Positions 1 to 64,000 of a stretch of 64,000 nucleotides of DNA are shown piece after piece. The notes beneath the pieces were generated by a model, which was not told the DNA's origin, did not search any database, and saw nothing but the letters and a program-made list of their open reading frames with translations. Origin of the DNA: Pseudonocardia oceani (lineage in GTDB: Bacteria; Actinomycetota; Actinomycetes; Mycobacteriales; Pseudonocardiaceae); the NCBI RefSeq assembly GCF_019263585.2, contig NZ_JADQDF010000001.1, forward strand, positions 3,038,001 to 3,102,000, in the 5' to 3' direction. A program made the translations under genes and the position numbers. Positions within the stretch are counted from its first letter, which is position 1. Each line of letters starts with the position of its first letter.

Positions 1-976
1 GGGGCTTGTCGGCGCCCGCGTCGAGCGTGCGCGCGGTGACCGGCAGACCGGCGAACGCGGCCAGCACCCCCGCGTAGACCTCGTGCTGGCGCGCGACCGA
101 CGGCTCCTCGGCCGCGGAGAGGAACGCGAGCTCGGTCCGGAACAGCCCGACACCCTGCGCGCGCAGCCCGGCCGCCGTGACCGCCCCCTTCGCCTCGCCG
201 ACGTTGGCCAGCAGCGGCACCCCGTGCCCGTCGGACGTGCGCCCGACGCCGTCCCACTCAGCCGCGACGACGGCGCCGTTCTCCTGCTCGACCACCTCGG
301 TCACCTCCTGCACCACGCCCGTCGCCCCGTCGACGACGACCGCGGCGCCCTCGGCGATCGAGGTGGCGCCCGCGCAGCCGACGACCGCGGGGATGCCGAG
401 CGAGCGGGCCAGGATCGCGGTGTGGCTGGTCGGGCCGCCCTGCTCGGTGACCAGCGCCAGCGCGATGCCGGGGCGCAGGCCCGCGGTGTCGGCCGGGGCG
501 AGGTCGGCGGCGACGAGGACGCACGGGGCGTCGAGGTCGGCGACGCCCGGCGCGGGCAGGCCGAGGAGCTCGGCGACGATCCGGTCGCGCACGTCGTGGA
601 TGTCGCGGGCGCGCTCGGCCATGTAGCCGCCCATGCCGGTGAGCAGGTCGGCGAACGCGCCGGCCGCCTCGTACACAGCGCGGGCGGCGGGGCGCCCGCC
701 GCCGGTGACCAGGTCGCGGGCGTAGTCGAGGAGGGCGGGGTCGGTGACCATCGCGACGGTCGCCTCCAGCACGTCCCGTGCGTCGCCCGTGACCGTGGCC
801 GCGCGGGCCTCCAGGCGGGCGGCGACGACGGCGACGGCCGGGGCGATGCGCGCCGCCTCCGCCGCCGGGTCCAGCGGCGCCGGGCCCACCGGGGGCTCGC
901 CGGGCGCGTCGGCGACCCGGACCACCCGTCCGCTCGCACGCCCGCTGCTCGCCGGGATCCCGCTCAGTGTCCGCAT
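1..976 (-). CDS. ptsI: PTS enzyme I (phosphoenolpyruvate-protein phosphotransferase), 3' end outside window
   Basis: General PTS phosphotransferase that takes phosphate from PEP and passes it to HPr in the cytoplasm. About 325 N-terminal residues are present; the family is usually about 550-570 residues, so the PEP-binding C-terminal part lies beyond base 1. The start at 976 gives MRTLSGIPASSGRASGRV, the usual enzyme I beginning. The phosphohistidine motif GGPTSHTAI is visible with the histidine at about residue 185 (bases 422-424), close to His189 of the E. coli enzyme. It is divergent from the fru genes across a 95-base gap and supplies phosphate to the HPr at 4718 and the fructose permease. 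Assignment is secure. Confidence 0.93.
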   Translation of the reverse strand, partial: MRTLSGIPASSGRASGRVVRVADAPGEPPVGPAPLDPAAEAARIAPAVAVVAARLEARAATVTGDARDVLEATVAMVTDPALLDYARDLVTGGGRPAARAVYEAAGAFADLLTGMGGYMAERARDIHDVRDRIVAELLGLPAPGVADLDAPCVLVAADLAPADTAGLRPGIALALVTEQGGPTSHTAILARSLGIPAVVGCAGATSIAEGAAVVVDGATGVVQEVTEVVEQENGAVVAAEWDGVGRTSDGHGVPLLANVGEAKGAVTAAGLRAQGVGLFRTELAFLSAAEEPSVARQHEVYAGVLAAFAGLPVTARTLDAGADKP

Positions 977-1006
977 GTCCGCTCCAGATGACTTCGTCGT
1001 GACCCG

Positions 1007-1034
1007 TTGACAAACACAGTAAAACCCACATACT
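1007..1034 (+). promoter_or_regulatory. Putative promoter of the fru operon (divergent ptsI/fruR region)
   Basis: The ptsI/fruR gap is unusually A-rich for this genome. TTGACA at 1007-1012 is followed after 16 bases by CATACT at 1029-1034, which agrees with TATAAT at four of six positions. Downstream A/C-rich repeats (ACAAACACAG, ACAAGCAAGCAC, GCAAACAAAG) could be DeoR-type operator half-sites. Promoter by inspection only; operator role is inference. Confidence 0.55.
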
Positions 1035-1071
1035 CGGACACAAGCAAGCACCAAGTCGGGAGCAAACAAAG

Positions 1072-1833
1072 ATGTATGCAGCGGAGCGGCAGCAGTGGCT
1101 GCTGAACCGGGCCCGTGAGGCCGGTCGGGTGGACGTCGCCGCCACGGCGGACGAGCTCGACGTCACCCCCGAGACGATCCGGCGCGACCTCGGCGCCCTG
1201 GAGCGCCAGGGCCTGCTGCGCCGCGTGCACGGCGGGGCCATCCCGGCCGACCTGCTCGGCTTCGAGCCCGGCATCTCCACCCGCGACGCCGTCGCCACGC
1301 AGGAGAAGGACCGCATCGCCAAGGCGGCCCTGGACGAGCTCGACGGTGCCTCCACCGTGCTGCTCGACGCCGGCACGACGACGGCCCGGCTCGCCGCGCT
1401 GCTCCCCGCGGACCGCGAGCTCACCGTCGTCACCAACGCCCTGCCGATCGCCTCGGTCCTCGCCGCGCGGCCCAACGTCACGCTGCTGCTGCTCGGCGGC
1501 CGGGTGCGCGGCACGACGATGGCCACCGTCGACGAGTGGGCGCTCGACGTCCTCGGCGACCTGACGGCCGACGTCGCCTTCCTCGGCACCAACGGCTTCT
1601 CCGTGGAGCGCGGGCTCACCACGCCCGACCGCGCCGAGGCCGCCGCCAAGAAGGCGATGCTCGCGGCCTCCCGTCGCACGGTGGTGCTGGCCGACTCGGC
1701 CAAGCACGGCGCCGACCAGTTCGTGCGCTTCGGCCGGCTGGACCAGGTCGACGCGCTGATCACCGACACCGGTCTGACGGCGGCCGACGCGGCCGCGCTG
1801 TCGGCCGCCGGACCGAGAGTGGTGCGCGCCTAA
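1072..1833 (+). CDS. fruR: DeoR/GlpR-family transcriptional regulator of fructose uptake (FruR-like)
   Basis: 253-residue repressor of the DeoR family. The N-terminal winged helix-turn-helix (about residues 5-57) includes the family signature TPETIRRDLGALERQG, and the rest is the DeoRC sugar-phosphate sensor with DAGTTTARLA and VTNALPIA motifs. The start at 1072 gives MYAAERQQWLL, the typical family beginning. It ends one base before fruK, so it is the first gene of the fru operon. By analogy with actinobacterial FruR it probably senses fructose 1-phosphate and represses its own operon and ptsI; the ligand is inferred from position. Confidence 0.88.
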   Translation: MYAAERQQWLLNRAREAGRVDVAATADELDVTPETIRRDLGALERQGLLRRVHGGAIPADLLGFEPGISTRDAVATQEKDRIAKAALDELDGASTVLLDAGTTTARLAALLPADRELTVVTNALPIASVLAARPNVTLLLLGGRVRGTTMATVDEWALDVLGDLTADVAFLGTNGFSVERGLTTPDRAEAAAKKAMLAASRRTVVLADSAKHGADQFVRFGRLDQVDALITDTGLTAADAAALSAAGPRVVRA

Positions 1834-1834
1834 C

Positions 1835-2782
1835 ATGATCGTCACCGTCACGCCGAACCCCAGCCTGGACCGCACGGTCGAGGTCCCCCGCCTGCTCCGC
1901 GGCGAGGTGCACCGGGCCACGTCCGTGCGCCTGGACCCGGGCGGCAAGGGCGTCAACGTCGCCCGCGCGCTCACCACCGCCGGCATCGACACGGTCGCCG
2001 TCCTGCCCTCGGGCCGCGCGCCCGGCGGGCGGCTCACCGACCTGCTCGACCTGCACGGCGTCCGCGCCGCCACGGTCGCCATCGACGGCGCCACCCGCAC
2101 CAACATCACGGTCGTGGAGCCGGACGGCACCACCACCAAGATCAACGAGCTGGGCCCGGTGCTCACCGGTGACGAGGTCGCGCAGCTCGCCGACACGGTC
2201 GTCGCGCTGGCGGCCGGGGCGAGCTGGGTCGTCACCTGCGGCTCCCTGCCCGCCGGCATGCCCGACGACTTCCACGCCGAGGTCGTGCGCCGCACCCGCC
2301 GCGCCGGCGCCCGGGTGGCCGTCGACGCCAGCGACGCCCCGCTGCGGGCCGCCTGCGCCGCCGGGCCGGACCTCGTCAAGCCCAACCACGAGGAGCTGGC
2401 CGAGCTGGTCGGCCGGCCCCTGACCAGCATCGGCGACGTCCTCGACGCCGCGCGCGGCCTGCGCGCCGCGGGCGTCGGCGCGGTGCTGGTGAGCCTCGGG
2501 GCGGGCGGCGCGCTCCTGGTCGAGGAGAGCGGCGAGTACCACGCCGTGTCCTCGCCGGTGGCCGTGCGCAGCACCGTCGGCGCGGGTGACGCCACCCTCG
2601 CCGGCTTCCTGGCGGCCGGCGGCGCCGGTCCCGACGCGCTCCGGCAGGCGGTGGCCTACGGGGCCGCCGCGTGCCGCCTGCCGGGCAGTGCGATGCCCGG
2701 ACCGCACGAGATCGACCTCCACGACGTCCGCGTGGTCGGCACGCCGGACACCACCCTCCACCTCACCGGAGCAGCCGTATGA
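1835..2782 (+). CDS. fruK: 1-phosphofructokinase
   Basis: 315-residue PfkB-family kinase that phosphorylates fructose 1-phosphate, the product of the fructose PTS, to fructose 1,6-bisphosphate. The start MIVTVTPNPSLDRTVEV is the standard FruK N-terminus. The PfkB first signature region contains DPGGKGVNVARAL (about 35-47), and the ATP/anion-hole motif GAGD is at 249-252 with Asp252 as likely catalytic base. It begins one base after the regulator stop and overlaps the EIIA gene by four bases (ATGA), so it is translationally coupled. Full length for the family. Confidence 0.95.
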   Translation: MIVTVTPNPSLDRTVEVPRLLRGEVHRATSVRLDPGGKGVNVARALTTAGIDTVAVLPSGRAPGGRLTDLLDLHGVRAATVAIDGATRTNITVVEPDGTTTKINELGPVLTGDEVAQLADTVVALAAGASWVVTCGSLPAGMPDDFHAEVVRRTRRAGARVAVDASDAPLRAACAAGPDLVKPNHEELAELVGRPLTSIGDVLDAARGLRAAGVGAVLVSLGAGGALLVEESGEYHAVSSPVAVRSTVGAGDATLAGFLAAGGAGPDALRQAVAYGAAACRLPGSAMPGPHEIDLHDVRVVGTPDTTLHLTGAAV

Positions 2783-3228
2783 CCGCCCTGATCACCGCCG
2801 ATCTCGTCGACCTCGACCTGCCGTCGAGCGACCGGCGCACCGCCGTGCGCTCGCTCGCCGAGCGGCTCGAGAAGGCGGGGCGCGTCACCGACATCGAGCA
2901 GTTCCTCGCCGACATCGAGGCGCGCGAGGAGCAGATGGCCACCGGGCTCGAGGGCGGCATCGGCATCCCGCACTGCCGCTCCACCGCCGTCACCGAGCCG
3001 ACGCTCGCGTTCGGCCGCAGCACGGACGGCGTCGACTTCGGCGCCGAGGACGGGCCCGCGCGGCTCGTGTTCATGATCGCCGCCCCGGAGGGCGGCAACA
3101 CCGACCACATGACGGTGCTGGCCGCGCTGGCCCGCCGGTTGGTGCGCAGGGCGTTCAAGGACGAGCTCCTCGGTGCGACCGACGCCGGGCACGTCGCCGA
3201 CTACATCCAGAAGGAGGTCGCAGGATGA
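2779..3228 (+). CDS. Fructose PTS EIIA component
   Basis: 149-residue cytoplasmic EIIA of the fructose/mannitol family (PTS_EIIA_2), which carries phosphate from HPr to the EIIB domain. The phosphohistidine lies in GIGIPHCRS at residue 65. The ATG at 2779 overlaps the fruK stop (ATGA), and the stop overlaps the next ATG in the same way, so the open frame upstream of 2779 is not part of this gene. A stand-alone EIIA followed by a fused EIIBC is a common actinobacterial split of the fructose permease. Confidence 0.93.
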   Translation: MTALITADLVDLDLPSSDRRTAVRSLAERLEKAGRVTDIEQFLADIEAREEQMATGLEGGIGIPHCRSTAVTEPTLAFGRSTDGVDFGAEDGPARLVFMIAAPEGGNTDHMTVLAALARRLVRRAFKDELLGATDAGHVADYIQKEVAG

Positions 3229-4670
3229 AGCTCCTCGCGATCACGGCGTGCCCGACGGGCATCGCGCACACATACATGGCCGCCGAGGCGCTCGAGCAGG
3301 CCGCGGCCGACGCCGGGCACGAGATGGTCGTGGAGACCCAGGGCTCCGCGGGCACCACGCCCTTCACCGACGCCCAGATCGCCGAGGCGGACGCGATCAT
3401 CCTGGCCGCCGACGTCGCCGTCCGGGACGAGGAGCGCTTCGCGCACCTGCCGACGATCCGCACCGGCGTGAAGAAGGCGATCAGCGGGGCCGACCTGCTC
3501 GTCGCGCAGGCCGTCGAGGCGGCGGAGGCCCCGCGGGCCGACGTGCCCGCGCAGCGCACAGCCACCCCGGCCACCAAGGACTTCGGCCCCGGCTTCGGGT
3601 CGCAGCTGCGCGGCTGGCTGATGACCGGCGTCTCCTACGTCATCCCCTTCGTCGCCGCGGGCGGCCTGCTCATCGCCCTGGGCTTCGCGCTGGGCGGTTA
3701 CCAGATCACCGACGCGCCCGCCGTCACCGAGGGGTTCGACCCCCTCGCGCTGGCCAGCTGGGCCGCGCTGCTCTTCCAGGTCGGCGCGCTCGCGTTCGGG
3801 TTCCTGGTGCCGGTGCTCGGCGGCTTCATCGCCTACGCCATGGCCGACCGCCCCGCGATCGTGCCCGGGTTCGTCGGCGGTGCGATCGCCGCCGAGATCG
3901 GCGCGGGCTTCCTCGGCGGCCTCATCGCGGGCCTGCTCGCCGGCGCCGTCGTCCTCGGCCTCAAGCGGTTCTCGGTGCCCAAGGCGATGGCCGGGATCAT
4001 GCCGGTGGTCGTGTACCCGCTGCTCGGCACGCTCGTGGTCGGCATCGCGATGTTCGTGGTCATCGGCCCGCCGCTGGCCGCGGTGAACACGGGTCTGACC
4101 AACTGGCTGACCGGCCTGTCCGGCGCCAACGCGCTGCTGCTCGGCGCGCTCGTCGGCCTGATGATGGCCTTCGACATGGGCGGACCCGTCAACAAGGCCG
4201 CCTACACCTTCGCGCTCGCCGGGCTGGAGAGCGGCTCTGAGGCCGGTCTGCTGATCATGGCCGCGGTGATGGCCGCCGGCATGACGCCGCCGCTGGCGAT
4301 GGCGCTGGCCACCGTCGTGCGCAAGAAGCTGTTCAGCGAGGTCGAGCGGGAGAACGGCCGGGCCGCCTGGCTGCTGGGCGCCTCCTTCATCACCGAGGGT
4401 GCCATCCCGTTCGCCGCGGCCGACCCGCTGCGCGTCATCCCCTCCCTCATGGCCGGCTCGGCCGTGACGGGCGTGCTGTCCATGGCCTTCGGTTCGACGC
4501 TGCGGGCCCCGCACGGCGGCATCTTCGTGCTGCCGCTGATCGGCAACCCGTTCGGCTACCTCGTCGCGATCGTGATCGGCACGCTCATCTCCACCGCGCT
4601 GGTGGTCGCGCTCAAGAACGCCCGCCGGCAGCCCGCCGCGGCGACGGCGCCCGTCGCCGTCGCCGTCTGA
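3225..4670 (+). CDS. fruA: Fructose PTS EIIBC permease
   Basis: 481-residue fused permease that imports fructose and phosphorylates it to fructose 1-phosphate. The EIIB domain (about 1-100) has the phosphocysteine Cys9 in ITACPTGIAHTYMAAEAL. After a short linker, EIIC (about 125-470) is a polytopic membrane domain with many hydrophobic segments and the conserved MMAFDMGGPVNKAAYTF and FITEGAIPFAA regions. The ATG at 3225 overlaps the EIIA stop and has an AAGGAGG ribosome site ten bases upstream. Full length. Phosphate should flow ptsI, HPr, EIIA, EIIB within this locus. Confidence 0.94.
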   Translation: MKLLAITACPTGIAHTYMAAEALEQAAADAGHEMVVETQGSAGTTPFTDAQIAEADAIILAADVAVRDEERFAHLPTIRTGVKKAISGADLLVAQAVEAAEAPRADVPAQRTATPATKDFGPGFGSQLRGWLMTGVSYVIPFVAAGGLLIALGFALGGYQITDAPAVTEGFDPLALASWAALLFQVGALAFGFLVPVLGGFIAYAMADRPAIVPGFVGGAIAAEIGAGFLGGLIAGLLAGAVVLGLKRFSVPKAMAGIMPVVVYPLLGTLVVGIAMFVVIGPPLAAVNTGLTNWLTGLSGANALLLGALVGLMMAFDMGGPVNKAAYTFALAGLESGSEAGLLIMAAVMAAGMTPPLAMALATVVRKKLFSEVERENGRAAWLLGASFITEGAIPFAAADPLRVIPSLMAGSAVTGVLSMAFGSTLRAPHGGIFVLPLIGNPFGYLVAIVIGTLISTALVVALKNARRQPAAATAPVAVAV

Positions 4671-4717
4671 TCCCCTCGCCGTCCGATCCTCTCGCCCTCT
4701 GACACAGGAGCACCTCC

Positions 4718-4993
4718 ATGACCGTCGAACGCCGCGTCACCGTCGGATCCACGGTGGGCCTGCACGCCCGCCCCGCCACCCTGTTCACCAAGGCCGCCGC
4801 CGCCCAGCCGGTGAAGGTCACCATCGCCGCGGGCGACCGCGGCCCGGTCGACGCCCGGAGCATCCTCTCGGTGCTCGGGCTCGGCGTGGGCAGCGGCGAG
4901 GAGGTCGTGCTCACTGCGCAGGAGGACGGGGCCGACTCCGAGGCCGCCGTCGCCGCGCTGGCCGAGCTGCTCGCGACCGACATGGACGCCTGA
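4718..4993 (+). CDS. ptsH: Phosphocarrier protein HPr
   Basis: 91-residue HPr. The phosphorylation site is His16 in GLHARPA; the regulatory-serine region is DARSILSVLGLG with Ser48 at the Ser46-equivalent position. Whether an HPr kinase exists cannot be judged here. It follows the permease after 47 bases with an AGGAG ribosome site and is the last gene of the fru operon, so the only HPr in view is co-expressed with the fructose system while enzyme I is divergent. Terminated by the hairpin at 5020. Confidence 0.94.
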   Translation: MTVERRVTVGSTVGLHARPATLFTKAAAAQPVKVTIAAGDRGPVDARSILSVLGLGVGSGEEVVLTAQEDGADSEAAVAALAELLATDMDA

Positions 4994-5019
4994 GCCGCAC
5001 GCCCTCCACGCACCATCCG

Positions 5020-5071
5020 ACGCCGGACGGCGCGGTGACCACCCTTCGTGGGCCACCGCGCCGTCCGGCGT
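5020..5071. terminator. Perfect 18-bp hairpin ending the fru operon
   Basis: ACGCCGGACGGCGCGGTG (5020-5037) is exactly complementary to 5054-5071, with a 16-base loop that can itself pair. It lies 27 bases after ptsH and in front of the convergent GntR gene, so it can serve both strands. No U-tract follows, as is usual for actinobacterial hairpin terminators. Confidence 0.75.
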
Positions 5072-5176
5072 TCCTGCGTCGGGCCGTACTCGTGATGGCG
5101 GGCACCAGGACGAGCGGGGCCGCCGACGACCACCGCGGTGGTGATCGGCGCCACGATCATCAGCAGCACGAGACGG

Positions 5177-5801
5177 TCAGCCGGGGTCGTACGCGGCGAG
5201 CAGCTGCGCCTCCGCCGCCGCGAGGTACTCGGTGACCTCCCCCGCGGCCCGCTCCCGGTCGCCGTCCTCGAGCAGGCCGCAGATCACGTCGTTGCGGCCC
5301 AGGTAGGGCTCGAAGAACTCGCGGACGTCGGGCACGCGGTGGAACACGAGCCGCATCTCGGCCAGGAGCAGGGCCATCTGCTGGTCGAGCCGCGGGCTGC
5401 CGGCCAGGGCCACCAGGGCCCGGTGGAAGTGCTGGTTGGCGCTACCGACGCCGGCCCAGTCGCCGGTGCCCGCGGCGCGGCGGCCCTCGTCGACGGCGGC
5501 GCGGACCGCGCCGACGCGCTCGTCGTCGAAGGCCTCGCCCAGGCGCACCGCGGCGGGCTCGACGAGGCGGCGGGCGCGGTAGACGTCGCGGACGGCGTCG
5601 CGGTCGGGCTGGGCGACGAACACGCCGCGGTGGGCCTCGCGCACGAGCACCCGCTCGGCGACGAGCTGGCTCAGCGCCTCGCGGACGGTGTTGCGGGAGA
5701 CGCCGAGCGCGGTGCAGAGGACCTGCTCGGGGAGGCGCTCGCCCGGCCGCAGCCGGCCCTCGACGACCTCCTCGCGGACGGCGTCGGCTTACGCTCACCA
5801 C
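5177..5801 (-). pseudogene. GntR/FadR-family regulator, apparently frameshifted near its start
   Basis: Most of a FadR-subfamily regulator: a GntR winged helix (LRPGERLPEQ, SRNTVREALSQL) and an FCD ligand-binding domain to the stop at 5177. Reading back from the helix, a TAA sits directly before ADAVREEVV, and no ATG, GTG or TTG lies in frame until after the DNA-binding helix. If one base at 5789-5790 is removed, the frame joins GTG GTG AGC GTA at 5801-5790 and gives VVSVADAVREEVVEG, a normal GntR start. So this is either a one-base frameshift pseudogene or a sequencing error. It is divergent from the broken transporter with a 21-base gap and probably once controlled the pyroglutamate genes. 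Confidence 0.75.
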
Positions 5802-5822
5802 ATCCACGAGTGAGGAGCCCAC

Positions 5823-7095
5823 ATGGCCGACGACATGAAGGCGGTGATCGGCTCGGCCACGAGCCGCGGCGCCGTGCTCGGCGCGATGTTCCTGAAAATG
5901 TGTCTGAGCGGCCCGTCGAACGGGGTGCAGTAGCAGCCATGGCCGCTCAGACACATTTTCGGCGACGAGCGCGATCGGTCCGGGGTTCATCACCCAGACC
6001 ACGACGTTCACGGCGCGGCTCGGAGCCGCGTTCGCGTTCGCGGTGCTGGTGTCGATCCTGGTCGACATCGCGGTGCAGCTGAACGTGTGGCGGGTGATCG
6101 GGGTCAGCGGGCAGCGGGCCCACGAGCTCGGCAACAAGGTGGCGCCCGGTGTCGGCTGGCTGCTGGCGGTGCTCGTCATCGTCGGCGGGCTGGTGTTCAA
6201 CATCGGCAACGTCGGCGGCACCGGGCTCGGTGTCAACGCGATGCTCGGCGTCGACGCCAAGATCGGCGGCGCGATCTCCGCGCTGCTGGCGATCGCGATC
6301 TTCCTGAGCAAGCGCGCAGGCGTCGCGCTGGACCGGATCGTCGTCGTGCTCGGCGCGGTGATGATCCTGATGACGGCGTACGTGGCGATCGTGTCCGGCC
6401 CGCCGGTCGGCGACGCGCTGCGCCAGACCGTGCTGCCCGACCAGGTCGACGTCCTCGTCATCACCACGCTGATCGGCGGCACCGTCGGCGGCTACATCAC
6501 CTACGCCGGCGCGCACCGGCTGCTCGACTCCGGGCTCACCGGGCCCGAGCACGTCGGTGCGATCTCGCGGAGCTCGGTCGTCGGCATCCTGGTGACCGGC
6601 GTGATGCGGGTGCTGCTGTTCCTCGCGGTGCTCGGGGTGGTCGCGGGCGGCGTCACGCTGGCGCAGGACAACCCGGCGGCGAGCGCGTTCGAGGCGGCGG
6701 CCGGGCAGGCCGGGCTGCGGGTCTTCGGGATCATCCTGTGGGCCGCGAGCATCACGTCGGTGATCGGGGCGGCGTACACCTCGGTGTCGTTCATGACCTC
6801 CTCGGCGACGTCGCCGCGGCGGCGCAACCTGCTCACCGTCGCCTTCATCGCCCTGTCGACGCTCATCTACGTGCTGGTCGGCACCGCCCCGGTGACGCTG
6901 CTGGTGTTCGCCGGCGCGTTCAACGGGCTGATCCTGCCGATCGGGTTCACCGTCGTGCTGTGGGTGGCGTGGCGGCGCCGCGACCTGCTCGGCGGCTACC
7001 GCTACCCGGCCTGGCTGCTCGGGATCGGCGTCCTGGCCTGGCTGCTGACGCTCTACCTGGGCTACCAGTCGCTCGGCGGGCTGGCGAGCCTGTGA
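5823..7095 (+). pseudogene. NRAMP-type transporter gene interrupted by a palindromic insertion
   Basis: Membrane transporter of the NRAMP/MntH-like group often found beside pxp genes. The N-terminus MADDMKAVIGSATSRGAV starts at 5823 behind GAGGAG. Reading then enters a 67-base palindrome at 5894 and hits TAG at 5931-5933, 36 codons in. The original frame resumes beyond it at 5962 with [12 protein letters not shown] and continues through about ten hydrophobic segments to 7095. The two halves are in different frames, so the insertion both stops and shifts the gene. A GTG at 6043 could start a product lacking the first membrane helix, which would probably not work. Its stop overlaps pxpA (GTGA). 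Confidence 0.82.
5894..5960. mobile_element. 67-bp MITE-like palindromic insertion in the transporter gene
   Basis: Two perfect 20-base inverted repeats, 5894-5913 (GAAAATGTGTCTGAGCGGCC) and 5941-5960, flank a 27-base centre. The run of A and T at the tips is foreign to the surrounding GC-rich code. The element sits between MFL and the continuation of the transporter frame, breaking it. No transposase and no clear target duplication are visible; it could be a non-autonomous element or a REP-like palindrome. Class is inference. Confidence 0.65.
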
Positions 7096-7865
7096 ACGTC
7101 GACCTGAACTCCGACCTCGGCGAGTCGTTCGGCCGCTGGACCCTCGGCGACGACGACGCGATGCTCGGCCTCGTCACCTCGGCCAACGTGGCCTGCGGGT
7201 TCCACGCGGGCGACCCGTCGACGCTGCGGCGGACGTGCGCGCGGGCCGCGGACGGCGGCGTCGTCGTCGGGGCGCAGGTGGGGTACCGCGACCTCGCCGG
7301 CTTCGGCCGCCGGTTCGTCGACATGGACCCGGGCGAGCTCGCCGACGACGTGCTCTACCAGCTCGGCGCGCTGGAGGCGATGTGCCGCGTGGCGGGCACC
7401 GCGGTGCGCTACGTCAAGCCGCACGGTGCGCTCTACAACGCGGCGGTGCACCACACCGCGCAGGCGCGGGCCGTGGTCGACGCCGTGCGCGACTACGACC
7501 CCTCGCTGCCGGTGCTCGGCCTGCCCGGCTCGGAGCTCCTGGCCGCCGCGGAGGCCGCGGGGCTGCGCGCGGTGCCGGAGTTCTTCGTCGACCGCGGCTA
7601 CACCCCGGACGGCGCGCTGGTGCCCCGGTCCGAGCCCGGCGCGCTGCTGCACGACCCGGACGAGGTGGCCGCGCGCGTGCTGCGGCTGCTCGCCGACGGC
7701 GCGGTCGAGGCCGTCGACGGGACGGTGGTGGCGGTGCGGGCGGAGTCGGCGTGCGTGCACGGCGACTCGCCGGGGGCGGTGGAGATGGCCCGCGCGGTGC
7801 GGGCGGCGCTGGCCGGTGCCGGGGTGGAGGTGCGGGCGTTCGTGGCCGGGGGTGGCGGCGCGTGA
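7092..7865 (+). CDS. pxpA: 5-oxoprolinase subunit A (LamB/YcsF family)
   Basis: 257-residue PxpA. Together with PxpB and PxpC it hydrolyses 5-oxoproline (pyroglutamate) to glutamate using ATP. The GTG start at 7092 overlaps the transporter stop and gives [16 protein letters not shown], the diagnostic family N-terminus. Further family motifs are [38 protein letters not shown] and VHGDSPGAV near the end. Length is normal. It overlaps the following pxpBC gene by four bases, so the three activities are made from one coupled transcript. Confidence 0.93.
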
Positions 7866-9412
7866 GGGTGCTGCCCTGCGGGGACGCCGCACTGCTGCTG
7901 GAGGTCGCCGGCCTCGACGAGGTGCTGGCCCTGGCCGACGTCGCCCGCGCGGCCGATCTGCCCGGCGTCCTCGACGTCGTCCCGGCCGCCCGCACGGTGC
8001 TCCTGAGGACCGCGCCGGGCACCGACCTCGCCGCGCTGCGCCGGGCGGTGCAGGAGCTGGCCGTCGACCCCTCCGCGGCGCCGCCCGAGGGGAGGACCGT
8101 CGAGATCGAGGTGGTCTACGACGGCCCCGACCTCGAGGAGGTCGGCCGGCTCACCGGCCTGGGCGCCGACGGGGTGGTCGAAGCGCACACCGGCACGCCG
8201 TGGCGCGTCGCCTTCGGCGGGTTCGCGCCCGGCTTCGCCTACCTCGCGGGCGGTGACGAGCGGCTGCACGTTCCCCGCCGCGACGAGCCTCGCACGAGCG
8301 TGCCCGCGGGCTCCGTCGGTCTGGCCGGGGAGTTCAGCGGCGTGTACCCGCGGTCGAGCCCCGGCGGCTGGCAGCTCATCGGCCGCACCACCGCCGACCT
8401 GTGGAACGAGCGCCGCGACGAACCGGCGCTGCTGAGACCGGGGGCGCAGGTCCGCTTCGTCCGCACGTCGGAGCCGGAACGCGCTGCGGAGGGGGCCGAC
8501 GGGGGCGTGCCGGCTCCGAGGTGCGGACGGGTGGTGGAGGTGGTGGCCACCGGTGCGTCGGCCTCCGTCCAGGACCTCGGGCGCGTCGGGTCCGCCGCCA
8601 CCGGCGTGGGCCGGTCGGGGGCCGCGGACCGCGGCGCGCTGGCGCTGGCCAACCGGCTCGTCGCCAACCCGGCGGGCGCGGCGGGCGTCGAGGTGACGTT
8701 CGGCGGGCTCGCCCTGCGCGCGGGCGACGACGTCCCGGCCCCGCTGCTGCTCGCCGTCACCGGGGCGCCCGCGCCCGCCGACGTCGACGGCACGCCGGTC
8801 GGGCACCACGCGCTGGTCGTCCTGCGGGCCGGGCAGACCCTGCGGCTGGGCCCGCCGCCCGCCGGCCTGCGCAGCTACGTCGCCGTGCGCGGCGGGATCG
8901 CCGTCGACGCGGTGCTCGGCTCGCGCAGCACCGACGTGCTGTCCGGCGTCGGGCCGGCCGCGCTGTCCGTCGGCGACGTCCTGCCGGTCGGGCCGGAGCC
9001 CGCGGACCTGCCGCGGATCGACGTCGCCCCGGTCGCGACGCCGACCGCCGACGTCCTCACGCTGCGCGCCGTCCCCGGGCCCCGCGACGACTGGGTCGAG
9101 GAGCCGGCCGCGCTCGCCGCCACAATCTGGACGGTGTCGGGTCGCAGCGACCGCGTCGGCATGCGGCTCGAGGGCGAGCCGCTGCGCCGCAGCCGGACCG
9201 ACGAGCTGCCCAGCGAGGGCATGGTCCGCGGCGCGATCCAGGTGCCGCCCGGCGGCGAGCCGGTGCTGTTCCTCGCCGACCACCCCGTCACCGGCGGCTA
9301 CCCCGTCGTCGCCGTCGTGCTCGACGCCGACGTCGACCGCGCCGCCCAGGCTCGCCCCGGGCAGCAGATCCGCTTCCGCCTCGTGCGGTCCCCCGTCAAG
9401 GAGAACCCGTGA
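7862..9412 (+). CDS. pxpBC: 5-oxoprolinase subunits B and C fused (KipI-KipA type)
   Basis: 516-residue fusion of two proteins that are separate in Bacillus and E. coli. Residues about 1-205 are the carboxyltransferase C/D domain (PxpB/KipI) with [18 protein letters not shown] and PAGSVGLAG; residues about 225-516 are the A/B domain (PxpC/KipA) with [20 protein letters not shown] and SYVAVRGGI. The domains resemble the two parts of allophanate hydrolase subunits, but the neighbouring pxpA points to 5-oxoprolinase. GTG start at 7862 overlaps pxpA; the stop overlaps the DUF1445 gene. No internal stop or separate start is needed. Confidence 0.92.
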
Positions 9413-10170
9413 ACCCCGCCGACGCCCGCGCCCGTTTCCGCAACGGCCTCGTCACCCCGACCGCCGGCTGGTGCGACGGGTACGCGCAGGCCAACCTGAT
9501 CAGCGTCCCGCGCGAGCGGGCCTGGGACTTCCTGCTGTTCGCCCAGCGCAACCCGAAGCCGTGCCCGGTGCTCGACGTCCTCGACGCGGGTGCGGTCGCC
9601 GGCCCCATCCTCGACGGCGACGTGCGCACCGACGTCCCGCTCTACCGCGTCCACGTCGACGGCGAGCAGGTCGCCGAGCCGACGGACGTCCGGGAGTGGT
9701 GGCGCAAGGACCTCGTCAGCTTCCTCATCGGCTGCAGCTTCACCTTCGAGCGGGCGCTCGGGGCGGCGGGCGTGCCCGTGCGGCACGTCGAGCAGGGCGT
9801 CAACGTGCCGATGTACCGGACGTCGTGGCGCTGCCGCCCGGCCGGGGACGTGTCCGGGCCGCTGGTCGTGTCGATGCGGTACGTGCCGCAGGCGCTGGTG
9901 GAGACGGCGGTGGCGACGACGGCCCGCTACCCCGCCGTGCACGGTGCCCCCGTCCACGTCGGCGACCCCCGCGAGCTCGGCGTCGGCGACCTCGACGCCC
10001 CCGACCACGGCGACGCCGTCGCGCCGGAGCCCGGCGACGTGCCGGTGTTCTGGGCGTGCGGGGTGACGCCGCAGGCCGCGGTGGTGGAGTCGCGCCCGCC
10101 GCTGGCGATCGCGCACGCGCCGGGCCACATGCTCGTCACCGACGCCCGCGACGAGGACTACCTGATCTGA
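9409..10170 (+). CDS. DUF1445 putative hydro-lyase (D-glutamate cyclase family)
   Basis: 253-residue DUF1445 protein, usually annotated as putative hydro-lyase. The mammalian relative converts D-glutamate to 5-oxo-D-proline, so beside pxpABC this gene may deal with D-glutamate or 5-oxoproline enantiomers; that link is inference. Family features seen are [18 protein letters not shown] near the start, [15 protein letters not shown]-like text in the middle (here [15 protein letters not shown]) and the end segment [11 protein letters not shown] with [10 protein letters not shown]. The GTG at 9409 overlaps the pxpBC stop. Its 3' end overlaps the convergent EamA gene by 13 bases. Confidence 0.88.
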
Positions 10171-11066
10171 GACCGGATCGGGGAGCGCCGCCGCGACAGC
10201 GCCACCCCGGCCAGGCAGACCGCCCCGCCCACCAGCGCGAGCGCGGGCGGCAGCTCGCCGAGCAGCACCGCGGACAGCACGATCGTGATCGGCGGCGCGA
10301 GGTAGGTGGTGACGCCCAAGCGCCCCGCGTCCATCCGCGCCAGCGCGTAGGCCCACGTCGAGAACGCCAGCGCGGTGGGCACCAGCCCGAGGTAGACGAG
10401 CCCGGCGGTGGCGCCCACCGGCGCGGTGGCGAGGTCGTCGAGCAGGCCGGGGGTGAAGGGCAGGCAGGCGACGGCGCCGATCGCGCAGGCCAGGAACGTC
10501 ACCTGCAGGCCGGGGAGCCGGCGCAGGACCGGCTTCTGGGCGAGCACCCCGATCGCGTACGTGACGGCGGCGGCGAGGCACAGCACCACGCCGAGGACGT
10601 CGGCGGTGCCGGTGTCGGCGGTCGAGGCGCCCACGAGCACCGCCCCGCAGAACGCGATGCCGCCGCCGATCAGCAGCCAGCGCGGGAACCCCTCGCCCAG
10701 CAGCAGGCCCGCGAACAGCGCGATGAGGATCGGCCCGACGTTGACGAGCATGGCCGTGGTGCCCGCGTCGATGCGCTGCTCCGCGGCGTTGAGCACGACG
10801 TTGTAGACGGCGAACCAGGCGAGCCCGCACAGCAGGATGAGGCCCCACTCCCGCCGCGTCGGCGCCACCCAGCGGCGCCGGCTCACGAGCACCCCGGCGC
10901 CGAGCGCGAGCGCGCCGACGAGCAGCCGACCCAGCGCCAGCGGCCCGGGCTCGTAGGACGCGCCGACCGCGCGGATCGCGACGAACGCCGAGGCCCACGC
11001 CACCACCGTGACGGCGACGGCGAGCAGGGCGCCGGTGTGCAGGCGGGGAGCGGCGGTGGTCGTCAC
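10158..11066 (-). CDS. EamA/DMT-superfamily transporter
   Basis: 302-residue inner-membrane exporter-like protein with about ten transmembrane helices formed from two EamA repeats (about 12-145 and 155-290). The first repeat begins [17 protein letters not shown], typical of this family, and the second contains [16 protein letters not shown]. Substrates in the family are small metabolites such as amino acids; nothing here fixes one. I chose the GTG at 11066 ([12 protein letters not shown]) because longer upstream frames give arginine-rich nonsense. Convergent with the DUF1445 gene. Confidence 0.85.
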
Positions 11067-11076
11067 GCCGCCGACG

Positions 11077-12624
11077 CTACGACCGATCGGCGCCGATCTC
11101 GCGCGGTTTCCGGCCGTCCTGCGACGACATGCTGCCAGCCGGAACGGCGAGCCGCGTGGGGCCGCCGCGCCCGCGCAGCTCGGTCTCCCCGGCCGGCTCC
11201 CAGCGCCCGCGCTCGCCATCGTCGGCGAGCTCGACGGCCCGCCCCGCCGCGACGACGCCGCCGGGCAGCGACTTCGCCAGCTCGGTGAGCCGGGCGGCCT
11301 CGTTCACCGGGTCGCCGATCACGGTGTACTCGAAGCGCCGCACGTCACCGACGTTGCCGGCCACCGCGTCGCCCGCCGACACCCCGATCCCGGCCTCGAT
11401 GTCGGGCAGCTCCGCGGCGAGCCGGGCGCCCAGCTCGCGACCCGCGGCGAGCGCGCACCCGGCCGGGTCGGGCAGCCCCACGGGCGCGCCGAACACGGCC
11501 AGCGCCGCGTCGCCCTGGAACTTGTTGATCCAGCCGCCGTGCTCCTCGACGACCTCGACGACGACGCCGAAGAACCGGTTGAGCACGCCGACGACCTCCT
11601 CGGCCGGGCGCTGCACCGCGAGCTGCGTGGAGCCGACCAGGTCGACGAACAGCACCGCGACCGCCCGCACCTCCCCGCCCAGGCGCACCTCCGCCGACGC
11701 CGCCGCGGCCTCGGCGACCTCGCGCCCGACGTGGCGGCCGAACAGGTCGCGGATCCGCTCGCGCTCGGCGAGCCCCGCGACCATCGTGTTGAACCCGCTC
11801 TGCAGCTGCCCGAGCTCCGTGCCGTCGTAGACGGTGACCTCGGCGTCGAGCCGTCCGCGCTCGACGCGGCGCATCGCCCGGCGCACCGCGTTGACGGGGT
11901 CGGCGACCGCGCGCGCCGCCCCGACCGTCGCCAGGAGCCCGGTGAGCAGCGCCGTGCCGCCGATGCTCAGGACGATCACGGCGAGCTGCGCGGCGGGCAC
12001 GTCGCCGTAGGCCAGGGCGGAGACCGCCGCGAGCAGGACGCCGACCACCGGGACGGCCGTGCCCAGCGCCCAGAACAGCAGCGACCGCACGACCACCCCG
12101 GGCAGGACCCGGCGCCGCGGGGGCTGCGTCGACAGCACGCGCCCGGTGGTGCGCCGCAGGATCCGCTCGCTGAGCAGGTAGGACAGCGCGCAGGTGGTGA
12201 TGCCGCCGAGCAGCGTCGTCTCGGCCACCTGCACCGCGAGCCGCCAGGAGTACTGCGCGTTCAGCCCGCCGAACAGCAGGACCGCGGTGAGCCACAGCGC
12301 GCCCTGCACGGTGGTCAGCCGCAGCGGGCCGTACAGCACCCGCCGGTGCTCGCGGCGCAGCTCGACGGCCGTGCCGCCGCCGACCCGCATCCGGAACCGC
12401 CTGCTCCCCCACAGCGCCCCGACCAGCACGGCGAGCAGCAGGTAGGAGCCGAACGCCACGAGGTTGACGACGAGCGCGGGGCTCTCCTCACCGACCGGCC
12501 CGCTGGGCAGCACCCAGGCCGAGAGCACCAGCACGACCCCGGCGCCGATGACGTTGGCGAGGATGACGGCGGACAGCAGCGCGGCGCGGACCCGTCGTCC
12601 GATCACCCACCGCCGCCTCGCCAC
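11077..12624 (-). CDS. Membrane-bound class III adenylate/guanylate cyclase with HAMP domain
   Basis: 515-residue nucleotide cyclase. About six hydrophobic segments fill residues 15-270, followed by a HAMP linker (VADPVNAVRRAMRRVERG) and a class III catalytic domain (about 335-500). The domain has the metal-binding LFVDLVGSTQL, NKFQGDAALAVFGAP and the dimer-interface segment YTVIGDPVNEAARL, where the Asp suggests ATP as substrate. Layout matches mycobacterial Rv1318c/Rv1319c-type cyclases. A small gap and same orientation place it after the MaoC gene, but a functional link is not apparent. Confidence 0.9.
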   Translation of the reverse strand: MARRRWVIGRRVRAALLSAVILANVIGAGVVLVLSAWVLPSGPVGEESPALVVNLVAFGSYLLLAVLVGALWGSRRFRMRVGGGTAVELRREHRRVLYGPLRLTTVQGALWLTAVLLFGGLNAQYSWRLAVQVAETTLLGGITTCALSYLLSERILRRTTGRVLSTQPPRRRVLPGVVVRSLLFWALGTAVPVVGVLLAAVSALAYGDVPAAQLAVIVLSIGGTALLTGLLATVGAARAVADPVNAVRRAMRRVERGRLDAEVTVYDGTELGQLQSGFNTMVAGLAERERIRDLFGRHVGREVAEAAAASAEVRLGGEVRAVAVLFVDLVGSTQLAVQRPAEEVVGVLNRFFGVVVEVVEEHGGWINKFQGDAALAVFGAPVGLPDPAGCALAAGRELGARLAAELPDIEAGIGVSAGDAVAGNVGDVRRFEYTVIGDPVNEAARLTELAKSLPGGVVAAGRAVELADDGERGRWEPAGETELRGRGGPTRLAVPAGSMSSQDGRKPREIGADRS

Positions 12625-12642
12625 GCCGGCGATCCTCGCAGC

Positions 12643-13467
12643 TCAGGCCGCGTGACCGACGGCCGCGGTCAGGTGCACGCCTCCGCGCGAGCGCACGTCG
12701 AGCGCCCACGCGTCGCCGGTGGCGCGGGTGCGGAGCTCGACGGTCGAGGGCAGCAGCAGCGGGCGGCCGAACGCGACCGCCTGGATCAGCGCCTCGGGCA
12801 GGCGGCCCTCGAGCACCGCGAGCGACCGCGCGGCCGTCCACATGCCGTGCGCGATGGCGCGGGGGAACCCGAACGCCTTCGCGCTCAGCGGGTGGAGGTG
12901 GATCGGGTTGACGTCGCCGCTGACCGCCGCGTAGCGCCGTCCGGTGTCGGCCTCGACCCGCCACACCGCCGACGCCGGGCCGTCGCCGACCTCCGGCGGG
13001 GCCGCGGGCGGCTCGGCGACCGCACCGGGCGCCCGGGCGCCGCGGGCCAGGTAGGTGCTGCGCCCGTCCCAGACCCGTTCCCCGCCGACGTCCACGGCCG
13101 CGACGAGGTCGACCTGCGCACCCTTGGGGTGGCCGGCGAACCGCTCGGCGTGCACGGCGATCTCCAGGCGCTCGGCCGCGTCGATCCGCCGGTGCACGGT
13201 GATCGTGTTGGCGACGTGCACGAGCCCGGGCAGCGGCAGCGGGAACGACCGGCCCGCCATCAGCTCCACCTGCAGCGCGAAGGCGAGCACGTGCGGGTAG
13301 GTCGGGGGCAGCGCGTCGTTGAGGCGGAAGCCGCAGACCCGCGCGTAGTCGGCGAGGTGGGTGCGGTCGACGTCGACGGTCCGGTGCAGGACCGTGCCGG
13401 GCAGCGTCGACGCCCGCGGCCCGACCGCCCCGACCGCGGCCCTGACGTACAGCGGAGCCAGACTCAC
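12643..13467 (-). CDS. MaoC-family 3-hydroxyacyl-thioester dehydratase (HtdX-like)
   Basis: 274-residue double-hotdog hydratase/dehydratase acting on 3-hydroxyacyl thioesters. The hydratase motif is in the second half: SGDVNPIHLHPLSAKAFGFP followed by AIAHGMW; Asp, Asn and His here form the catalytic set. The N-terminal half is the degenerate hotdog with GLVHVANTITVHRRI. It ends operon fadA2-fabG-maoC, only one base after the reductase stop. This order matches mycobacterial htdX next to fabG4, so a role in fatty-acid elongation or oxidation with those partners is likely. Confidence 0.87.
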   Translation of the reverse strand: MSLAPLYVRAAVGAVGPRASTLPGTVLHRTVDVDRTHLADYARVCGFRLNDALPPTYPHVLAFALQVELMAGRSFPLPLPGLVHVANTITVHRRIDAAERLEIAVHAERFAGHPKGAQVDLVAAVDVGGERVWDGRSTYLARGARAPGAVAEPPAAPPEVGDGPASAVWRVEADTGRRYAAVSGDVNPIHLHPLSAKAFGFPRAIAHGMWTAARSLAVLEGRLPEALIQAVAFGRPLLLPSTVELRTRATGDAWALDVRSRGGVHLTAAVGHAA

Positions 13468-13468
13468 G

Positions 13469-14821
13469 TCACGCCCCGATCATGCTCTGGCCGCACACCC
13501 GCACGACCTGCCCGGTGACGCCGCCGCTCTCGGCCTGGCCCAGCCAGCCCACGGTCTCGGCGACGTCGACGGGCAGCCCGCCCTGGCGCAGGCTGTTGAT
13601 CCGGCGCCCGCCCTCCCGCGTGCCCAGCGGCATCCGCGCGGTCATCTCGGTCTCGATGAACCCGGGGGCCACCGCGTTGACCGTGACGCCGCGCGCCGCC
13701 GCCCGCGGCGCGAGCGCGCGGACCATCCCGATCACGCCCGCCTTGCTCGCGGCGTAGTTGGTCTGACCGCGGTTGCCGGCGATGCCGCTGGTGGAGGCCA
13801 CGCAGACGATCCGGCCGCTGTCGGACAGCAGGTCGCCCTCCAGGAGCGCCCGGTTGATCCCGAGCTGGGCGCGCAGGTTGACGGCCAGTACGGCGTTCCA
13901 GCGGTCGGCGTCCATGTTGGCGAGCAGCTTGTCGCGGGTGATCCCGGCGTTGTGGACGACGACGTCGACGCGACCGTGCCGCTCGCGCAGGTGGGCGAGC
14001 AGCCGCTCGGCGGCGTCGGCGGCGGTGATGTCGAGCTGCAGCGCGGTGCCGCCGGTGCGGTTGGCGACGGCGGCGAGCGCCTCGCCCGCGGCCGGGACGT
14101 CGACGGCGACCACCACGGCGCCGTCCCGGGCGAGCGTGTCGGCGATGGCCGCACCGATGCCGCGCGCGGCGCCGGTGACGACGGCGACACGCCCGGCCAG
14201 CGGGGCCACCGGCTCCGCGGGGGCGTCCATCCCGATGGGGTCCTGCTCCGGCCCGACCGGCACGCCGACGTGCACGACCTGCCCGTCGACGTAGGCCGAG
14301 CGGCCCGACAGCAGGAACCGCACCGACGAGTCGAGCGCCGCGGGCGGCGCGTCGGGGTGCACGACCAGCAGGTTCGCCGTGGCACCGGCCCGCACCTCCT
14401 TGGCGGCGGAGCGCACGATGCCGTCGAAGGCCTGCGCGACGGCGGCGGCCTCCGGGTCCTCGCCGGGCTCCGGTGCGAGCACCAGCAGCCGCCCGTTCGC
14501 GGCGAGGCGGCGCACGGCGGGCGTGAGGAACTCCTGTGCGGCGGCGAGGTCGTCGAGCGTGCGGGCGGCGGTGGCGTCGAGGACGACGCCGGCCACCTTC
14601 CCCCCTGTCACGTCCCCTCCGCCTGCCTCGGCCACGCTCTCGTTCTCCAGCAACGCGCGCACGGCGTCGGCGTACGTCCCCTCGCCGACGGTGCCGACGA
14701 GCGCGGGCCCGTCGAGCAGCGGCGCGCCGGGGACGTGGCGGCGCAGCACCGGGATGCGGGGCACGCCCAGGCGCTGGACGAGCGGGTTCTGCGAGAGGTC
14801 GCGCAGCGTGTCGTTGCTCAT
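13469..14821 (-). CDS. fabG4: 3-oxoacyl-ACP/CoA reductase, high-molecular-weight FabG4 type
   Basis: 450-residue NAD(P)H-dependent reductase of the long FabG class. An N-terminal flavodoxin-like region without cofactor motif (about 1-205) precedes the SDR domain, whose nucleotide site is VVTGAARGIGAAIA (about 215) and whose catalytic residues lie in VASTSGIAGNRGQTNYAASK. Ordinary FabG is about 245 residues; the doubled length is diagnostic of FabG4. It overlaps neither neighbour but sits within one or two bases of each, so it is co-transcribed with the thiolase and dehydratase. Confidence 0.92.
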   Translation of the reverse strand: MSNDTLRDLSQNPLVQRLGVPRIPVLRRHVPGAPLLDGPALVGTVGEGTYADAVRALLENESVAEAGGGDVTGGKVAGVVLDATAARTLDDLAAAQEFLTPAVRRLAANGRLLVLAPEPGEDPEAAAVAQAFDGIVRSAAKEVRAGATANLLVVHPDAPPAALDSSVRFLLSGRSAYVDGQVVHVGVPVGPEQDPIGMDAPAEPVAPLAGRVAVVTGAARGIGAAIADTLARDGAVVVAVDVPAAGEALAAVANRTGGTALQLDITAADAAERLLAHLRERHGRVDVVVHNAGITRDKLLANMDADRWNAVLAVNLRAQLGINRALLEGDLLSDSGRIVCVASTSGIAGNRGQTNYAASKAGVIGMVRALAPRAAARGVTVNAVAPGFIETEMTARMPLGTREGGRRINSLRQGGLPVDVAETVGWLGQAESGGVTGQVVRVCGQSMIGA

Positions 14822-14822
14822 G

Positions 14823-16133
14823 TCAGGCCGCCTCGAGGATCGCGACGACGCCCTGGCCGCCGGCTGCGCAGATGGAGATGAGGCCGCGGCCCTTCTTCCC
14901 GGTGTCCCGGGCCTGCTCGTGCAGCAGCTTCGCGAGCGTCGCGACGATCCGGCCGCCGGTGGCGGCGAACGGGTGCCCGGTGGCGAGGCTCGACCCCGCG
15001 ACGTTGAGGCGGGACCGGTCGATCGGGCCCAGCGGCGCGTCGAGTCCCAGGCGCTCCTTGGCGAACGCCGGGTCCTCCCACGCGGCCAGCGTGGCGAGCA
15101 CGGTCGACGCGAACGCCTCGTGGATCTCGTAGAAGTCGAAGTCCTGCAGCGTGAGGCCGTGGCGTTCGAGCAGGCGGGGAACGGCGTGCACGGGTGCGGT
15201 CAGCAGGCCGTCGGGTGGGTGGGACGACGAGCCCAGCACGAAGTCGACCGCCGCGGTCTCCGCGTCGACGAGGTGCGCGAGCACCGGCAGGCGGTGCTCG
15301 GCGGCCCACTCGTCCGAGCCCAGCAGCACGGCCGACGCTCCGTCGGTGAGCGGCGTCGAGTTGCCGGCGGTCATCGTGCCGTCGGACCCGCCGAACACCG
15401 GCTTCAGCCTCGCGAGCTTCTCCGCCGAGGTGTCGGGGCGCAGGTTCGCGTCGCGGGTGAGGCCGAGGAACGGTGTCACCAGGTCGTCGAAGAAGCCGCG
15501 CCCGTAGGCGGCGGCGAGGTTGCGGTGGCTGGCGGCGGCGAGCTCGTCCTGCGCCTCGCGGGACACGTGCCACTCCAGCGCGGTGAGTGCGGCGTGCTCG
15601 CCCATCGACAGGCCGGTGCGCGGCTCGGCGTTGCGCGGGACCTCCGGCACGACCTGCCCGGGGCGCAGGCCCGCGACGGCGCGCAGTCGATCGGCCAGCG
15701 AGCGCGCGCCGTTGAGCTTCATGAGGACGCGGCGCAGGTCGTCGTTGAGGGCGACGGGGGCGTCGCTGGCGGTGTCGACGCCGGCGGCGATGCCGCTCTC
15801 GATCTGCCCGAGCGCGATCTTGTTGGCGACGAGCACCGCCGTCTCCAGCCCGGTGCCGCAGGCCTGCTGCACGTCGTAGGCCGGCGTGTACGGCGAGAGG
15901 CGGCTGCCGAGCACGGACTCGCGGGTGAGGTCGCGGTCGCGGGAGTGCTTGAGGACGGCGCCGCCCGCCACCTCCCCGATCCGCTCGCCTGCGAGGCCGA
16001 AGCGCGCCGCGAGACCGTCGAGGGTGGCGGTGAGCATGTCGAGGTTGGTGGCCTGGGCGTAGGCCCCGTTCGCACGGGCGAACGGGATGCGGTTGCCCCC
16101 GATGACGGCGGCCTGCCGGGCTGAACGGGTCAT
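14823..16133 (-). CDS. fadA2: Acetyl-CoA acetyltransferase / thiolase (FadA2-like)
   Basis: 436-residue thiolase, performing cleavage or condensation of 3-oxoacyl-CoA. Nucleophile Cys92 is in QQACGTGLETAV, the catalytic histidine is in NVAGSSLATGHPFAATGGR, and the second cysteine is in ISICAAGGQG near the end. I start at ATG 16133 (MTRSARQAAVIGGNRIPF) because the N-terminal strand of the fold begins there and it abuts the regulatory region. First gene of the fadA2-fabG4-maoC operon, transcribed away from a TetR gene that probably controls it. Confidence 0.92.
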   Translation of the reverse strand: MTRSARQAAVIGGNRIPFARANGAYAQATNLDMLTATLDGLAARFGLAGERIGEVAGGAVLKHSRDRDLTRESVLGSRLSPYTPAYDVQQACGTGLETAVLVANKIALGQIESGIAAGVDTASDAPVALNDDLRRVLMKLNGARSLADRLRAVAGLRPGQVVPEVPRNAEPRTGLSMGEHAALTALEWHVSREAQDELAAASHRNLAAAYGRGFFDDLVTPFLGLTRDANLRPDTSAEKLARLKPVFGGSDGTMTAGNSTPLTDGASAVLLGSDEWAAEHRLPVLAHLVDAETAAVDFVLGSSSHPPDGLLTAPVHAVPRLLERHGLTLQDFDFYEIHEAFASTVLATLAAWEDPAFAKERLGLDAPLGPIDRSRLNVAGSSLATGHPFAATGGRIVATLAKLLHEQARDTGKKGRGLISICAAGGQGVVAILEAA

Positions 16134-16221
16134 GGTACGAACGGTACCCGGTACTGACGGTCCCGCATACGTGACCCGCGTCGCGTAGCCGGTACCGCAA
16201 GTACGCGGTACTTTCGGTTCC
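16134..16221. promoter_or_regulatory. Operator-rich divergent promoter region between fadA2 and tetR
   Basis: The 88-base gap holds two clusters of a CGGTAC-type word. Beside fadA2 are CGGTACC at 16142, CGGTACT at 16149 and CGGTCCC at 16158; beside tetR are CGGTACC at 16190, CGGTACT at 16206 and CGGTTCC at 16215. Each cluster abuts a start codon. They are likely binding sites for the adjacent TetR protein, which would then control both directions. Confidence 0.7.
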
Positions 16222-16851
16222 GTGAAGACCGCCCGGGACCGCCGCGCCAGCCGGTGGGACGCCCACCGGCAGGCCCGCCGCGTCGAGCTCACCGACGCCG
16301 CGATCCTGGCGATCCGCGCGCACGGCGCCGGCGTGGGCATGGACGAGGTGGCCGCACAGGCCGCCACCAGCAAGACGGTGGTCTACCGGCACTTCGCCGA
16401 CCGCACCGAGCTCTACGTCGCGGTGTGCGAGCGGGTGGCCGGTGTGCTCCTGGGTCAGGTCCGCGCCGCGATGGACGGCGCCGACGGCCCGCACGCGCAG
16501 ACCGCCGCGGGCATCGAGGCCTACCTGCGGCTCATCGAGCACGACCCCGAGGTGTACCGGTTCGTGGTGCACCGGCCGCTCGTCGACCGCGCGCTCGACG
16601 CAGATCCGGTCGCCGACCTCGTCTCCCTCATCGGCGACCAGGCCGCCGCGGTCATCGCGGCCCGCACCGGCGACCCCGTCCGCGCCGTCCCCTGGGGGCA
16701 CGGCGTCGTCGGGATGGTCCGCGCCGCCGCCGACAACTGGCTCGCGCGGCCGGCCGGGACGACCCGCACCGAGCTCGCCGCGCACCTCACCGAACTCGCC
16801 TGGGCCGGGCTCTCCGGCGTCGTGGCAACCCCCTCCGAGGAGGAATCGTGA
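16222..16851 (+). CDS. TetR-family regulator of fatty-acid genes
   Basis: 209-residue TetR repressor. The N-terminal helix-turn-helix (about 20-65) reads ELTDAAILAIRAHGAGVGMD then TSKTVVYRHFADRTELY. The C-terminal part is a helical ligand domain; its similarity to fatty-acyl-CoA responsive TetR proteins is suggested by position rather than by motif. GTG start at 16222 lies directly after the GGTAC repeat cluster. The stop overlaps the acyl-CoA oxidase-like gene by four bases (GTGA), so regulator and enzyme are coupled, and it is divergent from fadA2-fabG4-maoC. Confidence 0.88.
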   Translation: MKTARDRRASRWDAHRQARRVELTDAAILAIRAHGAGVGMDEVAAQAATSKTVVYRHFADRTELYVAVCERVAGVLLGQVRAAMDGADGPHAQTAAGIEAYLRLIEHDPEVYRFVVHRPLVDRALDADPVADLVSLIGDQAAAVIAARTGDPVRAVPWGHGVVGMVRAAADNWLARPAGTTRTELAAHLTELAWAGLSGVVATPSEEES

Positions 16852-18767
16852 ACGACCTGCAGACCGTGCTCGACGGCCGCTGGGCCGACGTGCGCAACTC
16901 CGTCCGCACGCAGATGGGCGAGCTCGCACTGACGCCCGACCCCGACGCCTCCACCGAGGAGTACCGCGCCGAGATCGCCGAGGCCGTGCGCGCGCTGGCC
17001 CGCAGCCGGCGCCCGCACCAGGGCTTCGACCCGGCCTACGGCGGCGAGGGCGATGTCGGCGGCGTCGTCGCGGCGTTCCAGATGCTCGGCCACGGCGACC
17101 TGTCGCTGTTGGTCAAGGCCGGCGTCCAGTGGGGCCTGTTCGGCGGCGCGCTGCAGGCGCTGGGCACCGCCCGCCACCACGACCGCTACCTGCGCGACAT
17201 GATGGACGGCACGCTGCTCGGCTGCTTCGCGATGACCGAGACCGGCCACGGCTCCGACGTCCAGCACCTGCGCACCACGGCCACCTACGACGCGGACACC
17301 CACGAGTTCGTCATCCACACCCGGGAGCCGGGCGCCCGCAAGGACTACATCGGCGGCGCGGCCCGCGACGCGCGGATGGCGGCGGTGTTCGCGCAGCTCG
17401 TCACGGGCGGCCCGAACGAGGTGTCACAGACGCACGGCGTCCACTGCTTCCTCGTGCCGATCCGCAGCGAGGCGGGCGACGCCCTGCCCGGCGTCACGAT
17501 CACCGACTGCGGCGTCAAGGCCGGGCTCAACGGCGTCGACAACGGGCGGCTGGTGTTCGACTCCGTCCGCGTCCCGCGCGAGGCCCTGCTCAACCGCTAC
17601 GCCGACGTCTCCCCCGAGGGCGTCTACTCCAGCGACATCACCAACGAGACCCGCCGCTTCTTCACGATGCTCGGCACGCTCGTCCGCGGCCGGATCAGCG
17701 TGGCGGGCGGCGCGGCCAGCGCCACGCAGAAGGCGCTGACGCTGGCGGTCCGCTACGGCGAGACCCGTCGGCAGTTCAGCGACCCGGCCACCGGCGAGGA
17801 GGTCGTCGTCCTCGACTACCTCGTGCACCAGCGCAAGCTCCTCCCGGCCCTGGCGACGACGTACGCGCTGCAGTTCGCCCAGAACGACCTCGTCTCGCAG
17901 ATGCACGACCTGCAGAAGCCGGGCGCCGAACCCGACGAGGAGCGCCAGCGGGACCTGGAGACCCGCGCCGCGGGGATCAAGGCCATCGGCACCTGGCACG
18001 CCACCCGCACCATCCAGACCTGCCGCGAGGCGTGCGGCGGTGCCGGCTACCTGGCGGAGAACCTGCTGCCCGCGCTCAAGGCCGACACCGACGTCTTCAC
18101 GACGTTCGAGGGCGACAACACCGTCCTGCTCCAGCTCGTCGCGAAGACGCTGCTGTCGGACTACGGCCGCCGCGTCGCGAAGCTCGACCTCGCCGGCAAG
18201 GTCCGCTTCGGCGCCGACCTCGTCGCGGGCACCGTGCTGGAGCGCACCGGCGCCCGCTCGGTCCTGCGCCGCGGCGACCTGCGCGACCCCGCGCACCTGC
18301 GCCGGCTGCTCGTCGACCGCGAGGAGCACCTCATCGCGAGCGGCGCCCTGCGGATGCGCAAGGCCCTGGCGCCCGGCGCCGACCAGTTCGCGGTCTTCAA
18401 CGGCGCGCAGGACCACCTGCTCGCCGCCGCCCGCGCGCACGTCGACCGGATCGTGTTCGACGCCTTCGCCGCGGTCGCCGACCGGCACCCCCTGCTCGGC
18501 CGGGTCCTGGCGCTGCACGGGCTGTCGGTGATCGAGGGCGACCGTGCGTGGTTCGTCGAGCACGGCTACCTGACGGCGGCGCGCACCAAGGCCGTCACGA
18601 CGGCGGTCAACGCCCTGTGCGGCGAGCTCCGCCCGCACGCCCGCGAACTCGTCGACGCCTTCGGCATCCCGCAGAACTGGCTCGACTGCCCCCTGCTCGA
18701 CGGCGAGCGCACCCGGCCGACGGAGGCCGACGAGCAGCACGCCGACACCCTCACCGCCGTCGGCTGA
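16848..18767 (+). CDS. Acyl-CoA dehydrogenase/oxidase-like flavoprotein (ACOX type)
   Basis: 639-residue FAD enzyme that should oxidise acyl-CoA to 2-enoyl-CoA. Length and motifs follow the peroxisomal acyl-CoA oxidase branch rather than the 380-residue dehydrogenases: GCFAMTETGHGSDVQHL, ARKDYIGGAARDARMAAVF, GVHCFLVPIR, GLNGVDNGRLVFDSVRVPRE and CREACGGAGYLAENL. The catalytic base in this branch is the glutamate of the TFEGDN segment, present here (TTFEGDNTVLLQL). GTG start at 16848 overlaps the TetR stop and has GAGGAGGAA upstream. Likely first step of the same beta-oxidation pathway as the divergent thiolase operon. Confidence 0.88.
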   Translation: MNDLQTVLDGRWADVRNSVRTQMGELALTPDPDASTEEYRAEIAEAVRALARSRRPHQGFDPAYGGEGDVGGVVAAFQMLGHGDLSLLVKAGVQWGLFGGALQALGTARHHDRYLRDMMDGTLLGCFAMTETGHGSDVQHLRTTATYDADTHEFVIHTREPGARKDYIGGAARDARMAAVFAQLVTGGPNEVSQTHGVHCFLVPIRSEAGDALPGVTITDCGVKAGLNGVDNGRLVFDSVRVPREALLNRYADVSPEGVYSSDITNETRRFFTMLGTLVRGRISVAGGAASATQKALTLAVRYGETRRQFSDPATGEEVVVLDYLVHQRKLLPALATTYALQFAQNDLVSQMHDLQKPGAEPDEERQRDLETRAAGIKAIGTWHATRTIQTCREACGGAGYLAENLLPALKADTDVFTTFEGDNTVLLQLVAKTLLSDYGRRVAKLDLAGKVRFGADLVAGTVLERTGARSVLRRGDLRDPAHLRRLLVDREEHLIASGALRMRKALAPGADQFAVFNGAQDHLLAAARAHVDRIVFDAFAAVADRHPLLGRVLALHGLSVIEGDRAWFVEHGYLTAARTKAVTTAVNALCGELRPHARELVDAFGIPQNWLDCPLLDGERTRPTEADEQHADTLTAVG

Positions 18768-18838
18768 CCCCGCCCGCCACCCCGCGCAGCAGCACCCACA
18801 ACCCCCGCCGAGTTCGCCGCTGCCGCCCGCCGGGGTCG

Positions 18839-19213
18839 TCAGGGTCGGCGCGCCGCCTGGATCTCGGGCAGGCGGGTGGTGATGAAGTCCAGCAGGCCCG
18901 TGAGCTGCGCGGTGAGGCCGCTCCCGAGGTCGGTGAGGCTGTAGGTCACCTGCGGCGGGGTGGTGGGGGCGACCTCGCGCGCCACGAACCCGTCGGACTC
19001 CAGCGTGCGCAGCGTCTGGGCCAGCATCTTCTCGCTCACCCCGTCGATGCGGCGACGCAGCGCGCTGAACCGCAGCTCGCCGGTGTCGAGCGCCGCGAGC
19101 ACGAGCACGGCCCACTTGCTCGTGACGTGGTCGAGCACCGACCGGCTGGGGCAGCGGCTGTCGAACACGTCACCCCGCGGGGGCCACGTCGCGTCCAGGA
19201 CCTGCGTGCTCAC
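18839..19213 (-). CDS. qorR: HxlR-family redox-type regulator (QorR-like)
   Basis: 124-residue winged-helix HxlR regulator. Cys in SRCPSRSVLDHV precedes the first helix as in QorR/HypR-type thiol sensors; the HTH includes FSALRRRIDGVSEKMLAQTL and the wing is VTYSLTDLG. I start at GTG 19213, which has GGAGG five bases upstream, rather than at 19228. It is divergent from the QorB-like gene, the arrangement known for quinone oxidoreductase and its regulator, and probably represses it until quinone or electrophile stress. Confidence 0.85.
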   Translation of the reverse strand: MSTQVLDATWPPRGDVFDSRCPSRSVLDHVTSKWAVLVLAALDTGELRFSALRRRIDGVSEKMLAQTLRTLESDGFVAREVAPTTPPQVTYSLTDLGSGLTAQLTGLLDFITTRLPEIQAARRP

Positions 19214-19225
19214 ATCCGCCTCCGG

Positions 19226-19251
19226 CACTTACGAGAAGGTACGTACTTACC
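19226..19251. promoter_or_regulatory. Putative HxlR operator in the qorR/qorB gap
   Basis: ACTTAC occurs twice in the same direction (19227-19232 and 19245-19250), and GGTACGTACTTACC at 19238-19251 is an imperfect palindrome around GTACGTAC. AT-rich compared with the flanks and placed between the divergent starts; likely HxlR-type binding site, by inspection. Confidence 0.5.
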
Positions 19252-19282
19252 GAACGATAGTGCGCGGGCTACCGTCGGAGCC

Positions 19283-20095
19283 ATGATCGCTGTCACCGGA
19301 GTCACCGGGAACCTCGGCCGCGTCGTCGTCGACGACCTCCTCACCCGCATCCCCGCCACCGAGCTCGTCGCCGTCGCCCGCGACCCGCGCAAGGCCGCCG
19401 ACCTCGCCGACCGCGGCGTCGACGTCCGCGCGGGCGACTACGACGACCCGGCCTCGCTGCGCGCCGCGTTCGCCGGCGTCGACGTCCTGCTGCTCGTCTC
19501 CTCCCCCGACGTCACGCCGGGCGTCCGCCCCCGCCAGCACGGCAACGCCATCGACGCGGCGCGCGCCGCGGGCGTCGGCCGGATCGTCTACACGAGCGCG
19601 ATCGGCGCCGAGGACGGCCAGGGCTTCCTCGCCGACCACACCACCACCGAGGGCCTGCTGCGCGAGTCCGGCGTGCCGCACACGCTGCTGCGCAACACCT
19701 TCTACAGCGAGGCGTTGGTCAACCCCGGCCTGCGCGACGCCGTCGCGGCGGGCGAGCTGCTCGGCGCCGACGCCGGGCGGCCGGTCAACTTCGCGACGAT
19801 CCGCGACCTCGGCCTCGCCGCCTCCGCCGCGCTGACCGGCGACGGCCACGCCGGCGTCGCCTACGAGCTGCGCGGACCGCTCTGGACGCTGGCCGACCTC
19901 GCGCGCGTCGTCGGGGAGGTCTCGGGCACGCCGGTGGCCTACCGCGCCGTCCCGTCGGCCGAGCTCGGCGGCATCGGCTTCGTGCACGACCTCATCGCGT
20001 CGGGCCTGTTCGCCGAGCCCTCCGACGACCTGGAGAAGCTGCTCGGCCGTCCGGCCACGAGCCTGCGCGACGCGGTGACGGCCGCACTCGCCTGA
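19283..20095 (+). CDS. qorB: NAD(P)H quinone oxidoreductase, NmrA-like atypical SDR (QorB-like)
   Basis: 270-residue atypical short-chain dehydrogenase of the NmrA/QOR2 group. The Rossmann start IAVTGVTGNLGRVVVDDLL binds NAD(P)H. No YxxxK catalytic pair is seen, as expected for this group. Further family text is GADAGRPVNFATIRDLGLA and TSAIGAEDGQ. Likely reduces quinones to protect against redox cycling. ATG at 19283; the gene is divergent from the HxlR regulator and ends at the terminator at 20106. Confidence 0.87.
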   Translation: MIAVTGVTGNLGRVVVDDLLTRIPATELVAVARDPRKAADLADRGVDVRAGDYDDPASLRAAFAGVDVLLLVSSPDVTPGVRPRQHGNAIDAARAAGVGRIVYTSAIGAEDGQGFLADHTTTEGLLRESGVPHTLLRNTFYSEALVNPGLRDAVAAGELLGADAGRPVNFATIRDLGLAASAALTGDGHAGVAYELRGPLWTLADLARVVGEVSGTPVAYRAVPSAELGGIGFVHDLIASGLFAEPSDDLEKLLGRPATSLRDAVTAALA

Positions 20096-20105
20096 GCGAC
20101 CCGGC

Positions 20106-20153
20106 TCGCACACAGGTCCGGGCGGCCGCGCACAGGGCCGGACCTGTGTGCGA
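20106..20153. terminator. Bidirectional terminator hairpin
   Basis: A perfect 16-base inverted repeat: 20106-20121 (TCGCACACAGGTCCGG) pairs with 20138-20153, loop 16 bases. It lies between the convergent qorB and DUF998 genes, so it can end both transcripts. Confidence 0.78.
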
Positions 20154-20158
20154 CCCCG

Positions 20159-20728
20159 TCAGTCTGTGTGCGGGCCGAGGCGGGTCACCGCCACCACGAG
20201 CCACCCGGTGTTGACGATGAGCCACGCCCGCTGCCACGCACCGAGGTCGGGCCCGCCGATGTTCAGGGCCAGCACCACCGACCCGACGGCCGCCGCCACC
20301 GTGAGCGCGGCGGCGAGCGGCCGTGTGCGCACCAGCCGCACCGCCACCACGGCCATCGCCGCCACCAGCGCGATCTCGTAGCCCACGACCGCGAGGACGT
20401 GGACGGTGTCGGCGAGGTCGGCCGGGGCGTCGTTCGGCGGCGTCCCGCAGCTGGCCGCGCCGAGCGGGCACGCAGTGCGGAACGCGGCGATCGTCAGCCC
20501 GGAGAGCCCGGCCAGAGCGAGCGGGACCGCGACCACCCCGCGCGACGCGGCCGCCGCACCGAGGTGCGCGACGCCGAGTGCGGTGATCGCGACGATCCCG
20601 AACACGGCCACCGACGACCCGCGCCCGGCGAGGCTGGACACGTAGTCGCCGCGGATGGAGTAGCCGGGGACCAGCGAGCCGGCGACGAGCGAGCCGAGCC
20701 AGAACAGGGCGACCCCGCCGACGGCCAC
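20159..20728 (-). CDS. DUF998 membrane protein
   Basis: 189-residue polytopic membrane protein with six likely helices, matching DUF998. Visible segments are GVALFWLGSLVAGSLVPGYS, a loop with CPLGAASCGTPPNDAPADLA containing two cysteines, and a final hydrophobic block. Function is unknown. The frame stays open to 20788, but a GTG at 20728 is preferred because the 15-bp hairpin at 20733-20774 then falls between genes; the longer start would place that hairpin inside the coding region. Start choice is uncertain. Confidence 0.75.
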   Translation of the reverse strand: MAVGGVALFWLGSLVAGSLVPGYSIRGDYVSSLAGRGSSVAVFGIVAITALGVAHLGAAAASRGVVAVPLALAGLSGLTIAAFRTACPLGAASCGTPPNDAPADLADTVHVLAVVGYEIALVAAMAVVAVRLVRTRPLAAALTVAAAVGSVVLALNIGGPDLGAWQRAWLIVNTGWLVVAVTRLGPHTD

Positions 20729-20732
20729 CCCT

Positions 20733-20774
20733 CGTGCGCGGAAACCGCGGTCGGAGCCACGGTTTCCGCGCACG
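20733..20774. terminator. Hairpin after the acyl-CoA ligase gene
   Basis: CGTGCGCGGAAACCG (20733-20747) is exactly complementary to 20760-20774, loop 12 bases. It starts just beyond the ligase stop (20778) on the minus strand and precedes the DUF998 gene, as expected for a terminator or attenuator. Confidence 0.7.
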
Positions 20775-20777
20775 GGC

Positions 20778-22361
20778 TCACTGTCCAAGGTTCGCGTGCT
20801 CCGCCCGCAGCTCCCGCTTGAGGATCTTGCCGCTCGGGTTCTTCGGCAGCGCGTCGGCGAGCACGACGTACTTCGGGCGCTTGTAGCCGGCCAGCACCCC
20901 GCGCGCGTGCTCGTTCACCTGCTCCACGGTGACCTCGACGCCCTCCTTCGGCACGACGACGGCCGTGACGGCCTCGATCCAGGTCGGGTGCGAGATACCG
21001 AACACGGCCACCTCGGCGACGCCCTCGAGCTGGTAGATCGCCTCCTCTACCTCGCGGGACGCCACGTTCTCGCCGCCGGTCTTGATCATGTCCTTCTTGC
21101 GGTCGACGACCGACAGGTAGCCGTCCTCGGTCATGATCCCGAGGTCGCCGGAGTGGAACCAGCCGTCGCGGAAGGCGTCGGCGGTCTTCTCCTCGTCCTC
21201 GTAGTAGCCCAGGGCGGCGTGCGGGGAGCGGTGCACGATCTCGCCGATCTCGCCCGGCGCCACCGGCTGCCCGTCGTCGTCGACGAGGCGGGTCTCGACG
21301 TTGATCGACGCGCGACCGGCCGACCCGGCCCGGGGCAGCTGCTCGTCCGGGCGCAGGATCGTGGCCAGCGGCGACATCTCGGTCTGGCCGTAGAAGTTCC
21401 AGAACTGCACGCCGGGCAGGCGCCGCGACAGCTCCTTGAGCACCTCCACCGGCATCGCCGACGCGCCGTAGTAGCCCTTGCGCAGCGACGACAGGTCGCG
21501 GGTGGCGAAGTCGGGGTGGCGCAGCAGCGAGATCCACACCGTCGGCGGGCAGAACAGCTTCGTGGCGCGCTCCCGCTCGACGGTCGCGAGCAGCGTCGCC
21601 GGGTCGGGACCGGGCAGGATGATCGAGGTCGCGCCGAGGTAGACGTCGACGGAGAGGAAGCAGTCGAGCTGCGCGCAGTGGTAGAGCGGCAGCGAGTGCA
21701 CCTCGATGTCGTCGACGCTCATGCCGCCGTCGATCGTGCAGCTCACGTACTGCGCGATCAGGGAGCGGCTCGACAGCATCACGCCCTTGGGCCGCGACTC
21801 GGTGCCCGAGGTGTACATCAGCCGCAGCGGGTCGTCGTCGCCGACGGGGACCTCGGGGTCGTGGTCGGGCCCGTCGCCGCCGAGCCAGGACTCGACGTCC
21901 TCCCAGCCCTCGGCCGGGTCGGCCCCGATCCAGCCGCGCACCCCGCTCTCGACGCCCGCCTCGGCCAGCGCCTTCGCGGCCGTGCCGGCCAGCGCGTCCT
22001 GCGCGACCATCCCGGACGCCCCGGAGTGGGTGAGGATGTAGGCGATCTCCGACGCGCCGAGCATGAAGTTCACCGGCACCAGCACGACGCCGACCTTCGC
22101 GGTGGCGAAGGCCAGCACCGCGTAGGCGTAGGAGTTGCGGGCGAGCAGCGCGAGGCGGTCGCCCTTCTGCAGCCCGCGCGCGGTGAGCGCGTGCGCGGTG
22201 CGGTTCGCGGCCGCGTCGAACTCCGCGAACGTGACCCGCCGCTCGCCGTCGACCACGGCGAGCTTGTCGGGGTAGCGCAGCGCGGAGCGGCGCAGCAGGT
22301 CGCCGAGGGAGTGCTGGCGGGTGCGGGCGATGGCGGCCTCGGTGCTCTGGCTGAACGTCAC
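20778..22361 (-). CDS. AMP-forming acyl-CoA synthetase (FadD-like)
   Basis: 527-residue adenylate-forming ligase that activates a carboxylic acid with ATP and CoA. Motifs: P-loop-like LMYTSGTESRPKGVML (about 190), FYGQTEMSP (A5), DGWFHSGDLG (A7), VDRKKDMIKTGGENV (A8) and the adenylation lysine in PKNPSGKILKREL near the C-terminus. The substrate acid is not readable; the family includes fatty and aromatic acids. GTG 22361 is preferred because AGGA lies seven bases upstream; 22379 is possible. Separate from the FadA2 block but may serve lipid catabolism. Confidence 0.88.
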   Translation of the reverse strand: MTFSQSTEAAIARTRQHSLGDLLRRSALRYPDKLAVVDGERRVTFAEFDAAANRTAHALTARGLQKGDRLALLARNSYAYAVLAFATAKVGVVLVPVNFMLGASEIAYILTHSGASGMVAQDALAGTAAKALAEAGVESGVRGWIGADPAEGWEDVESWLGGDGPDHDPEVPVGDDDPLRLMYTSGTESRPKGVMLSSRSLIAQYVSCTIDGGMSVDDIEVHSLPLYHCAQLDCFLSVDVYLGATSIILPGPDPATLLATVERERATKLFCPPTVWISLLRHPDFATRDLSSLRKGYYGASAMPVEVLKELSRRLPGVQFWNFYGQTEMSPLATILRPDEQLPRAGSAGRASINVETRLVDDDGQPVAPGEIGEIVHRSPHAALGYYEDEEKTADAFRDGWFHSGDLGIMTEDGYLSVVDRKKDMIKTGGENVASREVEEAIYQLEGVAEVAVFGISHPTWIEAVTAVVVPKEGVEVTVEQVNEHARGVLAGYKRPKYVVLADALPKNPSGKILKRELRAEHANLGQ

Positions 22362-22382
22362 CGCCCGATCCTGCCTCACCGC

Positions 22383-23264
22383 TCAGCCCGAGGGCACCTC
22401 CGCGTACGCGTCGCCCACCGACACCTCACCCGGCCCGGCGACGTCGGCGTAGACGCCCGCGCACGCCCACACGCCGCCGATCTGCGGGATCTCGATGCGG
22501 TTGTGCTTCGCGATCGTGCGCAGGGTGTCGACGTCGCGGGGCAGGTCGCCCTGCTCCAGGGTCGTCATGACGCAGCGCATGGTGGCGAAGGAGTACGTCA
22601 CGGTGGCCCCGCCGAGGGTGGCGCTGCGGCCCGGCCAGTCGTTCTCGGCGAAGCCGGTGTCGCCGCTGACGACGAAGTTCGGCCGGTAGCGGCGGGCGTC
22701 GAAGGTGGCGTCGGGGGCCAGCTCGCGGAGCCTGTCGAGGGTGGCCTCGGAGAGCACGTGCAGCGGGGAGAGGTCGAAGAACGTGCCCTTGGCGCCGAAC
22801 GCGGAGATGTCGAACTTGCTGATCACCTCGCCGGTCTCCTCGCGGCGCACGGTGGTGTCGTCGATGAGCTTCTGCGGGGCGAGTCCCTCGACGTCGGGCC
22901 AGAGCTCCTCGAAGTACGCGCCCTCCGGCGCCTCGGCGGCCAGGTGCACGGGCCGCCCGATCGCGGTCGAGAGCGCGTCGTCGATATCGGCGTCGTCGCT
23001 GCGGTGCACCGACCCGTCGGGGAACGTGATCTCCACGGGCGGCGGCGCGGCGCCGGCCTCGGGCTCGGAGACGAAGCGGGCGGAGAACGCGAGCAGGTCG
23101 GCCCAGCGGCGCGGGACCTTGGCGCTCGCGACGACACCGGTCTCGCCGTCGATCACGGCGTAGGCGCGGTCGCCCACCACGCCGTTCGGGCCCACCGTGC
23201 AGGTAGTGAGGGACTCCCCGAGCATCGACTTGACCGGGTAGCGGTGGATCGCGGTGACCGTCAT
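22383..23264 (-). CDS. MOSC-domain protein (MOSC_N plus MOSC)
   Basis: 293-residue protein with an N-terminal MOSC beta-barrel (AIHRYPVKSMLGESL at the start is typical) and a C-terminal MOSC domain (about 130-285) with FDLSPLHVLSEATL and DARRYRPNFVVSG. MOSC proteins carry molybdenum cofactor sulfide or reduce N-hydroxylated substrates; the cysteine in MRCVMTTLEQGD near residue 245 is the usual cofactor ligand. It may pair with the FdhF/YdeP-type enzyme at 27842 only in a broad sense. ATG start is clear. Confidence 0.87.
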   Translation of the reverse strand: MTVTAIHRYPVKSMLGESLTTCTVGPNGVVGDRAYAVIDGETGVVASAKVPRRWADLLAFSARFVSEPEAGAAPPPVEITFPDGSVHRSDDADIDDALSTAIGRPVHLAAEAPEGAYFEELWPDVEGLAPQKLIDDTTVRREETGEVISKFDISAFGAKGTFFDLSPLHVLSEATLDRLRELAPDATFDARRYRPNFVVSGDTGFAENDWPGRSATLGGATVTYSFATMRCVMTTLEQGDLPRDVDTLRTIAKHNRIEIPQIGGVWACAGVYADVAGPGEVSVGDAYAEVPSG

Positions 23265-23317
23265 GCGCCCGGTCTATCCCGTTCCGCCGGTGTGACGGAA
23301 CCCTCCGGTCGGAGGGG

Positions 23318-23833
23318 TCAGCACGTGCGTTCCGCACATGCGGCGAGAGTGCGCAGCTGCTTCCGCATCATCAGCAGATCGCCCCAGGCGATCGGGGTAG
23401 CGAGCCGGCCCGCGGTGAGGTCGAGCCGCCCGATCAGCCGGCAGGACCGCTCGCCCGTCGGCGTGACGCGGTAGGTGCACGCCATCGGGCCGAACCGGCG
23501 CGTCGGCCCGGGCCGCCCGACCGCGGTGACCTCGCGCCCCGGCACGACGTCGACGACCTGGAAGATGAGGACGAACGGCGTGCCGGGCGCGAGGGCGTCG
23601 GCGCCGGGGGTCAGGGTGCGCGGGCTGCGCCGGCCGAGGTTGTCGACGAGGTCGTAGCTGTAGGGCGCCTGTGTGAGCTGCGCGACCCAGCGGAACACGT
23701 GGGCGGCCGGCGCGCCGACGTCGACGGCCCGGACCATCCGCGCGGCGGGCTCGGGCACCAGGTCGGAGCAGGGGTAGGCGTCGTCGATCTCGGGGTCGGT
23801 GGCGCCCCAGGCCCAGGGCGGTCCGCGGCGCAC
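23318..23833 (-). CDS. SRPBCC-fold (polyketide cyclase/START-like) protein
   Basis: 171-residue soluble protein. The segment VRAVDVGAPAAHVFRWVAQL resembles the opening strand and helix of SRPBCC ligand-binding proteins, followed by a beta-rich middle (VVDVVPGREVTAVGRPG) and a C-terminal helix. Ligand and role are unknown. Start GTG 23833. Gap to the ABC gene on the other strand is 163 bases and holds no recognisable gene; TAGGTT near 23890 could be part of a promoter. Confidence 0.6.
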   Translation of the reverse strand: MRRGPPWAWGATDPEIDDAYPCSDLVPEPAARMVRAVDVGAPAAHVFRWVAQLTQAPYSYDLVDNLGRRSPRTLTPGADALAPGTPFVLIFQVVDVVPGREVTAVGRPGPTRRFGPMACTYRVTPTGERSCRLIGRLDLTAGRLATPIAWGDLLMMRKQLRTLAACAERTC

Positions 23834-23996
23834 GGACCCACCCTAAGAGCGCGCTGAGAACGGCGCGCGCACACGCGTCCCGGACCCCGCTAGGTTGCGC
23901 CGCGATGACCTCCTCCCCCAGGTCACGACCCGGTGAACCCCGCCCGCTGCTCGTGACCGCCGTCCACCGCCGTCGTTGGCCCGAACGGGGGTGCGC

Positions 23997-24715
<719 letters not shown>

Positions 24716-24719
<4 letters not shown>

Positions 24720-25927
24720 ACATCGCGGAGGCCGCGCGGCTGGCGTTCCGCGGGTTGCGGGCCAACAAGCTGCGCTCCGGGCTGACGACCCTGGGCATCA
24801 TCATCGGCGTCGCGGCCGTGATCGTGCTGGTGGCGCTGGGCAACGGCATCCAGAGCGGGTTCACCGAGTCGTTCGGGTCGCTGGCCACGCAGATCTCGGT
24901 CAGCGCCAACCAGGAGGGCACGAACGGGCAGCCGCGCGACCTCACCGACGCCGACGTCGAGGCGCTCGCCGACCCCGCCGACGCCCCGGGCGTCGCCTCG
25001 GCCACGCCCACGGCGGGCGGTCCGGTCACCCTGCAGCTGCCCGGCGGCACGCAGTTCCGCTCGTCGGTGGTCGGCACGGTGTCGACCTATCTCGACGTCA
25101 CCGACCGCGACCTCGTCATCGGCCGCATGTTCGACGAGGCCGAGGAGCGCAGCAAGGCCAAGGTCGTCGTGCTGGCCCCCGGCGCGGTCGAGGACCTCTT
25201 CGCCGGCGACGCGGGCGCCGCGCTGGGCAGCGAGGTGCGGATCGGGCGCACGGCGTTCCGGGTGATCGGCGTCGTCGCGGCCACCGGCCAGGACGACGTC
25301 GTGATCATGCCGCTGGGCACCGCGCGCAGCTTCCTGCTCGGCGGTGGCGACTCCGTCAGCAACGTCGTCGTCGTGGCGGTCTCGCCCGAGGCGGTACCGG
25401 CCGCGCTCGCCCAGGTCACCGCGATCCTCGACGACCGCCACGACATCGACGAGCCCGCCGAGCGGGACTACACCGCCACCGCGCAGCAGAGCCTGCTCGA
25501 CCAGGTCAACCAGACCCTGTCGTTCCTCACGCTGTTCACCGTGGCCGTCGCCGCGATCTCGCTGATCGTCGGCGGGATCGGCGTCGCCAACATCATGCTC
25601 GTCACGGTCACCGAGCGGACCCGGGAGATCGGCATCCGCAAGGCGATCGGGGCCCGGCGCCGGGCGATCCTGCAGCAGTTCCTGCTCGAGTCGACCTTCC
25701 TCGCCGGGTTCGGCGGGATCGTCGGCATCCTCATCGGCGTCGGTCTGTCGACGGCCGCGGCGATCGCGCTGCCGCAGGCGATCCCGGACTTCCCGCCGCC
25801 CGTCGTCGACGTCAACTCCGTGATCATCTCGTTCGTGATCAGCCTGCTCATCGGCCTGGTCGCCGGTGGTTACCCCGCCAACCGCGCCGCCCGGCTGCGT
25901 CCCATCGAAGCGTTGAGGTTCCAGTGA
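24716..25927 (+). CDS. MacB-like ABC permease (FtsX family)
   Basis: 403-residue membrane protein with one N-terminal helix (TLGIIIGVAAVIVLVALG), an extracytoplasmic MacB_PCD domain (about 45-260) and three C-terminal helices in the FtsX domain, with the family segment ERTREIGIRKAIGARRRAIL. In Gram-positive bacteria such permeases drive export or shear-type work on lipids, peptides or drugs. GTG start overlaps the ATPase stop; its stop overlaps the adaptor start. Substrate not readable. Confidence 0.92.
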
Positions 25928-27522
25928 AGACCGTCGCCCCGTCGCCCCTCCGGATCGTCGCCGCCGTGGGGGCGGTGCTGGCCCTCGCGGCCTGCAGCGG
26001 CGAGGCCGCCCCACCGCCGGTGGTCCGCGTCGACCGCGGCCTGGTCGCCACCACGGTGTCCGCGTCCGGCTCGCTCGTCGCCATCACCGAGCAGAACCTC
26101 GGGTTCGCCGAGGGCGGGCAGCTCGCCGAGGTGCTCGTGGCGGTGGGCGACCGCGTGCAGGCCGGTGACGTGCTCGCGCGCCTGGAGAACTTCGACCTGG
26201 AGCAGGCGCTGGAGCAGAGCCGCGCCCAGCTCGACCAGGCCCGCGCGAACCTCGCGAAGATCACCGGCGCCACCTCCGTGGAGCAGGCGCAGGCCTCGCT
26301 GGACCAGGCGTACTCGATCCTGTCGGCCACCGAGGAGCAGGTCGAGGCCACGAACAGCGCCAACGACGTCGCCACCGAGCGCGCGCGGGTGCAGCTCGAC
26401 TTCGACCGCGACCAGCTCGACCGGGCGCAGGACCAGCTGGCGCGCGACCGGGCGGGGTGCAGCTCCTCGCCCGCGCCGACGACGACGAAGCCGGCGCCGA
26501 CGTCGTCGTCCGGTCTGCTGGGCGGCGCGGAGGGACAGACGGCGACCACGCCGGTGACCGTCACGCCCGATCCCGAGTGCGAGGCCATCCCCGCCGACGA
26601 GACGGCCGTGCAGCAGGCGCGCGGCACCGTCATCGCCTCGGAGACCGCGCTCGACACCGCCGAGCAGCGCGAGAACGTCGACGAGGCCTCGGGCCGGCTG
26701 TCGATCGAGAACGCCCGCAACAGCGTCGTGACCGCGCAGAACACCCTCGACCAGGCCGGCAGCGACCGCCCCGCTGACACCGACGCACAGGAGGCGCAGG
26801 TCCGCGACGCCGAGGCGTCCGTGGCGCTGGCGCAGCGCGACCTCGACGACACTGCGCTGCGGGCGCCCGTCGCCGGCGTCGTCTCGCAGATCAACGGGAC
26901 CGTCGGCGAGTTCGTCGGCGCCGCGTCCGGCACCACCTCGCTCGCCCCCGGCAGCAGCGCCCGCCTGCCCGGCGTCACCGACTCCTCGAGCACGGGCGCG
27001 AGCGCGGCGACGGGCGGGGGCGGCGCGTTCCTCGTCCTCAACGACGTCGACTCGTTCCAGCTCGTCGTGCCGTTCGAGGAGTCCGACGCGGCGCGCGTGC
27101 AGCCGGGCCAGGCCGTCGACGTCACCGTGGACGCCGTGCCGGGGATCAGCGTCCCGGCCTCGGTGCTGGCCGTCGCGCCCACCGGGGCCGACGTCTCGGG
27201 GATCGTCAACTACTACGCGACGGTCGTCCTCAACCGCACCGACCCGCAGCTGCGCGACGGCCAGACCGCCGACGCCGCGGTGCGCGTGGAGTCGGTGGAG
27301 AACGTGCTGCGGGTGCCGTCGTCGACGGTGCGCTCGGAGGACGGCCGCAAGGTCGTCACCACGCCCGGGGTCGACGGCGGCGACCCGGTGACCACGCCGT
27401 TCTCCGCCGGTGCGGTCGGCGACGAGTACACCGAGGTGAAGTCCGGCCTGCGCGAGGGCCAGGAGGTGCTGCTGCCGCAGGCGCAGGTGGCGTCGGTGCC
27501 GGGTGGCCCGCCGCAGAACTGA
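25924..27522 (+). CDS. HlyD/MacA-like adaptor lipoprotein
   Basis: 532-residue extracytoplasmic adaptor. A lipobox ALAAC places the lipidated cysteine at residue 24. The biotinyl-lipoyl halves are around 40-95 (VGDRVQAGDVLARLENFDL) and 310-330 (RAPVAGVVSQINGTVGEFVG), separated by a long alpha-helical coiled coil rich in Ala, Gln and Glu and by a Thr/Pro-rich loop near 180-215 with two cysteines (GCSS and PECE). Such adaptors bridge the permease to outer structures; in a Gram-positive it may gather substrate for the ABC unit. Confidence 0.88.
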   Translation: MKTVAPSPLRIVAAVGAVLALAACSGEAAPPPVVRVDRGLVATTVSASGSLVAITEQNLGFAEGGQLAEVLVAVGDRVQAGDVLARLENFDLEQALEQSRAQLDQARANLAKITGATSVEQAQASLDQAYSILSATEEQVEATNSANDVATERARVQLDFDRDQLDRAQDQLARDRAGCSSSPAPTTTKPAPTSSSGLLGGAEGQTATTPVTVTPDPECEAIPADETAVQQARGTVIASETALDTAEQRENVDEASGRLSIENARNSVVTAQNTLDQAGSDRPADTDAQEAQVRDAEASVALAQRDLDDTALRAPVAGVVSQINGTVGEFVGAASGTTSLAPGSSARLPGVTDSSSTGASAATGGGGAFLVLNDVDSFQLVVPFEESDAARVQPGQAVDVTVDAVPGISVPASVLAVAPTGADVSGIVNYYATVVLNRTDPQLRDGQTADAAVRVESVENVLRVPSSTVRSEDGRKVVTTPGVDGGDPVTTPFSAGAVGDEYTEVKSGLREGQEVLLPQAQVASVPGGPPQN

Positions 27523-27556
27523 GCCTGCGGGACGCGGCCGGTACTACCATCGCCCC

Positions 27557-27832
27557 ATGGTGCGCGTCCCCCTCACCCCGGCCGAGCGCGAGCGCGGCGA
27601 GCAGCTCGGCGCCCTCCTGCGGGAGGCGCGCGGGGAGCGCAGCCTCGGGGAGGTGGCCGGGGCGTCCGGCATCTCCGCCGAGACGCTGCGCAAGATCGAG
27701 ACCGGCCGCATCCCGACGCCCGCCTTCTTCACCGTCGCCGCGCTCGCCCGCGCGCTGGGCCTCTCGCTCGACGAGCTGGCCATGCCCGGCATCACATCCG
27801 ACGGAGAGGTCACCTTCGTCCGCACTGCCTAG
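27557..27832 (+). CDS. XRE-family helix-turn-helix regulator
   Basis: 91-residue DNA-binding protein, essentially one Cro/C1 HTH domain (about 18-75): LGALLREARGERSLGEVAGA then SAETLRKIETGRIPTPAF. The start ATG 27557 fits the HTH fold; the open frame from 27503 adds Arg-rich text. It lies nine bases upstream of the FdhF/YdeP-like gene in the same direction, so it probably regulates that gene and itself. Confidence 0.85.
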   Translation: MVRVPLTPAERERGEQLGALLREARGERSLGEVAGASGISAETLRKIETGRIPTPAFFTVAALARALGLSLDELAMPGITSDGEVTFVRTA

Positions 27833-27841
27833 TGTCGGGGC

Positions 27842-30100
27842 ATGACCGCCGTGCAGCCCGAACCCGACCTCGAGATCGGCAAGCCCGAGACCGCCGCCGC
27901 CGGGCTGCCCGCCGTGGCCGTCAGCCTCGGGATGGCGGTCTCGCAGATGGGGCCGGTCCGCACGGCGCGCACCCTCCTGCGGCTCAACCAGGTCGACGGC
28001 TTCGACTGCATGAGCTGCGCCTGGCCCGACCCCGATCCGGAGCACCGGCACACCGCGGAGTTCTGCGAGAACGGCGCCAAGGCCGTCGCCTGGGAGGGCG
28101 ACACCCGCCGGATCGGGCCCGACTTCTTCGCCGCCCACTACCTCGCCGACCTGGAGACGCGGTCGGAGTACTGGATGGGCCAGCAGGGCAGGCTCACCGA
28201 GCCGGTCGTGCGGCGCGCGGGCGGCACGCACTACGAGCCGATCACGTGGGAGGCCGCGTTCGCGCTGGTCGCCGAGCACCTGAACGGCCTCGACAGCCCC
28301 GACGAGGCGCTGTTCTACACCTCGGGCCGCGCGTCGAACGAGGCCGCGTTCGTCTACCAGCTCTTCGCCCGCGCCTACGGCACCAACAACCTGCCCGACT
28401 GCTCGAACATGTGCCACGAGGCGACCTCGGTCGGGCTCGCCGACACCATCGGCATCGGCAAGGGCTCGGTCTCCCTCGACGACGTGCACGAGGCCGACCT
28501 CATCGTCATCTCCGGTCAGAACCCGGGCACGAACCACCCGCGGATGCTGTCGGCGCTGGAGATCGCGAAGCACAACGGCGCCACGATCGTCGCGATCAAC
28601 CCGCTGCGCGAGGCCGGGCTGCTGCAGTTCAACAACCCGCAGAAGCCGTCGGGCATCGTCGGGCGCGGCACCGAGCTGGCCGACCTCTACCTGCAGGTCC
28701 GCTCCGACGGCGACCTCGCCCTCTGGCAGGCCCTCGGGCACCTGCTGCTGGCCAGGGGCGTGGCGGACGAGGCGTTCATCGCCGAGCACACGGTCGGGTT
28801 CGACGCCTACGCCGCGCACCTGGCCGAGATCGACCGCGCCGAGGTGCTCGCCGCCACCGGCCTGGAGTGGGAGCGGATCGAGGAGCTCGCCGACCTCTTC
28901 GCGCGTTCGTCGAAGATCGTCAACTGCTGGGCCATGGGCATCACCCAGCACCGCAACGCCGTGGCGACGATCAAGGAGTTCGTCAACGTCGCCCTGCTCC
29001 AGGGCATGATCGGCAAGCTCGGCGCGGGCCTGTGCCCCGTCCGCGGGCACTCCAACGTGCAGGGCGACCGCACGATGGGCATCTGGGAGCGCTCGCCCGA
29101 CTCCTTCCTCGACGCCCTGCGCGACGAGTTCGGGTTCGAGCCCCCGCGTGAGCACGGCCTGGACGCGGTGAAGTCCGTGCGCGCGCTGCGCGACGGGCGG
29201 GCGTCGGTTTTCGTCGGGCTCGGCGGCAACTTCGCCTCGGCGATGTCGGACACCGGCGTCACGGAGGCGGCGCTGCGCGGGGCCGCGCTCACCGTGCAGA
29301 TCTCGACGAAGCTCAACCGCAGCCACGTCGCCTGCGGGGAGACCGCGCTGATCCTGCCGGCGCTGGGCCGCACCGAGAAGGACCTGTCCGGCGGCACCGA
29401 GCAGCGCATCACCGTCGAGGACTCGATGTCGTCGGTGCACGCGTCCCGCGGGCGGATGACGCCGGCGGGCCCGGAGCTGCGCTCGGAGGTCGGCATCCTC
29501 TGCGGCATCGCCTCGGCCACCCTCGGCGACCGCCACGGCATCCCGTGGGCCGCCTTCGCCGCCGACTACGACGAGATCCGCCACCGCATCGCCCGCGTCG
29601 TGCCCGGGTGCGAGGGCTACGCGGAGAAGATCAGGGAGCGGGGCGGGTTCGTCCTGCCGCACCCGCCCCGCGACAGCCGCACCTTCCCCACCGAGGCCGG
29701 CAAGGCCGTGTTCTCGGTGAGCCCGCTCGCCGCGGTCCAGGTCCCCCCGGGCCGGCTGGTGCTGCAGACGATGCGCAGCCACGACCAGTTCAACACCACG
29801 ATCTACGGCCTCGACGACCGCTACCGCGGCATCCACCACGGCCGCCGCGTCGTGTTCGTCTCGGCGGCGGACCTGGCGGAGCTCGGGTTCGCCGACGGCG
29901 AGGTCGTCGACCTGGTGGGCGAGTGGTCCGACGGGGTCGAGCGCCGCGCCCCGGGGTTCCGCCTCGTCGAGTACTCCACACCCAAGGGCTGCGCCGCCGC
30001 GTACTACCCGGAGACCAACGCGCTGATCCCGCTCGACTCGGTGGCGTTGGAGGCCGGCACGCCGACGTCGAAGTGGGTCGTGATCCGGCTGGAGCGCTGA
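27842..30100 (+). CDS. FdhF/YdeP-family molybdopterin oxidoreductase
   Basis: 752-residue molybdopterin enzyme of the FdhF/YdeP group, related to formate dehydrogenase H but of unknown substrate. N-terminal cysteines Cys56, Cys59 and Cys75 (CMSCAWP and FCENGAKAV) are characteristic of the group. Molybdopterin-binding text includes SGQNPGTNHPRML and AINPLREAG, and the C-terminal cofactor domain is around 620-745 (MRSHDQFNTTIYGLDDRYRG). There is no selenocysteine TGA. Co-oriented with the XRE gene nine bases upstream; ended by the 20-bp hairpin at 30107. Homologues are linked to acid stress, which is not shown here. Confidence 0.9.
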   Translation: MTAVQPEPDLEIGKPETAAAGLPAVAVSLGMAVSQMGPVRTARTLLRLNQVDGFDCMSCAWPDPDPEHRHTAEFCENGAKAVAWEGDTRRIGPDFFAAHYLADLETRSEYWMGQQGRLTEPVVRRAGGTHYEPITWEAAFALVAEHLNGLDSPDEALFYTSGRASNEAAFVYQLFARAYGTNNLPDCSNMCHEATSVGLADTIGIGKGSVSLDDVHEADLIVISGQNPGTNHPRMLSALEIAKHNGATIVAINPLREAGLLQFNNPQKPSGIVGRGTELADLYLQVRSDGDLALWQALGHLLLARGVADEAFIAEHTVGFDAYAAHLAEIDRAEVLAATGLEWERIEELADLFARSSKIVNCWAMGITQHRNAVATIKEFVNVALLQGMIGKLGAGLCPVRGHSNVQGDRTMGIWERSPDSFLDALRDEFGFEPPREHGLDAVKSVRALRDGRASVFVGLGGNFASAMSDTGVTEAALRGAALTVQISTKLNRSHVACGETALILPALGRTEKDLSGGTEQRITVEDSMSSVHASRGRMTPAGPELRSEVGILCGIASATLGDRHGIPWAAFAADYDEIRHRIARVVPGCEGYAEKIRERGGFVLPHPPRDSRTFPTEAGKAVFSVSPLAAVQVPPGRLVLQTMRSHDQFNTTIYGLDDRYRGIHHGRRVVFVSAADLAELGFADGEVVDLVGEWSDGVERRAPGFRLVEYSTPKGCAAAYYPETNALIPLDSVALEAGTPTSKWVVIRLER

Positions 30101-30106
30101 CGCGCC

Positions 30107-30148
30107 CGTGAGTGGCGATCGTGCCCAGGGGCACGATCGCCACTCACG
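30107..30148. terminator. Perfect 20-bp hairpin terminator
   Basis: 30107-30126 (CGTGAGTGGCGATCGTGCCC) pairs exactly with 30129-30148, leaving a loop of two bases at the centre. Between the convergent FdhF-type gene and a membrane-protein gene, so it can end both. Confidence 0.82.
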
Positions 30149-30151
30149 AGG

Positions 30152-30658
30152 TCAGGCGGCGACCGGGGTGGGGCGGGTGGCGCCGTGCAGGGCGCCGGCG
30201 AGCAGGACCGCGCCGGGCAGCACCCCGGCGAGCAGCGCCACCACCGCGGGCGACGCACCGGTGACGGCGGCGACCAGACCGGCGATGCCGCACAGCGCCA
30301 GGGCCACCCCGACCCGGGCGAGCGAGGGTGCCGACCACATCCGCGCCAGCGGCAGGAAGTGCACGCCGACCACGATCGTCACCCAGGGCAGCGGCGGCAG
30401 GCCGAGCGCGTTGAGCACCTGCGCCCCGGCGACGATCGCCACCACCTCGGCGAGCACCACGAGCCAGTAACCGCGAGAGAAGTGCGGCGGGCCCGACGGC
30501 CCGGTCCCGCGCCGGCGCAGCACCGCGACCAGGAGGGCGACGAACGCCAGCACCCCGGCGACCTGCACCACCGGCCCGGCGGGCGTCCCCAGCGCCCCCG
30601 CGTTGACCAGCACGTAGACCAGGCCGAACGACCCGCCGACGAGAGACCCGATGTTCAT
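30152..30658 (-). CDS. Small integral membrane protein, function unknown
   Basis: 168-residue protein with five likely transmembrane helices: 6-28, 33-48, 63-85, 90-105 and 112-155. Most of the chain is hydrophobic with short basic loops such as LRRRGTGPSG. I recognise no family beyond generic actinobacterial membrane proteins. It starts at ATG 30658 and ends next to the hairpin at 30107, so it is probably a single-gene transcript. Confidence 0.68.
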   Translation of the reverse strand: MNIGSLVGGSFGLVYVLVNAGALGTPAGPVVQVAGVLAFVALLVAVLRRRGTGPSGPPHFSRGYWLVVLAEVVAIVAGAQVLNALGLPPLPWVTIVVGVHFLPLARMWSAPSLARVGVALALCGIAGLVAAVTGASPAVVALLAGVLPGAVLLAGALHGATRPTPVAA

Positions 30659-30704
30659 GGACCGAGCCTGACCGACGTCCGCGGCTCTCCGGTAGGTACG
30701 GATG

Positions 30705-30920
30705 TCACACGTCGGCGGCGGCGGTGTCCGGCTCGGGCTCGAAGATCGCCTCGATGGGCTGCCCGAACAGGCGCGCGATGCGGAAGGCGAGCGGGAGGCT
30801 GGGGTCGTAGCGGCCCGTCTCCAGGGCGTTGACGGTCTGCCGGGAGACGTCGAGCCGGTCGGCCAGCGCCGCCTGGGTCCAGCCGCGCGCCTCCCGCAGC
30901 GCCTTGAGGCTGTTCCTCAC
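30705..30920 (-). CDS. Short XRE-family regulator paired with a membrane protein
   Basis: 71-residue HTH protein of the compact type (XRE/YozG-like): VRNSLKALREARGWTQAALA, then RLDVSRQTVNALETGRYDPS, then FRIARLFGQPIEAIFEPE. The GTG at 30920 overlaps the stop of the membrane-protein gene upstream by four bases (GTGA). Such pairs of short XRE protein plus small membrane protein are common in Gram-positives, where the membrane protein often modulates the regulator. Probable target is the repeat pair at 31312 and 31360. Confidence 0.87.
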   Translation of the reverse strand: MRNSLKALREARGWTQAALADRLDVSRQTVNALETGRYDPSLPLAFRIARLFGQPIEAIFEPEPDTAAADV

Positions 30921-31330
30921 CGCGCCGACACCGCGGCGGCCACGGCCCAGGCGAGCATGCCGACCCCGTAGACGATCCAGCCGGTCATCGGCACGACCAG
31001 CCCGGCGACGTCGAGGAAGCCCAGCGTGACCGACGCGATCATGGCGGCGGCGAAGCCGACGGCGAGCCCGCGCAGCAGCAGCCCGCGCTGGTGGTCGTCG
31101 ATGCGGCGCACGTGCCGGACCACGGCCCGGATGATCCACAGCGCGGGCAGGACCGGCAGCAGCGCCCAGAGGAACCGCCACGGGCTCGTGCCGTCGAGGT
31201 CGCCGAGGGCCACGACCGCGCCGAGGACGACGACGTAGCCGACGATGCCCGGCCAGAAGTCGCGGTGGTAGGCGCGGGAGCGGGCCCGGTCGCCGCTGCT
31301 CCGCCGCCCGTTGTCAAGCTCGCTTGTCAT
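30917..31330 (-). CDS. Membrane partner of the short XRE regulator
   Basis: 137-residue membrane protein with four predicted helices (about 30-50, 55-75, 92-110 and 112-135) and a basic cytoplasmic N-terminus. Starts at ATG 31330 (MTSELDNGRRSSGDRARS); GTGGAG lies upstream. Its stop overlaps the XRE gene. The start codon lies immediately beside the first operator copy, which runs into the first codons. Possibly related to DUF2178-like proteins but I cannot assign a family. Likely controls or anchors the regulator. Confidence 0.72.
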   Translation of the reverse strand: MTSELDNGRRSSGDRARSRAYHRDFWPGIVGYVVVLGAVVALGDLDGTSPWRFLWALLPVLPALWIIRAVVRHVRRIDDHQRGLLLRGLAVGFAAAMIASVTLGFLDVAGLVVPMTGWIVYGVGMLAWAVAAAVSAR

Positions 31331-31377
31331 GGCTCCACCCTGCACGCACCGGGTGGGGATGTCAAGCGTACTTGTCA
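31312..31377. promoter_or_regulatory. Two copies of an 18-bp operator before the membrane/XRE pair
   Basis: TGTCAAGCTCGCTTGTCA at 31312-31329 and TGTCAAGCGTACTTGTCA at 31360-31377 differ only in the three central bases and start 48 bases apart. They flank the untranslated region of the membrane-protein gene; on the minus strand the distal copy also provides a TTGACA at 31365-31360 that may be the -35 box. Likely target of the 71-residue XRE regulator. Confidence 0.68.
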
Positions 31378-32280
31378 GGGCAGCTCCAGCACGACCTTTC
31401 CCGCCTCGTGGCCCCGCTCCACCGCCGCCAGCGCGGCGCCGGCCTCGTCGAACGGGCGGACGCTCGTGACGTGCGGGTCCAGCGCGCCCGCCCCGACCAG
31501 CCGCGCCAGCCCGGTGAGGACCGCCGTGCTGCGGTCGCGGGTGACGTCGGCGCCGCCCAGGTCCGCGACCAGCGGCTTGTCGGCCACCGAGCGCAGCCGG
31601 GAGCGGTCGGTGAGCAGCCCCGCGACGGTGCGCAGGGCGTCACCGCCCACGAGGTCGAACACGGCGTCGACGCCGCCGGGCGCGGCCGCGCGGACGCGGT
31701 CGAGCACGCCCTCGCCGTAGACCACCGGGACTGCGCCGAAGCGCCGCAGCAGGTCCTCCTTGGCCCGGCTCGCGATGCCGACGACCGTGATCCCCCGCGC
31801 CACGGCGAGCTGCACGACGGGCAGGCCCACCCCGCCGCCCGCGCCGTTGACCAGCAGAATCGCCCCGGGCGCGAGGTCGAGGCCGGCGAGCGCGTCGTAC
31901 GCGGTGCCCGCGGCGACGGGGAGCACGGCGGCGTCGGCGGGCGACACCGCGTCCGGCCGGTGCGCCGCGAACGACGCCGTCACCCGGGCCAGCGGGGCGA
32001 ACCCGCCGACCATGCCGGGGCAGCCGCCGAACACCTCCTCGCCGACGGCGAACCCGGCCACGTCCGGCCCCAGCCGCTCGACGCTGCCCGCCACCTCCCG
32101 GCCGAGCACGGCGGGCGGCTCGACCCCGTAGGAGCCCTCGCGCAGCCGCCAGTCGCCGGGGTTGACCCCGGCCGCCCGGACCCGGACCAGCAGCTCGCCC
32201 GGCCCCGGCACGGGCTCGGGGACGTCGAGGAAAGCCTCCTGCTCCGGCCCGCCGACGGCGGTGAACCCGTAGGCCCTCAC
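31375..32280 (-). CDS. NADP-dependent zinc-less medium-chain dehydrogenase (quinone oxidoreductase type)
   Basis: 301-residue MDR-superfamily enzyme with N-terminal GroES-like domain (about 1-120; RVRAAGVNPGDWRLREG) and a Rossmann domain with LLVNGAGGGVGLPVVQLA (about 145). There are no structural zinc cysteines, which points to the quinone oxidoreductase/enoyl reductase branch. Start GTG 32280 overlaps the aminotransferase stop by four bases (GTGA). Substrate unknown; reduction of quinones or enones with NADPH is likely. Confidence 0.87.
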   Translation of the reverse strand: MRAYGFTAVGGPEQEAFLDVPEPVPGPGELLVRVRAAGVNPGDWRLREGSYGVEPPAVLGREVAGSVERLGPDVAGFAVGEEVFGGCPGMVGGFAPLARVTASFAAHRPDAVSPADAAVLPVAAGTAYDALAGLDLAPGAILLVNGAGGGVGLPVVQLAVARGITVVGIASRAKEDLLRRFGAVPVVYGEGVLDRVRAAAPGGVDAVFDLVGGDALRTVAGLLTDRSRLRSVADKPLVADLGGADVTRDRSTAVLTGLARLVGAGALDPHVTSVRPFDEAGAALAAVERGHEAGKVVLELP

Positions 32281-33455
32281 GCGGCCGCGCCCAGCGCCGC
32301 GGGCAGCCCGGCCAGGCGCGTGACGGCCTCGGCCAGCACCTCGTCGCGCTTGCAGAACGCGAACCGCACCAGCGTGCGCCCGAGTTCCGGGTCGGTGCAG
32401 AACACCGACACGGGCACCGCCGCCACGCCGATCAGCTCGGGCAGCCGCCAGCACAGGTCCGCCCCGTCGGTGACGCCCAGCGGCGCGACGTCGGTGACCA
32501 CGAAGTACGTGCCGGCCGACGGGTGCACCGTGAGCCCGGCCGCCCGCAGCCCGTCGGACAGCAGGTCGCGCTTGCCCTGCAGGCCCGTCGCGATGCCGGA
32601 GAAGAACGCGTCGGGCAGGGCCAGCGCCGACGCGATCGCCGGCTGGAACGGCGCCCCGCTGACGTAGGTGAGGAACTGCTTGGCCGCCCGCACGGCCGCC
32701 ACCAGCTCGCGGGGTCCGTGCACCCAGCCGACCTTCCACCCGGTCACGGAGAACGTCTTGCCGGCCGAGGAGATCGTCAGCGTCCGCTCGGCCATCCCCG
32801 GCAGCGTCGCCATCGGGACGTGTGCGCGACCGTCGAACACCATGTGCTCGTACACCTCGTCGGACACCACCACCGCGCCGGACGCCGCGGCGAGGGTCCC
32901 GATCAGCGTGAGCTGCTCCGCGGAGAGCACGGTGCCGGTCGGGTTGTGGGGGGTGTTGACCAGGACGACGCGGGTGCGCGCGGAGAACGCGGCGCGCAGC
33001 TCGTCGGGGTCGAACCCGAACTCCCCGCCGGGGGTCGTCGCACGCAGCGGCACCGCCCGCAGCACCGCGCCGGCCAGCGCGGCGGTGGCGGCGTAGGAGT
33101 CGTAGTAGGGCTGGAACGTGACGACCTCGTCGCCCGGGTCGCACAGGGCGAGGACCGCGGCGGCGATGGCCTCGGTCGCGCCCGTGGTGACCAGCACGTC
33201 CTCGGGGTCGACGGACAGGCAGTGGAAGCGGCTCTGGTGCTCGGCGACCGCCGCGCGCAGCGCCGGGACCCCCGGGCCGGGCGGGTACTGGTTGATCCCG
33301 CCGGTGATGTTGGCGGCGGCGTCGGCCAGCAGCGACGGCGGTCCGTCGGTGTCGGGGAAGCCCTGGCCGAGGTTGATCGCCCCCGTCCGCAGCGCCAGCG
33401 CCGACATCTCGGCGAAGATCGTCGACGTGAACGGCCGCATGCGTTCGACCAGCAT
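32277..33455 (-). CDS. PLP-dependent class I/II aminotransferase (DapC-like)
   Basis: 392-residue fold-type I aminotransferase resembling DapC/kynurenine aminotransferases. Family text: NLGQGFPDTDGPPSLLADA near the start, NQYPPGPGVPALR, VLVNTPHNPTG, VVSDEVYEHMVFDG and the PLP-lysine segment TISSAGKTFSVTGWKVGW (Lys about 235). The arginine for the substrate carboxylate is in LVRFAFCKRDE near the C-terminus. I start at ATG 33455 (MLVERMRPFTSTIF) as in this group. Coupled to the dehydrogenase downstream. Exact amino-acid substrate unknown. Confidence 0.88.
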   Translation of the reverse strand: MLVERMRPFTSTIFAEMSALALRTGAINLGQGFPDTDGPPSLLADAAANITGGINQYPPGPGVPALRAAVAEHQSRFHCLSVDPEDVLVTTGATEAIAAAVLALCDPGDEVVTFQPYYDSYAATAALAGAVLRAVPLRATTPGGEFGFDPDELRAAFSARTRVVLVNTPHNPTGTVLSAEQLTLIGTLAAASGAVVVSDEVYEHMVFDGRAHVPMATLPGMAERTLTISSAGKTFSVTGWKVGWVHGPRELVAAVRAAKQFLTYVSGAPFQPAIASALALPDAFFSGIATGLQGKRDLLSDGLRAAGLTVHPSAGTYFVVTDVAPLGVTDGADLCWRLPELIGVAAVPVSVFCTDPELGRTLVRFAFCKRDEVLAEAVTRLAGLPAALGAAA

Positions 33456-33547
33456 GGGTCGCACGGTAACCCGGCCCGGGGAGTGGCTGCCGTCACACCC
33501 GATCGGGATCGGGAACAACGCGCCGGACGCCGCTCCTTGTCCGTGCG

Positions 33548-34807
33548 GTGACGACAACCTCCGATCGCGTCGAGACGGCCGCGACCCCCGACCGGGGTCA
33601 GCGCCTCCGGCTGATCGTGATCCTCGGATCGCTGATCGCCCTCGGCCCCCTCACGATCGACATGTACCTCCCCGCGCTGCCGACCATCACCACCGAGCTG
33701 ATGACGACCTCCGCCGTCGTCCAGCTGACGCTCACCGGCACGCTCCTGGGCCTCGCGATCGGCCAGCTGGTGATCGGCCCGCTCTCCGACCGCTTCGGTC
33801 GCAAGCGCCCGCTGATCGCCGGCACCGCGCTGCACGTGGTGGCGTCGCTGCTGTGCGCCGTCGCGCCGAACATCGCCGTGCTCGGTTCCCTGCGGGTGCT
33901 GCAGGGCGTGGGCGCCGCGGCCGGCGCCGTCATCGCGCTGGCGATCGTGCGCGACCTCTACTCCGGCCGCGCGGCCGCCACGCTGCTCTCCCGGCTGATC
34001 CTCGTCATGGGCGCCGCCCCGGTCATCGCGCCGACGCTGGGCGGTGAGCTGCTGCGCTTCACCTCGTGGCGCGGGGTGTTCGTCGCCCTCGCCGCGTTCG
34101 GCCTGGTCCTGCTGCCCGTCGCGCTGGTCGGGCTGCGCGAGACGCTGCCGCCCTCGCGGCGCCGCACCGCCGGCCTCGCCGGCACGCTGCGCGACTACGG
34201 CGCCCTGTTCCACGACCGCACGTTCGTCGGTCTCGTCGTCGTCGCCGGGCTCGCGATGTCGGCGCTGCTGGGCTACGTCTCGGGCTCGTCGTTCGTGTTC
34301 CAGGGCCAGTTCGGGCTCGACCAGCAGCAGTTCGGGCTGGTCTTCGGCTCGGGCGCGATCTTCCTGATCCTCGCGACCCAGCTCAATCCGGTGTTCCTGC
34401 GCTGGTTCGAGCCGCGGCAGATCCTGCTCGCCGCCGTCTCCGCCGGCGCCTTCTTCGGCCTGCTGCTCGTGCTGATCGCGACCACCGGCTTCGCCGGCAT
34501 CGTCGGAATCGTCGGCGGGATGTGGCTGGTGCTGTTCTGCACCGGCCTCGCGCTGCCCAATGCCCCCGCCGTCGCCCTGTCGCGCCACGGCGAGACCGCG
34601 GGCACCGCGGCCGCGCTGCTCGGGGCCGTGCAGTTCGGCATCGGCGCGGTCATCTCGCCGGTCGTCGGGCTGCTGGGCAACGACGCCGTCGCGATGGCCT
34701 CGGTCGTCGCGGGCGGGCTGGTGCTGGCGCTGGTCGTGCTGGTCACCGTCGTCCGGCCGTGGGCGCTGCCCGACATCGAGGCGGAGGCCGCGCCCGCGGT
34801 CGCCTGA
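33548..34807 (+). CDS. Bcr/CflA-family MFS drug exporter
   Basis: 419-residue major facilitator with 12 predicted helices. The first helices read LIALGPLTIDMYLPALP, the signature of the Bcr/CflA family, and the loop 2-3 motif is GPLSDRFGRKRPLIAG. Helix 4-5 text is RVLQGVGAAAGAVIALAIVRD. Known relatives export bicyclomycin, chloramphenicol or dipeptides; nothing here decides. Start GTG 33548 with 92 bases from the divergent aminotransferase start. Ends ten bases before the convergent YczE-like gene. Confidence 0.9.
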   Translation: MTTTSDRVETAATPDRGQRLRLIVILGSLIALGPLTIDMYLPALPTITTELMTTSAVVQLTLTGTLLGLAIGQLVIGPLSDRFGRKRPLIAGTALHVVASLLCAVAPNIAVLGSLRVLQGVGAAAGAVIALAIVRDLYSGRAAATLLSRLILVMGAAPVIAPTLGGELLRFTSWRGVFVALAAFGLVLLPVALVGLRETLPPSRRRTAGLAGTLRDYGALFHDRTFVGLVVVAGLAMSALLGYVSGSSFVFQGQFGLDQQQFGLVFGSGAIFLILATQLNPVFLRWFEPRQILLAAVSAGAFFGLLLVLIATTGFAGIVGIVGGMWLVLFCTGLALPNAPAVALSRHGETAGTAAALLGAVQFGIGAVISPVVGLLGNDAVAMASVVAGGLVLALVVLVTVVRPWALPDIEAEAAPAVA

Positions 34808-34817
34808 TGCCCGCCGC

Positions 34818-35456
34818 TCACGCCACCGGGCGCGGTGCCGGCTCCCGCACCACCACGAACGGCAGGAACAGCTGCGTCAGCGGGCCGATGGCCAGCGCGT
34901 AGAGCACCGTGCCGACGCCGACGGTGCCGCCGAGCAGCCACCCCGCCGCCAGCACGGTGACCTCGATGCCCGTCCGCACCAGCCGCAGCGAGCCGCCGGT
35001 GCGGGCGGCGAGGCCGGTCATCAGGCCGTCGCGCGGGCCCGGGCCGAGCCGCGCGCCGACGTACGCCGCCGACGCCACGCCGTTGAGCACGATCCCGCCC
35101 GCCATCAGGGCGATCCGGGCGGGCAGGCCGCCGGGGGCGGGGATCAGGGCCAGGGCGAGGTCGACGGTCACGGCGATGACCAGCACGTTCGCCACCGTCC
35201 CGATCCCCGGCCGCTGCCGCAGCGGGATCCACAGCAGCAGCACGACCACGCCCGTCACCGCCGTGATCAGCCCGAACCCGAGCGGCGTCTGCCGCGTCAG
35301 CCCCTCGTGCAGCACGTCCCACGGGTTGAGCCCGAGCGTCGCGCGGATCTGCATGGCCATCGAGGTGCCGTAGAGGGCGAGCCCGGCCACGAGCTGGACG
35401 AGCCGTCGGGCGGGTGCGTGCGAGAGGGGGAGCGTGCGGAGCTCGATCGCGGCCAT
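34818..35456 (-). CDS. YczE/YitT-like membrane protein
   Basis: 212-residue protein with about five helices. The core LYGTSMAMQIRATLGLNPWDVLHEGL is characteristic of the YczE family (residues about 25-52), followed by GFGLITAVTGVVVLLLWIPL and a conserved GPGPRDGLMTGL. Families with this fold are often divergent from MocR-type regulators; none is adjacent here. Start ATG 35456. The 133-base gap to the TPM gene contains a TGGCCTGG/CCAGGGCCA palindrome (35477-35497) and ATGAT/ATCAT (35553-35569) that could be operators. Confidence 0.85.
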   Translation of the reverse strand: MAAIELRTLPLSHAPARRLVQLVAGLALYGTSMAMQIRATLGLNPWDVLHEGLTRQTPLGFGLITAVTGVVVLLLWIPLRQRPGIGTVANVLVIAVTVDLALALIPAPGGLPARIALMAGGIVLNGVASAAYVGARLGPGPRDGLMTGLAARTGGSLRLVRTGIEVTVLAAGWLLGGTVGVGTVLYALAIGPLTQLFLPFVVVREPAPRPVA

Positions 35457-35589
35457 GCGTCCATCGTCGCCGGAGTGGCCTGGTCCGCCAGGGCCAATCT
35501 GGGCCCGGTGGCCCGGTCGGCGGCGCCGCACGGCCGTGATCCGGGGAGCGTCATGATGAGCGGATCATTCGCCGTTCGCGGAGGTCGTC

Positions 35590-37527
35590 GTGCGCAGGTT
35601 GCCCTTGCTGGCCGTGGTGCTGGGGCTGTTCGCCCTGATCGGGGCCGGCGTCGCCGCGGCCGACCCGCCGTCCCGGGTCGGGCCGGCGGTCACCGACTCC
35701 GCGGGCGTCCTCGCCCCCGGTGACGAGGCTCGGATCACCGAAGCCTTCGGCCGCCTGCGCCAGGCGAACGGCACGCAGGTCTTCGTCGTCTACCTCGACT
35801 CCTTCGACGGCGCCGACGGCCGGTCCTGGGCCGACGAGTCCGCGCGCCTCTCGCAGTTCGGCTCGCAGGACGTGCTGCTCGCCGTCGCGGTGGGTGACCG
35901 GGCTTACGGGGTGCACGTCGATCCCGAGCTGGTCGTGTCGCAGTCCGACATCGACAGCGCCATCGGCGACGCCGAGGGCCGCCTCGCGCAGGACGACTGG
36001 GCCGGGGCCGCGATCGCGCTGTCCGACGGGCTCGGCGGCGGCAGCGGCGGGTTCCCGGTCGGCGCGCTGCTGCTCGGCGGCGTGGTCGTCGTCGGGGGCG
36101 GGGCGTACGTCGTGTCGCGCCGCCGCCGCAACCGCACGGCCGCCGTCCCCGCGGACCCGGCGCAGCCGCCCGCCCCGCGCGACGAGTTCAGCGACGTCGC
36201 CACCGACGACCTGGCCTACCGCGCCAGCGCCGGACTGATCGAGGTCGACGAGGCCGTCCGCACCTCCGAGATCGAGCTGTCCGCCGCCCGCGGCCACTTC
36301 GGCGAGGAGGCGGTGGGCGGGTTCGCCGCGGCCGTCGAGGCGTCGAAGGCCGACATGCTCCGCGCGTTCGGCGTCCGCCAGCAGCTCGACGACGACGTGC
36401 CCGAGGACGAGCCGACCCGGCGCCGCATGCACGCCGACATCATCCGCGCCTGCCGGGTCGCCGACGAGCGCCTCGACGCCCAGGTCGCCGCGTTCGACGC
36501 GATGCGCAACCTGGAGGCCACCGCGCCCGAGTACGTCGCGGGCCTCGCCGCCCGCCGCGACGCCGTGCTCGCGCGCGTGCCGCAGACCGAGTCGACCTGG
36601 CAGGCGCTCTCCGCGCGCTACGCCCCGAGCGCGCTGGAGCCGGTGGCCGGCTCGCTCGCGCAGGCCCGGCAGCTGCTCGACGTCGCCGGCACCGAGGTCG
36701 CCGCCGCGCGCTCCGAGGTCGACGCGGGTGCGCGCCCGGCCGCGGTCGTGTCCGGCCGCGCCGCCGAGGACGCGCTCACCCAGGCCGAGACGCTGCTCGA
36801 CGGCATCCCGCGCCGCGGCACCGAGCTCGTGGAGGCGGCGGCGGCCATCCCCGCGGCCCGCGCCGAGACCGAGCAGGACCTCGCGGAGGCCCGCGCGCTG
36901 GACGGGTCGCTGGGGCCCGTGGTGGCGCGCGCCGAGGCCGCCGTCACGGCGTCGGAGCAGGCGGAGACGGGCGACCCGATCGCCGCACTGCGCCTGCTCG
37001 ACGAGGCCGGCGCCGCGCTCGACGGCGCCATCGCCGCCGCCCGCGCCGAGCAGGACCGCCGCCGCCGCACCGCCGCGGTCCTGGAGCAGACGCTGCTGAC
37101 GGCCCGCTCGGCCGTCGACGCCGCCGAGGACTTCGTGACCACGCACCGCGGCGCCGTGGACGCCACCGCGCGCACCCGGCTCGCCGAGGCCAGGCGCCAT
37201 CTGGAGAACGCCCGCAACGGGCAGGACCCGGCCGAGGCCCTGCGCGAGGCGCAGCGGGCCGACTCGCTGGCCCAGGAGGCCCTGCGGCTCGCGCAGTCCG
37301 ACGCGTCGAGCTGGTCGAGCACCTCGTCGGGCGGCAGCACCGGCGTCGACCTGGGCAGCCTGATCCTCGGCGGCATCATCTCCGGCGCCACCCGCGGCGG
37401 CGGCTGGAGCAGTGGTGGTGGCTGGAGCAGTGGTGGTGGTGGCCGCGGCGGGGGTGGCGGGTTCTCGCCGGGCAGCTTCGGCGGGTCGTCCTCGCGCGGG
37501 CGCCGTGGAGGCGGCGGCCGCTTCTGA
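35590..37527 (+). CDS. TPM-domain surface protein with coiled-coil region and Gly-rich tail
   Basis: 645-residue exported protein. Signal peptide about 1-24 (LLAVVLGLFALIGAGVAAAD), TPM domain about 30-150 (TDSAGVLAPGDEARITEAFG; DVLLAVAVGDRAYGV), a transmembrane segment around 160-178 followed by RRRRNR, then about 400 residues of Ala/Glu/Arg-rich helical coiled coil on the cytoplasmic side, ending in SLILGGIISGATRGG and a Gly/Ser/Arg-rich tail. The TPM domain is related to plant photosystem repair phosphatases; actinobacterial members with this layout are of unknown role. GTG start with GGAGG about seven bases upstream. Confidence 0.85.
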   Translation: MRRLPLLAVVLGLFALIGAGVAAADPPSRVGPAVTDSAGVLAPGDEARITEAFGRLRQANGTQVFVVYLDSFDGADGRSWADESARLSQFGSQDVLLAVAVGDRAYGVHVDPELVVSQSDIDSAIGDAEGRLAQDDWAGAAIALSDGLGGGSGGFPVGALLLGGVVVVGGGAYVVSRRRRNRTAAVPADPAQPPAPRDEFSDVATDDLAYRASAGLIEVDEAVRTSEIELSAARGHFGEEAVGGFAAAVEASKADMLRAFGVRQQLDDDVPEDEPTRRRMHADIIRACRVADERLDAQVAAFDAMRNLEATAPEYVAGLAARRDAVLARVPQTESTWQALSARYAPSALEPVAGSLAQARQLLDVAGTEVAAARSEVDAGARPAAVVSGRAAEDALTQAETLLDGIPRRGTELVEAAAAIPAARAETEQDLAEARALDGSLGPVVARAEAAVTASEQAETGDPIAALRLLDEAGAALDGAIAAARAEQDRRRRTAAVLEQTLLTARSAVDAAEDFVTTHRGAVDATARTRLAEARRHLENARNGQDPAEALREAQRADSLAQEALRLAQSDASSWSSTSSGGSTGVDLGSLILGGIISGATRGGGWSSGGGWSSGGGGRGGGGGFSPGSFGGSSSRGRRGGGGRF

Positions 37528-37563
37528 ACGGCGCCGCCGCCCCGCGGACGCTCCTGCGGGGGA

Positions 37564-38052
37564 TCAGGCGAAGTCGTCGGGCGAGACCTCGTCGATGAAC
37601 TTGCGGAAGTCCTCGAGCTGCTTCTCCGGCGGCGCGTCCGTGCCGTCGGGGAACAGGTCGGCGATGGGCTGACCGACCTCGTCGAGGATCGCCGTGGCCA
37701 CGCCGATCGACAGGCCCTCGCGCACCGCCACGGCGAGCGCGTCGCTGGGGCGCAGCTCGACGCGGGCGCCGTCGGCGAACACGAGTTCCGCCCGGAACAC
37801 GCTGTCGACGAGCGAGACCACCTCGGCGCCGACGGGCTCGTGACCCAGCCCCTGCAGCACCGGCAGCAGGACGTCCTGAGGCAGCTGGGGGTCGCCCTCA
37901 CCGCGCTCGCCCAGCGCTATCGCGTCGGCCTGCGGGCGGCGCAGGAACACCGGCAGGCAGCGCTCACCTTCCACCTCACCGAGCAGCAGTACCGGCTCGC
38001 GGGTGCGCACGTGCACCACGAGCCGCAGGACGCGCATGGTCGTCATCGACAT
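37564..38052 (-). CDS. Bifunctional nuclease family protein (BFN/DUF151)
   Basis: 162-residue protein of the BFN domain family, found with DUF151 in plants and actinobacteria. Text: RVLRLVVHVRTREPVLLLGE, VFLRRPQADAIALG, and a C-terminal part with RPSDALAVAVREGLSIGVA, the conserved core. Some relatives have RNase and DNase activity, but nuclease function is unproven for most. Start ATG 38052 is chosen over 38112, which would overlap the AraC gene. Short gap of 36 bases separates it from the convergent TPM gene. Confidence 0.85.
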   Translation of the reverse strand: MSMTTMRVLRLVVHVRTREPVLLLGEVEGERCLPVFLRRPQADAIALGERGEGDPQLPQDVLLPVLQGLGHEPVGAEVVSLVDSVFRAELVFADGARVELRPSDALAVAVREGLSIGVATAILDEVGQPIADLFPDGTDAPPEKQLEDFRKFIDEVSPDDFA

Positions 38053-38092
38053 GGGCGACAGTCTCGCCTGGACCGCCCGACGTGTCACGGCC

Positions 38093-39061
38093 TCACCCCC
38101 GGAGGGTGTCACTGGGTGCTCGTTCGAACCGGGCCCGGTAGTCGGCGGCGAAGCGCCCGGGGTGGCCGAAGCCCCAGCGGGCGGCGACCGCGCCGACGGT
38201 CGTGTCGGCCGGGTCGGCGGCGCGCAGCTCGTCGTGGGCGCGGTCGAGCCGCACCGAGCGCAGGAACCCCAGCGGCGTCTGGTCCATCGACCGCCGGAAC
38301 GCCCGCTGCAGCGCCCGCGGGCCGACGTGCGCGGCCTCCGCGACGGTCGTCAGCTCGAGGTCCTCGGCGGCGTGCTCCTCCATGAACGCGATCGCGCGGC
38401 GCACGGCGTCGGGGGCCGCGTACTGCGTCGTCGCGCGGTGGCCGGCCTGGCTCGAGTTGGGGAAGGTCTCCAGCAGCGTCGCGACGATCAGCCGCTGCAC
38501 GTGGCGCACCACCAGCGGGTTGCCGTTGACGCCGGGGTTGCGCGCGACATCGCCCGACACGTACTGCATGAGGCGCTTCCAGTGCACCCCCTTCGCCGCC
38601 GACAGCGGCCGCCCGAGGTCGAACGCCAGGCGCGGGACGGCCCGGTCGTCGCCCTGGACCTCCGCCGCGATGCGGTCGACCGCCGCGCGCTGGATGCGCA
38701 GCTGCGCCATGCGGAAGTCGTACCACTCGACGTCGGTGCGCGCGTCGGGGTCGTAGGACAGGACGTCCCCCGGCCCGCCCACCACCTCGTTGCCGGGCGA
38801 GCGCAGGACGAACCGCCCGCTGAGCAGGTGGCTGAACAGCAGCACGTCGTCGAGGGGCTCCCAGCTGCCGCGCAGGACCATCGAGTGCCGCGCGACGCCG
38901 ACGGTGAAGCTGCCGAAGTCGGCCATGCTGTGCGCGAACCGGAAATCGGTCGGTCGTCCGGAGATCGTCACCTCGTGGTCGCCGTAGGCGTCGCGCAGCC
39001 AGCCGTGCGCCACGTCGGCGTCCGCCGTCGTGATCTGCGCGCGCATGAGCGATTCCGGCAC
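38093..39061 (-). CDS. AraC-family transcriptional regulator
   Basis: 322-residue activator. The N-terminal cupin-like ligand domain occupies about 1-200; the C-terminal AraC HTH is about 218-320 with two helix-turn-helices: VAEAAHVGPRALQRAFRRSM and VGAVAARWGFGHPGRFAADY, ending YRARFERAPSDTLRG as usual. Start near 39061 (MPESLMRAQITTADADVAHG); MRAQ six residues later is an alternative. It stands alone between a BFN gene and a 250-base gap; target not evident. Confidence 0.87.
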   Translation of the reverse strand: MPESLMRAQITTADADVAHGWLRDAYGDHEVTISGRPTDFRFAHSMADFGSFTVGVARHSMVLRGSWEPLDDVLLFSHLLSGRFVLRSPGNEVVGGPGDVLSYDPDARTDVEWYDFRMAQLRIQRAAVDRIAAEVQGDDRAVPRLAFDLGRPLSAAKGVHWKRLMQYVSGDVARNPGVNGNPLVVRHVQRLIVATLLETFPNSSQAGHRATTQYAAPDAVRRAIAFMEEHAAEDLELTTVAEAAHVGPRALQRAFRRSMDQTPLGFLRSVRLDRAHDELRAADPADTTVGAVAARWGFGHPGRFAADYRARFERAPSDTLRG

Positions 39062-39240
39062 GATCAGTCCCCCCTGGTCGAAGGGGAAACGCTAATCGGG
39101 CCCGTCGGCGGGCGCATCGACCATCCGGACGCTGACCCGCTCGGTTATCCGTTCTACGACGGCCACTTGTCCGCCAGGCGATCGTGGGGCACGACCCGGT
39201 TGTGTGCGACCGACCCCCCGGGGTACCTCTGACGGCGGCA

Positions 39241-39279
39241 CGGGAGGACCTCCGCTGGAGGGGGCCGGGGGTCCTCCCG
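39241..39279 (-). terminator. Hairpin downstream of the Gfo/Idh/MocA gene
   Basis: CGGGAGGACC (39241-39250) pairs with GGTCCTCCCG (39270-39279), stem 10, loop 19. It is the main structure in the 250-base gap 39062-39311 between two minus-strand genes, 33 bases after the oxidoreductase stop. The rest of the gap shows no gene. Confidence 0.55.
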
Positions 39280-39311
39280 GCCACCACCAGCCACCACGAC
39301 CGGCTCGTGCA

Positions 39312-40301
39312 CTACAGCTCCGCCGGCCCCTCCTGCGGCTCCATCCCCAGCTGCCGCGCCACCGCGTCCATCACGTCCTGCACCACCACGGTGTCGGCCA
39401 GCGGCATCACCGCGCTCTGCGTCCGCCCGTCGGCGACGCAGTCGGTCACCTCACGCAGCTCGTGGGAGTAGCCCGCGCCGAGCGCGGGGGCGTCGATGCG
39501 CTCGGGCTCGGCGCCGTTGCGGCACAGGACGATCCCCGACGGGTGGTGGAAGCGCGGGGGCACGTCGATCCAGCCGCCCGTGCCGACGACGCGCGCCGCT
39601 CCCGGGGTGGCGCAGCGCAGCGACGCGAGCAGGGACGCGGTGCGGCCGTCGGGGTAGGACAGCAGCACCGCCTCCTCGACGTCGACGCCGGTCGGCGCCA
39701 GCACGCCGTGCGCCGCGACGGCGTCGGGGGTGCCGAGGACCATCTGCGCGAACGAGATCGGGTAGACCCCGACGTCGAACAGCGCACCTCCCCCTACGGA
39801 GGGGTCGTAGAAGCGGTCGGACGGGTCGGTGGGGTGCTGGGCGCCCAGGTCGGCCTGCACCGACTGCACCTCGCCGATCGCGCCGTCGGCGATGAGCTCC
39901 CGCATCCGCACGATCGCGGGCTGGAAGCGCGTCCACATCGCCTCCATCGCGAACACCCCCGCTGCCTCCGCGGCGCCGACGATCTCGCGGGTGGCCGCCG
40001 GCGTCACCGTGAACGCCTTCTCGACGAGCACTGCCTTGCCCGCCCGGAGTGCCGCCAGCGCGACGGCGCGGTGCTGCGGGTGCGGGGTCGCGATGTAGAG
40101 CACGTCGACGCCGTCGTCCTCGACGATCGCCCGGTAGGAGCCGTGGACGCGCCCGACACCGTGCGCGTCGGCGAAGGCCCGTGCCCGCTCGGCCGACCGG
40201 GACGCGACCGCGACGACCTCGGCGCCGGGGACGTGCGGGAAGTCCGCCACCACCTTCGACGCGATCCGACCCGGCCCGACGATCCCCCACCGCACGCTCA
40301 T
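39312..40301 (-). CDS. Gfo/Idh/MocA-family oxidoreductase
   Basis: 329-residue NAD(P)-dependent oxidoreductase of the glucose-fructose oxidoreductase family. N-terminal Rossmann domain (about 1-118) with RWGIVGPGRIASKVVADF, the family EKAFTVTP motif (usually EKP, here EKA) around residue 95, and the C-terminal beta-sheet domain with GGGALFDVGVYPISFAQM. The EKA variant still carries the key lysine. Substrate is probably a sugar or cyclitol or a dihydrodiol, not readable. Divergent from TerD with 50 bases between, containing TAGCAT as a possible -10 box. Confidence 0.86.
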   Translation of the reverse strand: MSVRWGIVGPGRIASKVVADFPHVPGAEVVAVASRSAERARAFADAHGVGRVHGSYRAIVEDDGVDVLYIATPHPQHRAVALAALRAGKAVLVEKAFTVTPAATREIVGAAEAAGVFAMEAMWTRFQPAIVRMRELIADGAIGEVQSVQADLGAQHPTDPSDRFYDPSVGGGALFDVGVYPISFAQMVLGTPDAVAAHGVLAPTGVDVEEAVLLSYPDGRTASLLASLRCATPGAARVVGTGGWIDVPPRFHHPSGIVLCRNGAEPERIDAPALGAGYSHELREVTDCVADGRTQSAVMPLADTVVVQDVMDAVARQLGMEPQEGPAEL

Positions 40302-40351
40302 GGCCCTAGCATCGCAGCCGGATCACCGCGTCGACCGAGATGGAGTCCTTC

Positions 40352-40930
40352 GTGAGCGTCAGCCTGGCCAAGGGCGGCAACGTCAGCCTCAGCAAGGAGG
40401 CCCCCGGCCTCACGAACGTGATCGTCGGGGTGGGCTGGGACGTGCGTGCCACGACCGGCGCCGACTTCGACCTCGACGTCTCGGCGATCATGCTCGGCAC
40501 CGACGGCCGCGTGCTGTCGGACAGCCACTTCATCTTCTTCAACAACCTGATCAGCCCGGACGGCACCGTCGAGCACACCGGCGACAACCTCACCGGTGAG
40601 GGCGAGGGCGACGACGAGCAGCTCAAGGTCGACCTGGCCGGCATGTCGCCGCAGGTCGACAAGATCGTGTTCCCGGTGAGCATCTACGACGCCGACAACC
40701 GCCGGCAGAGCTTCGGCCAGGTCGCCAACGCGTTCATCCGGATCGTCAACGCCGCGGGCGAGTCGGAGATCACCCGCTTCGACCTCACCGAGGACGCCTC
40801 CACCGAGACCGCGATGCTGTTCGGCGAGCTCTACCGCCGCGGCCCGGAGTGGAAGTTCCGGGCGATCGGGCAGGGCTACGCGTCGGGGCTCGCGGGCATC
40901 GCGCGCGACTTCGGCGTCAACGTCGGCTGA
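40352..40930 (+). CDS. terD: TerD-family calcium-binding stress protein
   Basis: 192-residue TerD/TerE protein. The family opening [20 protein letters not shown] is intact; the Ca-binding acidic residues appear in [10 protein letters not shown], and the second motif in [19 protein letters not shown]. Family members bind Ca2+ and are tied to tellurite, phage and oxidative stress. GTG 40352 is chosen because GGAG lies 9 bases upstream and the frame from 40340 adds four weak residues. It stands as a single gene without the rest of a ter operon, as is common in actinobacteria. Confidence 0.92.
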
Positions 40931-40940
40931 CCGGCGCCGG

Positions 40941-41327
40941 TCAGGCCCAGGCTCCCGTCACGCCCGCGACGACCAGCAGCTTGAGCAGCCAGTCGCCGGC
41001 GTGGATCGCGGCGAGGGCCACGGGCACCCGCTCGTGGAACACCGACCCGGCGAGCAGCAGGACCGGGAACCCCACCCAGAGCACGAGGGCGAGCAGCAGC
41101 GCCGGGCCGAGCGCGTCGGCGCCCAGCCCGCGCGCCAGCCCGGCGACGACGAGCGCGAGCACGACGTTGCGCACGACCTCGGTGACGGCCGTGGCCGCGG
41201 CGGAGCGGCCCGCGCCCGGGGCGTAGGCGGGCGAGAGCCGGGCCAGGCGCGCGCCGAGCGCGCCGTAGTACGCCCCGCTGACGAGGAACGCGGCCACCGC
41301 GGCCACGACGACGGCGAGGACGTTCAC
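40941..41327 (-). CDS. DUF1761 membrane protein
   Basis: 128-residue membrane protein with four helices (about 3-22, 48-70, 76-98 and 105-125) and the family segment [12 protein letters not shown] near the start. DUF1761 has no known function. GTG at 41327 overlaps the stop of the DUF1905 gene by four bases, so the two are coupled. It converges with terD ten bases away. Confidence 0.8.
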
Positions 41328-41605
41328 CGGCTCTCCTCGATCCGCTCCGACAGGTGCACGTCGACGGGGTCGCCGGCCTTCTTGCCCAGCGTGCGGCGCA
41401 GGGCGGCGCGCACCGGGAGCTTGTGGGTGCCGTCGCCCAGCGCCATGAACGAGCTGCGGAACGGGTGGCCGTCGACGGTGCCGCGGACCTTCACCAGCCC
41501 GCGGGTGCCGAAGAACTCGGCGGAACCGGGCATCTGCACGTAGGTCCAGCCGCCCGGCTCCGGGCTCGTCACGAGGACGGCGGTGAAGTCGTGGTCGAGT
41601 TCCAT
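41324..41605 (-). CDS. DUF1905 protein
   Basis: 93-residue small beta-rich protein matching DUF1905: [40 protein letters not shown] and [20 protein letters not shown] are all family text. Function is unknown. ATG 41605 is preceded by GGAGG about five bases upstream, and its leader contains the long palindrome at 41634. Coupled to DUF1761 by a four-base overlap. Confidence 0.85.
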
Positions 41606-41633
41606 CGGAGGATCCTTCCCTCGGGGTCCGTAC

Positions 41634-41675
41634 GCCGGGATGTCGAGACCGGACCGCCGGTCTCGACATCCCGGC
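41634..41675. repeat. 19-bp perfect palindrome in the divergent DUF1905/DGPF promoter region
   Basis: 41634-41652 (GCCGGGATGTCGAGACCGG) is exactly complementary to 41657-41675 with loop ACCG. It fills 42 of the 101 bases between two divergent starts, so it is not a simple terminator. It may be a protein-binding operator, a leader hairpin, or an inserted REP-like palindrome. Confidence 0.72.
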
Positions 41676-41706
41676 GGCAGGAGTTTCCCGGTGACGGAGG
41701 TGGCAC

Positions 41707-42078
41707 GTGAAGTACCTGGTCCTCATCCACAGCAACGAGCACTTCCTCGAGCGCTGGGCGGGCCTCACCGACGCCCAGCGCGCCGAGTTCGGCCGCGGGC
41801 ACCGCGCGCTGACCGACGAGCTCGCCGCGTCGGGCGAGCTGGTGGCGTCGGAGGGGCTCGCCGACCCGTCGCTGGGGCGGTGGGTCACGGCGCGCGACGG
41901 CGCCGCGGTCGTCGCGGACGGGCCGTTCGCCGAGGTCAAGGAGCACCTGGCGGGGTTCTACCTCGTCGAGTGCGAGACGGCGGACCGCGCGGTCGAGATC
42001 GCCGCGCGCGTCCCGGACGCGGTGTGGGGCCTGGTCGAGGTGCGACCGGTGCTCAGCCCCGCGGGCCCGGACCTGTGA
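41707..42078 (+). CDS. DGPF/YCII-domain protein partner of ECF sigma factor
   Basis: 123-residue YCII-like protein with the DGPF motif ([17 protein letters not shown], residues about 77-93). The fold is a ferredoxin-like dimer of unknown chemistry. DGPF proteins are the constant neighbours of ECF42-type sigma factors, and here the next gene is exactly that, joined by a GTGA overlap. GTG start at 41707 follows GGAGG closely. Likely a target or signal partner of the sigma factor. Confidence 0.87.
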
Positions 42079-43286
42079 CGGGAAGCGTCGAGGACCTGCT
42101 GCGCGAGCTCGCGCCGCAGGTCCTCGGCGTGCTCGTGCGCCGCCGGGGCGGCGACTTCGCGGCCTGCGAGGACGCCGTGCAGGAGGCCCTGATCGCGGCG
42201 GCGCTCGCCTGGCCGGCCGACGGCGTCCCGGACAACCCGGCGGGCTGGCTGATCACCGCGGCCCACCGCCGCACGGTCGACGCCCACCGCGCCGACGCGG
42301 CGCGCCGCCGCCGGGAGGACGCCGTGGCCGCGGCCGTGCCGACGGGTCCGGTGCCCGGCGAGGACGACACCCTCGCCCTGCTCGCGTTGTGCTGCCACCC
42401 GTCGCTGAACCCGCCGTCGCAGGTGGCGCTGACGCTGCGCGCGGTCGGCGGCCTGACCACCGCGGAGATCGCCCGCGGCCTGCTCGTGCCGGAGGCGACG
42501 GTCGCGCAGCGGATCAGCCGGGCGAAGGCGCGGATCCGGGCCGCGGGCGGGCGGTTCGGCGACCCGGACGACGAGGCGCGGCTCCCCGCGGTCCTGCGGA
42601 CGCTGTACCTGGTCTTCACCGAGGGGCACACGGCCAGCTCCGGGGAGTCCCTGCAGCGCGTCGAGCTGACCCGGGAGGCGCTGCGGCTGACCCGCCTGCT
42701 GCACGGGCTGCGGCCCGGCGACGGCGAGGTCGCCGGGCTGCTCGCGCTGATGCTGCTCACCGACGCGCGGCGGGCCGCCCGCACGCGGCCCGACGGCGCG
42801 CTCGTGCCGCTGGACGAGCAGGACCGCGGCCTGTGGGACGCCGCCGCGATCGCCGAGGGCGTCGCGCTGGTCACCGCGTCGCTGGCCACGGCGGTGCCCG
42901 GGCCCTACCAGCTGCAGGCCGCCATCGCCGCCGTGCACGACGAGGCCCCGCGCGCCGAGGACACCGACTGGCGCCAGATCCTGGGCCTCTACGAGATCCT
43001 GGCGGCGATCGCGCCGGGCCCGATGGTCACGCTGAACCGGATCGTCGCCGTCGCGATGGTGCGCGGCCCGCTCGTGGCCCTGGAGCAGCTCGACGCGACC
43101 GCCGCCGATCCGGCGCTGGCCGGGCACCACCGCGTCGACGCCGTGCGCGCGCACCTGCTCGACCGCACCGGTGACGCCGACGGCGCCCGCGAGCACTACC
43201 GCCGCGCGGCCGCCCGCACCCTGAGCGCGCCGGAGCGCCGCTACCTGCTCGACCGCGCCGCCGGGGTAGGGGCCACCGGTCGATGA
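42075..43286 (+). CDS. ECF sigma factor, ECF42 type with long C-terminal domain
   Basis: 403-residue sigma factor of RNA polymerase. Sigma region 2 is about 8-75 (FAACEDAVQEALIAAALAWP, WLITAAHRRTVDAHRAD) and region 4 about 110-165 (LRAVGGLTTAEIARGLLVPE, TVAQRISRAKARIRAAGG). About 220 further residues form the helical, TPR-like domain of ECF42 proteins (LYLVFTEGHTASSGESL and MVTLNRIVAVAMVRGPLVAL), which replaces an anti-sigma factor in controlling activity. GTG 42075 overlaps the DGPF gene. Confidence 0.9.
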   Translation: MTGSVEDLLRELAPQVLGVLVRRRGGDFAACEDAVQEALIAAALAWPADGVPDNPAGWLITAAHRRTVDAHRADAARRRREDAVAAAVPTGPVPGEDDTLALLALCCHPSLNPPSQVALTLRAVGGLTTAEIARGLLVPEATVAQRISRAKARIRAAGGRFGDPDDEARLPAVLRTLYLVFTEGHTASSGESLQRVELTREALRLTRLLHGLRPGDGEVAGLLALMLLTDARRAARTRPDGALVPLDEQDRGLWDAAAIAEGVALVTASLATAVPGPYQLQAAIAAVHDEAPRAEDTDWRQILGLYEILAAIAPGPMVTLNRIVAVAMVRGPLVALEQLDATAADPALAGHHRVDAVRAHLLDRTGDADGAREHYRRAAARTLSAPERRYLLDRAAGVGATGR

Positions 43287-43316
43287 CTTCTCGCCCGTCC
43301 TCCGGTCACACAGGAC

Positions 43317-43526
43317 ATGGCACAGCTCCTCTACTCGATGATCACCTCGCTCGACGGCTACGCTGTGGCCGCCGAGGGCGACCTCGGCCGCGGCGCCGAG
43401 GACCCCGAGGTCCACACGTTCATCGGCGACCTCTTCCGCCCCGTCGGGGTGCGCCTGGACCTCGACCTGGTCGACCAGCGCCGCTTCGACAGCGGGCTGC
43501 TCTACGCGCGCTACCTGCCGCGCTGA
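43317..43526 (+). pseudogene. Dihydrofolate reductase-like (RibD C-terminal) gene with internal deletion
   Basis: Only 69 codons. The first part, MAQLLYSMITSLDGYAVAAE to RPVG, is the N-terminus of RibD_C/DHFR-like proteins, and the last part, VRLDLDLVDQRRFDSGLLYA, is their C-terminal strand. Members are usually about 180-190 residues, so about 115 central codons are missing in frame. The join is near 43443-43447. The NADPH and substrate sites would be lost. It follows the ECF42 gene after 30 bases and may once have been one of its targets. Confidence 0.8.
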
Positions 43527-43544
43527 GGATCGACGGCCGAGAGC

Positions 43545-44099
43545 TCACGGCCGCAGCCCCCGCCGCAGCAGGGCCCAGGCGGCCGCGGCGGTGCGCAGGC
43601 GGTCCCCGATGGGCACCTTGGAGACCAGCCCGGCGACCATCCCGATCGCCAGGACGACGTCGGCGGCGGTGACGTCGTCGCGGAACCGGCCTGCGCGCTG
43701 CGCCTGCGGCAGCGCCCCGGCCAGCACGGCGCCGACGCGCTCGGCCACCGCCTCGACGCGGCCGTCGGGCACCGACGCCGTCACGACGTCGACGAACCCG
43801 ACGCTGGCGACGAGCTGGTCGGTGACGGCGTCGAGCAGGGCGTCGAGGGTCGTGCCCGGGAGCGCGGCCAGCTCCTCCAGCTCGACGACGTTGTCCTCGA
43901 ACACGGCGACGGCGAGCGCGACCCGGTCGGGGAAGTGCCGGTAGAGGCTGCCCTGGCCGACGCCCGCGCGCTTCGCGACGGCCGAGAGCGGGGCGTCGAA
44001 CCCCTGCTCCCCGAACACCTCGACGGCGGCGGCGAGCAGGGCGCGGCGGTTGCCCGCGGCGGCGCTGGGGCCGCGGTTCTCTCGACGCGGTGAGGTCAC
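43545..44099 (-). CDS. TetR-family regulator (divergent from SDR)
   Basis: 184-residue TetR repressor. HTH about 18-62: LLAAAVEVFGEQGFDAPLSA then RAGVGQGSLYRHFPDRVALA. The C-terminal ligand domain is alanine-rich and does not reveal a ligand. Start GTG 44099. It is divergent from the mycofactocin-type SDR over 62 bases that hold a perfect operator at 44115-44140, so autorepression and control of the SDR-esterase pair are very likely. Confidence 0.9.
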   Translation of the reverse strand: MTSPRRENRGPSAAAGNRRALLAAAVEVFGEQGFDAPLSAVAKRAGVGQGSLYRHFPDRVALAVAVFEDNVVELEELAALPGTTLDALLDAVTDQLVASVGFVDVVTASVPDGRVEAVAERVGAVLAGALPQAQRAGRFRDDVTAADVVLAIGMVAGLVSKVPIGDRLRTAAAAWALLRRGLRP

Positions 44100-44114
44100 G
44101 GGGCTACGGTATCA

Positions 44115-44140
44115 ACAACCGGACAGGATTGTCCGGTTGT
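44115..44140. promoter_or_regulatory. Perfect TetR operator
   Basis: ACAACCGGACA (44115-44125) pairs with TGTCCGGTTGT (44130-44140) around GGAT, a 26-base near-symmetric site between the divergent TetR and SDR starts. Size and position fit TetR dimers. Confidence 0.8.
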
Positions 44141-44161
44141 GGATCGTCGAGAGGTGGAACC

Positions 44162-44977
44162 GTGGCGGGACGGGTCGAGGGCAAGGTCGCACTGATCACC
44201 GGGGCGGCACGGGGCATGGGCCGCGCGCACGCCGTCCGGCTGGCCGCGGAGGGCGCCGACGTCGTGCTGGTCGACGTGTGCGCGCCCCTGCCCGGCGTCG
44301 CCTACGAGTCGGCGACGCCCGCCGACCTCGAGGAGACGGTGGCGCTGGTCGAGAAGGCCGGGCGGCGGGCGGTCGCGGCGCAGCTCGACGTCCGCGACCT
44401 CGACGCGCTGCGCGCGGCCGTCGACGGGGCGGTGGCCGGCCTCGGGCGCCTCGACGTGGTCGTCGCCAACGCGGGGATCTGCGTGCCGCGCGCCTGGGAC
44501 CAGGTGACGCCGCAGATCTTCGAGGACACGATGAGCACCAACGTCACCGGCGTCTGGAACACGGTGATGGCGGGCGCGCCGCACCTGGTGGCGGCGGGCG
44601 GCGGGTCGATCGTGCTGGTCAGCTCGGCCGCCGGGATCAAGGTGCAGCCGTTCATGGTGCCCTACACCGCCAGCAAGTTCGCCGTGCGCGGCATGGCCAA
44701 GGCGTTCGCGGCGGAGCTCGCGAAGCACCACATCCGCGTCAACAGCCTGCACCCCACGGGCGTCGCGACCCCGATGGGCAGCGGCGACATGCAGGCCGTT
44801 CTCGGCGCCGCGATGGCCGGCGACCAGCGGCTGGGCATGATGTTCGCGAACATGCTGCCGGTGGAGACCACGCAGCCCGAGGACGTGGCCGACTCGGTCC
44901 TGTTCCTCGCCTCCGACGAGTCCCGCTACGTCACGGCGCACGAGCTCGCGCCCGACGCCGGCGTCACGGAGTTCTGA
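44162..44977 (+). CDS. Mycofactocin-type SDR oxidoreductase
   Basis: 271-residue short-chain dehydrogenase with nucleotide motif ALITGAARGMGRAHAVRLA and catalytic SSAAG plus YTASK (about 185-189). The long insertion after strand 2 (CAPLPGVAYESATPADLEET) marks the mycofactocin-coupled SDR class, whose bound NAD(H) is recycled by the peptide-derived cofactor mycofactocin. Substrate is probably an alcohol; none is evident. GTG 44162 follows GAGGTGG. Overlaps the esterase gene (TGATG). Confidence 0.9.
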   Translation: MAGRVEGKVALITGAARGMGRAHAVRLAAEGADVVLVDVCAPLPGVAYESATPADLEETVALVEKAGRRAVAAQLDVRDLDALRAAVDGAVAGLGRLDVVVANAGICVPRAWDQVTPQIFEDTMSTNVTGVWNTVMAGAPHLVAAGGGSIVLVSSAAGIKVQPFMVPYTASKFAVRGMAKAFAAELAKHHIRVNSLHPTGVATPMGSGDMQAVLGAAMAGDQRLGMMFANMLPVETTQPEDVADSVLFLASDESRYVTAHELAPDAGVTEF

Positions 44978-45927
44978 TGGCGCCCCTCGACCTGCGGGTG
45001 CGGCTGCTCGCGCGGGTGCTGCGCGCGAGCAGCTCGATCACCACGATGGACGCGGCCGCCATCGCCCGCGCGCAGACCACGACGATCCCGCACAACCCGG
45101 TCACCGACCTGCTGTTCGGCGGCGTGGCCCCCGGAGTCGTGCTCACCGACGCCACCGCCACGGGCCAGACCGGCCCGATCCCGGTGCGGGTCTACCGGCC
45201 CACCACCGCGGGCGCCGGGCCGCTGCCGCTCGTCGTCAACATCCACGGGGGCGGCTGGGTGCTCGGCTCGCTCGACCAGTCCGACTGGCTGTGCAGCCAG
45301 GTCGCGGCCGGCGTCGGCGCGGTCGTCGTGTCGCTGGACTACCGGCTCGCGCCCGGTCACCCCTGGCCCGCCGCGGGCGAGGACTGCTACGCCGCGCTCG
45401 TCGACCTGGTGGAGCGGGCGGCCGAGCTCGGCGCCGACCCGCGGCGCGTGGCCGTGATGGGCGACAGCGCGGGCGGCAACCTCTCCGCCGTCGTCGCGCT
45501 GATGGCGCGTGACCGCTCCGGGCCCGCGATCGCGTTCCAGGCGCTGCTCTACCCGGCCACGGACCTCACGCTGGGGAGCCCGTCGATCGAGGAGAACGCG
45601 CAGGCGCCGATCATCGGGAAGGCCGACGTCCTGGCCTTCCGCGATCACTACCTCGGCGACCAGGACCCCCGCGATCCCTACGCGTCGCCGCTGTTCGCCC
45701 CCGACCACGCCGGGCTCCCACCCGCGCTGGTGCAGGTGGCCGAGCACGACCCGATCCGCGACGACGGGCTGCGCTACGCCGAGGCCCTGCGCGCGGCCGG
45801 CGTCCCGGTGCGCGCGACGACCTACGTCGGCATGCCGCACGGGTACCTGTCGTTCCCGCGGTTCTGCCGCGCGGCGCCGCAGGCGCTCGCCGAGCTCACC
45901 GCGGAGCTGCGGGCCGCGCTGACCTGA
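44977..45927 (+). CDS. Alpha/beta hydrolase, hormone-sensitive lipase family
   Basis: 316-residue esterase. The HSL oxyanion motif HGGGWVLGS is at about residues 89-97 and the nucleophile serine is in GDSAGGN (about 164-170). The acid and histidine are in EHDPIRDDG and GMPHGYLSF near the C-terminus. Likely a short-chain carboxylesterase. ATG 44977 shares its A with the SDR stop (TGATG), so an ester hydrolase and an alcohol dehydrogenase are coupled, which suggests ester breakdown followed by alcohol oxidation (inference). Confidence 0.9.
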   Translation: MAPLDLRVRLLARVLRASSSITTMDAAAIARAQTTTIPHNPVTDLLFGGVAPGVVLTDATATGQTGPIPVRVYRPTTAGAGPLPLVVNIHGGGWVLGSLDQSDWLCSQVAAGVGAVVVSLDYRLAPGHPWPAAGEDCYAALVDLVERAAELGADPRRVAVMGDSAGGNLSAVVALMARDRSGPAIAFQALLYPATDLTLGSPSIEENAQAPIIGKADVLAFRDHYLGDQDPRDPYASPLFAPDHAGLPPALVQVAEHDPIRDDGLRYAEALRAAGVPVRATTYVGMPHGYLSFPRFCRAAPQALAELTAELRAALT

Positions 45928-45939
45928 GCGGTCGGCCGT

Positions 45940-46455
45940 TCACCAGAGCCGGGGCCGGGTCTGCGGCGGCCCCGGCGGGCGGTCCGGGATCGGCGCGGGG
46001 GCCGACCGCGCCGCCCGCCCGGTGCCGAGCAGCGCCCGCAGGTCGGCGCGGGCCACGGCCGGGCGCCCGGTGTCGACGGCGATGACCGGCGCGACCTTCC
46101 GCAGGAACCCGACCAGCCGCTCGTCGGCCAGGTCGTGCACGCGGTCGACCGCCCCGGCCACGATGACGTGCGGCTCCAGCGCGGCGACGGCCCGCGGGTC
46201 GGGCGCGCGGTCGGCGCCGACGGTCTCGACGCCGTCGAGGCTCCCGGCGCAGCCGACGAGCTCGGCCCCCAGCTCGCGCAGCAGCGCGCCGACCACCTCG
46301 TCGGTGGCGACGAGCCGGCGCACGAGCGGCGGCAGCGTCACCGGCGTGCCCGTGGCGTCGACGAAGGCCCGGCGGCCCCCGGCGGCGCCGATGATCGCGG
46401 TGAGCGCGGCCGTCCGCACCGGCTGCTCACGCGGGTTCTCCGAAGTGCTCGACAC
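45940..46455 (-). CDS. Single-lobe FecB/TroA-like protein without signal peptide
   Basis: 171-residue protein. The segment LPPLVRRLVATDEVVGALLR and DRAPDPRAVAALEPHVIVAG match the N-terminal lobe of Fe-siderophore/B12-type ABC binding proteins (usually about 320 residues with a signal peptide). Here there is neither an export signal nor the second lobe; it ends with a Pro/Arg-rich tail. It could be a cytoplasmic derivative or a truncated remnant. Start GTG 46455. Just downstream of the homogentisate operon and possibly in its transcript. Confidence 0.6.
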   Translation of the reverse strand: MSSTSENPREQPVRTAALTAIIGAAGGRRAFVDATGTPVTLPPLVRRLVATDEVVGALLRELGAELVGCAGSLDGVETVGADRAPDPRAVAALEPHVIVAGAVDRVHDLADERLVGFLRKVAPVIAVDTGRPAVARADLRALLGTGRAARSAPAPIPDRPPGPPQTRPRLW

Positions 46456-46469
46456 GCTGCGAGCGTAGG

Positions 46470-47654
46470 TCAGTCGTGCGCCCCGCGGGCGCGTGCGACG
46501 GTGCCGGAGACCTCGCCGAAGCCGATCCGGGTGCCGCCCGGGCCCGGCGCGGTGGCCGAGATCGTCACCTCGTCGCCGTCGAGCAGGAACGTCCGCTGCT
46601 CCCCCTTGACGGTGACCGGCTCCTTCCCGCCCCAGGTCAGCTCGATGAACGCCCCGCGCTGGCGCGGCTCGGGCCCCGAGACCGTCCCGGAGGCGAACAG
46701 GTCGCCGGTGCGCGCCGACGCCCCGTTGACGGTGAGGTGCGCGAGCATCTGCGCGGGCGACCAGTACATCTCCCGGTAGGGCGGGCGCGCGACCTCCTCG
46801 CCGTTCCACTCCACCACCAGGTCGACGTCGAGCCCCCAGTCCTCGCCCCCGCGCAGGTAGGGCAGCGGCTGCGGGTCCTGCCCGGGCAGCGGCATGCGCG
46901 CGGCCTCCAGCGCGGCGAGGGGCACCAACCACGGGCTCACCGAGGTGGCGAAGCTCTTGCCCAGGTGCGGCCCCAGCGGCACGTACTCCCAGGCCTGCAG
47001 GTCGCGCGCGGACCAGTCGTTGACCAGGACCGCGCCGAACACGTGCTCGGCGAACTCGTCGACGCCGATCCGCTCCCCCAGCGCCGACCCGGTGCCGACG
47101 ACGAACCCCAGCTCGGCCTCGATGTCCAGGCGCCGGCTCGGGCCGTAGGTCGGGGCGGGCTCGTCGGGCGCCTTGCGCTGCCCGCACGGGCGCACGACCT
47201 CCGTCCCCGACACGACGACGGTCCCGGCCCGGCCGTGGTAGCCGACCGGGAGGTGCTTCCAGTTCGGCATGAGCGGCTCGGAGTCGGGCCGGAACAGGCG
47301 CCCGAGGTTGGTCGCGTGGTGCTCGGAGGCGTAGAAGTCGACGTAGTCGGCCACCGCGAACGGCAGGTGCATCGTCACCGCGGCGACGGGGTGCACGGCG
47401 TCGTCCGGGACGTCCCCGGCCAGCAGCGCGGTGATCCGCTCCCGCACCTGCGTCCAGCGCGCGCGGCCCTGCGCCAGGAACCCGTTGAGCTCGGGCGCGG
47501 CGAACACCGGGTCGTCGAGCAGCCGGGCCAGGTCGACGACGGCGTCACCCAGGCGCACCCCTGCCCGCGGCGGCGCGCCGGGCGTCGAGAAGACGCCGTA
47601 GGGCAGGTTCGCGAGACCGAACGGGGAGCCGTCCGGGACGTCGACGACGGTCAC
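46470..47654 (-). CDS. fahA: Fumarylacetoacetase
   Basis: 394-residue last enzyme of homogentisate breakdown, splitting fumarylacetoacetate to fumarate and acetoacetate. The N-terminal SH3-like domain (about 1-115) starts SPFGLANLPYGVFST; catalytic/metal text includes DYVDFYASEHHATNLG, PVGYHGRAGTVVVSG, DIEAELGFVVG and VNDWSARDLQAWEYVPLGP. GTG 47654 overlaps the hmgA stop (GTGA). Maleylacetoacetate isomerase is not visible nearby and may be elsewhere or not needed. Confidence 0.95.
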   Translation of the reverse strand: MTVVDVPDGSPFGLANLPYGVFSTPGAPPRAGVRLGDAVVDLARLLDDPVFAAPELNGFLAQGRARWTQVRERITALLAGDVPDDAVHPVAAVTMHLPFAVADYVDFYASEHHATNLGRLFRPDSEPLMPNWKHLPVGYHGRAGTVVVSGTEVVRPCGQRKAPDEPAPTYGPSRRLDIEAELGFVVGTGSALGERIGVDEFAEHVFGAVLVNDWSARDLQAWEYVPLGPHLGKSFATSVSPWLVPLAALEAARMPLPGQDPQPLPYLRGGEDWGLDVDLVVEWNGEEVARPPYREMYWSPAQMLAHLTVNGASARTGDLFASGTVSGPEPRQRGAFIELTWGGKEPVTVKGEQRTFLLDGDEVTISATAPGPGGTRIGFGEVSGTVARARGAHD

Positions 47655-48847
47655 CGGGCCGGCCCCCGCCCCGACCAGGTCCAGGCGTAGGCGGGGTCCT
47701 CGGCGGCGACGCCGCCCTCGCCCAGCTCCATCGGGCGGAACGTGTCGACCATGACGGCGAGCTCGTCGAAGAACTCCGCGCCGATCGAGCGCTCCACGGC
47801 GGCGGGCTGCGGGCCGTGGCTGTGGCCGCCGGGGTGCAGGCTGATCGACCCCTGCTCGATGCCCGAGCCCTTGCGGGCCTCGTAGCTGCCGCCGCAGTAG
47901 AACATGATCTCGTCGGAGTCGACGTTGGAGTGGTAGTAGGGCACCGGGATCGACAGCGGGTGGTAGTCGACCTTGCGCGGCACGAAGTTGCAGATCACGA
48001 AGTTGCCGCCCTCGAACACCTGGTGCACGGGCGGTGGCTGGTGCACGCGGCCGGTGATCGGCTCGTAGTCGGCGATGTTGAACGTGTACGGGTAGAGGCA
48101 GCCGTCCCAGCCCACGACGTCGAACGGGTGCGTCGGGTAGACGTAGCGGGTGCCGGTGACCCCACGCGACCCGCGGTGCTTGACCAGTACCTCGACGTCG
48201 GTGCCTTCGGTGAGCAGCGGGCCGTCGGGGCCGTGCAGGTCGCGCTCGCAGTAGGGCGCGTGCTCGAGCAGCTGCCCGTAGCGGGACAGGTAGCGCTTGG
48301 GCGGCGCGATGTGGGAGTTGGCCTCGATCGCGTAGGCCCGCAGCGGCTCCGAGCCCGTGGGCACCCACCGGTGCGTGGTCGAGCGCGGTAGGACCACGTA
48401 GTCGCCCTGGCGCGCGGACAGCGACCCGAACACCGTCTCCACCGTCGCCGACCCGGACTCGACGTACACGCACTCGTCGCCGGTGGCGTTGCGGTAGAGC
48501 GGCGAGGCCTCCCCCGCCACGACGTAGGAGATGCGGACGTCGGCGTTGCCCAGGACCAGGCGGCGCCCGGTGACGACGTCCACGGCCTTCCAGTCCTCGT
48601 CGAACAGGCTGTGCAGCTTCAGGTGGCGCGGCAGCAGCGGGCGGTTCTCGGTGGTCGACTGGTCGGGCAGCTCCCACGGCGTGGCGTCGACGATCGCCGA
48701 CGGCACGCCGGAGTGGTAGAGCAGCGAGGAGTCCGAGGAGAAGCCCTCCTCGCCCATCAGCTCCTCGTAGTAGAGCGCCCCGGCCGCGTCGCGGTGCTGG
48801 GTGTGCCGCTTGGGCGGGATGTCACCGGCTCGTCTGTAGAACGCCAT
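47651..48847 (-). CDS. hmgA: Homogentisate 1,2-dioxygenase
   Basis: 398-residue Fe(II) ring-cleavage dioxygenase turning homogentisate into maleylacetoacetate. Cupin iron ligands are contained in segments YYHSNVDSDEIMFYCGG and SISLHPGGHSHGPQP. The N-terminal part has the family RHTQHRDAAGALYYEELMGE. Start ATG 48847. It overlaps the monooxygenase gene by 26 bases and fahA by four, so the three are co-expressed. Key enzyme in defining this as a homogentisate pathway. Confidence 0.95.
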   Translation of the reverse strand: MAFYRRAGDIPPKRHTQHRDAAGALYYEELMGEEGFSSDSSLLYHSGVPSAIVDATPWELPDQSTTENRPLLPRHLKLHSLFDEDWKAVDVVTGRRLVLGNADVRISYVVAGEASPLYRNATGDECVYVESGSATVETVFGSLSARQGDYVVLPRSTTHRWVPTGSEPLRAYAIEANSHIAPPKRYLSRYGQLLEHAPYCERDLHGPDGPLLTEGTDVEVLVKHRGSRGVTGTRYVYPTHPFDVVGWDGCLYPYTFNIADYEPITGRVHQPPPVHQVFEGGNFVICNFVPRKVDYHPLSIPVPYYHSNVDSDEIMFYCGGSYEARKGSGIEQGSISLHPGGHSHGPQPAAVERSIGAEFFDELAVMVDTFRPMELGEGGVAAEDPAYAWTWSGRGPAR

Positions 48848-50456
48848 GCGGGGTCTCCTCCCTGGAGGTGGTGCGGGCGGCGGCGCGGGCCAGCGCCGTG
48901 GTGATCGACTCTCGGGTGGGTGCGGCGACGACGGCGGCGACGTGGGCGTCCGGGCGGACGACCCACACCTCGTCGGGCCGCGCCCCCAGTGTGGCCGTGA
49001 GCGTGCCGTCGGGGTCGAGCGCGCGCAGGGCGAGGACCCGCACGGGCCCCGGGGCCTCCGCGGCGGCCGCCCGGACGGCGTCGGGGTCGGTGGCGTCGCC
49101 GGTCAGGAGCAGGAAGCCGTCGCGGGCCAGCGCCCGCACCCGCCCCTGCGGCGCGTCGACCGGCGCGTCGGGCAGCAGCACCCCGGGCGCCGCGGGCGGG
49201 ACCTGCCCGCGCGGGGGCCGGCCGTCGAACGGGCGGCGCGGGTCGCCGGTGGTCAGCGGGGAGTCGACGTACCAGAACGGCTCCGAGAGCCGGCCCGAGT
49301 CGACGTCGGCGCGCGCGGCCGGGTCGAGCGCCGCCCGCGCCAGCACCTCCTCGCGGCGCCGCGCCCGCTGCGCGTCGGGCGGCACGAGGAAGTCCATCGT
49401 GGCCGTGGTGACGGCGATGTTCTCCAGCGCCGCGGCGTGCCGCTCGTCGTGGTAGCTGTCGAGCAGCGACTCCGGCGCCCAGCCGTGACCGACGTAGGCG
49501 ATCTTCCAGGCCGCGTTCTCGGCGTCCGCGACGCCCGAGTTGAGCCCGCGGGCCCCGAACGGCGAGACGAGGTGGGCGGCGTCCCCGGCGACGAGGACGC
49601 GGCCGCAGCGCATGCGGTCGACCACGCGGGAGTGGAAGCGGTAGACCGAGTTCCACACGATCTCGTAGGGCCGCTCGCCGACGATCGCGCGGATCCGGGC
49701 GTCCAGGGCGCCCGAGGCGGTCTCGGCGTCGAGGTCGTAGTCGGCGGGCACCTGCCAGTCGATCCGGAACGTGCCGTCCGGGCAGGGGTGGATGAGCACC
49801 TGGCGGCCCGGGTTCCACTCCGGGTCGAAGTGGAAGCGCCGCTCGGTGGCCCAGCCGGGCAGGTCGGTGCGGATGTCGCAGATGAGGAACCGGTCGTCGA
49901 AGGAGTGGCCCGCGAAGCCGACGCCGAGCAGCCGGCGCAGCTCGTCGCTGCGCGCCCCGCCGCAGACGACGAGGTAGGAGCCGCGCACCACCGTGCCGTC
50001 GGCGCAGCGCGCGGTGACGCCGTCGCCGTCCTGCTCGACGTCCGTGACCCGGTGGTCCCAGCGCAGGTCCACCAGCGGCTCGTCGGCGATGCGCTCGTCG
50101 AGGATCTGCTCGGTGCGCGTCTGGGAGATGTTGACGAACGGTGGGAACGCCGGCCGGCCGGGCTCGGCGAAGGCGTAGCTGAACAGCTCGGCGCCGCGGT
50201 GGAACGTGCGCGCCGTCGTCCAGGTGACGCCTTCGTCGGCGATGCGCCGGCCCGCGCCGACGGCCTCCCACACGTCGAGGACGTCGCGCTGCTGGCAGAT
50301 GGCCTTCGAGCCGACGGTGTCGCGCTCGGTGCGCTGGTCGAGCACGACCGTCGGCACGCCCCAGCGGGCGAGCAGCAGCGCGGTCGTCTGCCCGACGGGG
50401 CCGGCGCCGAGTACGACGACCGGGTCGAGCGGCCACGTCGGAGGGGTGGTGGGCAT
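48822..50456 (-). CDS. FAD-dependent aromatic-ring monooxygenase (MhpA-like)
   Basis: 544-residue class A flavin monooxygenase. FAD motifs: VVVLGAGPVGQTTALLLARW at the start, the DG-like motif and GRVLVAGDAAHLVSPFGARG (about 285-304). Its C-terminal thioredoxin-like domain is about 410-530. It most resembles 3-(3-hydroxyphenyl)propionate hydroxylase-type enzymes, so it may hydroxylate a hydroxyphenyl acid to homogentisate, feeding hmgA (3-hydroxyphenylacetate 6-hydroxylation is one idea; inference). Start ATG 50456. Overlaps hmgA. Confidence 0.88.
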   Translation of the reverse strand: MPTTPPTWPLDPVVVLGAGPVGQTTALLLARWGVPTVVLDQRTERDTVGSKAICQQRDVLDVWEAVGAGRRIADEGVTWTTARTFHRGAELFSYAFAEPGRPAFPPFVNISQTRTEQILDERIADEPLVDLRWDHRVTDVEQDGDGVTARCADGTVVRGSYLVVCGGARSDELRRLLGVGFAGHSFDDRFLICDIRTDLPGWATERRFHFDPEWNPGRQVLIHPCPDGTFRIDWQVPADYDLDAETASGALDARIRAIVGERPYEIVWNSVYRFHSRVVDRMRCGRVLVAGDAAHLVSPFGARGLNSGVADAENAAWKIAYVGHGWAPESLLDSYHDERHAAALENIAVTTATMDFLVPPDAQRARRREEVLARAALDPAARADVDSGRLSEPFWYVDSPLTTGDPRRPFDGRPPRGQVPPAAPGVLLPDAPVDAPQGRVRALARDGFLLLTGDATDPDAVRAAAAEAPGPVRVLALRALDPDGTLTATLGARPDEVWVVRPDAHVAAVVAAPTRESITTALARAAARTTSREETPHGVLQTSR

Positions 50457-50493
50457 GGCGGGGGCTCCCGTCGTCGCGCGTGGGGTGGTCGGG

Positions 50494-51453
50494 TCAGCCC
50501 TGCAGCTGCGCCCAGACCTCCTGGTCGCGCTCGGCGGTCCAGATCACCGGCCGCTCGACGCCCGAGAGCTCGTCGAAGAGTCGGGAGACGTCGAAGGGCA
50601 GGCAGTGCTCGAAGATCGGCCAGTGGCCGTAGTCGTCTACGAGGGCGGCGTGGCTGGCCTCGAAGGCTTCCTTGAGCGTGCCACCGCGCTGCTGGACCGC
50701 CCCCACCTCGCGCAGCATGACCTGCAGGAACCCGCGCGTCTGCTCGACGGCGGCGTCGACCTCCGCGCGCCCGCGGCTGACCGCACCCCGCCCGCCGACG
50801 AGCTGCTCGGCGCCGACGGCCTTGATGCGGTCGAGCGTGAGGCCCGCCCAGTCGCGGTGGAAGGCGTCACCGGTGTAGAGCGCGGCCTGGGCCTCGACGA
50901 GGTCGCCCGCGAACAGGATCCGGTGCTGCGGCAGCCACGCGGTGATGTCGCCCTCGGTGTGCCCGCGGCCGTGGTACTGCAGCACGAGCTCGCCGCGGTC
51001 GCCGCCGAGGTCGATCGTCAGCCGGTCGGCGAAGGTGAGGGTGGGCCAGGTCAGGCCGGGCACCGACTCGGCGGCCTCGGCGAGGCGGGGCATGCGCGCG
51101 AACTCGCTGGCCCAGTCCTGCTCGCCGCGCTCGGCGATGAGGTCGCGGGTGATCTCGTGCGACACGATCGTCTCGGCGTCGAACGCGCTGGCGCCGAGCA
51201 CGCGGACCGCGTGGTAGTGCGAGAGCACCAGGTAGCGCACGGGCTTGTCGGTGTGCTCGCGCAGCATCGCGAGCCAGCGGCGCGCCGCGACCGGCGTGGC
51301 GAGGGCCTCGAAGCAGACGAGGAAGTCCTCGCCCTCGATCGCGCCGATGTTCGGGTCGCCCTCGGCGGTCAGCGCGTAGACGCCGTCGGCCAGCACCTCG
51401 AGGGTCTGCTCCTTGACGGCGGTGTCGGCGGACGAGGCGAACGGCTTGGCCAT
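50494..51453 (-). CDS. Metallo-beta-lactamase-fold protein with altered metal site
   Basis: 319-residue MBL-fold protein, first gene of the homogentisate operon. The fold is recognisable (GVYALTAEGDPNIGAIEGED; HGRGHTEGD with His165; FAGDLVEAQ with Asp184). But the central HxHxDH metal motif reads HYHAVR at 79-84: the Asp and third His are replaced by Val83 and Arg84. It may bind one metal only or be a non-hydrolytic member. GTCC leader with GGAGGA precedes ATG 51453. Its role in aromatic catabolism is unknown; cleavage of a lactone or thioester would fit a typical member. Confidence 0.82.
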   Translation of the reverse strand: MAKPFASSADTAVKEQTLEVLADGVYALTAEGDPNIGAIEGEDFLVCFEALATPVAARRWLAMLREHTDKPVRYLVLSHYHAVRVLGASAFDAETIVSHEITRDLIAERGEQDWASEFARMPRLAEAAESVPGLTWPTLTFADRLTIDLGGDRGELVLQYHGRGHTEGDITAWLPQHRILFAGDLVEAQAALYTGDAFHRDWAGLTLDRIKAVGAEQLVGGRGAVSRGRAEVDAAVEQTRGFLQVMLREVGAVQQRGGTLKEAFEASHAALVDDYGHWPIFEHCLPFDVSRLFDELSGVERPVIWTAERDQEVWAQLQG

Positions 51454-51550
51454 GGGGACGGTCCTCCGGGTGATCGTCAAAGGTTTTACTACTTGGAGGA
51501 CGGTAGGGCCTGACGTCCATGAACGCCACCGCGCTGTGACGCGCGCCACA

Positions 51551-52105
51551 TCAGCGGCGGCGGCTGACCCACTCCTGGTCGTGCGCGGCGCGGGCCAGCT
51601 TGCGCAGCACGGCGTTGAGCGTGCCGAGCTCGTCGGGGGTCAGCAGGCCGGCCCACTCCGCCTCGCGCCGGTTGTGCACGAGGAAGACCTCCTCCAGCGC
51701 GGCGCTCCCCTTCCCGGTGAGCGACAGGACGACCGTGCGGCCGTCGCGGGCGTCCGGGCCGCGTTCCAGTACGCCCGATGCGTCCAGCGTCTTCGACAGG
51801 CTCGACACCGCCGCCCGGCTCATGCCCGCCAGCGCGGCGGCGCGCCCGGCCTCCTGCGGCCCCGACACCCACAGCGTGAACACCAACCGGAACGCCGACC
51901 AGCTCCAGCCCGCGGGCCGGTGCACCGTCGACTCCAGGTCGTAGACCACCGTGTTCGCGACGCGGTGCAGCAGCAGGACCATCGCCATCGCCGACCGGTC
52001 GGTGCCGGGCAGCCGCTCCGCGGTGGTGTCGAGGGCGATCTCGGCGAAGGACAGGAAGTCGTCGCTGCCGGACAGCTCGGGACCGGGTTGCGGGGGCGTG
52101 GGCAC
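51551..52105 (-). CDS. MarR-family regulator
   Basis: 184-residue winged-helix MarR protein. The DNA-binding part (about 75-140) includes QEAGRAAALAGMSRAAVSSL and the wing GPDARDGRTVVLSLTGKG. Aromatic ligand response is usual for the family. It lies 97 bases upstream of the MBL gene in the same direction; that gap carries an AT-rich stretch at 51479-51501 (AAGGTTTTACTACTTGG) that stands out and may be the promoter/operator of the catabolic operon. Start GTG 52105. Confidence 0.87.
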   Translation of the reverse strand: MPTPPQPGPELSGSDDFLSFAEIALDTTAERLPGTDRSAMAMVLLLHRVANTVVYDLESTVHRPAGWSWSAFRLVFTLWVSGPQEAGRAAALAGMSRAAVSSLSKTLDASGVLERGPDARDGRTVVLSLTGKGSAALEEVFLVHNRREAEWAGLLTPDELGTLNAVLRKLARAAHDQEWVSRRR

Positions 52106-52155
52106 GGACCGATGGTAGGAGTCGACACAGGTCGTCGGCGTGGCCGACCGGCCCC

Positions 52156-52583
52156 GCACGACTGGCGCAGGTGCGCCTGCCCGCCTGGAGCCGCGGGCGC
52201 GTGGCGGTCGTCGGCGACGCCGCCTACTGCGCCTCGCCGGTGAGCGGGATGAGCACCAGCCTCGCCCCCGTCGGCGCCTACGTGCTGGCGGGCGAGCTCG
52301 CCGCGCACGACGACCACCGCGCCGCGTTCGCCGAGACCGAGGAGCGGATGCGGCCCCACGTCGACGCCGCCCAGGACCTGTCGCCCGGCGTGCCGTGGAT
52401 CGCGCACCCGCGCGCCCGCCCCGGCGTGGCCGCCTGCAGACCGCGATCCGTGTCGTCGGGAGCACCCCGGCGCGGCGGGTGGGGACGGTGGTCGGTGCGG
52501 TGGCGGGGCTGTTCTCCGGCCCGTCGTCCGAGCTCGTCGACCTCTCCGGCTCCCCCTCCATCGCGGCTTCTACGGCTCTCTAG
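52156..52583 (+). pseudogene. Remnant of an FAD-dependent monooxygenase (TetX/PHBH-like)
   Basis: Only the C-terminal third of a flavin monooxygenase remains: RLAQVRLPAWSRGRVAVVGD (52159 on) then AYCASPVSGMSTSLA and VGAYVLAGELAAHD, which is the GD motif region. Around 52429-52430 two extra bases change the frame; the continuation from 52431 reads RLQTAIRVVGSTPARRVGTV and ends at 52583. The first two thirds with the FAD start motif are absent. A decayed gene, convergent neither with MarR nor needed by cbs. Confidence 0.85.
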
Positions 52584-52648
52584 CGCTGCTGCTACACGGC
52601 GGTCGAGACCCGCAGAGCGCACGGCCGGCGCGCCGCACATGATGGGGC

Positions 52649-54013
52649 GTGCTCATCCACGACTCCCTGATCGACCTCGTCGGCGGCACCCCGCTCGTCC
52701 GGCTGTGCCGGCTCGCGGCCGGGCTCTCCGCGACCGTGCTGGTCAAGCCCGAGTACCTCAACCCGGGCGGCTCGGTGAAGGACCGCGCCGCCACGGCGAT
52801 GGTGCTCGCGGCCGAGCGTGACGGGTCGCTGCGGCCCGGGGGCACGATCGTCGAGGCGTCGTCGGGGAACACCGGGATCGGGCTGGCGCAGGCTGCGGCC
52901 GTGCGCGGGTTCCGGATCGTCGTCGTCCTGCCCGAGACCGTCGCCGTCGAGAAGATGGACGTGCTGCGCGCCTACGGCGCCGAGGTGGTCACGACGCCGT
53001 CGAGCCTGCCCCGGGAGCACCCCGAGCACGTCAACCGGCTGGCGCAGCGGATCGCGCAGGAGACGCCCGGCGGCTGGTTCGCCGACCAGTACGACAACCC
53101 CGCCAACCCGGCCGTGCACCGCGCGACGACCGGACCGGAGATCTGGACGGCCACCGGCGGGCGCGTGACGCACCTCGTCGCCGGGATCGGCACCGGCGGC
53201 ACGATTTCGGGCACCGGGCGCTACCTCAAGGAGCAGGGGCCGGTCGAGGTCGTGGGAGCCGACCCCGCCACCTCGGTCTACCACGGCGGCGACGGCAGCC
53301 CCTTCTTCGTCGAGGCCGCCGGCCACTACCGCCACACCGGCACGGTCACCGACGTCTGGCCGCTGTCCTACCACCGCGACGTCGTCGACCGCATCGAGGT
53401 GATCGGCGACCGGGAGTCGGTGCTGACCACCCGCCGCCTCGCCCGCGAGGAGGGAATGCTGGTGGGGGCGTCGTCCGGGCTGGCCGTCGCGGCGGCCCTG
53501 CGGGTGGCGCGCGGGCTCGGGCCCGAGCACGTCGTCGTCGCCGTGCTGCCCGACTCCGGCCGCACCTACCTGTCGAAGTACCACTCCGCCGACTGGCTGC
53601 GGCGCCTGGGCTTCCTCGACGACGACCGCCCCGGCCTGCTCGCCGACGCCACCGGCCCGGTGCACGTCGTCACCACCGCGACCCCGCTCGCCGAGGCCGC
53701 CGCGCTGGCCGCGGGCCCGGCGCGCGACCAGCCGCTGCTCCCCGTAGTGCTGCACGGCCGCGACCCCCGCTTCGCGACCGCCGTCTCCGAGATCCTGGGC
53801 GCGCTCGACCCGGCCGTCCTCGCCCGCCGGGACCCGGCGACGCCGGTGGGTGAGGTGATGTCCGGCCCGCCCGCCTCGGTGGGCACCGGCGACACGGCGG
53901 CCGAAGCCCTGGCCCGGCTCGACGCGGCGGGCGCCGACCACGCCGTCCTGCTGCGCGACGGCCGCCTGGCCGGCCTGGTGACCCGCGCGGAGCTGGTGGC
54001 GCGTGCGGGGTGA
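52649..54013 (+). CDS. cbs: Cystathionine beta-synthase / cysteine synthase-like with CBS domains
   Basis: 454-residue PLP enzyme of the fold-type II family. PLP lysine is Lys44 in NPGGSVKDRAA; the phosphate loop is GTGGTISGTGRYL (about 190), and SSGNTGIG (about 73-80) is the substrate loop. The C-terminal CBS pair (about 330-450) includes VGEVMSGPPASVGTGDTAAE. Size and layout match bacterial cystathionine beta-synthases, which condense serine and homocysteine; O-acetylserine sulfhydrylase activity cannot be excluded. Start GTG 52649. No cystathionine gamma-lyase next to it. Confidence 0.9.
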   Translation: MLIHDSLIDLVGGTPLVRLCRLAAGLSATVLVKPEYLNPGGSVKDRAATAMVLAAERDGSLRPGGTIVEASSGNTGIGLAQAAAVRGFRIVVVLPETVAVEKMDVLRAYGAEVVTTPSSLPREHPEHVNRLAQRIAQETPGGWFADQYDNPANPAVHRATTGPEIWTATGGRVTHLVAGIGTGGTISGTGRYLKEQGPVEVVGADPATSVYHGGDGSPFFVEAAGHYRHTGTVTDVWPLSYHRDVVDRIEVIGDRESVLTTRRLAREEGMLVGASSGLAVAAALRVARGLGPEHVVVAVLPDSGRTYLSKYHSADWLRRLGFLDDDRPGLLADATGPVHVVTTATPLAEAAALAAGPARDQPLLPVVLHGRDPRFATAVSEILGALDPAVLARRDPATPVGEVMSGPPASVGTGDTAAEALARLDAAGADHAVLLRDGRLAGLVTRAELVARAG

Positions 54014-54087
54014 GCGGGTCGATCGGCTTCTCTAACGGGATCTAGGGTCTCGCCGAGATATGGGAATTGATGGCGAGTTCACAGCGA

Positions 54088-54660
54088 TCAACCTGCTACG
54101 CCGATCCCCTCATCCGACGCGTTGCGGTTGCTCTCGCCGTGTCGCTGCGGAGCGCCAGGCTTCTCCTTGGCGCCGGACAGCGTCCCGTTGAAATCGCGGA
54201 ACCACCACTTGTTGGCCGAGTCCCGGAACCGTGAAGCGCATCGGAGGTGCGTCTCGTCGAGCAGACCGTTCCAGTCCGGCTCGTAGTTCAACCTCGCCGC
54301 GATCGCCCGCAGCTCGGTCGTGCCCTGTCGCATCTCCCGGGTATCGAAGGCCGGACCGGCCACCGTGCGGTAGATGCGGAAGCGGTGATCAGGAGTGTCG
54401 ATCCACACTGTCAGTTCGAAGATCGGCATACCGCTGCGGTTGATGTAGCGGATGAGCGGCAACTTGTCCTTGGTCCCGACACGGACCCAGATCGCGACGC
54501 CGGCGGCGTCGGCCTGGTCTTCCAGGCGCTGACGCTTCCTCGCGTCGTTCTTCAACATGGTCAACTGCTGGTACGCCGCCCATCCGGCGACCACCGCGGC
54601 GACCAGCGCGCCCACTGTGGCGATGGCGGAGATCCAATCAGGTACCGATCCGAGATCCAT
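54088..54660 (-). CDS. Membrane-anchored protein of unknown function
   Basis: 190-residue protein with one N-terminal membrane helix (VPDWISAIATVGALVAAVVA, about 5-28) and a charged cytoplasmic helix (NDARKRQRLEDQAD), then a soluble beta-containing domain (IFELTVWIDTPDHRFRIYRT). No family recognised. I begin at ATG 54660. Composition is less GC-rich than the neighbours (for example AAATCGCGGAACCACCACTT in the complement), typical of recent acquisition. It sits beside the VapBC45-like pair. Confidence 0.65.
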   Translation of the reverse strand: MDLGSVPDWISAIATVGALVAAVVAGWAAYQQLTMLKNDARKRQRLEDQADAAGVAIWVRVGTKDKLPLIRYINRSGMPIFELTVWIDTPDHRFRIYRTVAGPAFDTREMRQGTTELRAIAARLNYEPDWNGLLDETHLRCASRFRDSANKWWFRDFNGTLSGAKEKPGAPQRHGESNRNASDEGIGVAG

Positions 54661-54723
54661 CGCCGCAGGGTTCCACGGGTGGCGCGTATGGCCCGGCGCC
54701 ACGACCGAGCATGCGGTAAACAG

Positions 54724-55146
54724 TCATCGATCCAGGCCGAGCCGCTCGATCCGGGACGGGTGGACGCGGAAGACGAACGGCCCCGGCCGACGGCACGCTG
54801 CCACGATCGCGGGCAGGTTCTGCAGGACGCGGGCGACGTTCTCCGCCGCCGGGACGTTGCCGTTGAGGACGAACTCGCGGACCCCGCTGTCGAGCAGCGC
54901 GGCTCGTTCGGCGGGTCGGCGCCGCTTGCGGTGCTTGGAGTCGCAGCAGAGCACCGGCCAACCGCGCCGCGCCGCCTCCGGCAGCCAGACGTCATCGACC
55001 ACGGTCTGGCTCTCCTCGACGCCGTAGTGCTCGAAGATCGTGACGACGGTCAGGCCAGCGGCCCGGAGCCCGTCGGGGAACGCCAGGCGCCCGAGGTCGC
55101 GGTCGGTGAAGAACGTGGGGGTGTCAGGCCGCCGCGGTGTGGACAC
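54724..55146 (-). CDS. PIN-like toxin of VapC45 type
   Basis: 140-residue PIN-like domain protein similar in size and layout to M. tuberculosis VapC45 (Rv2019, 138 residues). Acidic residues for metal binding include FTDRDLGR (Asp15, Asp17) and VLCCDSKHRKRR. Toxins of this kind are RNases acting in the cytoplasm. It follows the antitoxin gene with a 23-base overlap (55124-55146). Start GTG 55146 by fit to the domain; assigned by pattern memory rather than a search. Confidence 0.8.
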   Translation of the reverse strand: MSTPRRPDTPTFFTDRDLGRLAFPDGLRAAGLTVVTIFEHYGVEESQTVVDDVWLPEAARRGWPVLCCDSKHRKRRRPAERAALLDSGVREFVLNGNVPAAENVARVLQNLPAIVAACRRPGPFVFRVHPSRIERLGLDR

Positions 55147-55831
55147 GCAGCACGCTCAGCAGGTCGTCGCGGGGAACGCCGTACTCGGCGACCAGGCCGT
55201 CGATGTCGGTGCCGGCCTTGAACGCGGCGATGACCGTCTCGACCCGGACCGCACCGCGGGCGAAGATCGGGATCCCGTAGGACCGCCGAGGGTCGACGAC
55301 CACGTCGGCCGTGCCGTATTTGCGGAGGTGGATGCGCTGGGCCCAGCCGTCCTCGGCGAAGTCGACACGGCGGAGGTAGCTGTCGACGACGTCGTTGAAG
55401 ACGCGCTGCCCGTGCCGCACGACGACGAGGTCACGGGCACCGCGGGCCTCGGGGGTGTCGCCCTCCCGCTCGGCGAAGTCGTAGAGCAGTTCCGCGCCGT
55501 CGGTGTAGAGCGACCGCGAGGCCAGGACGTGCTCGATGCCCAGCTCACGCTGCAGGAGGTCGAGCGCCGGCCGGATCCGCTGCAGCGGGACGCCCGCGCC
55601 CCGGATGGCGGCCAGCGCGTGCGCCTCGGCGAGACCCACGAACGGCACCGACATGCCCGCGTCGCGAGGCAGCGTCGTGACGATCGCATCACCGGTGACC
55701 GGGCGGCGTCCCTCCGTGCGGTGCAGGTAGCCGTGCGCCCACGTCCGGAAGGTCGACACGGGCACGTCCAGGTACCGCGCCGCCTCCGTCACCGAGTACA
55801 GCGGTACGCGGAAGCGGTCGTCGGCGGGCAC
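55124..55831 (-). CDS. VapB45-like antitoxin (HTH plus DUF433)
   Basis: 235-residue DNA-binding antitoxin. The N-terminal MerR-like HTH is about 10-35 (YSVTEAARYLDVPVSTFRTW), the C-terminal DUF433 HTH is about 175-230 (RRSYGIPIFARGAVRVETVI; GTDIDGLVAEYGVPRDDLLS). Size fits VapB45 (Rv2018, 239 residues). It is longer than most VapB proteins. GTG 55831 is preferred; an in-frame GTG at 55864 is possible, with GGGAGG between the two. Expected to bind the toxin and repress the pair. Confidence 0.8.
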   Translation of the reverse strand: MPADDRFRVPLYSVTEAARYLDVPVSTFRTWAHGYLHRTEGRRPVTGDAIVTTLPRDAGMSVPFVGLAEAHALAAIRGAGVPLQRIRPALDLLQRELGIEHVLASRSLYTDGAELLYDFAEREGDTPEARGARDLVVVRHGQRVFNDVVDSYLRRVDFAEDGWAQRIHLRKYGTADVVVDPRRSYGIPIFARGAVRVETVIAAFKAGTDIDGLVAEYGVPRDDLLSVLRVHTAAA

Positions 55832-55883
55832 GGGAGGAGTCTGCCACCTCCCGATCCTCACCACGGCCCGTTTCGCGGAACGC

Positions 55884-56672
55884 TCAGGCCTCCACCCGCC
55901 GCACCAGCTCCCGCACCGTCGCGAGCGTCTCGACGGGGTGGTCGAGGTGCAGGTTGTGCCTCGCCCCCGGCCACGTCACGAGGGGGGCGTCGAGGGCGTC
56001 CGCGAGCCGGGTGTGAGCGGTGCGGATGGCGTCGGTCGCCCGGCGGTCGGCCGTGACCACCACCGCCGGCACCCGGGGCAGGTCCGACTCCCGCAACCCG
56101 GCCGAGAGCGCGGTGATGCCGCGGACCGAGCGGGCCAGCGTGCCGAAGTCGAGGTCCCCGATGCGCGCGTGGGCCGCGGCGCAGTCCGGACGCAGGTCCA
56201 GGCGACGGCGTTCGCGGGCGGACGAGGCGCGCAGGGCGGCGGACAGGGCCCGGCGCAGCAGTGGCACCCGGACGAGCTTCTCCACGACGGCCATCGAACG
56301 CTCGATGCGGGCGCAGGCGACGGGGTCGTCGATCGGCGTGGGGTCGAGCAGGACCAGGCCCGCGACCGCCTCCAGGTGGTCGCGCGCGAGCAGCATCGCC
56401 ACGGCCCCGCCCAGGCTCTGCCCGACCACGACCGCCGGGCCGCAGCCCAGCCCGTCGACGACCGACGCCAGGTGCGCCGCGGCGCCGGCCAGCGACCCCT
56501 CCTCCGGCGACGCCCCGGTGCCCGGACGGTCGTGGAGGATCACCCGGCAGCCCGGGTCGGCCACGAGCCCCTCGGGCAGTCCGGGGAAGAAGCCGTCGCA
56601 GGCCTCGGCGCCGCCGGGCAGCAGCACCGGCGTCCCGGACCCGCCGAGGACGCGAACCCCGTCGACCACCAC
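55884..56672 (-). CDS. Alpha/beta hydrolase
   Basis: 262-residue serine hydrolase. Nucleophile in VVVGQSLGGAVAMLLA (about 83-98), oxyanion region HDRPGTGASPE, acid in VVVTADRRATDA and histidine in WPGARHNLHLDHP near the end. Substrate unknown. ATG or GTG start at 56672 is followed directly upstream by the ligase gene 33 bases away in the same direction, so the two are likely one transcript. Confidence 0.85.
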   Translation of the reverse strand: MVVDGVRVLGGSGTPVLLPGGAEACDGFFPGLPEGLVADPGCRVILHDRPGTGASPEEGSLAGAAAHLASVVDGLGCGPAVVVGQSLGGAVAMLLARDHLEAVAGLVLLDPTPIDDPVACARIERSMAVVEKLVRVPLLRRALSAALRASSARERRRLDLRPDCAAAHARIGDLDFGTLARSVRGITALSAGLRESDLPRVPAVVVTADRRATDAIRTAHTRLADALDAPLVTWPGARHNLHLDHPVETLATVRELVRRVEA

Positions 56673-56705
56673 CGGTGCTCCCCCCGACCGTCTGCAGTGC
56701 AGATC

Positions 56706-58199
56706 CTACGAGGCCCGGAACTGCCGCAGCTCGCGCTTGAGGATCTTGCCCGTGGCGTTCTTGGGCAGCTCCGCCACGAACACGACCTCGCGCGGCTTCT
56801 TGAACGAGGCGAGGCGGTCGCGGCAGTGCGCGATCAGCTCGTCGGCGGTCGGCTCGCCGACGGCGACGACGAACGCCCGGATCGACTCCCCCCACTCCGG
56901 GTCGGGGACGCCGACCACCGCCGCCTCGCGGACGCCGGGGTGGGTCAGCAGGACCTCCTCGACCTCGCGGGGGTAGACGTTCGACCCGCCCGTGATGATC
57001 ACGTCCTTGGCCCGGTCGGTGAGGTGCAGGTAGCCCGCGTCCAGGTGGCCGATGTCGCCGGTGCGCAGCCACCCGTCGGACAGCGCGGCCGCGGTGGCGG
57101 CGGGGTCGTCCCAGTAGCCGCGCATGACGACGTCGCCGCGCACGAGCACCTCGCCGTCGGCGCCCTCGGGCAGGAGCTCGCCCTCCGCGTCGACGATGCG
57201 GACCTCGACGCCGTGGAAGGGCCGGCCGCAGGACCCGGGACGGGTGAGCGCCTCGTCCGCGGGCATGACGGTGATCGTCATCGGGGCCTCGCCCTGCCCG
57301 TACATCTGGGTCACGACCGGCCCGAGCACGTCGACGGCGGCGCGCAGGTCCTCCTGGTAGAGCGCCGCCCCGCCGACGACGACGCTGCGCAGCGTCGGCA
57401 GCGGCCGGTCGCGGGCCTCGTCGACCACGCGCCGGAGCATCGTCGGGGCGAGGAACGCGGCGTGGGTGACGCCGTGCTCCTCGACGAGCGCGACGAAGCC
57501 GGCGGGCGAGAAGCTCGTGCCGGGGGCGATGACCTGCGTCGCGCCCCGCGCCGTCGACGGCAGCAGGTACATCCCGCTGCCGTGCGTCAGCGGGGCGGCG
57601 TGCAGGAACGTGCTCCCGTCGGCGACCGGGTCGAGGTCGACGAGGTAGGCCTGCGCCATCGCGGCGAGGTTGCGGTGGGTGAGCGTGGCGCCCTTGGGAC
57701 GGCCGGTGGTGCCGGAGGTGTAGAAGAGCCAGGCCGGGTCGTCGTCACCGGTGTCGGCCGCGGGGGCGGGCTCGGCGGCCAGGACGTCCTCGTGGCTCAC
57801 AGCCGTGTCGGATCCGGCGGTGTCACCGACCCGCACCACCCGCACACCGTCGGGGAGGTCGCGGACCACCGCCGCCGTCTCCTCGCTGACGACGACGGCC
57901 GACGCGCCGCTGTGCCGCACGATGTAGCCGACCTCGTCGGGGTGCAGGTGCCAGTTGACCGGCACGGCGACGAACCCGCCGTGGAACGCGGCCCACATCG
58001 CCTCGACGAGCTCGGGCCGGTTGGGCATGACCAGCACGATGCGGTCGCCGCGCCGCAGGCCCAGCCCGGCGTAGCCGGCGGCGAGCCGGCCGACCCGCTC
58101 GCCCAGGGCCCGGTAGGTCAGCGTGCGGTCGCCCTGGACGAGCGCGGGCCGGTCGGCGGCCCGCGCGATCCCGTCGGCGAGCAGGGCGGCGATGTTCAC
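56706..58199 (-). CDS. AMP-forming acyl-CoA ligase (FadD-like)
   Basis: 497-residue adenylate-forming ligase. Motifs: FYTSGTTGRPKGATLTHRNL (about 162), QMYGQGEAPM, DGWLRTGDIGHLDAGY, DRAKDVIITGGSNVYPREVE, and the lysine in PKNATGKILKREL at the end. Likely long- or branched-chain acid as substrate. ATG 58199 is preceded by GGGGTCC; the hairpin at 58238 separates it from the LLM gene upstream, so the hydrolase and this ligase are read together. Confidence 0.9.
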   Translation of the reverse strand: MNIAALLADGIARAADRPALVQGDRTLTYRALGERVGRLAAGYAGLGLRRGDRIVLVMPNRPELVEAMWAAFHGGFVAVPVNWHLHPDEVGYIVRHSGASAVVVSEETAAVVRDLPDGVRVVRVGDTAGSDTAVSHEDVLAAEPAPAADTGDDDPAWLFYTSGTTGRPKGATLTHRNLAAMAQAYLVDLDPVADGSTFLHAAPLTHGSGMYLLPSTARGATQVIAPGTSFSPAGFVALVEEHGVTHAAFLAPTMLRRVVDEARDRPLPTLRSVVVGGAALYQEDLRAAVDVLGPVVTQMYGQGEAPMTITVMPADEALTRPGSCGRPFHGVEVRIVDAEGELLPEGADGEVLVRGDVVMRGYWDDPAATAAALSDGWLRTGDIGHLDAGYLHLTDRAKDVIITGGSNVYPREVEEVLLTHPGVREAAVVGVPDPEWGESIRAFVVAVGEPTADELIAHCRDRLASFKKPREVVFVAELPKNATGKILKRELRQFRAS

Positions 58200-58237
58200 G
58201 GGGTCCTCCAGCGACGGGGTCTCCAGCGACGGGTGTG

Positions 58238-58285
58238 CCGCGCGCGGAGCGCGACCGCGGGGGGACGGTCGCGCTCCGCGCGCGG
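58238..58285. terminator. 20-bp hairpin between LLM gene and ligase gene
   Basis: 58238-58257 (CCGCGCGCGGAGCGCGACCG) pairs exactly with 58266-58285, loop 8. On the minus strand it follows the LLM oxidoreductase stop (58301) and precedes the ligase start, so it ends the SDR-LLM transcript. Confidence 0.78.
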
Positions 58286-58300
58286 GTACTGCGAGGGTGG

Positions 58301-59293
58301 CTAGCTCGCGTCGACCTTCGGCATGATGTCGTTCTTGATCCGCTTCAGGTCGTCCAGCGTCTTGGACACCGGCACGTCCGCGAACGGCGGCCAGATCAAC
58401 GGCATGTCCAGACCGGCCTCCTTGTAGGCCTTGAGCCGGTCGGTGATCTGCCCCTGCGAACCCACCATCAGGTTCGTCACCTTCCCCGCCGGGGACTGGT
58501 CCACGTCCTCATCGGTGATCACCGTCCACAACATCGTGCAGATGTCGAGATCATCCACCGACCGCGAGGTGTCCAGCTCGTCGAGCTCACGCTGGATCTC
58601 GGTGCGCCAGCGCCCGATGTCCTCCGGGGAGTCCTGGATCCCGATCCACCCCGACAGGTCGTACTTCGCGATCCGCATCGCCGACCGCTTCGGATCCTTC
58701 AACCCGGAGAAATAGATCGGCGGCCCCGGCTGCTGCACCGGCTTGGCCCCGAACCCACACGACTCGAAGTCGGCGAACTCCCCGTGGTACTCGAACAGCT
58801 CGTTGGACCAGATCCCCTGCATGATCTCGATCGTCTCGCGCACGTGCTTGTGCCGCTTGGGGAAGATGTGCGCCGCACTCGCCGCCGCGAACTCCTCGGG
58901 CATCCACCCCGACCCCACACCCACGTTCAACCGACCGTGGGACAGGTGGTCGATCGTGGCCAGCTCCGCGGCCAGCACACCCGGCGACCGGTACGGCGTG
59001 TCGATGATGCTCATGCCGATCCGGACCTTCGTGGTCTTCGCGGCCAGCCACGGGATCAGCGGCATCCCCTGCAACCACTCACCCCGCGCCGACACCGGCA
59101 GGGCCTTGGGCAGGCCCTCCATCATCCCGAACGAGTACTGCAGCTCCTGACGGTCCGAGGCCTCCGGGACCACGATCCGGTCCAGCGTCCAGACCGAGTC
59201 GAAGTCCAGGTCCTCGGCCAGCTCGGTGAGGTCCTCCAACTCCTTCACGGTCACCTTGTCACGGAAGTTGGGCAGGTAGAGAGCGAGCTTCAT
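58301..59293 (-). CDS. LLM-class F420/flavin-dependent oxidoreductase
   Basis: 330-residue luciferase-like TIM barrel. Text: YLPNFRDKVTVKELEDLTEL, VRIGMSIIDTPYRSPGVLAA, LSHGRLNVGVGSGWMPEEFA and the C-terminal ITDRLKAYKEAGLDMPLIWP. In actinobacteria these use FMNH2 or F420. Codon choice seems less extreme in GC than the neighbours, and the protein is well conserved. ATG 59293, five bases from the end of the SDR gene, so they form an operon. Substrate unknown; possible role in sterol or lipid side-chain catabolism is inference. Confidence 0.88.
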   Translation of the reverse strand: MKLALYLPNFRDKVTVKELEDLTELAEDLDFDSVWTLDRIVVPEASDRQELQYSFGMMEGLPKALPVSARGEWLQGMPLIPWLAAKTTKVRIGMSIIDTPYRSPGVLAAELATIDHLSHGRLNVGVGSGWMPEEFAAASAAHIFPKRHKHVRETIEIMQGIWSNELFEYHGEFADFESCGFGAKPVQQPGPPIYFSGLKDPKRSAMRIAKYDLSGWIGIQDSPEDIGRWRTEIQRELDELDTSRSVDDLDICTMLWTVITDEDVDQSPAGKVTNLMVGSQGQITDRLKAYKEAGLDMPLIWPPFADVPVSKTLDDLKRIKNDIMPKVDAS

Positions 59294-59298
59294 GTCCG

Positions 59299-60075
59299 TC
59301 ACGCCGCGGTGATCCCGCCGTCGATCACGAGCTCGGAGCCCGTGACCCACGGCGACTCGTCGGAGGCGAGGTAGAGCACGCCCCAGGCGATGTCCATCGG
59401 CTCGCCGGGGCGGCCGAGCGGGTGGACCTGCGAGAGTGCGTCGAAGAACGCGTCGCGGTCACCGATGTTGTCGCCGAGGTGCTGCACCATCGGGGTCCAG
59501 GTGTAGCTGGGGTGCACCGAGTTGATGCGGATGCCGTAGCCCTGCTTGGCGACGTGCAGCGCCGCCGACTTCGTGAACAGGCGCACCGCGCCCTTCGACG
59601 CGTTGTACGCGGCGAGGTTGTCGATGCCGACGAGGCCGGCGATCGAGGAGATGTTGACGATCGAGCCGCCCCGCGGGTCCTGGGACTTCATGACGCGGAT
59701 CGCCTCGCGGGTGCCGAGGAAGACGGCCTCGCTGTTGATGGCGTTGACGTGGCGCCAGCCCTCGAGGGTGGTGTCCTCGACGTTGGCGTCGAGCACGATG
59801 CCGGCGTTGTTCACGACGATGTCGAGGCGGCCGTGCTCGGCGACGATGGCGCCGGTGATCTCGGCCCAGGCGCCCTCGTCGGTGACGTCCTGGTGGACGT
59901 AGCTCGCCTTGCCGCCGTTCGCGGTGATGTCCTTGGCGAGCGTCTCGCCCTCGGAGTCGAGGACGTCGGTGAGGACGACCGTCGCGCCCTCCTGGGCCAT
60001 CAGGCGGCCCGTGGCCTCGCCCAGCCCGCGTGCGCCGCCGGTGATCAGGGCGACCTTGCCCTCAACTCGTCCCAC
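59299..60075 (-). CDS. SDR-family oxidoreductase (3alpha/20beta-HSD-like)
   Basis: 258-residue classical SDR. Nucleotide motif ALITGGARGLGEATGRLM, NNAGIV, and catalytic ISSIAGLVGIDNLAAYNASK. Resembles 3-alpha-(or 20-beta)-hydroxysteroid dehydrogenases, which share the segment RINSVHPSYTWTPM closely. GTG 60075 with GGAGGA ten bases upstream. First gene of the SDR-LLM operon. The 157-base gap to the receiver gene holds the promoter regions only. Confidence 0.88.
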   Translation of the reverse strand: MGRVEGKVALITGGARGLGEATGRLMAQEGATVVLTDVLDSEGETLAKDITANGGKASYVHQDVTDEGAWAEITGAIVAEHGRLDIVVNNAGIVLDANVEDTTLEGWRHVNAINSEAVFLGTREAIRVMKSQDPRGGSIVNISSIAGLVGIDNLAAYNASKGAVRLFTKSAALHVAKQGYGIRINSVHPSYTWTPMVQHLGDNIGDRDAFFDALSQVHPLGRPGEPMDIAWGVLYLASDESPWVTGSELVIDGGITAA

Positions 60076-60232
60076 TGAAGTCCTCCGTTGATCTGGTGAG
60101 CGTGTGGTGTGCGCCACGCTAGGAGCGGGTACGGGGGCCGAGAAGCGCTCGCGGCACCACCCGTGACTGGTGCATCCGCACCATCTCCCGGGCCCGTCCG
60201 AGCCCCTACCGTGCTGCGGGGAGGTGGCGAGG

Positions 60233-60625
60233 ATGGACGTGATCGCGGTCGACGACGACGACGCGGGCCTGGAGCTGCTGCGGATGGTCCTCGAGTCCGC
60301 CGGGCACCGGGTGCGCACGAGCGCGGACGTCGCGGGCGGCCTGCGCCTGATCGCCGAGGGGCCGGTGCCCGCGGCGGTGGTCACCGACCTCCTCATGGGC
60401 GTCGACCGCGACGGCGGCTACCGGCTGATCAGCCGGATCCGCGCCGACCCCGCGCACGACGCCGTCGCCGTCGTCGCGCTGACCGGCGTGACCAGCGCCG
60501 ACGACCTGGTGCGCGCCCGGGCCGCCGGTGCCGACGCGTGCCTGCCCAAGCCGATCGACGTCGCGGAGTTCCTGGCCGTGCTGCTGCGCGTCAGCTCGGA
60601 GCGGGTGCGGGCAGCTGCCGGCTGA
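60233..60625 (+). CDS. Single-domain response regulator (CheY-like)
   Basis: 130-residue stand-alone receiver. Phosphoacceptor Asp52 in AAVVTDLLMG, acidic pair Asp7-Asp10 region (DDDD), Thr84 and Lys105 in ACLPKPID complete the active site. No output domain. The ATG at 60233 has GGAGGTGGCGAGG upstream; the open frame from 60170 is longer but lacks support. It converges with the hybrid kinase and overlaps its 3' end by 35 bases, and may act in its phosphorelay. Confidence 0.88.
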   Translation: MDVIAVDDDDAGLELLRMVLESAGHRVRTSADVAGGLRLIAEGPVPAAVVTDLLMGVDRDGGYRLISRIRADPAHDAVAVVALTGVTSADDLVRARAAGADACLPKPIDVAEFLAVLLRVSSERVRAAAG

Positions 60626-63548
60626 TCGCCGCGAGCACCTCGTCGATCACCAGAGGCTTGCCGAGGACCGGCACGGCCTCCATCCCGGGCGGCGCGGTCC
60701 GCCCCCCGGCCGTGACGACGACCGCGGGCGGCACCCCGTGGTCGCGGTCGGCCAGCTCGCGCACGAGGTCCCAGCCGTTGCCGTCGGGCAGCTCGACGTC
60801 GATCACGAGCAGGTCGACCGGGTGCTCCCCGAGCAGCGACCGCGCCTCCGCGCACGTCCGGGCCAGCCCCAGCGACACCGCGGGCCACCGCGACAGCGCC
60901 GACGCGAGCAGCTGGCGGCTCGCCCCGTCGTCCTCCAGGTAGAGCACCCGCCCCCGCGGCGCGTGCGCCGGGACCGGGTCCACCGGCCCGGCGCTCCCGT
61001 CCCGCTCGGGCGGGCACGCGGCCAACTCGACGCGGAAGGTGCTGCCGGAGCCGACGACGCTCTCCACCGCCAGCCGCCCGCCCATCGCCGCGGTGAGCCG
61101 CTGCGACAGCGCGAGACCCAGGCCCGAACCCTCCGCGCCGGTGTCGCTGGCGCGGTGGAACGGGGTGAAGAGCCGGTCGAGGTGGTCGGGCCCGATGCCC
61201 GGGCCGGTGTCGGTCACCCGCACCGCCCCCCGCTCGACGCCGACGGTCACCCGGCCACCGGGCGGCGTGAACTTGATGGCGTTGCCCAGCAGGTTGAGCA
61301 GCACCTGCAGGAGCCGCTGCCGGTCGGCCCGGACCCAGTGCGCCGCCCCGCCGTCCGGGGCGTCGAGCTCGACGCCGCGCTCCACGGCCAGCCCGGCGAC
61401 GATCTCCAGCGCCTCCCCCACGACCCCGGACAGCGCGACGGGCTCGGCGGCGAGCCGCAGCTGACCGGTCTCCGCGCCCGTCAGGTCGATCAGGTCGTTG
61501 ATCAGCCGGAGCAGGTGGCGCCCGGCGCCGAGGATGTGCCCGACGCCGTCGCGCTGCTGCTGCTCGGTCAGCGCGGCCGCGCCGAGCAGCTGCGCGAACC
61601 CGATCACGGCGTTGAGCGGGGTGCGCAGCTCGTGGCTGACCAGCGCGAGCAGGTCGCTCTTCGCGTGGTTGGCGGCCTCCGCGACGGCCCGCTCGCGGCG
61701 GGCCTGCGCCACGCGCCTGCGCTCGGTCAGGTCGAACAGCTCCAGGCAGAACAGCCGCGGTTCGCCGTCGTGGCCGCGCACGAGCGAGCCGCCCAGCGCC
61801 GCCCACAGCGGCTCCTCGCGGCCGGTGACCCAGAGCCGGACCTCGGCCGGGGGCAGCCGGTCGGTGACGGCGGCGGACCCGGTGCCGCCCGCGGGGTCGA
61901 GCGCGTCGGCCATCGCGTCCTCGATCGCGCGCGCGTCGTCGGCGTCGACGACGTCGACCAGTCGCAGGCCGGTGACCCGCCGCCCGGCCATGGCCGTGAG
62001 TGCGGCGTTCGCCTGCTGGATGCGACCGCCCGGGTCGACCAGCGCGATCCCCAGACCCGCGGTCTCGAACGTGCTGCGGAAGCGCGCCTCGCTCTCGACG
62101 AGCTGCTCGTGCAGCTCCGCGGTGCCGATGGCCACGGCGGCGACGTGGGTGAGCCGCTGCACGAGCTCCGTGGCCGCGGCGTCGGGCGTCCAGCTGGTGG
62201 CGTGGTAGACCGCGAACGTGCCCAGGACGATCCCGCGGTCGACGTCCAGGATCGGCGTCGACCAGCACGAGCGGAGCCCGTGGCGCAGGGCGACCGTGCG
62301 GTAGTCGGCCCACCGCACGTCGGTGCCGATGTCGGCGGCGATCACCTCGCTGCGCGTGAAGGCCGCCGTGCCGCAGGAGCCCGCGAACGGGCCGATCCGC
62401 ACGCCGTCGATCTCCGCGCGGTAGGGCTCGGGGAGGCGCTCACCGGCGCCGTGCAGCAGCGTGCCGGCGGCCTGGTCGAGCAGCAGGATCGAGCAGACGC
62501 TGCCCGGCAGGCGCTGCTCCATCGCCGTGACCAGCGCGTCGAGGCTGTGGGCGAGCGGGTCGCGGCGCGCGATGCCCTCGAGGATCCGCACGACCGACCA
62601 GTCGGCCTCCCCGACCGGGGGGACGAGTGGCGCCCCCGCCGGCACCGGGCCGGGCGGGGCGACGGGCAGCCGCAGCCGGACCCGGGCGCCGGAGCCTGCC
62701 GGGTCGGGCTCCACGGTCAGGCCGCCGCCGTGGTCGACGGCGAACTCCGCGGCCTCGGTCAGGCCGAGCCCGTCGCCGGGGACCTCCCAGCCGGTCGCGA
62801 ACGGGCGCAGCGCGGCGCCGGCGTCCCAGCCCGCAGGGAGGCCGTGGCCGTCGTCGGTGACCACGACCTCCACGGCGTCGGACCCGTCGCGGCGCACCCG
62901 GACCTCGATCGACGCGCTGCCCGCCCGCCGGGCGTTCGCCAGCACGCTGGTTATCGCCCGGGCGAACCGCACGCGGTCGACCAGCACGTGCGCGCCCGTG
63001 GCACCGTCCACCCGGACCGTCGGGACGACGTCGCCCGACCGCGCGACCCGGCACAGCGAGCGCACCACCGCGGCGAGGTCGAGTGGCTCCAGCGGCCCGC
63101 TGCCCGACCGCGCCGCCCGCCCGGCGCGCCACGCGAGCTCGGCCCCCTGGCCGGCGAGCGACTGCAGCTGCCGCGACCGGGCGGGCGCCTCGGCGGCGAG
63201 CAGCTGGGCGGCCATCGCGACGGCGGAGGCGTTGCCCGCGATCTCGTGGGCGGCCCGGCGCGTCTCCTCGCGCTGCACCGCGGCCCGCCCCGCGAGCACC
63301 CGGGCGGCGGAGCACGCGGCCGCCAGGAGCTCGGGCGAGGGCTCCTCCCCGTCGACGCAGGGCAGGACGACGTCGGCCCCGGCGAGCTGCGCCGCGACCG
63401 CCTCCTCCGGGCAGCTCGACCGGGCCAGCGCGACGATGGCACGATCAGGCGACGATCGGCGCAGCGATGCGACCTCGGCGGCGCGGACGACCCGGACCCC
63501 GTGCGGACCGACGTCGACGGCGCCGTCGGGCCGGAGGACCTCATGCAT
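60591..63548 (-). CDS. Hybrid sensor histidine kinase with two kinase cores, GAF, PAS and receiver
   Basis: 985 residues, no transmembrane helix seen, so cytoplasmic. Order: degenerate receiver half (about 15-85, no Asp or Lys), a first dimer/His segment with His101 in RRAAHEIAGNASA and ATPase 1 (about 160-295: VTDDGHGLP, GDGLGLTEAAEF), GAF (about 320-480: AGSCGTAAFTRS), PAS (about 485-610), HisKA with His639 in SHELRTPLNAVIGF, ATPase 2 (about 735-845: NLLGNAIKFTPPGG, VTDTGPGIG), and receiver with Asp917 (DLLVIDVELPDGNGW) and Lys964. Two complete-looking kinase modules in one chain is unusual. ATG 63548 chosen; upstream frame is not needed. Confidence 0.88.
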   Translation of the reverse strand: MHEVLRPDGAVDVGPHGVRVVRAAEVASLRRSSPDRAIVALARSSCPEEAVAAQLAGADVVLPCVDGEEPSPELLAAACSAARVLAGRAAVQREETRRAAHEIAGNASAVAMAAQLLAAEAPARSRQLQSLAGQGAELAWRAGRAARSGSGPLEPLDLAAVVRSLCRVARSGDVVPTVRVDGATGAHVLVDRVRFARAITSVLANARRAGSASIEVRVRRDGSDAVEVVVTDDGHGLPAGWDAGAALRPFATGWEVPGDGLGLTEAAEFAVDHGGGLTVEPDPAGSGARVRLRLPVAPPGPVPAGAPLVPPVGEADWSVVRILEGIARRDPLAHSLDALVTAMEQRLPGSVCSILLLDQAAGTLLHGAGERLPEPYRAEIDGVRIGPFAGSCGTAAFTRSEVIAADIGTDVRWADYRTVALRHGLRSCWSTPILDVDRGIVLGTFAVYHATSWTPDAAATELVQRLTHVAAVAIGTAELHEQLVESEARFRSTFETAGLGIALVDPGGRIQQANAALTAMAGRRVTGLRLVDVVDADDARAIEDAMADALDPAGGTGSAAVTDRLPPAEVRLWVTGREEPLWAALGGSLVRGHDGEPRLFCLELFDLTERRRVAQARRERAVAEAANHAKSDLLALVSHELRTPLNAVIGFAQLLGAAALTEQQQRDGVGHILGAGRHLLRLINDLIDLTGAETGQLRLAAEPVALSGVVGEALEIVAGLAVERGVELDAPDGGAAHWVRADRQRLLQVLLNLLGNAIKFTPPGGRVTVGVERGAVRVTDTGPGIGPDHLDRLFTPFHRASDTGAEGSGLGLALSQRLTAAMGGRLAVESVVGSGSTFRVELAACPPERDGSAGPVDPVPAHAPRGRVLYLEDDGASRQLLASALSRWPAVSLGLARTCAEARSLLGEHPVDLLVIDVELPDGNGWDLVRELADRDHGVPPAVVVTAGGRTAPPGMEAVPVLGKPLVIDEVLAAISRQLPAPAPS

Positions 63549-63593
63549 GGCGTTCCACCTCGTCGCGGGAACCTCGGCGCACCGGAGCCGGGC

Positions 63594-64000
63594 GTGACCG
63601 TGCCGGCGGCCGTCGCGGGGACCGTAACACCGCGACCCGCACCCACCGTCCTGCTCGTGGACGATCACCAGATCTTCGGTGAGCTGCTCGGGGAGGCGCT
63701 CGCGGCGAACGGGATGGACGTCGTCGGGCTGTGCGGCACGGTCGCCGACGCCCTCGACGCGATCGCGGTGGCGGCGCCCGACGTCGTCGTCCTCGACCAC
63801 AACCTGCCCTCGGGCACCGGCGCCGGCGGGGTCGCGGCGGTGAAGCGGCTCGCGCCGCGCACGAGGGTGCTCATGCTGACCGCCGCCGAGCAGCGCAGCG
63901 TCCTGCAGGAGGCGATGGACGCCGGCTGCGACGGCTTCGTGACCAAGCGGCACAGCGTGGCCACGGTGATCGCCGCGGTCGAGGCCGTGCTGCGCGGCGA
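63594..64000 (+). CDS. NarL/FixJ-type response regulator, 3' end outside window
   Basis: About 136 codons present. Receiver domain: TVLLVDDHQIFGELLGEAL, phosphoacceptor Asp68 in VVVLDHNLPSG, Thr96 and Lys118 in GFVTKRH. The DDHQIF start is typical of NarL/LuxR-type regulators; the expected C-terminal LuxR HTH lies beyond base 64000. GTG 63594 is divergent from the hybrid kinase by 45 bases, so the pair probably shares a promoter region and signals together. Confidence 0.82.
   Translation, partial: MTVPAAVAGTVTPRPAPTVLLVDDHQIFGELLGEALAANGMDVVGLCGTVADALDAIAVAAPDVVVLDHNLPSGTGAGGVAAVKRLAPRTRVLMLTAAEQRSVLQEAMDAGCDGFVTKRHSVATVIAAVEAVLRG

Follow-up and report, generated by a model that had tools for sequence, protein, structure and literature searches.

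The MBL-fold protein encoded in an aromatic gene cluster of our window (the whole 64,000-nucleotide stretch of the Pseudonocardia oceani genome that was analysed) appears from its sequence to belong to a discrete family in which metal site 2 has been lost (D to V, H to R, and GHG to GRG) and metal site 1 has been kept. The confirmed motif, HYHAVR in the place of HxHxDH, describes this whole uncharacterised family, which has a deposited structure, and is not a quirk of this operon. The explanation that we favour, at a probability of about 0.42 for the whole of it, is a one-metal enzyme that would hydrolyse an ester, lactone or thioester of the hydroxyphenylacetate type beside a flavin-dependent step.

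The gene occupies positions 50494 to 51453 on the reverse strand as one open frame of 319 amino acids, with GGAGG just 5' of its start ATG at 51453. Translation of this frame bore out the motif reading of an earlier note on this DNA (HYHAVR, with H165 and D184 kept, and GGRGAVS), and the full series of family motifs reads HYHAVR, GHTEGD, GDLVE, GGRG and EHCLPFD. Residues 32-212 match the Pfam profile Lactamase_B (PF00753; E 2.4e-13, 50.9 bits against a cut-off of 22.7), and a structural model of the protein matches solved MBL structures, of the alpha-beta/beta-alpha fold, at Z above 20. The protein is therefore a member of the MBL superfamily, an assignment common to the Pfam, NCBIfam and PDB searches. 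Among the best 25 of the 45 NCBIfam families, it fell below the cut-off of every model, with the B1 and B2 models all far under theirs, and a beta-lactamase was rejected on this basis. Class B1 in particular has D120, C221 and H263 where this protein has V83, D184 and R222, and its model NF033088 scored 55.4 bits against a cut-off of 200. The best NCBIfam matches, which included the C-terminal region, were the quinoprotein relay system zinc metallohydrolases 1 and 2, although these too were far under cut-off (98.6 versus 280 bits for TIGR04559; 74.2 versus 300 for TIGR04558), and a plasmid-encoded protein annotated as the type 2 relay metallohydrolase (L113) has HMHPDH and GHG, unlike the window family. 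A promoter and terminator scan at the gene found none, and a search with a 16-base stretch upstream of it gave nothing useful.

The metal ligands were read in BBL numbering, as given in the available part of a review (PMC4819959). By our mapping, which follows motif order and the alignments, H79, H81, H165 and D184 correspond to H116, H118, H196 and the bridging D221, and V83, R84 and R222 fall at D120, position 121 and H263. On the reverse strand, the H79-Y-H81-A-V83-R84 codons lie at 51202..51219, H165 at 50959..50961, D184 at 50902..50904, and R222, within G221-R222-G223-A-V-S, at 50788..50790. Against the canonical dinuclear HxHxDH site, the three site-1 ligands are present and the three site-2 ligands are replaced in every one of 109 family sequences. 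The B1 enzyme BcII also has Arg at position 121 (HAHADR in the alignments), and it binds two zincs; R84 alone therefore means little, and V83 and R222 are the decisive losses. Of the two lost ligands counted in the earlier note, the one replaced by V83 was telling and the one replaced by Arg at 121 was not, and R222 adds a third replaced site-2 position. The protein probably holds a single metal, at site 1.

The 109 sequences comprise the window protein, 80 loci (the best 80 of 222 confirmed, Actinomycetota by title and 78-93% identical), seven matches from a sample of the phylum (all non-self) and 21 plasmid loci hand-picked from the top 49 rows of a search that matched 188 plasmid records; the plasmid loci derive from alpha-, beta- and gammaproteobacteria and two rhodococci. 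The window's own locus (L081) was left out as a duplicate, and two others (L082 and L083) fell short of the E 1e-25 cut. Across the window protein and its 108 homologues, H79, H81, A82, V83, R84, H165, D184, G221, R222, G223 and H283 are identical in 109/109, and Y80 is replaced by F in one member (HFHAVR). In total, 56 positions are invariant across these sequences from two phyla, Actinomycetota and Proteobacteria, and the site-1 residues, D184, V83, R84, R222 and H283 are likewise kept in every one of 48 representatives, with identities as low as 43%. All four aligned outside relatives have HxHxDH and GHG, with D at position 83 and H at positions 84 and 222, and H283 (codon 50605..50607, reverse strand) is family-specific, being S, R, E and R in these relatives; a fifth, L083, was left out of the alignment, having no match at E 1e-3. 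The family formed a single group apart from the four outside relatives (support 100/99), in a tree with flagged long branches and a bootstrap that had not settled.

This invariance implies that the motif is not the result of chance or sequencing error, and a single aberrant or damaged protein is ruled out. The earlier note had taken the protein to be aberrant; HYHAVR is instead the norm of its family. The simplest reading of the alignment is that all three site-2 replacements would predate the last common ancestor of the family and have been held ever since. A member at E 1e-40 was found in 8 of the 296 genomes drawn from the phylum of the window, its own genome included. Among the best 60 of the 188 plasmid matches, the first 52 have at least 41.7% identity and the remaining eight at most 33.3%, with nothing between; the 52nd spans only 63% of the query. 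In the plasmid records listed, the gene is annotated mostly as just 'MBL fold metallo-hydrolase'. The first match in the plasmid collection, NZ_LT559118.1 from Nonomuraea, is 11.85 Mb long and is probably a chromosome.

The AlphaFold2 model (mean pLDDT 82.8, pTM 0.86) was built from a shallow alignment of the window protein and 25 relatives at 77-89% identity. Its closest solved structure is 8d2z (Z 39.8, rmsd 1.8, 303 aligned residues, 48% identity), a 'Metallo-beta-lactamase superfamily protein' of Burkholderia cenocepacia released in 2023, which is itself a member of the family: it matches the window protein over residues 1-318 (E 1.8e-89), shares HYHAVRVLGASA, GRG and EHCLPFD with it, and has the equivalents of H79, H81, V83, R84, H165, D184, R222 and H283. 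Its title names no function, and no open-access literature linking the code 8d2z with 'metallo-beta-lactamase' was found. A look-alike in B. multivorans (L109), recognised by eye from its N-terminal sequence, adjoins a transporter gene and not an FAD gene. After the second-best match, chlorothalonil dehalogenase, the next structures were alkylsulfatases, CphA and Sfh-I, B1 enzymes and PqsE, partly tied at Z of about 21.5-23.4. The C-terminal helices of the model, at 260-275 and 279-296, lie inside the range aligned to PqsE, in which two C-terminal helices restrict the active-site tunnel (PMC3769375, in the part available). H283 is in the second of these helices and may lie near the metal.

In the window, the gene is part of a same-strand series of a MarR-family regulator, the MBL protein, an FAD-dependent monooxygenase, a dioxygenase-like cupin protein and a fumarylacetoacetase, separated by gaps of at most 97 bp or overlapping, and the conserved-looking aromatic cluster described in the earlier note was thus borne out by sequence. 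The MarR gene (51551..52105, reverse strand; profile frame 51551-52108, start judged from sequence; Pfam E 8.7e-7) lies 97 bp upstream, so that the MBL gene, earlier called the first of the operon, is either first or second of the set. The monooxygenase gene, directly downstream (48822..50456, reverse strand), matches FAD_binding_3 (E 9.2e-58) and passes the subfamily cut-off of NF006002/PRK08132 (482.6 versus 416 bits). The fumarylacetoacetase gene (46470..47654, reverse strand; profile frame 46470-47675) scored 445.6 bits against a TIGR01266 cut-off of 375.3; its start, judged from sequence, overlaps the previous stop.

The cupin gene (47651..48847, reverse strand) overlaps the FAD gene by 26 bp and encodes a divergent homogentisate 1,2-dioxygenase-like protein. 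It was rejected as a curated HmgA (57.3 bits against the TIGR01015 cut-off of 510.75), so the hmgA of the earlier note is present only as a divergent homologue; it is distantly similar to solved homogentisate dioxygenases (E about 1e-7), and a search of the genome found no other close homologue of this kind. The same genome encodes a 4-hydroxyphenylpyruvate dioxygenase elsewhere, over cut-off, which rules out the idea that it has no tyrosine route. The cupin protein may be an actinobacterial form of homogentisate dioxygenase. Just upstream of the MarR gene, a short forward-strand frame at 52171-52400, reading GRVAVVGDAAYCASPVSGMSTSLAPVGAY, had no Pfam match at 0.001; we take it to resemble the C-terminal part of an FAD monooxygenase, and it is possibly a gene remnant. 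Farther along, two overlapping reverse-strand frames at 54724-55146 and 55124-55864 encode a PIN-like protein (PF18478) and an HTH_66/DUF433 protein, a pair that looks like a toxin-antitoxin type.

The gene order varies between loci, and the MBL-FAD pair is mostly kept. An FAD monooxygenase gene lies directly 3' of the MBL gene in 94 of the 104 loci with at least 1.4 kb downstream (85 counted by script and nine filed as overlapping and then checked); in one of these 94, L002, it is just a fragment. The ten exceptions are heterogeneous: the FAD gene is about 3.4 kb downstream in L089 and 5.3 kb away on the other strand in L110, an FAD-DUF2783 pair lies upstream of the MBL gene in L103, a partial FAD match follows a VOC gene in L094, the only FAD match in L051 is a distant one (28%) on the opposite strand at 4.2 kb, and no FAD gene was found in the flanks of L004, L008, L011, L107 and L109. 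In a wider view of the seven loci from the phylum sample, the FAD gene was directly downstream in six and within 4 kb in all seven.

Among the 85 loci flanked by no less than 6.9 kb on either side, FAD genes were found in 80 (including L051 and L110), homogentisate dioxygenase in 53, fahA in 49, matches to the MarR protein of the window in 37, DUF2783 in 16 and maiA in 11; these counts are lower bounds because of the limited flanks, and they are not independent, since the loci are related and were all found via the MBL gene. With a dioxygenase in 53/85 and fahA in 49/85, both lower bounds, the MBL gene is not a constant partner of hmgA and fahA, and the suggestion in the earlier note that such proteins might always accompany these genes did not hold. 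The link between the MBL protein and the dioxygenase is nevertheless stronger at the genome level than in the flanks: a homologue was found somewhere in 25 of the 26 genomes behind 27 Actinomycetota loci without a flanking dioxygenase (25 of the 32 dioxygenase-less loci, plus L036 and L041 with shorter flanks), and one genome, G321, had no homologue anywhere at E 1e-50.

Most annotated proteobacterial loci encode the MBL protein, the FAD monooxygenase, DUF2783, hmgA and a fumarylacetoacetase, with maiA in several. In L093, L096 and other proteobacterial loci, the FAD monooxygenase gene is followed by one for a DUF2783 protein of about 60-80 residues. Pfam lists DUF2783, which one open-access paper was found to name, as being of unknown function, and our guess, from size and place, is that these are coupling proteins of the MhaB type. 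Five loci on proteobacterial plasmids (L094, L102, L107, L124 and L126) encode a VOC-family protein and have no hmgA in the stretch seen, as is the case in the MBL loci L094, L102 and L107; fahA is present in L102 and L126. The VOC protein of such clusters is possibly an alternative ring-cleaving dioxygenase. A nitrilase-type carbon-nitrogen hydrolase gene (L089/L140) and an amidase gene (L092) also adjoin the cluster, and these neighbours would fit arylacetic acids as substrates.

In L004, L008, L011 and L109, the MBL gene sits beside a transporter gene with no FAD gene in the flanks, and in L109 the whole 2.4 Mb replicon had no FAD match at E 1e-30. The three Pseudonocardia genomes represented by L004, L008 and L011 have another MBL copy, behind which FAD and dioxygenase genes lie. 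Two or three MBL copies were observed in three Pseudonocardia genomes (L002/L128, L004, L008, L011 and L132), one copy belonging to an MBL-FAD-dioxygenase set and another preceded by MarR and transporter genes, with L002/L128 followed by an FAD fragment only. A related transporter gene also precedes the MBL-FAD pair in L007, L013 and L022, the latter two with dioxygenase and fahA genes, so that the MBL copies without FAD may be partial duplicates; this arrangement also weakened the use of the transporter-MBL pair as a marker of pathway entry.

The nearest described pathway is MhaAB-HmgABC, in which an FAD hydroxylase and a 60-residue coupling protein turn 3-hydroxyphenylacetate into homogentisate (PMC3053370, in the part available). 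The MBL loci resemble the mhaAB-hmgABC clusters in their FAD monooxygenase, small putative coupling protein and homogentisate genes, and differ from them in the MBL gene: the accessible portion of PMC3053370 describes no MBL protein and does not contain the word 'lactamase'. In Cupriavidus pinatubonensis JMP134, all three hydroxyphenylacetates enter homogentisate, according to the accessible portion of PMC8449657, in which 'lactamase' is likewise absent. Within the open-access literature, no published function was found for this MBL family or for an MBL protein in homogentisate clusters.

Two known one-metal systems invite comparison with the window family. Class B2 carbapenemases (CphA and Sfh-I, Z about 23) share the MBL fold, and some of their entry titles give them as mono-zinc. 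Their zinc sits at site 2, the site whose residues are replaced in the window family. Chlorothalonil dehalogenase (6uxu; Z 29.1, rmsd 2.8, 277 aligned residues, 18% identity) has, like the enzyme proposed here, one catalytic zinc and an aromatic substrate. That zinc is held by D116, H117, H257 and N216 (PMC12784990, in the part available), which we read as site 2, the reverse of the arrangement proposed here, and the residues taken as their equivalents in the window protein are V83, R84, R222 and D184, so that the ligand set of the dehalogenase is not present.

In the enzyme that we favour, a single metal ion would be held by H79, H81, H165 and D184, that is, by site 1 and the bridging Asp. 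The invariant R84 and R222 would probably bind a substrate carboxylate or oxyanion and so stand in for the second metal, and H283, on its C-terminal helix, may serve in catalysis or as a ligand. Acting either ahead of the neighbouring FAD monooxygenase or on its product, the enzyme would allow homogentisate or an analogue to reach the ring-cleaving dioxygenase and the fumarylacetoacetase. We tentatively assign to it, at somewhat less than even odds, the hydrolysis of a derivative (ester, lactone or thioester) of an aromatic acid of the hydroxyphenylacetate type; from general chemistry, homogentisate lactone would be the leading candidate substrate. Most characterised MBL-fold enzymes are hydrolases, and hydrolysis is favoured here because of the fold, the intact site 1, the arginines, which would suit a carboxylate or an oxyanion, and the cluster L124. 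In that cluster, of which 11.5 kb was seen, no MBL gene is annotated, and the operon with the FAD-DUF2783 pair encodes an alpha/beta hydrolase (Pfam match below cut-off). The replacement of the MBL protein by a hydrolase is not clean, since L107 carries both, and the argument for hydrolysis is accordingly thin.

Whether the protein is an enzyme at all bears on the earlier suggestion of a redesigned mono-metal enzyme or a non-catalytic sensor. Its first half agrees with the intact site 1 and the family-wide replacement of three site-2 positions; its second half fits poorly with the invariance of the site-1 ligands and bridging Asp over two phyla, an enzyme-like pattern, and we consider an enzyme very probable. 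A non-catalytic ligand-binding or scaffold protein, such as one that senses the substrate or stabilises the FAD monooxygenase, would be consistent with the usual pairing of the two genes and with PqsE (Z about 22), which is seen bound to RhlR (8dq0) and so provides a case of the MBL fold working through protein contact; the ligands of a mere binder would be expected to drift, and with site 1 and the bridging Asp complete and invariant we regard this as unlikely. Mutants of PqsE show a comparable division between the sites: in the available part of PMC3769375, H69A, H159A and D178A (site 1 and the bridging Asp) abolish pyocyanin production and D73A and H74A (site 2) have little effect, although H221A (site 2) also significantly lowers function and H71A (site 1) does so only partly. 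This phenotype may reflect protein contacts and not catalysis.

The identity of the metal could also differ. The H79, H165 and D184 triad would suit a mononuclear Fe(II) enzyme of the persulfide dioxygenase/ETHE1 type (2-His-1-carboxylate), one that would work with the flavin monooxygenase in oxygen or redox chemistry. Genes for a ring-cleaving dioxygenase, as well as for a flavin monooxygenase, are present in most of the annotated clusters. In the persulfide dioxygenase PaPDO, a single metal is bound by H71, H146 and D163 (PMC12856154, in the part available), which we take to be the positions of H79, H165 and D184 and which are kept in the window family. H81 is equally invariant, as a site-1 zinc would also explain, and no redox partner residue was identified. 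The known persulfide dioxygenase/ETHE1 members, to our knowledge, keep the full HxHxDH, and their substrate is glutathione persulfide. The 60 profile matches and the 50 structural matches listed included no persulfide dioxygenase, which excludes nothing, and overall we consider an iron enzyme of this type quite improbable. Least likely of all is a normal dinuclear site with compensating ligands elsewhere. H283, E187 or C284 could supply such ligands; within the family H283 and E187 never vary, and all four outside relatives have other residues there. Arg, however, now occupies two of the three site-2 positions, where it would coordinate poorly and repel another cation.

A bolder extension of the site-1-only enzyme that we favour, which we hold to be rather doubtful, is that the family represents a new catalytic subclass of the MBL fold, the mirror of the B2 and chlorothalonil dehalogenase type. 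Such enzymes would use the site-1 metal only, with the invariant arginine pair and a cap histidine in the place of the second metal, for an undescribed and possibly non-hydrolytic, mononuclear-iron step in the flavin-dependent conversion of hydroxyphenylacetate to homogentisate, in Actinomycetota and Proteobacteria alike. The deposited crystal structure 8d2z makes the question of the metal site testable at once. The scheme in the available part of PMC3053370 leads from the flavin hydroxylase straight to homogentisate with no MBL protein, and the family suggests that the bacterial hydroxyphenylacetate route has a step that is still missing or a partner protein that has gone unrecognised. If the site-1-only reading is true, an MBL-fold enzyme can drop metal site 2 and fill it with arginines, and the family would provide a natural experiment on why most of the MBL fold needs two metals.
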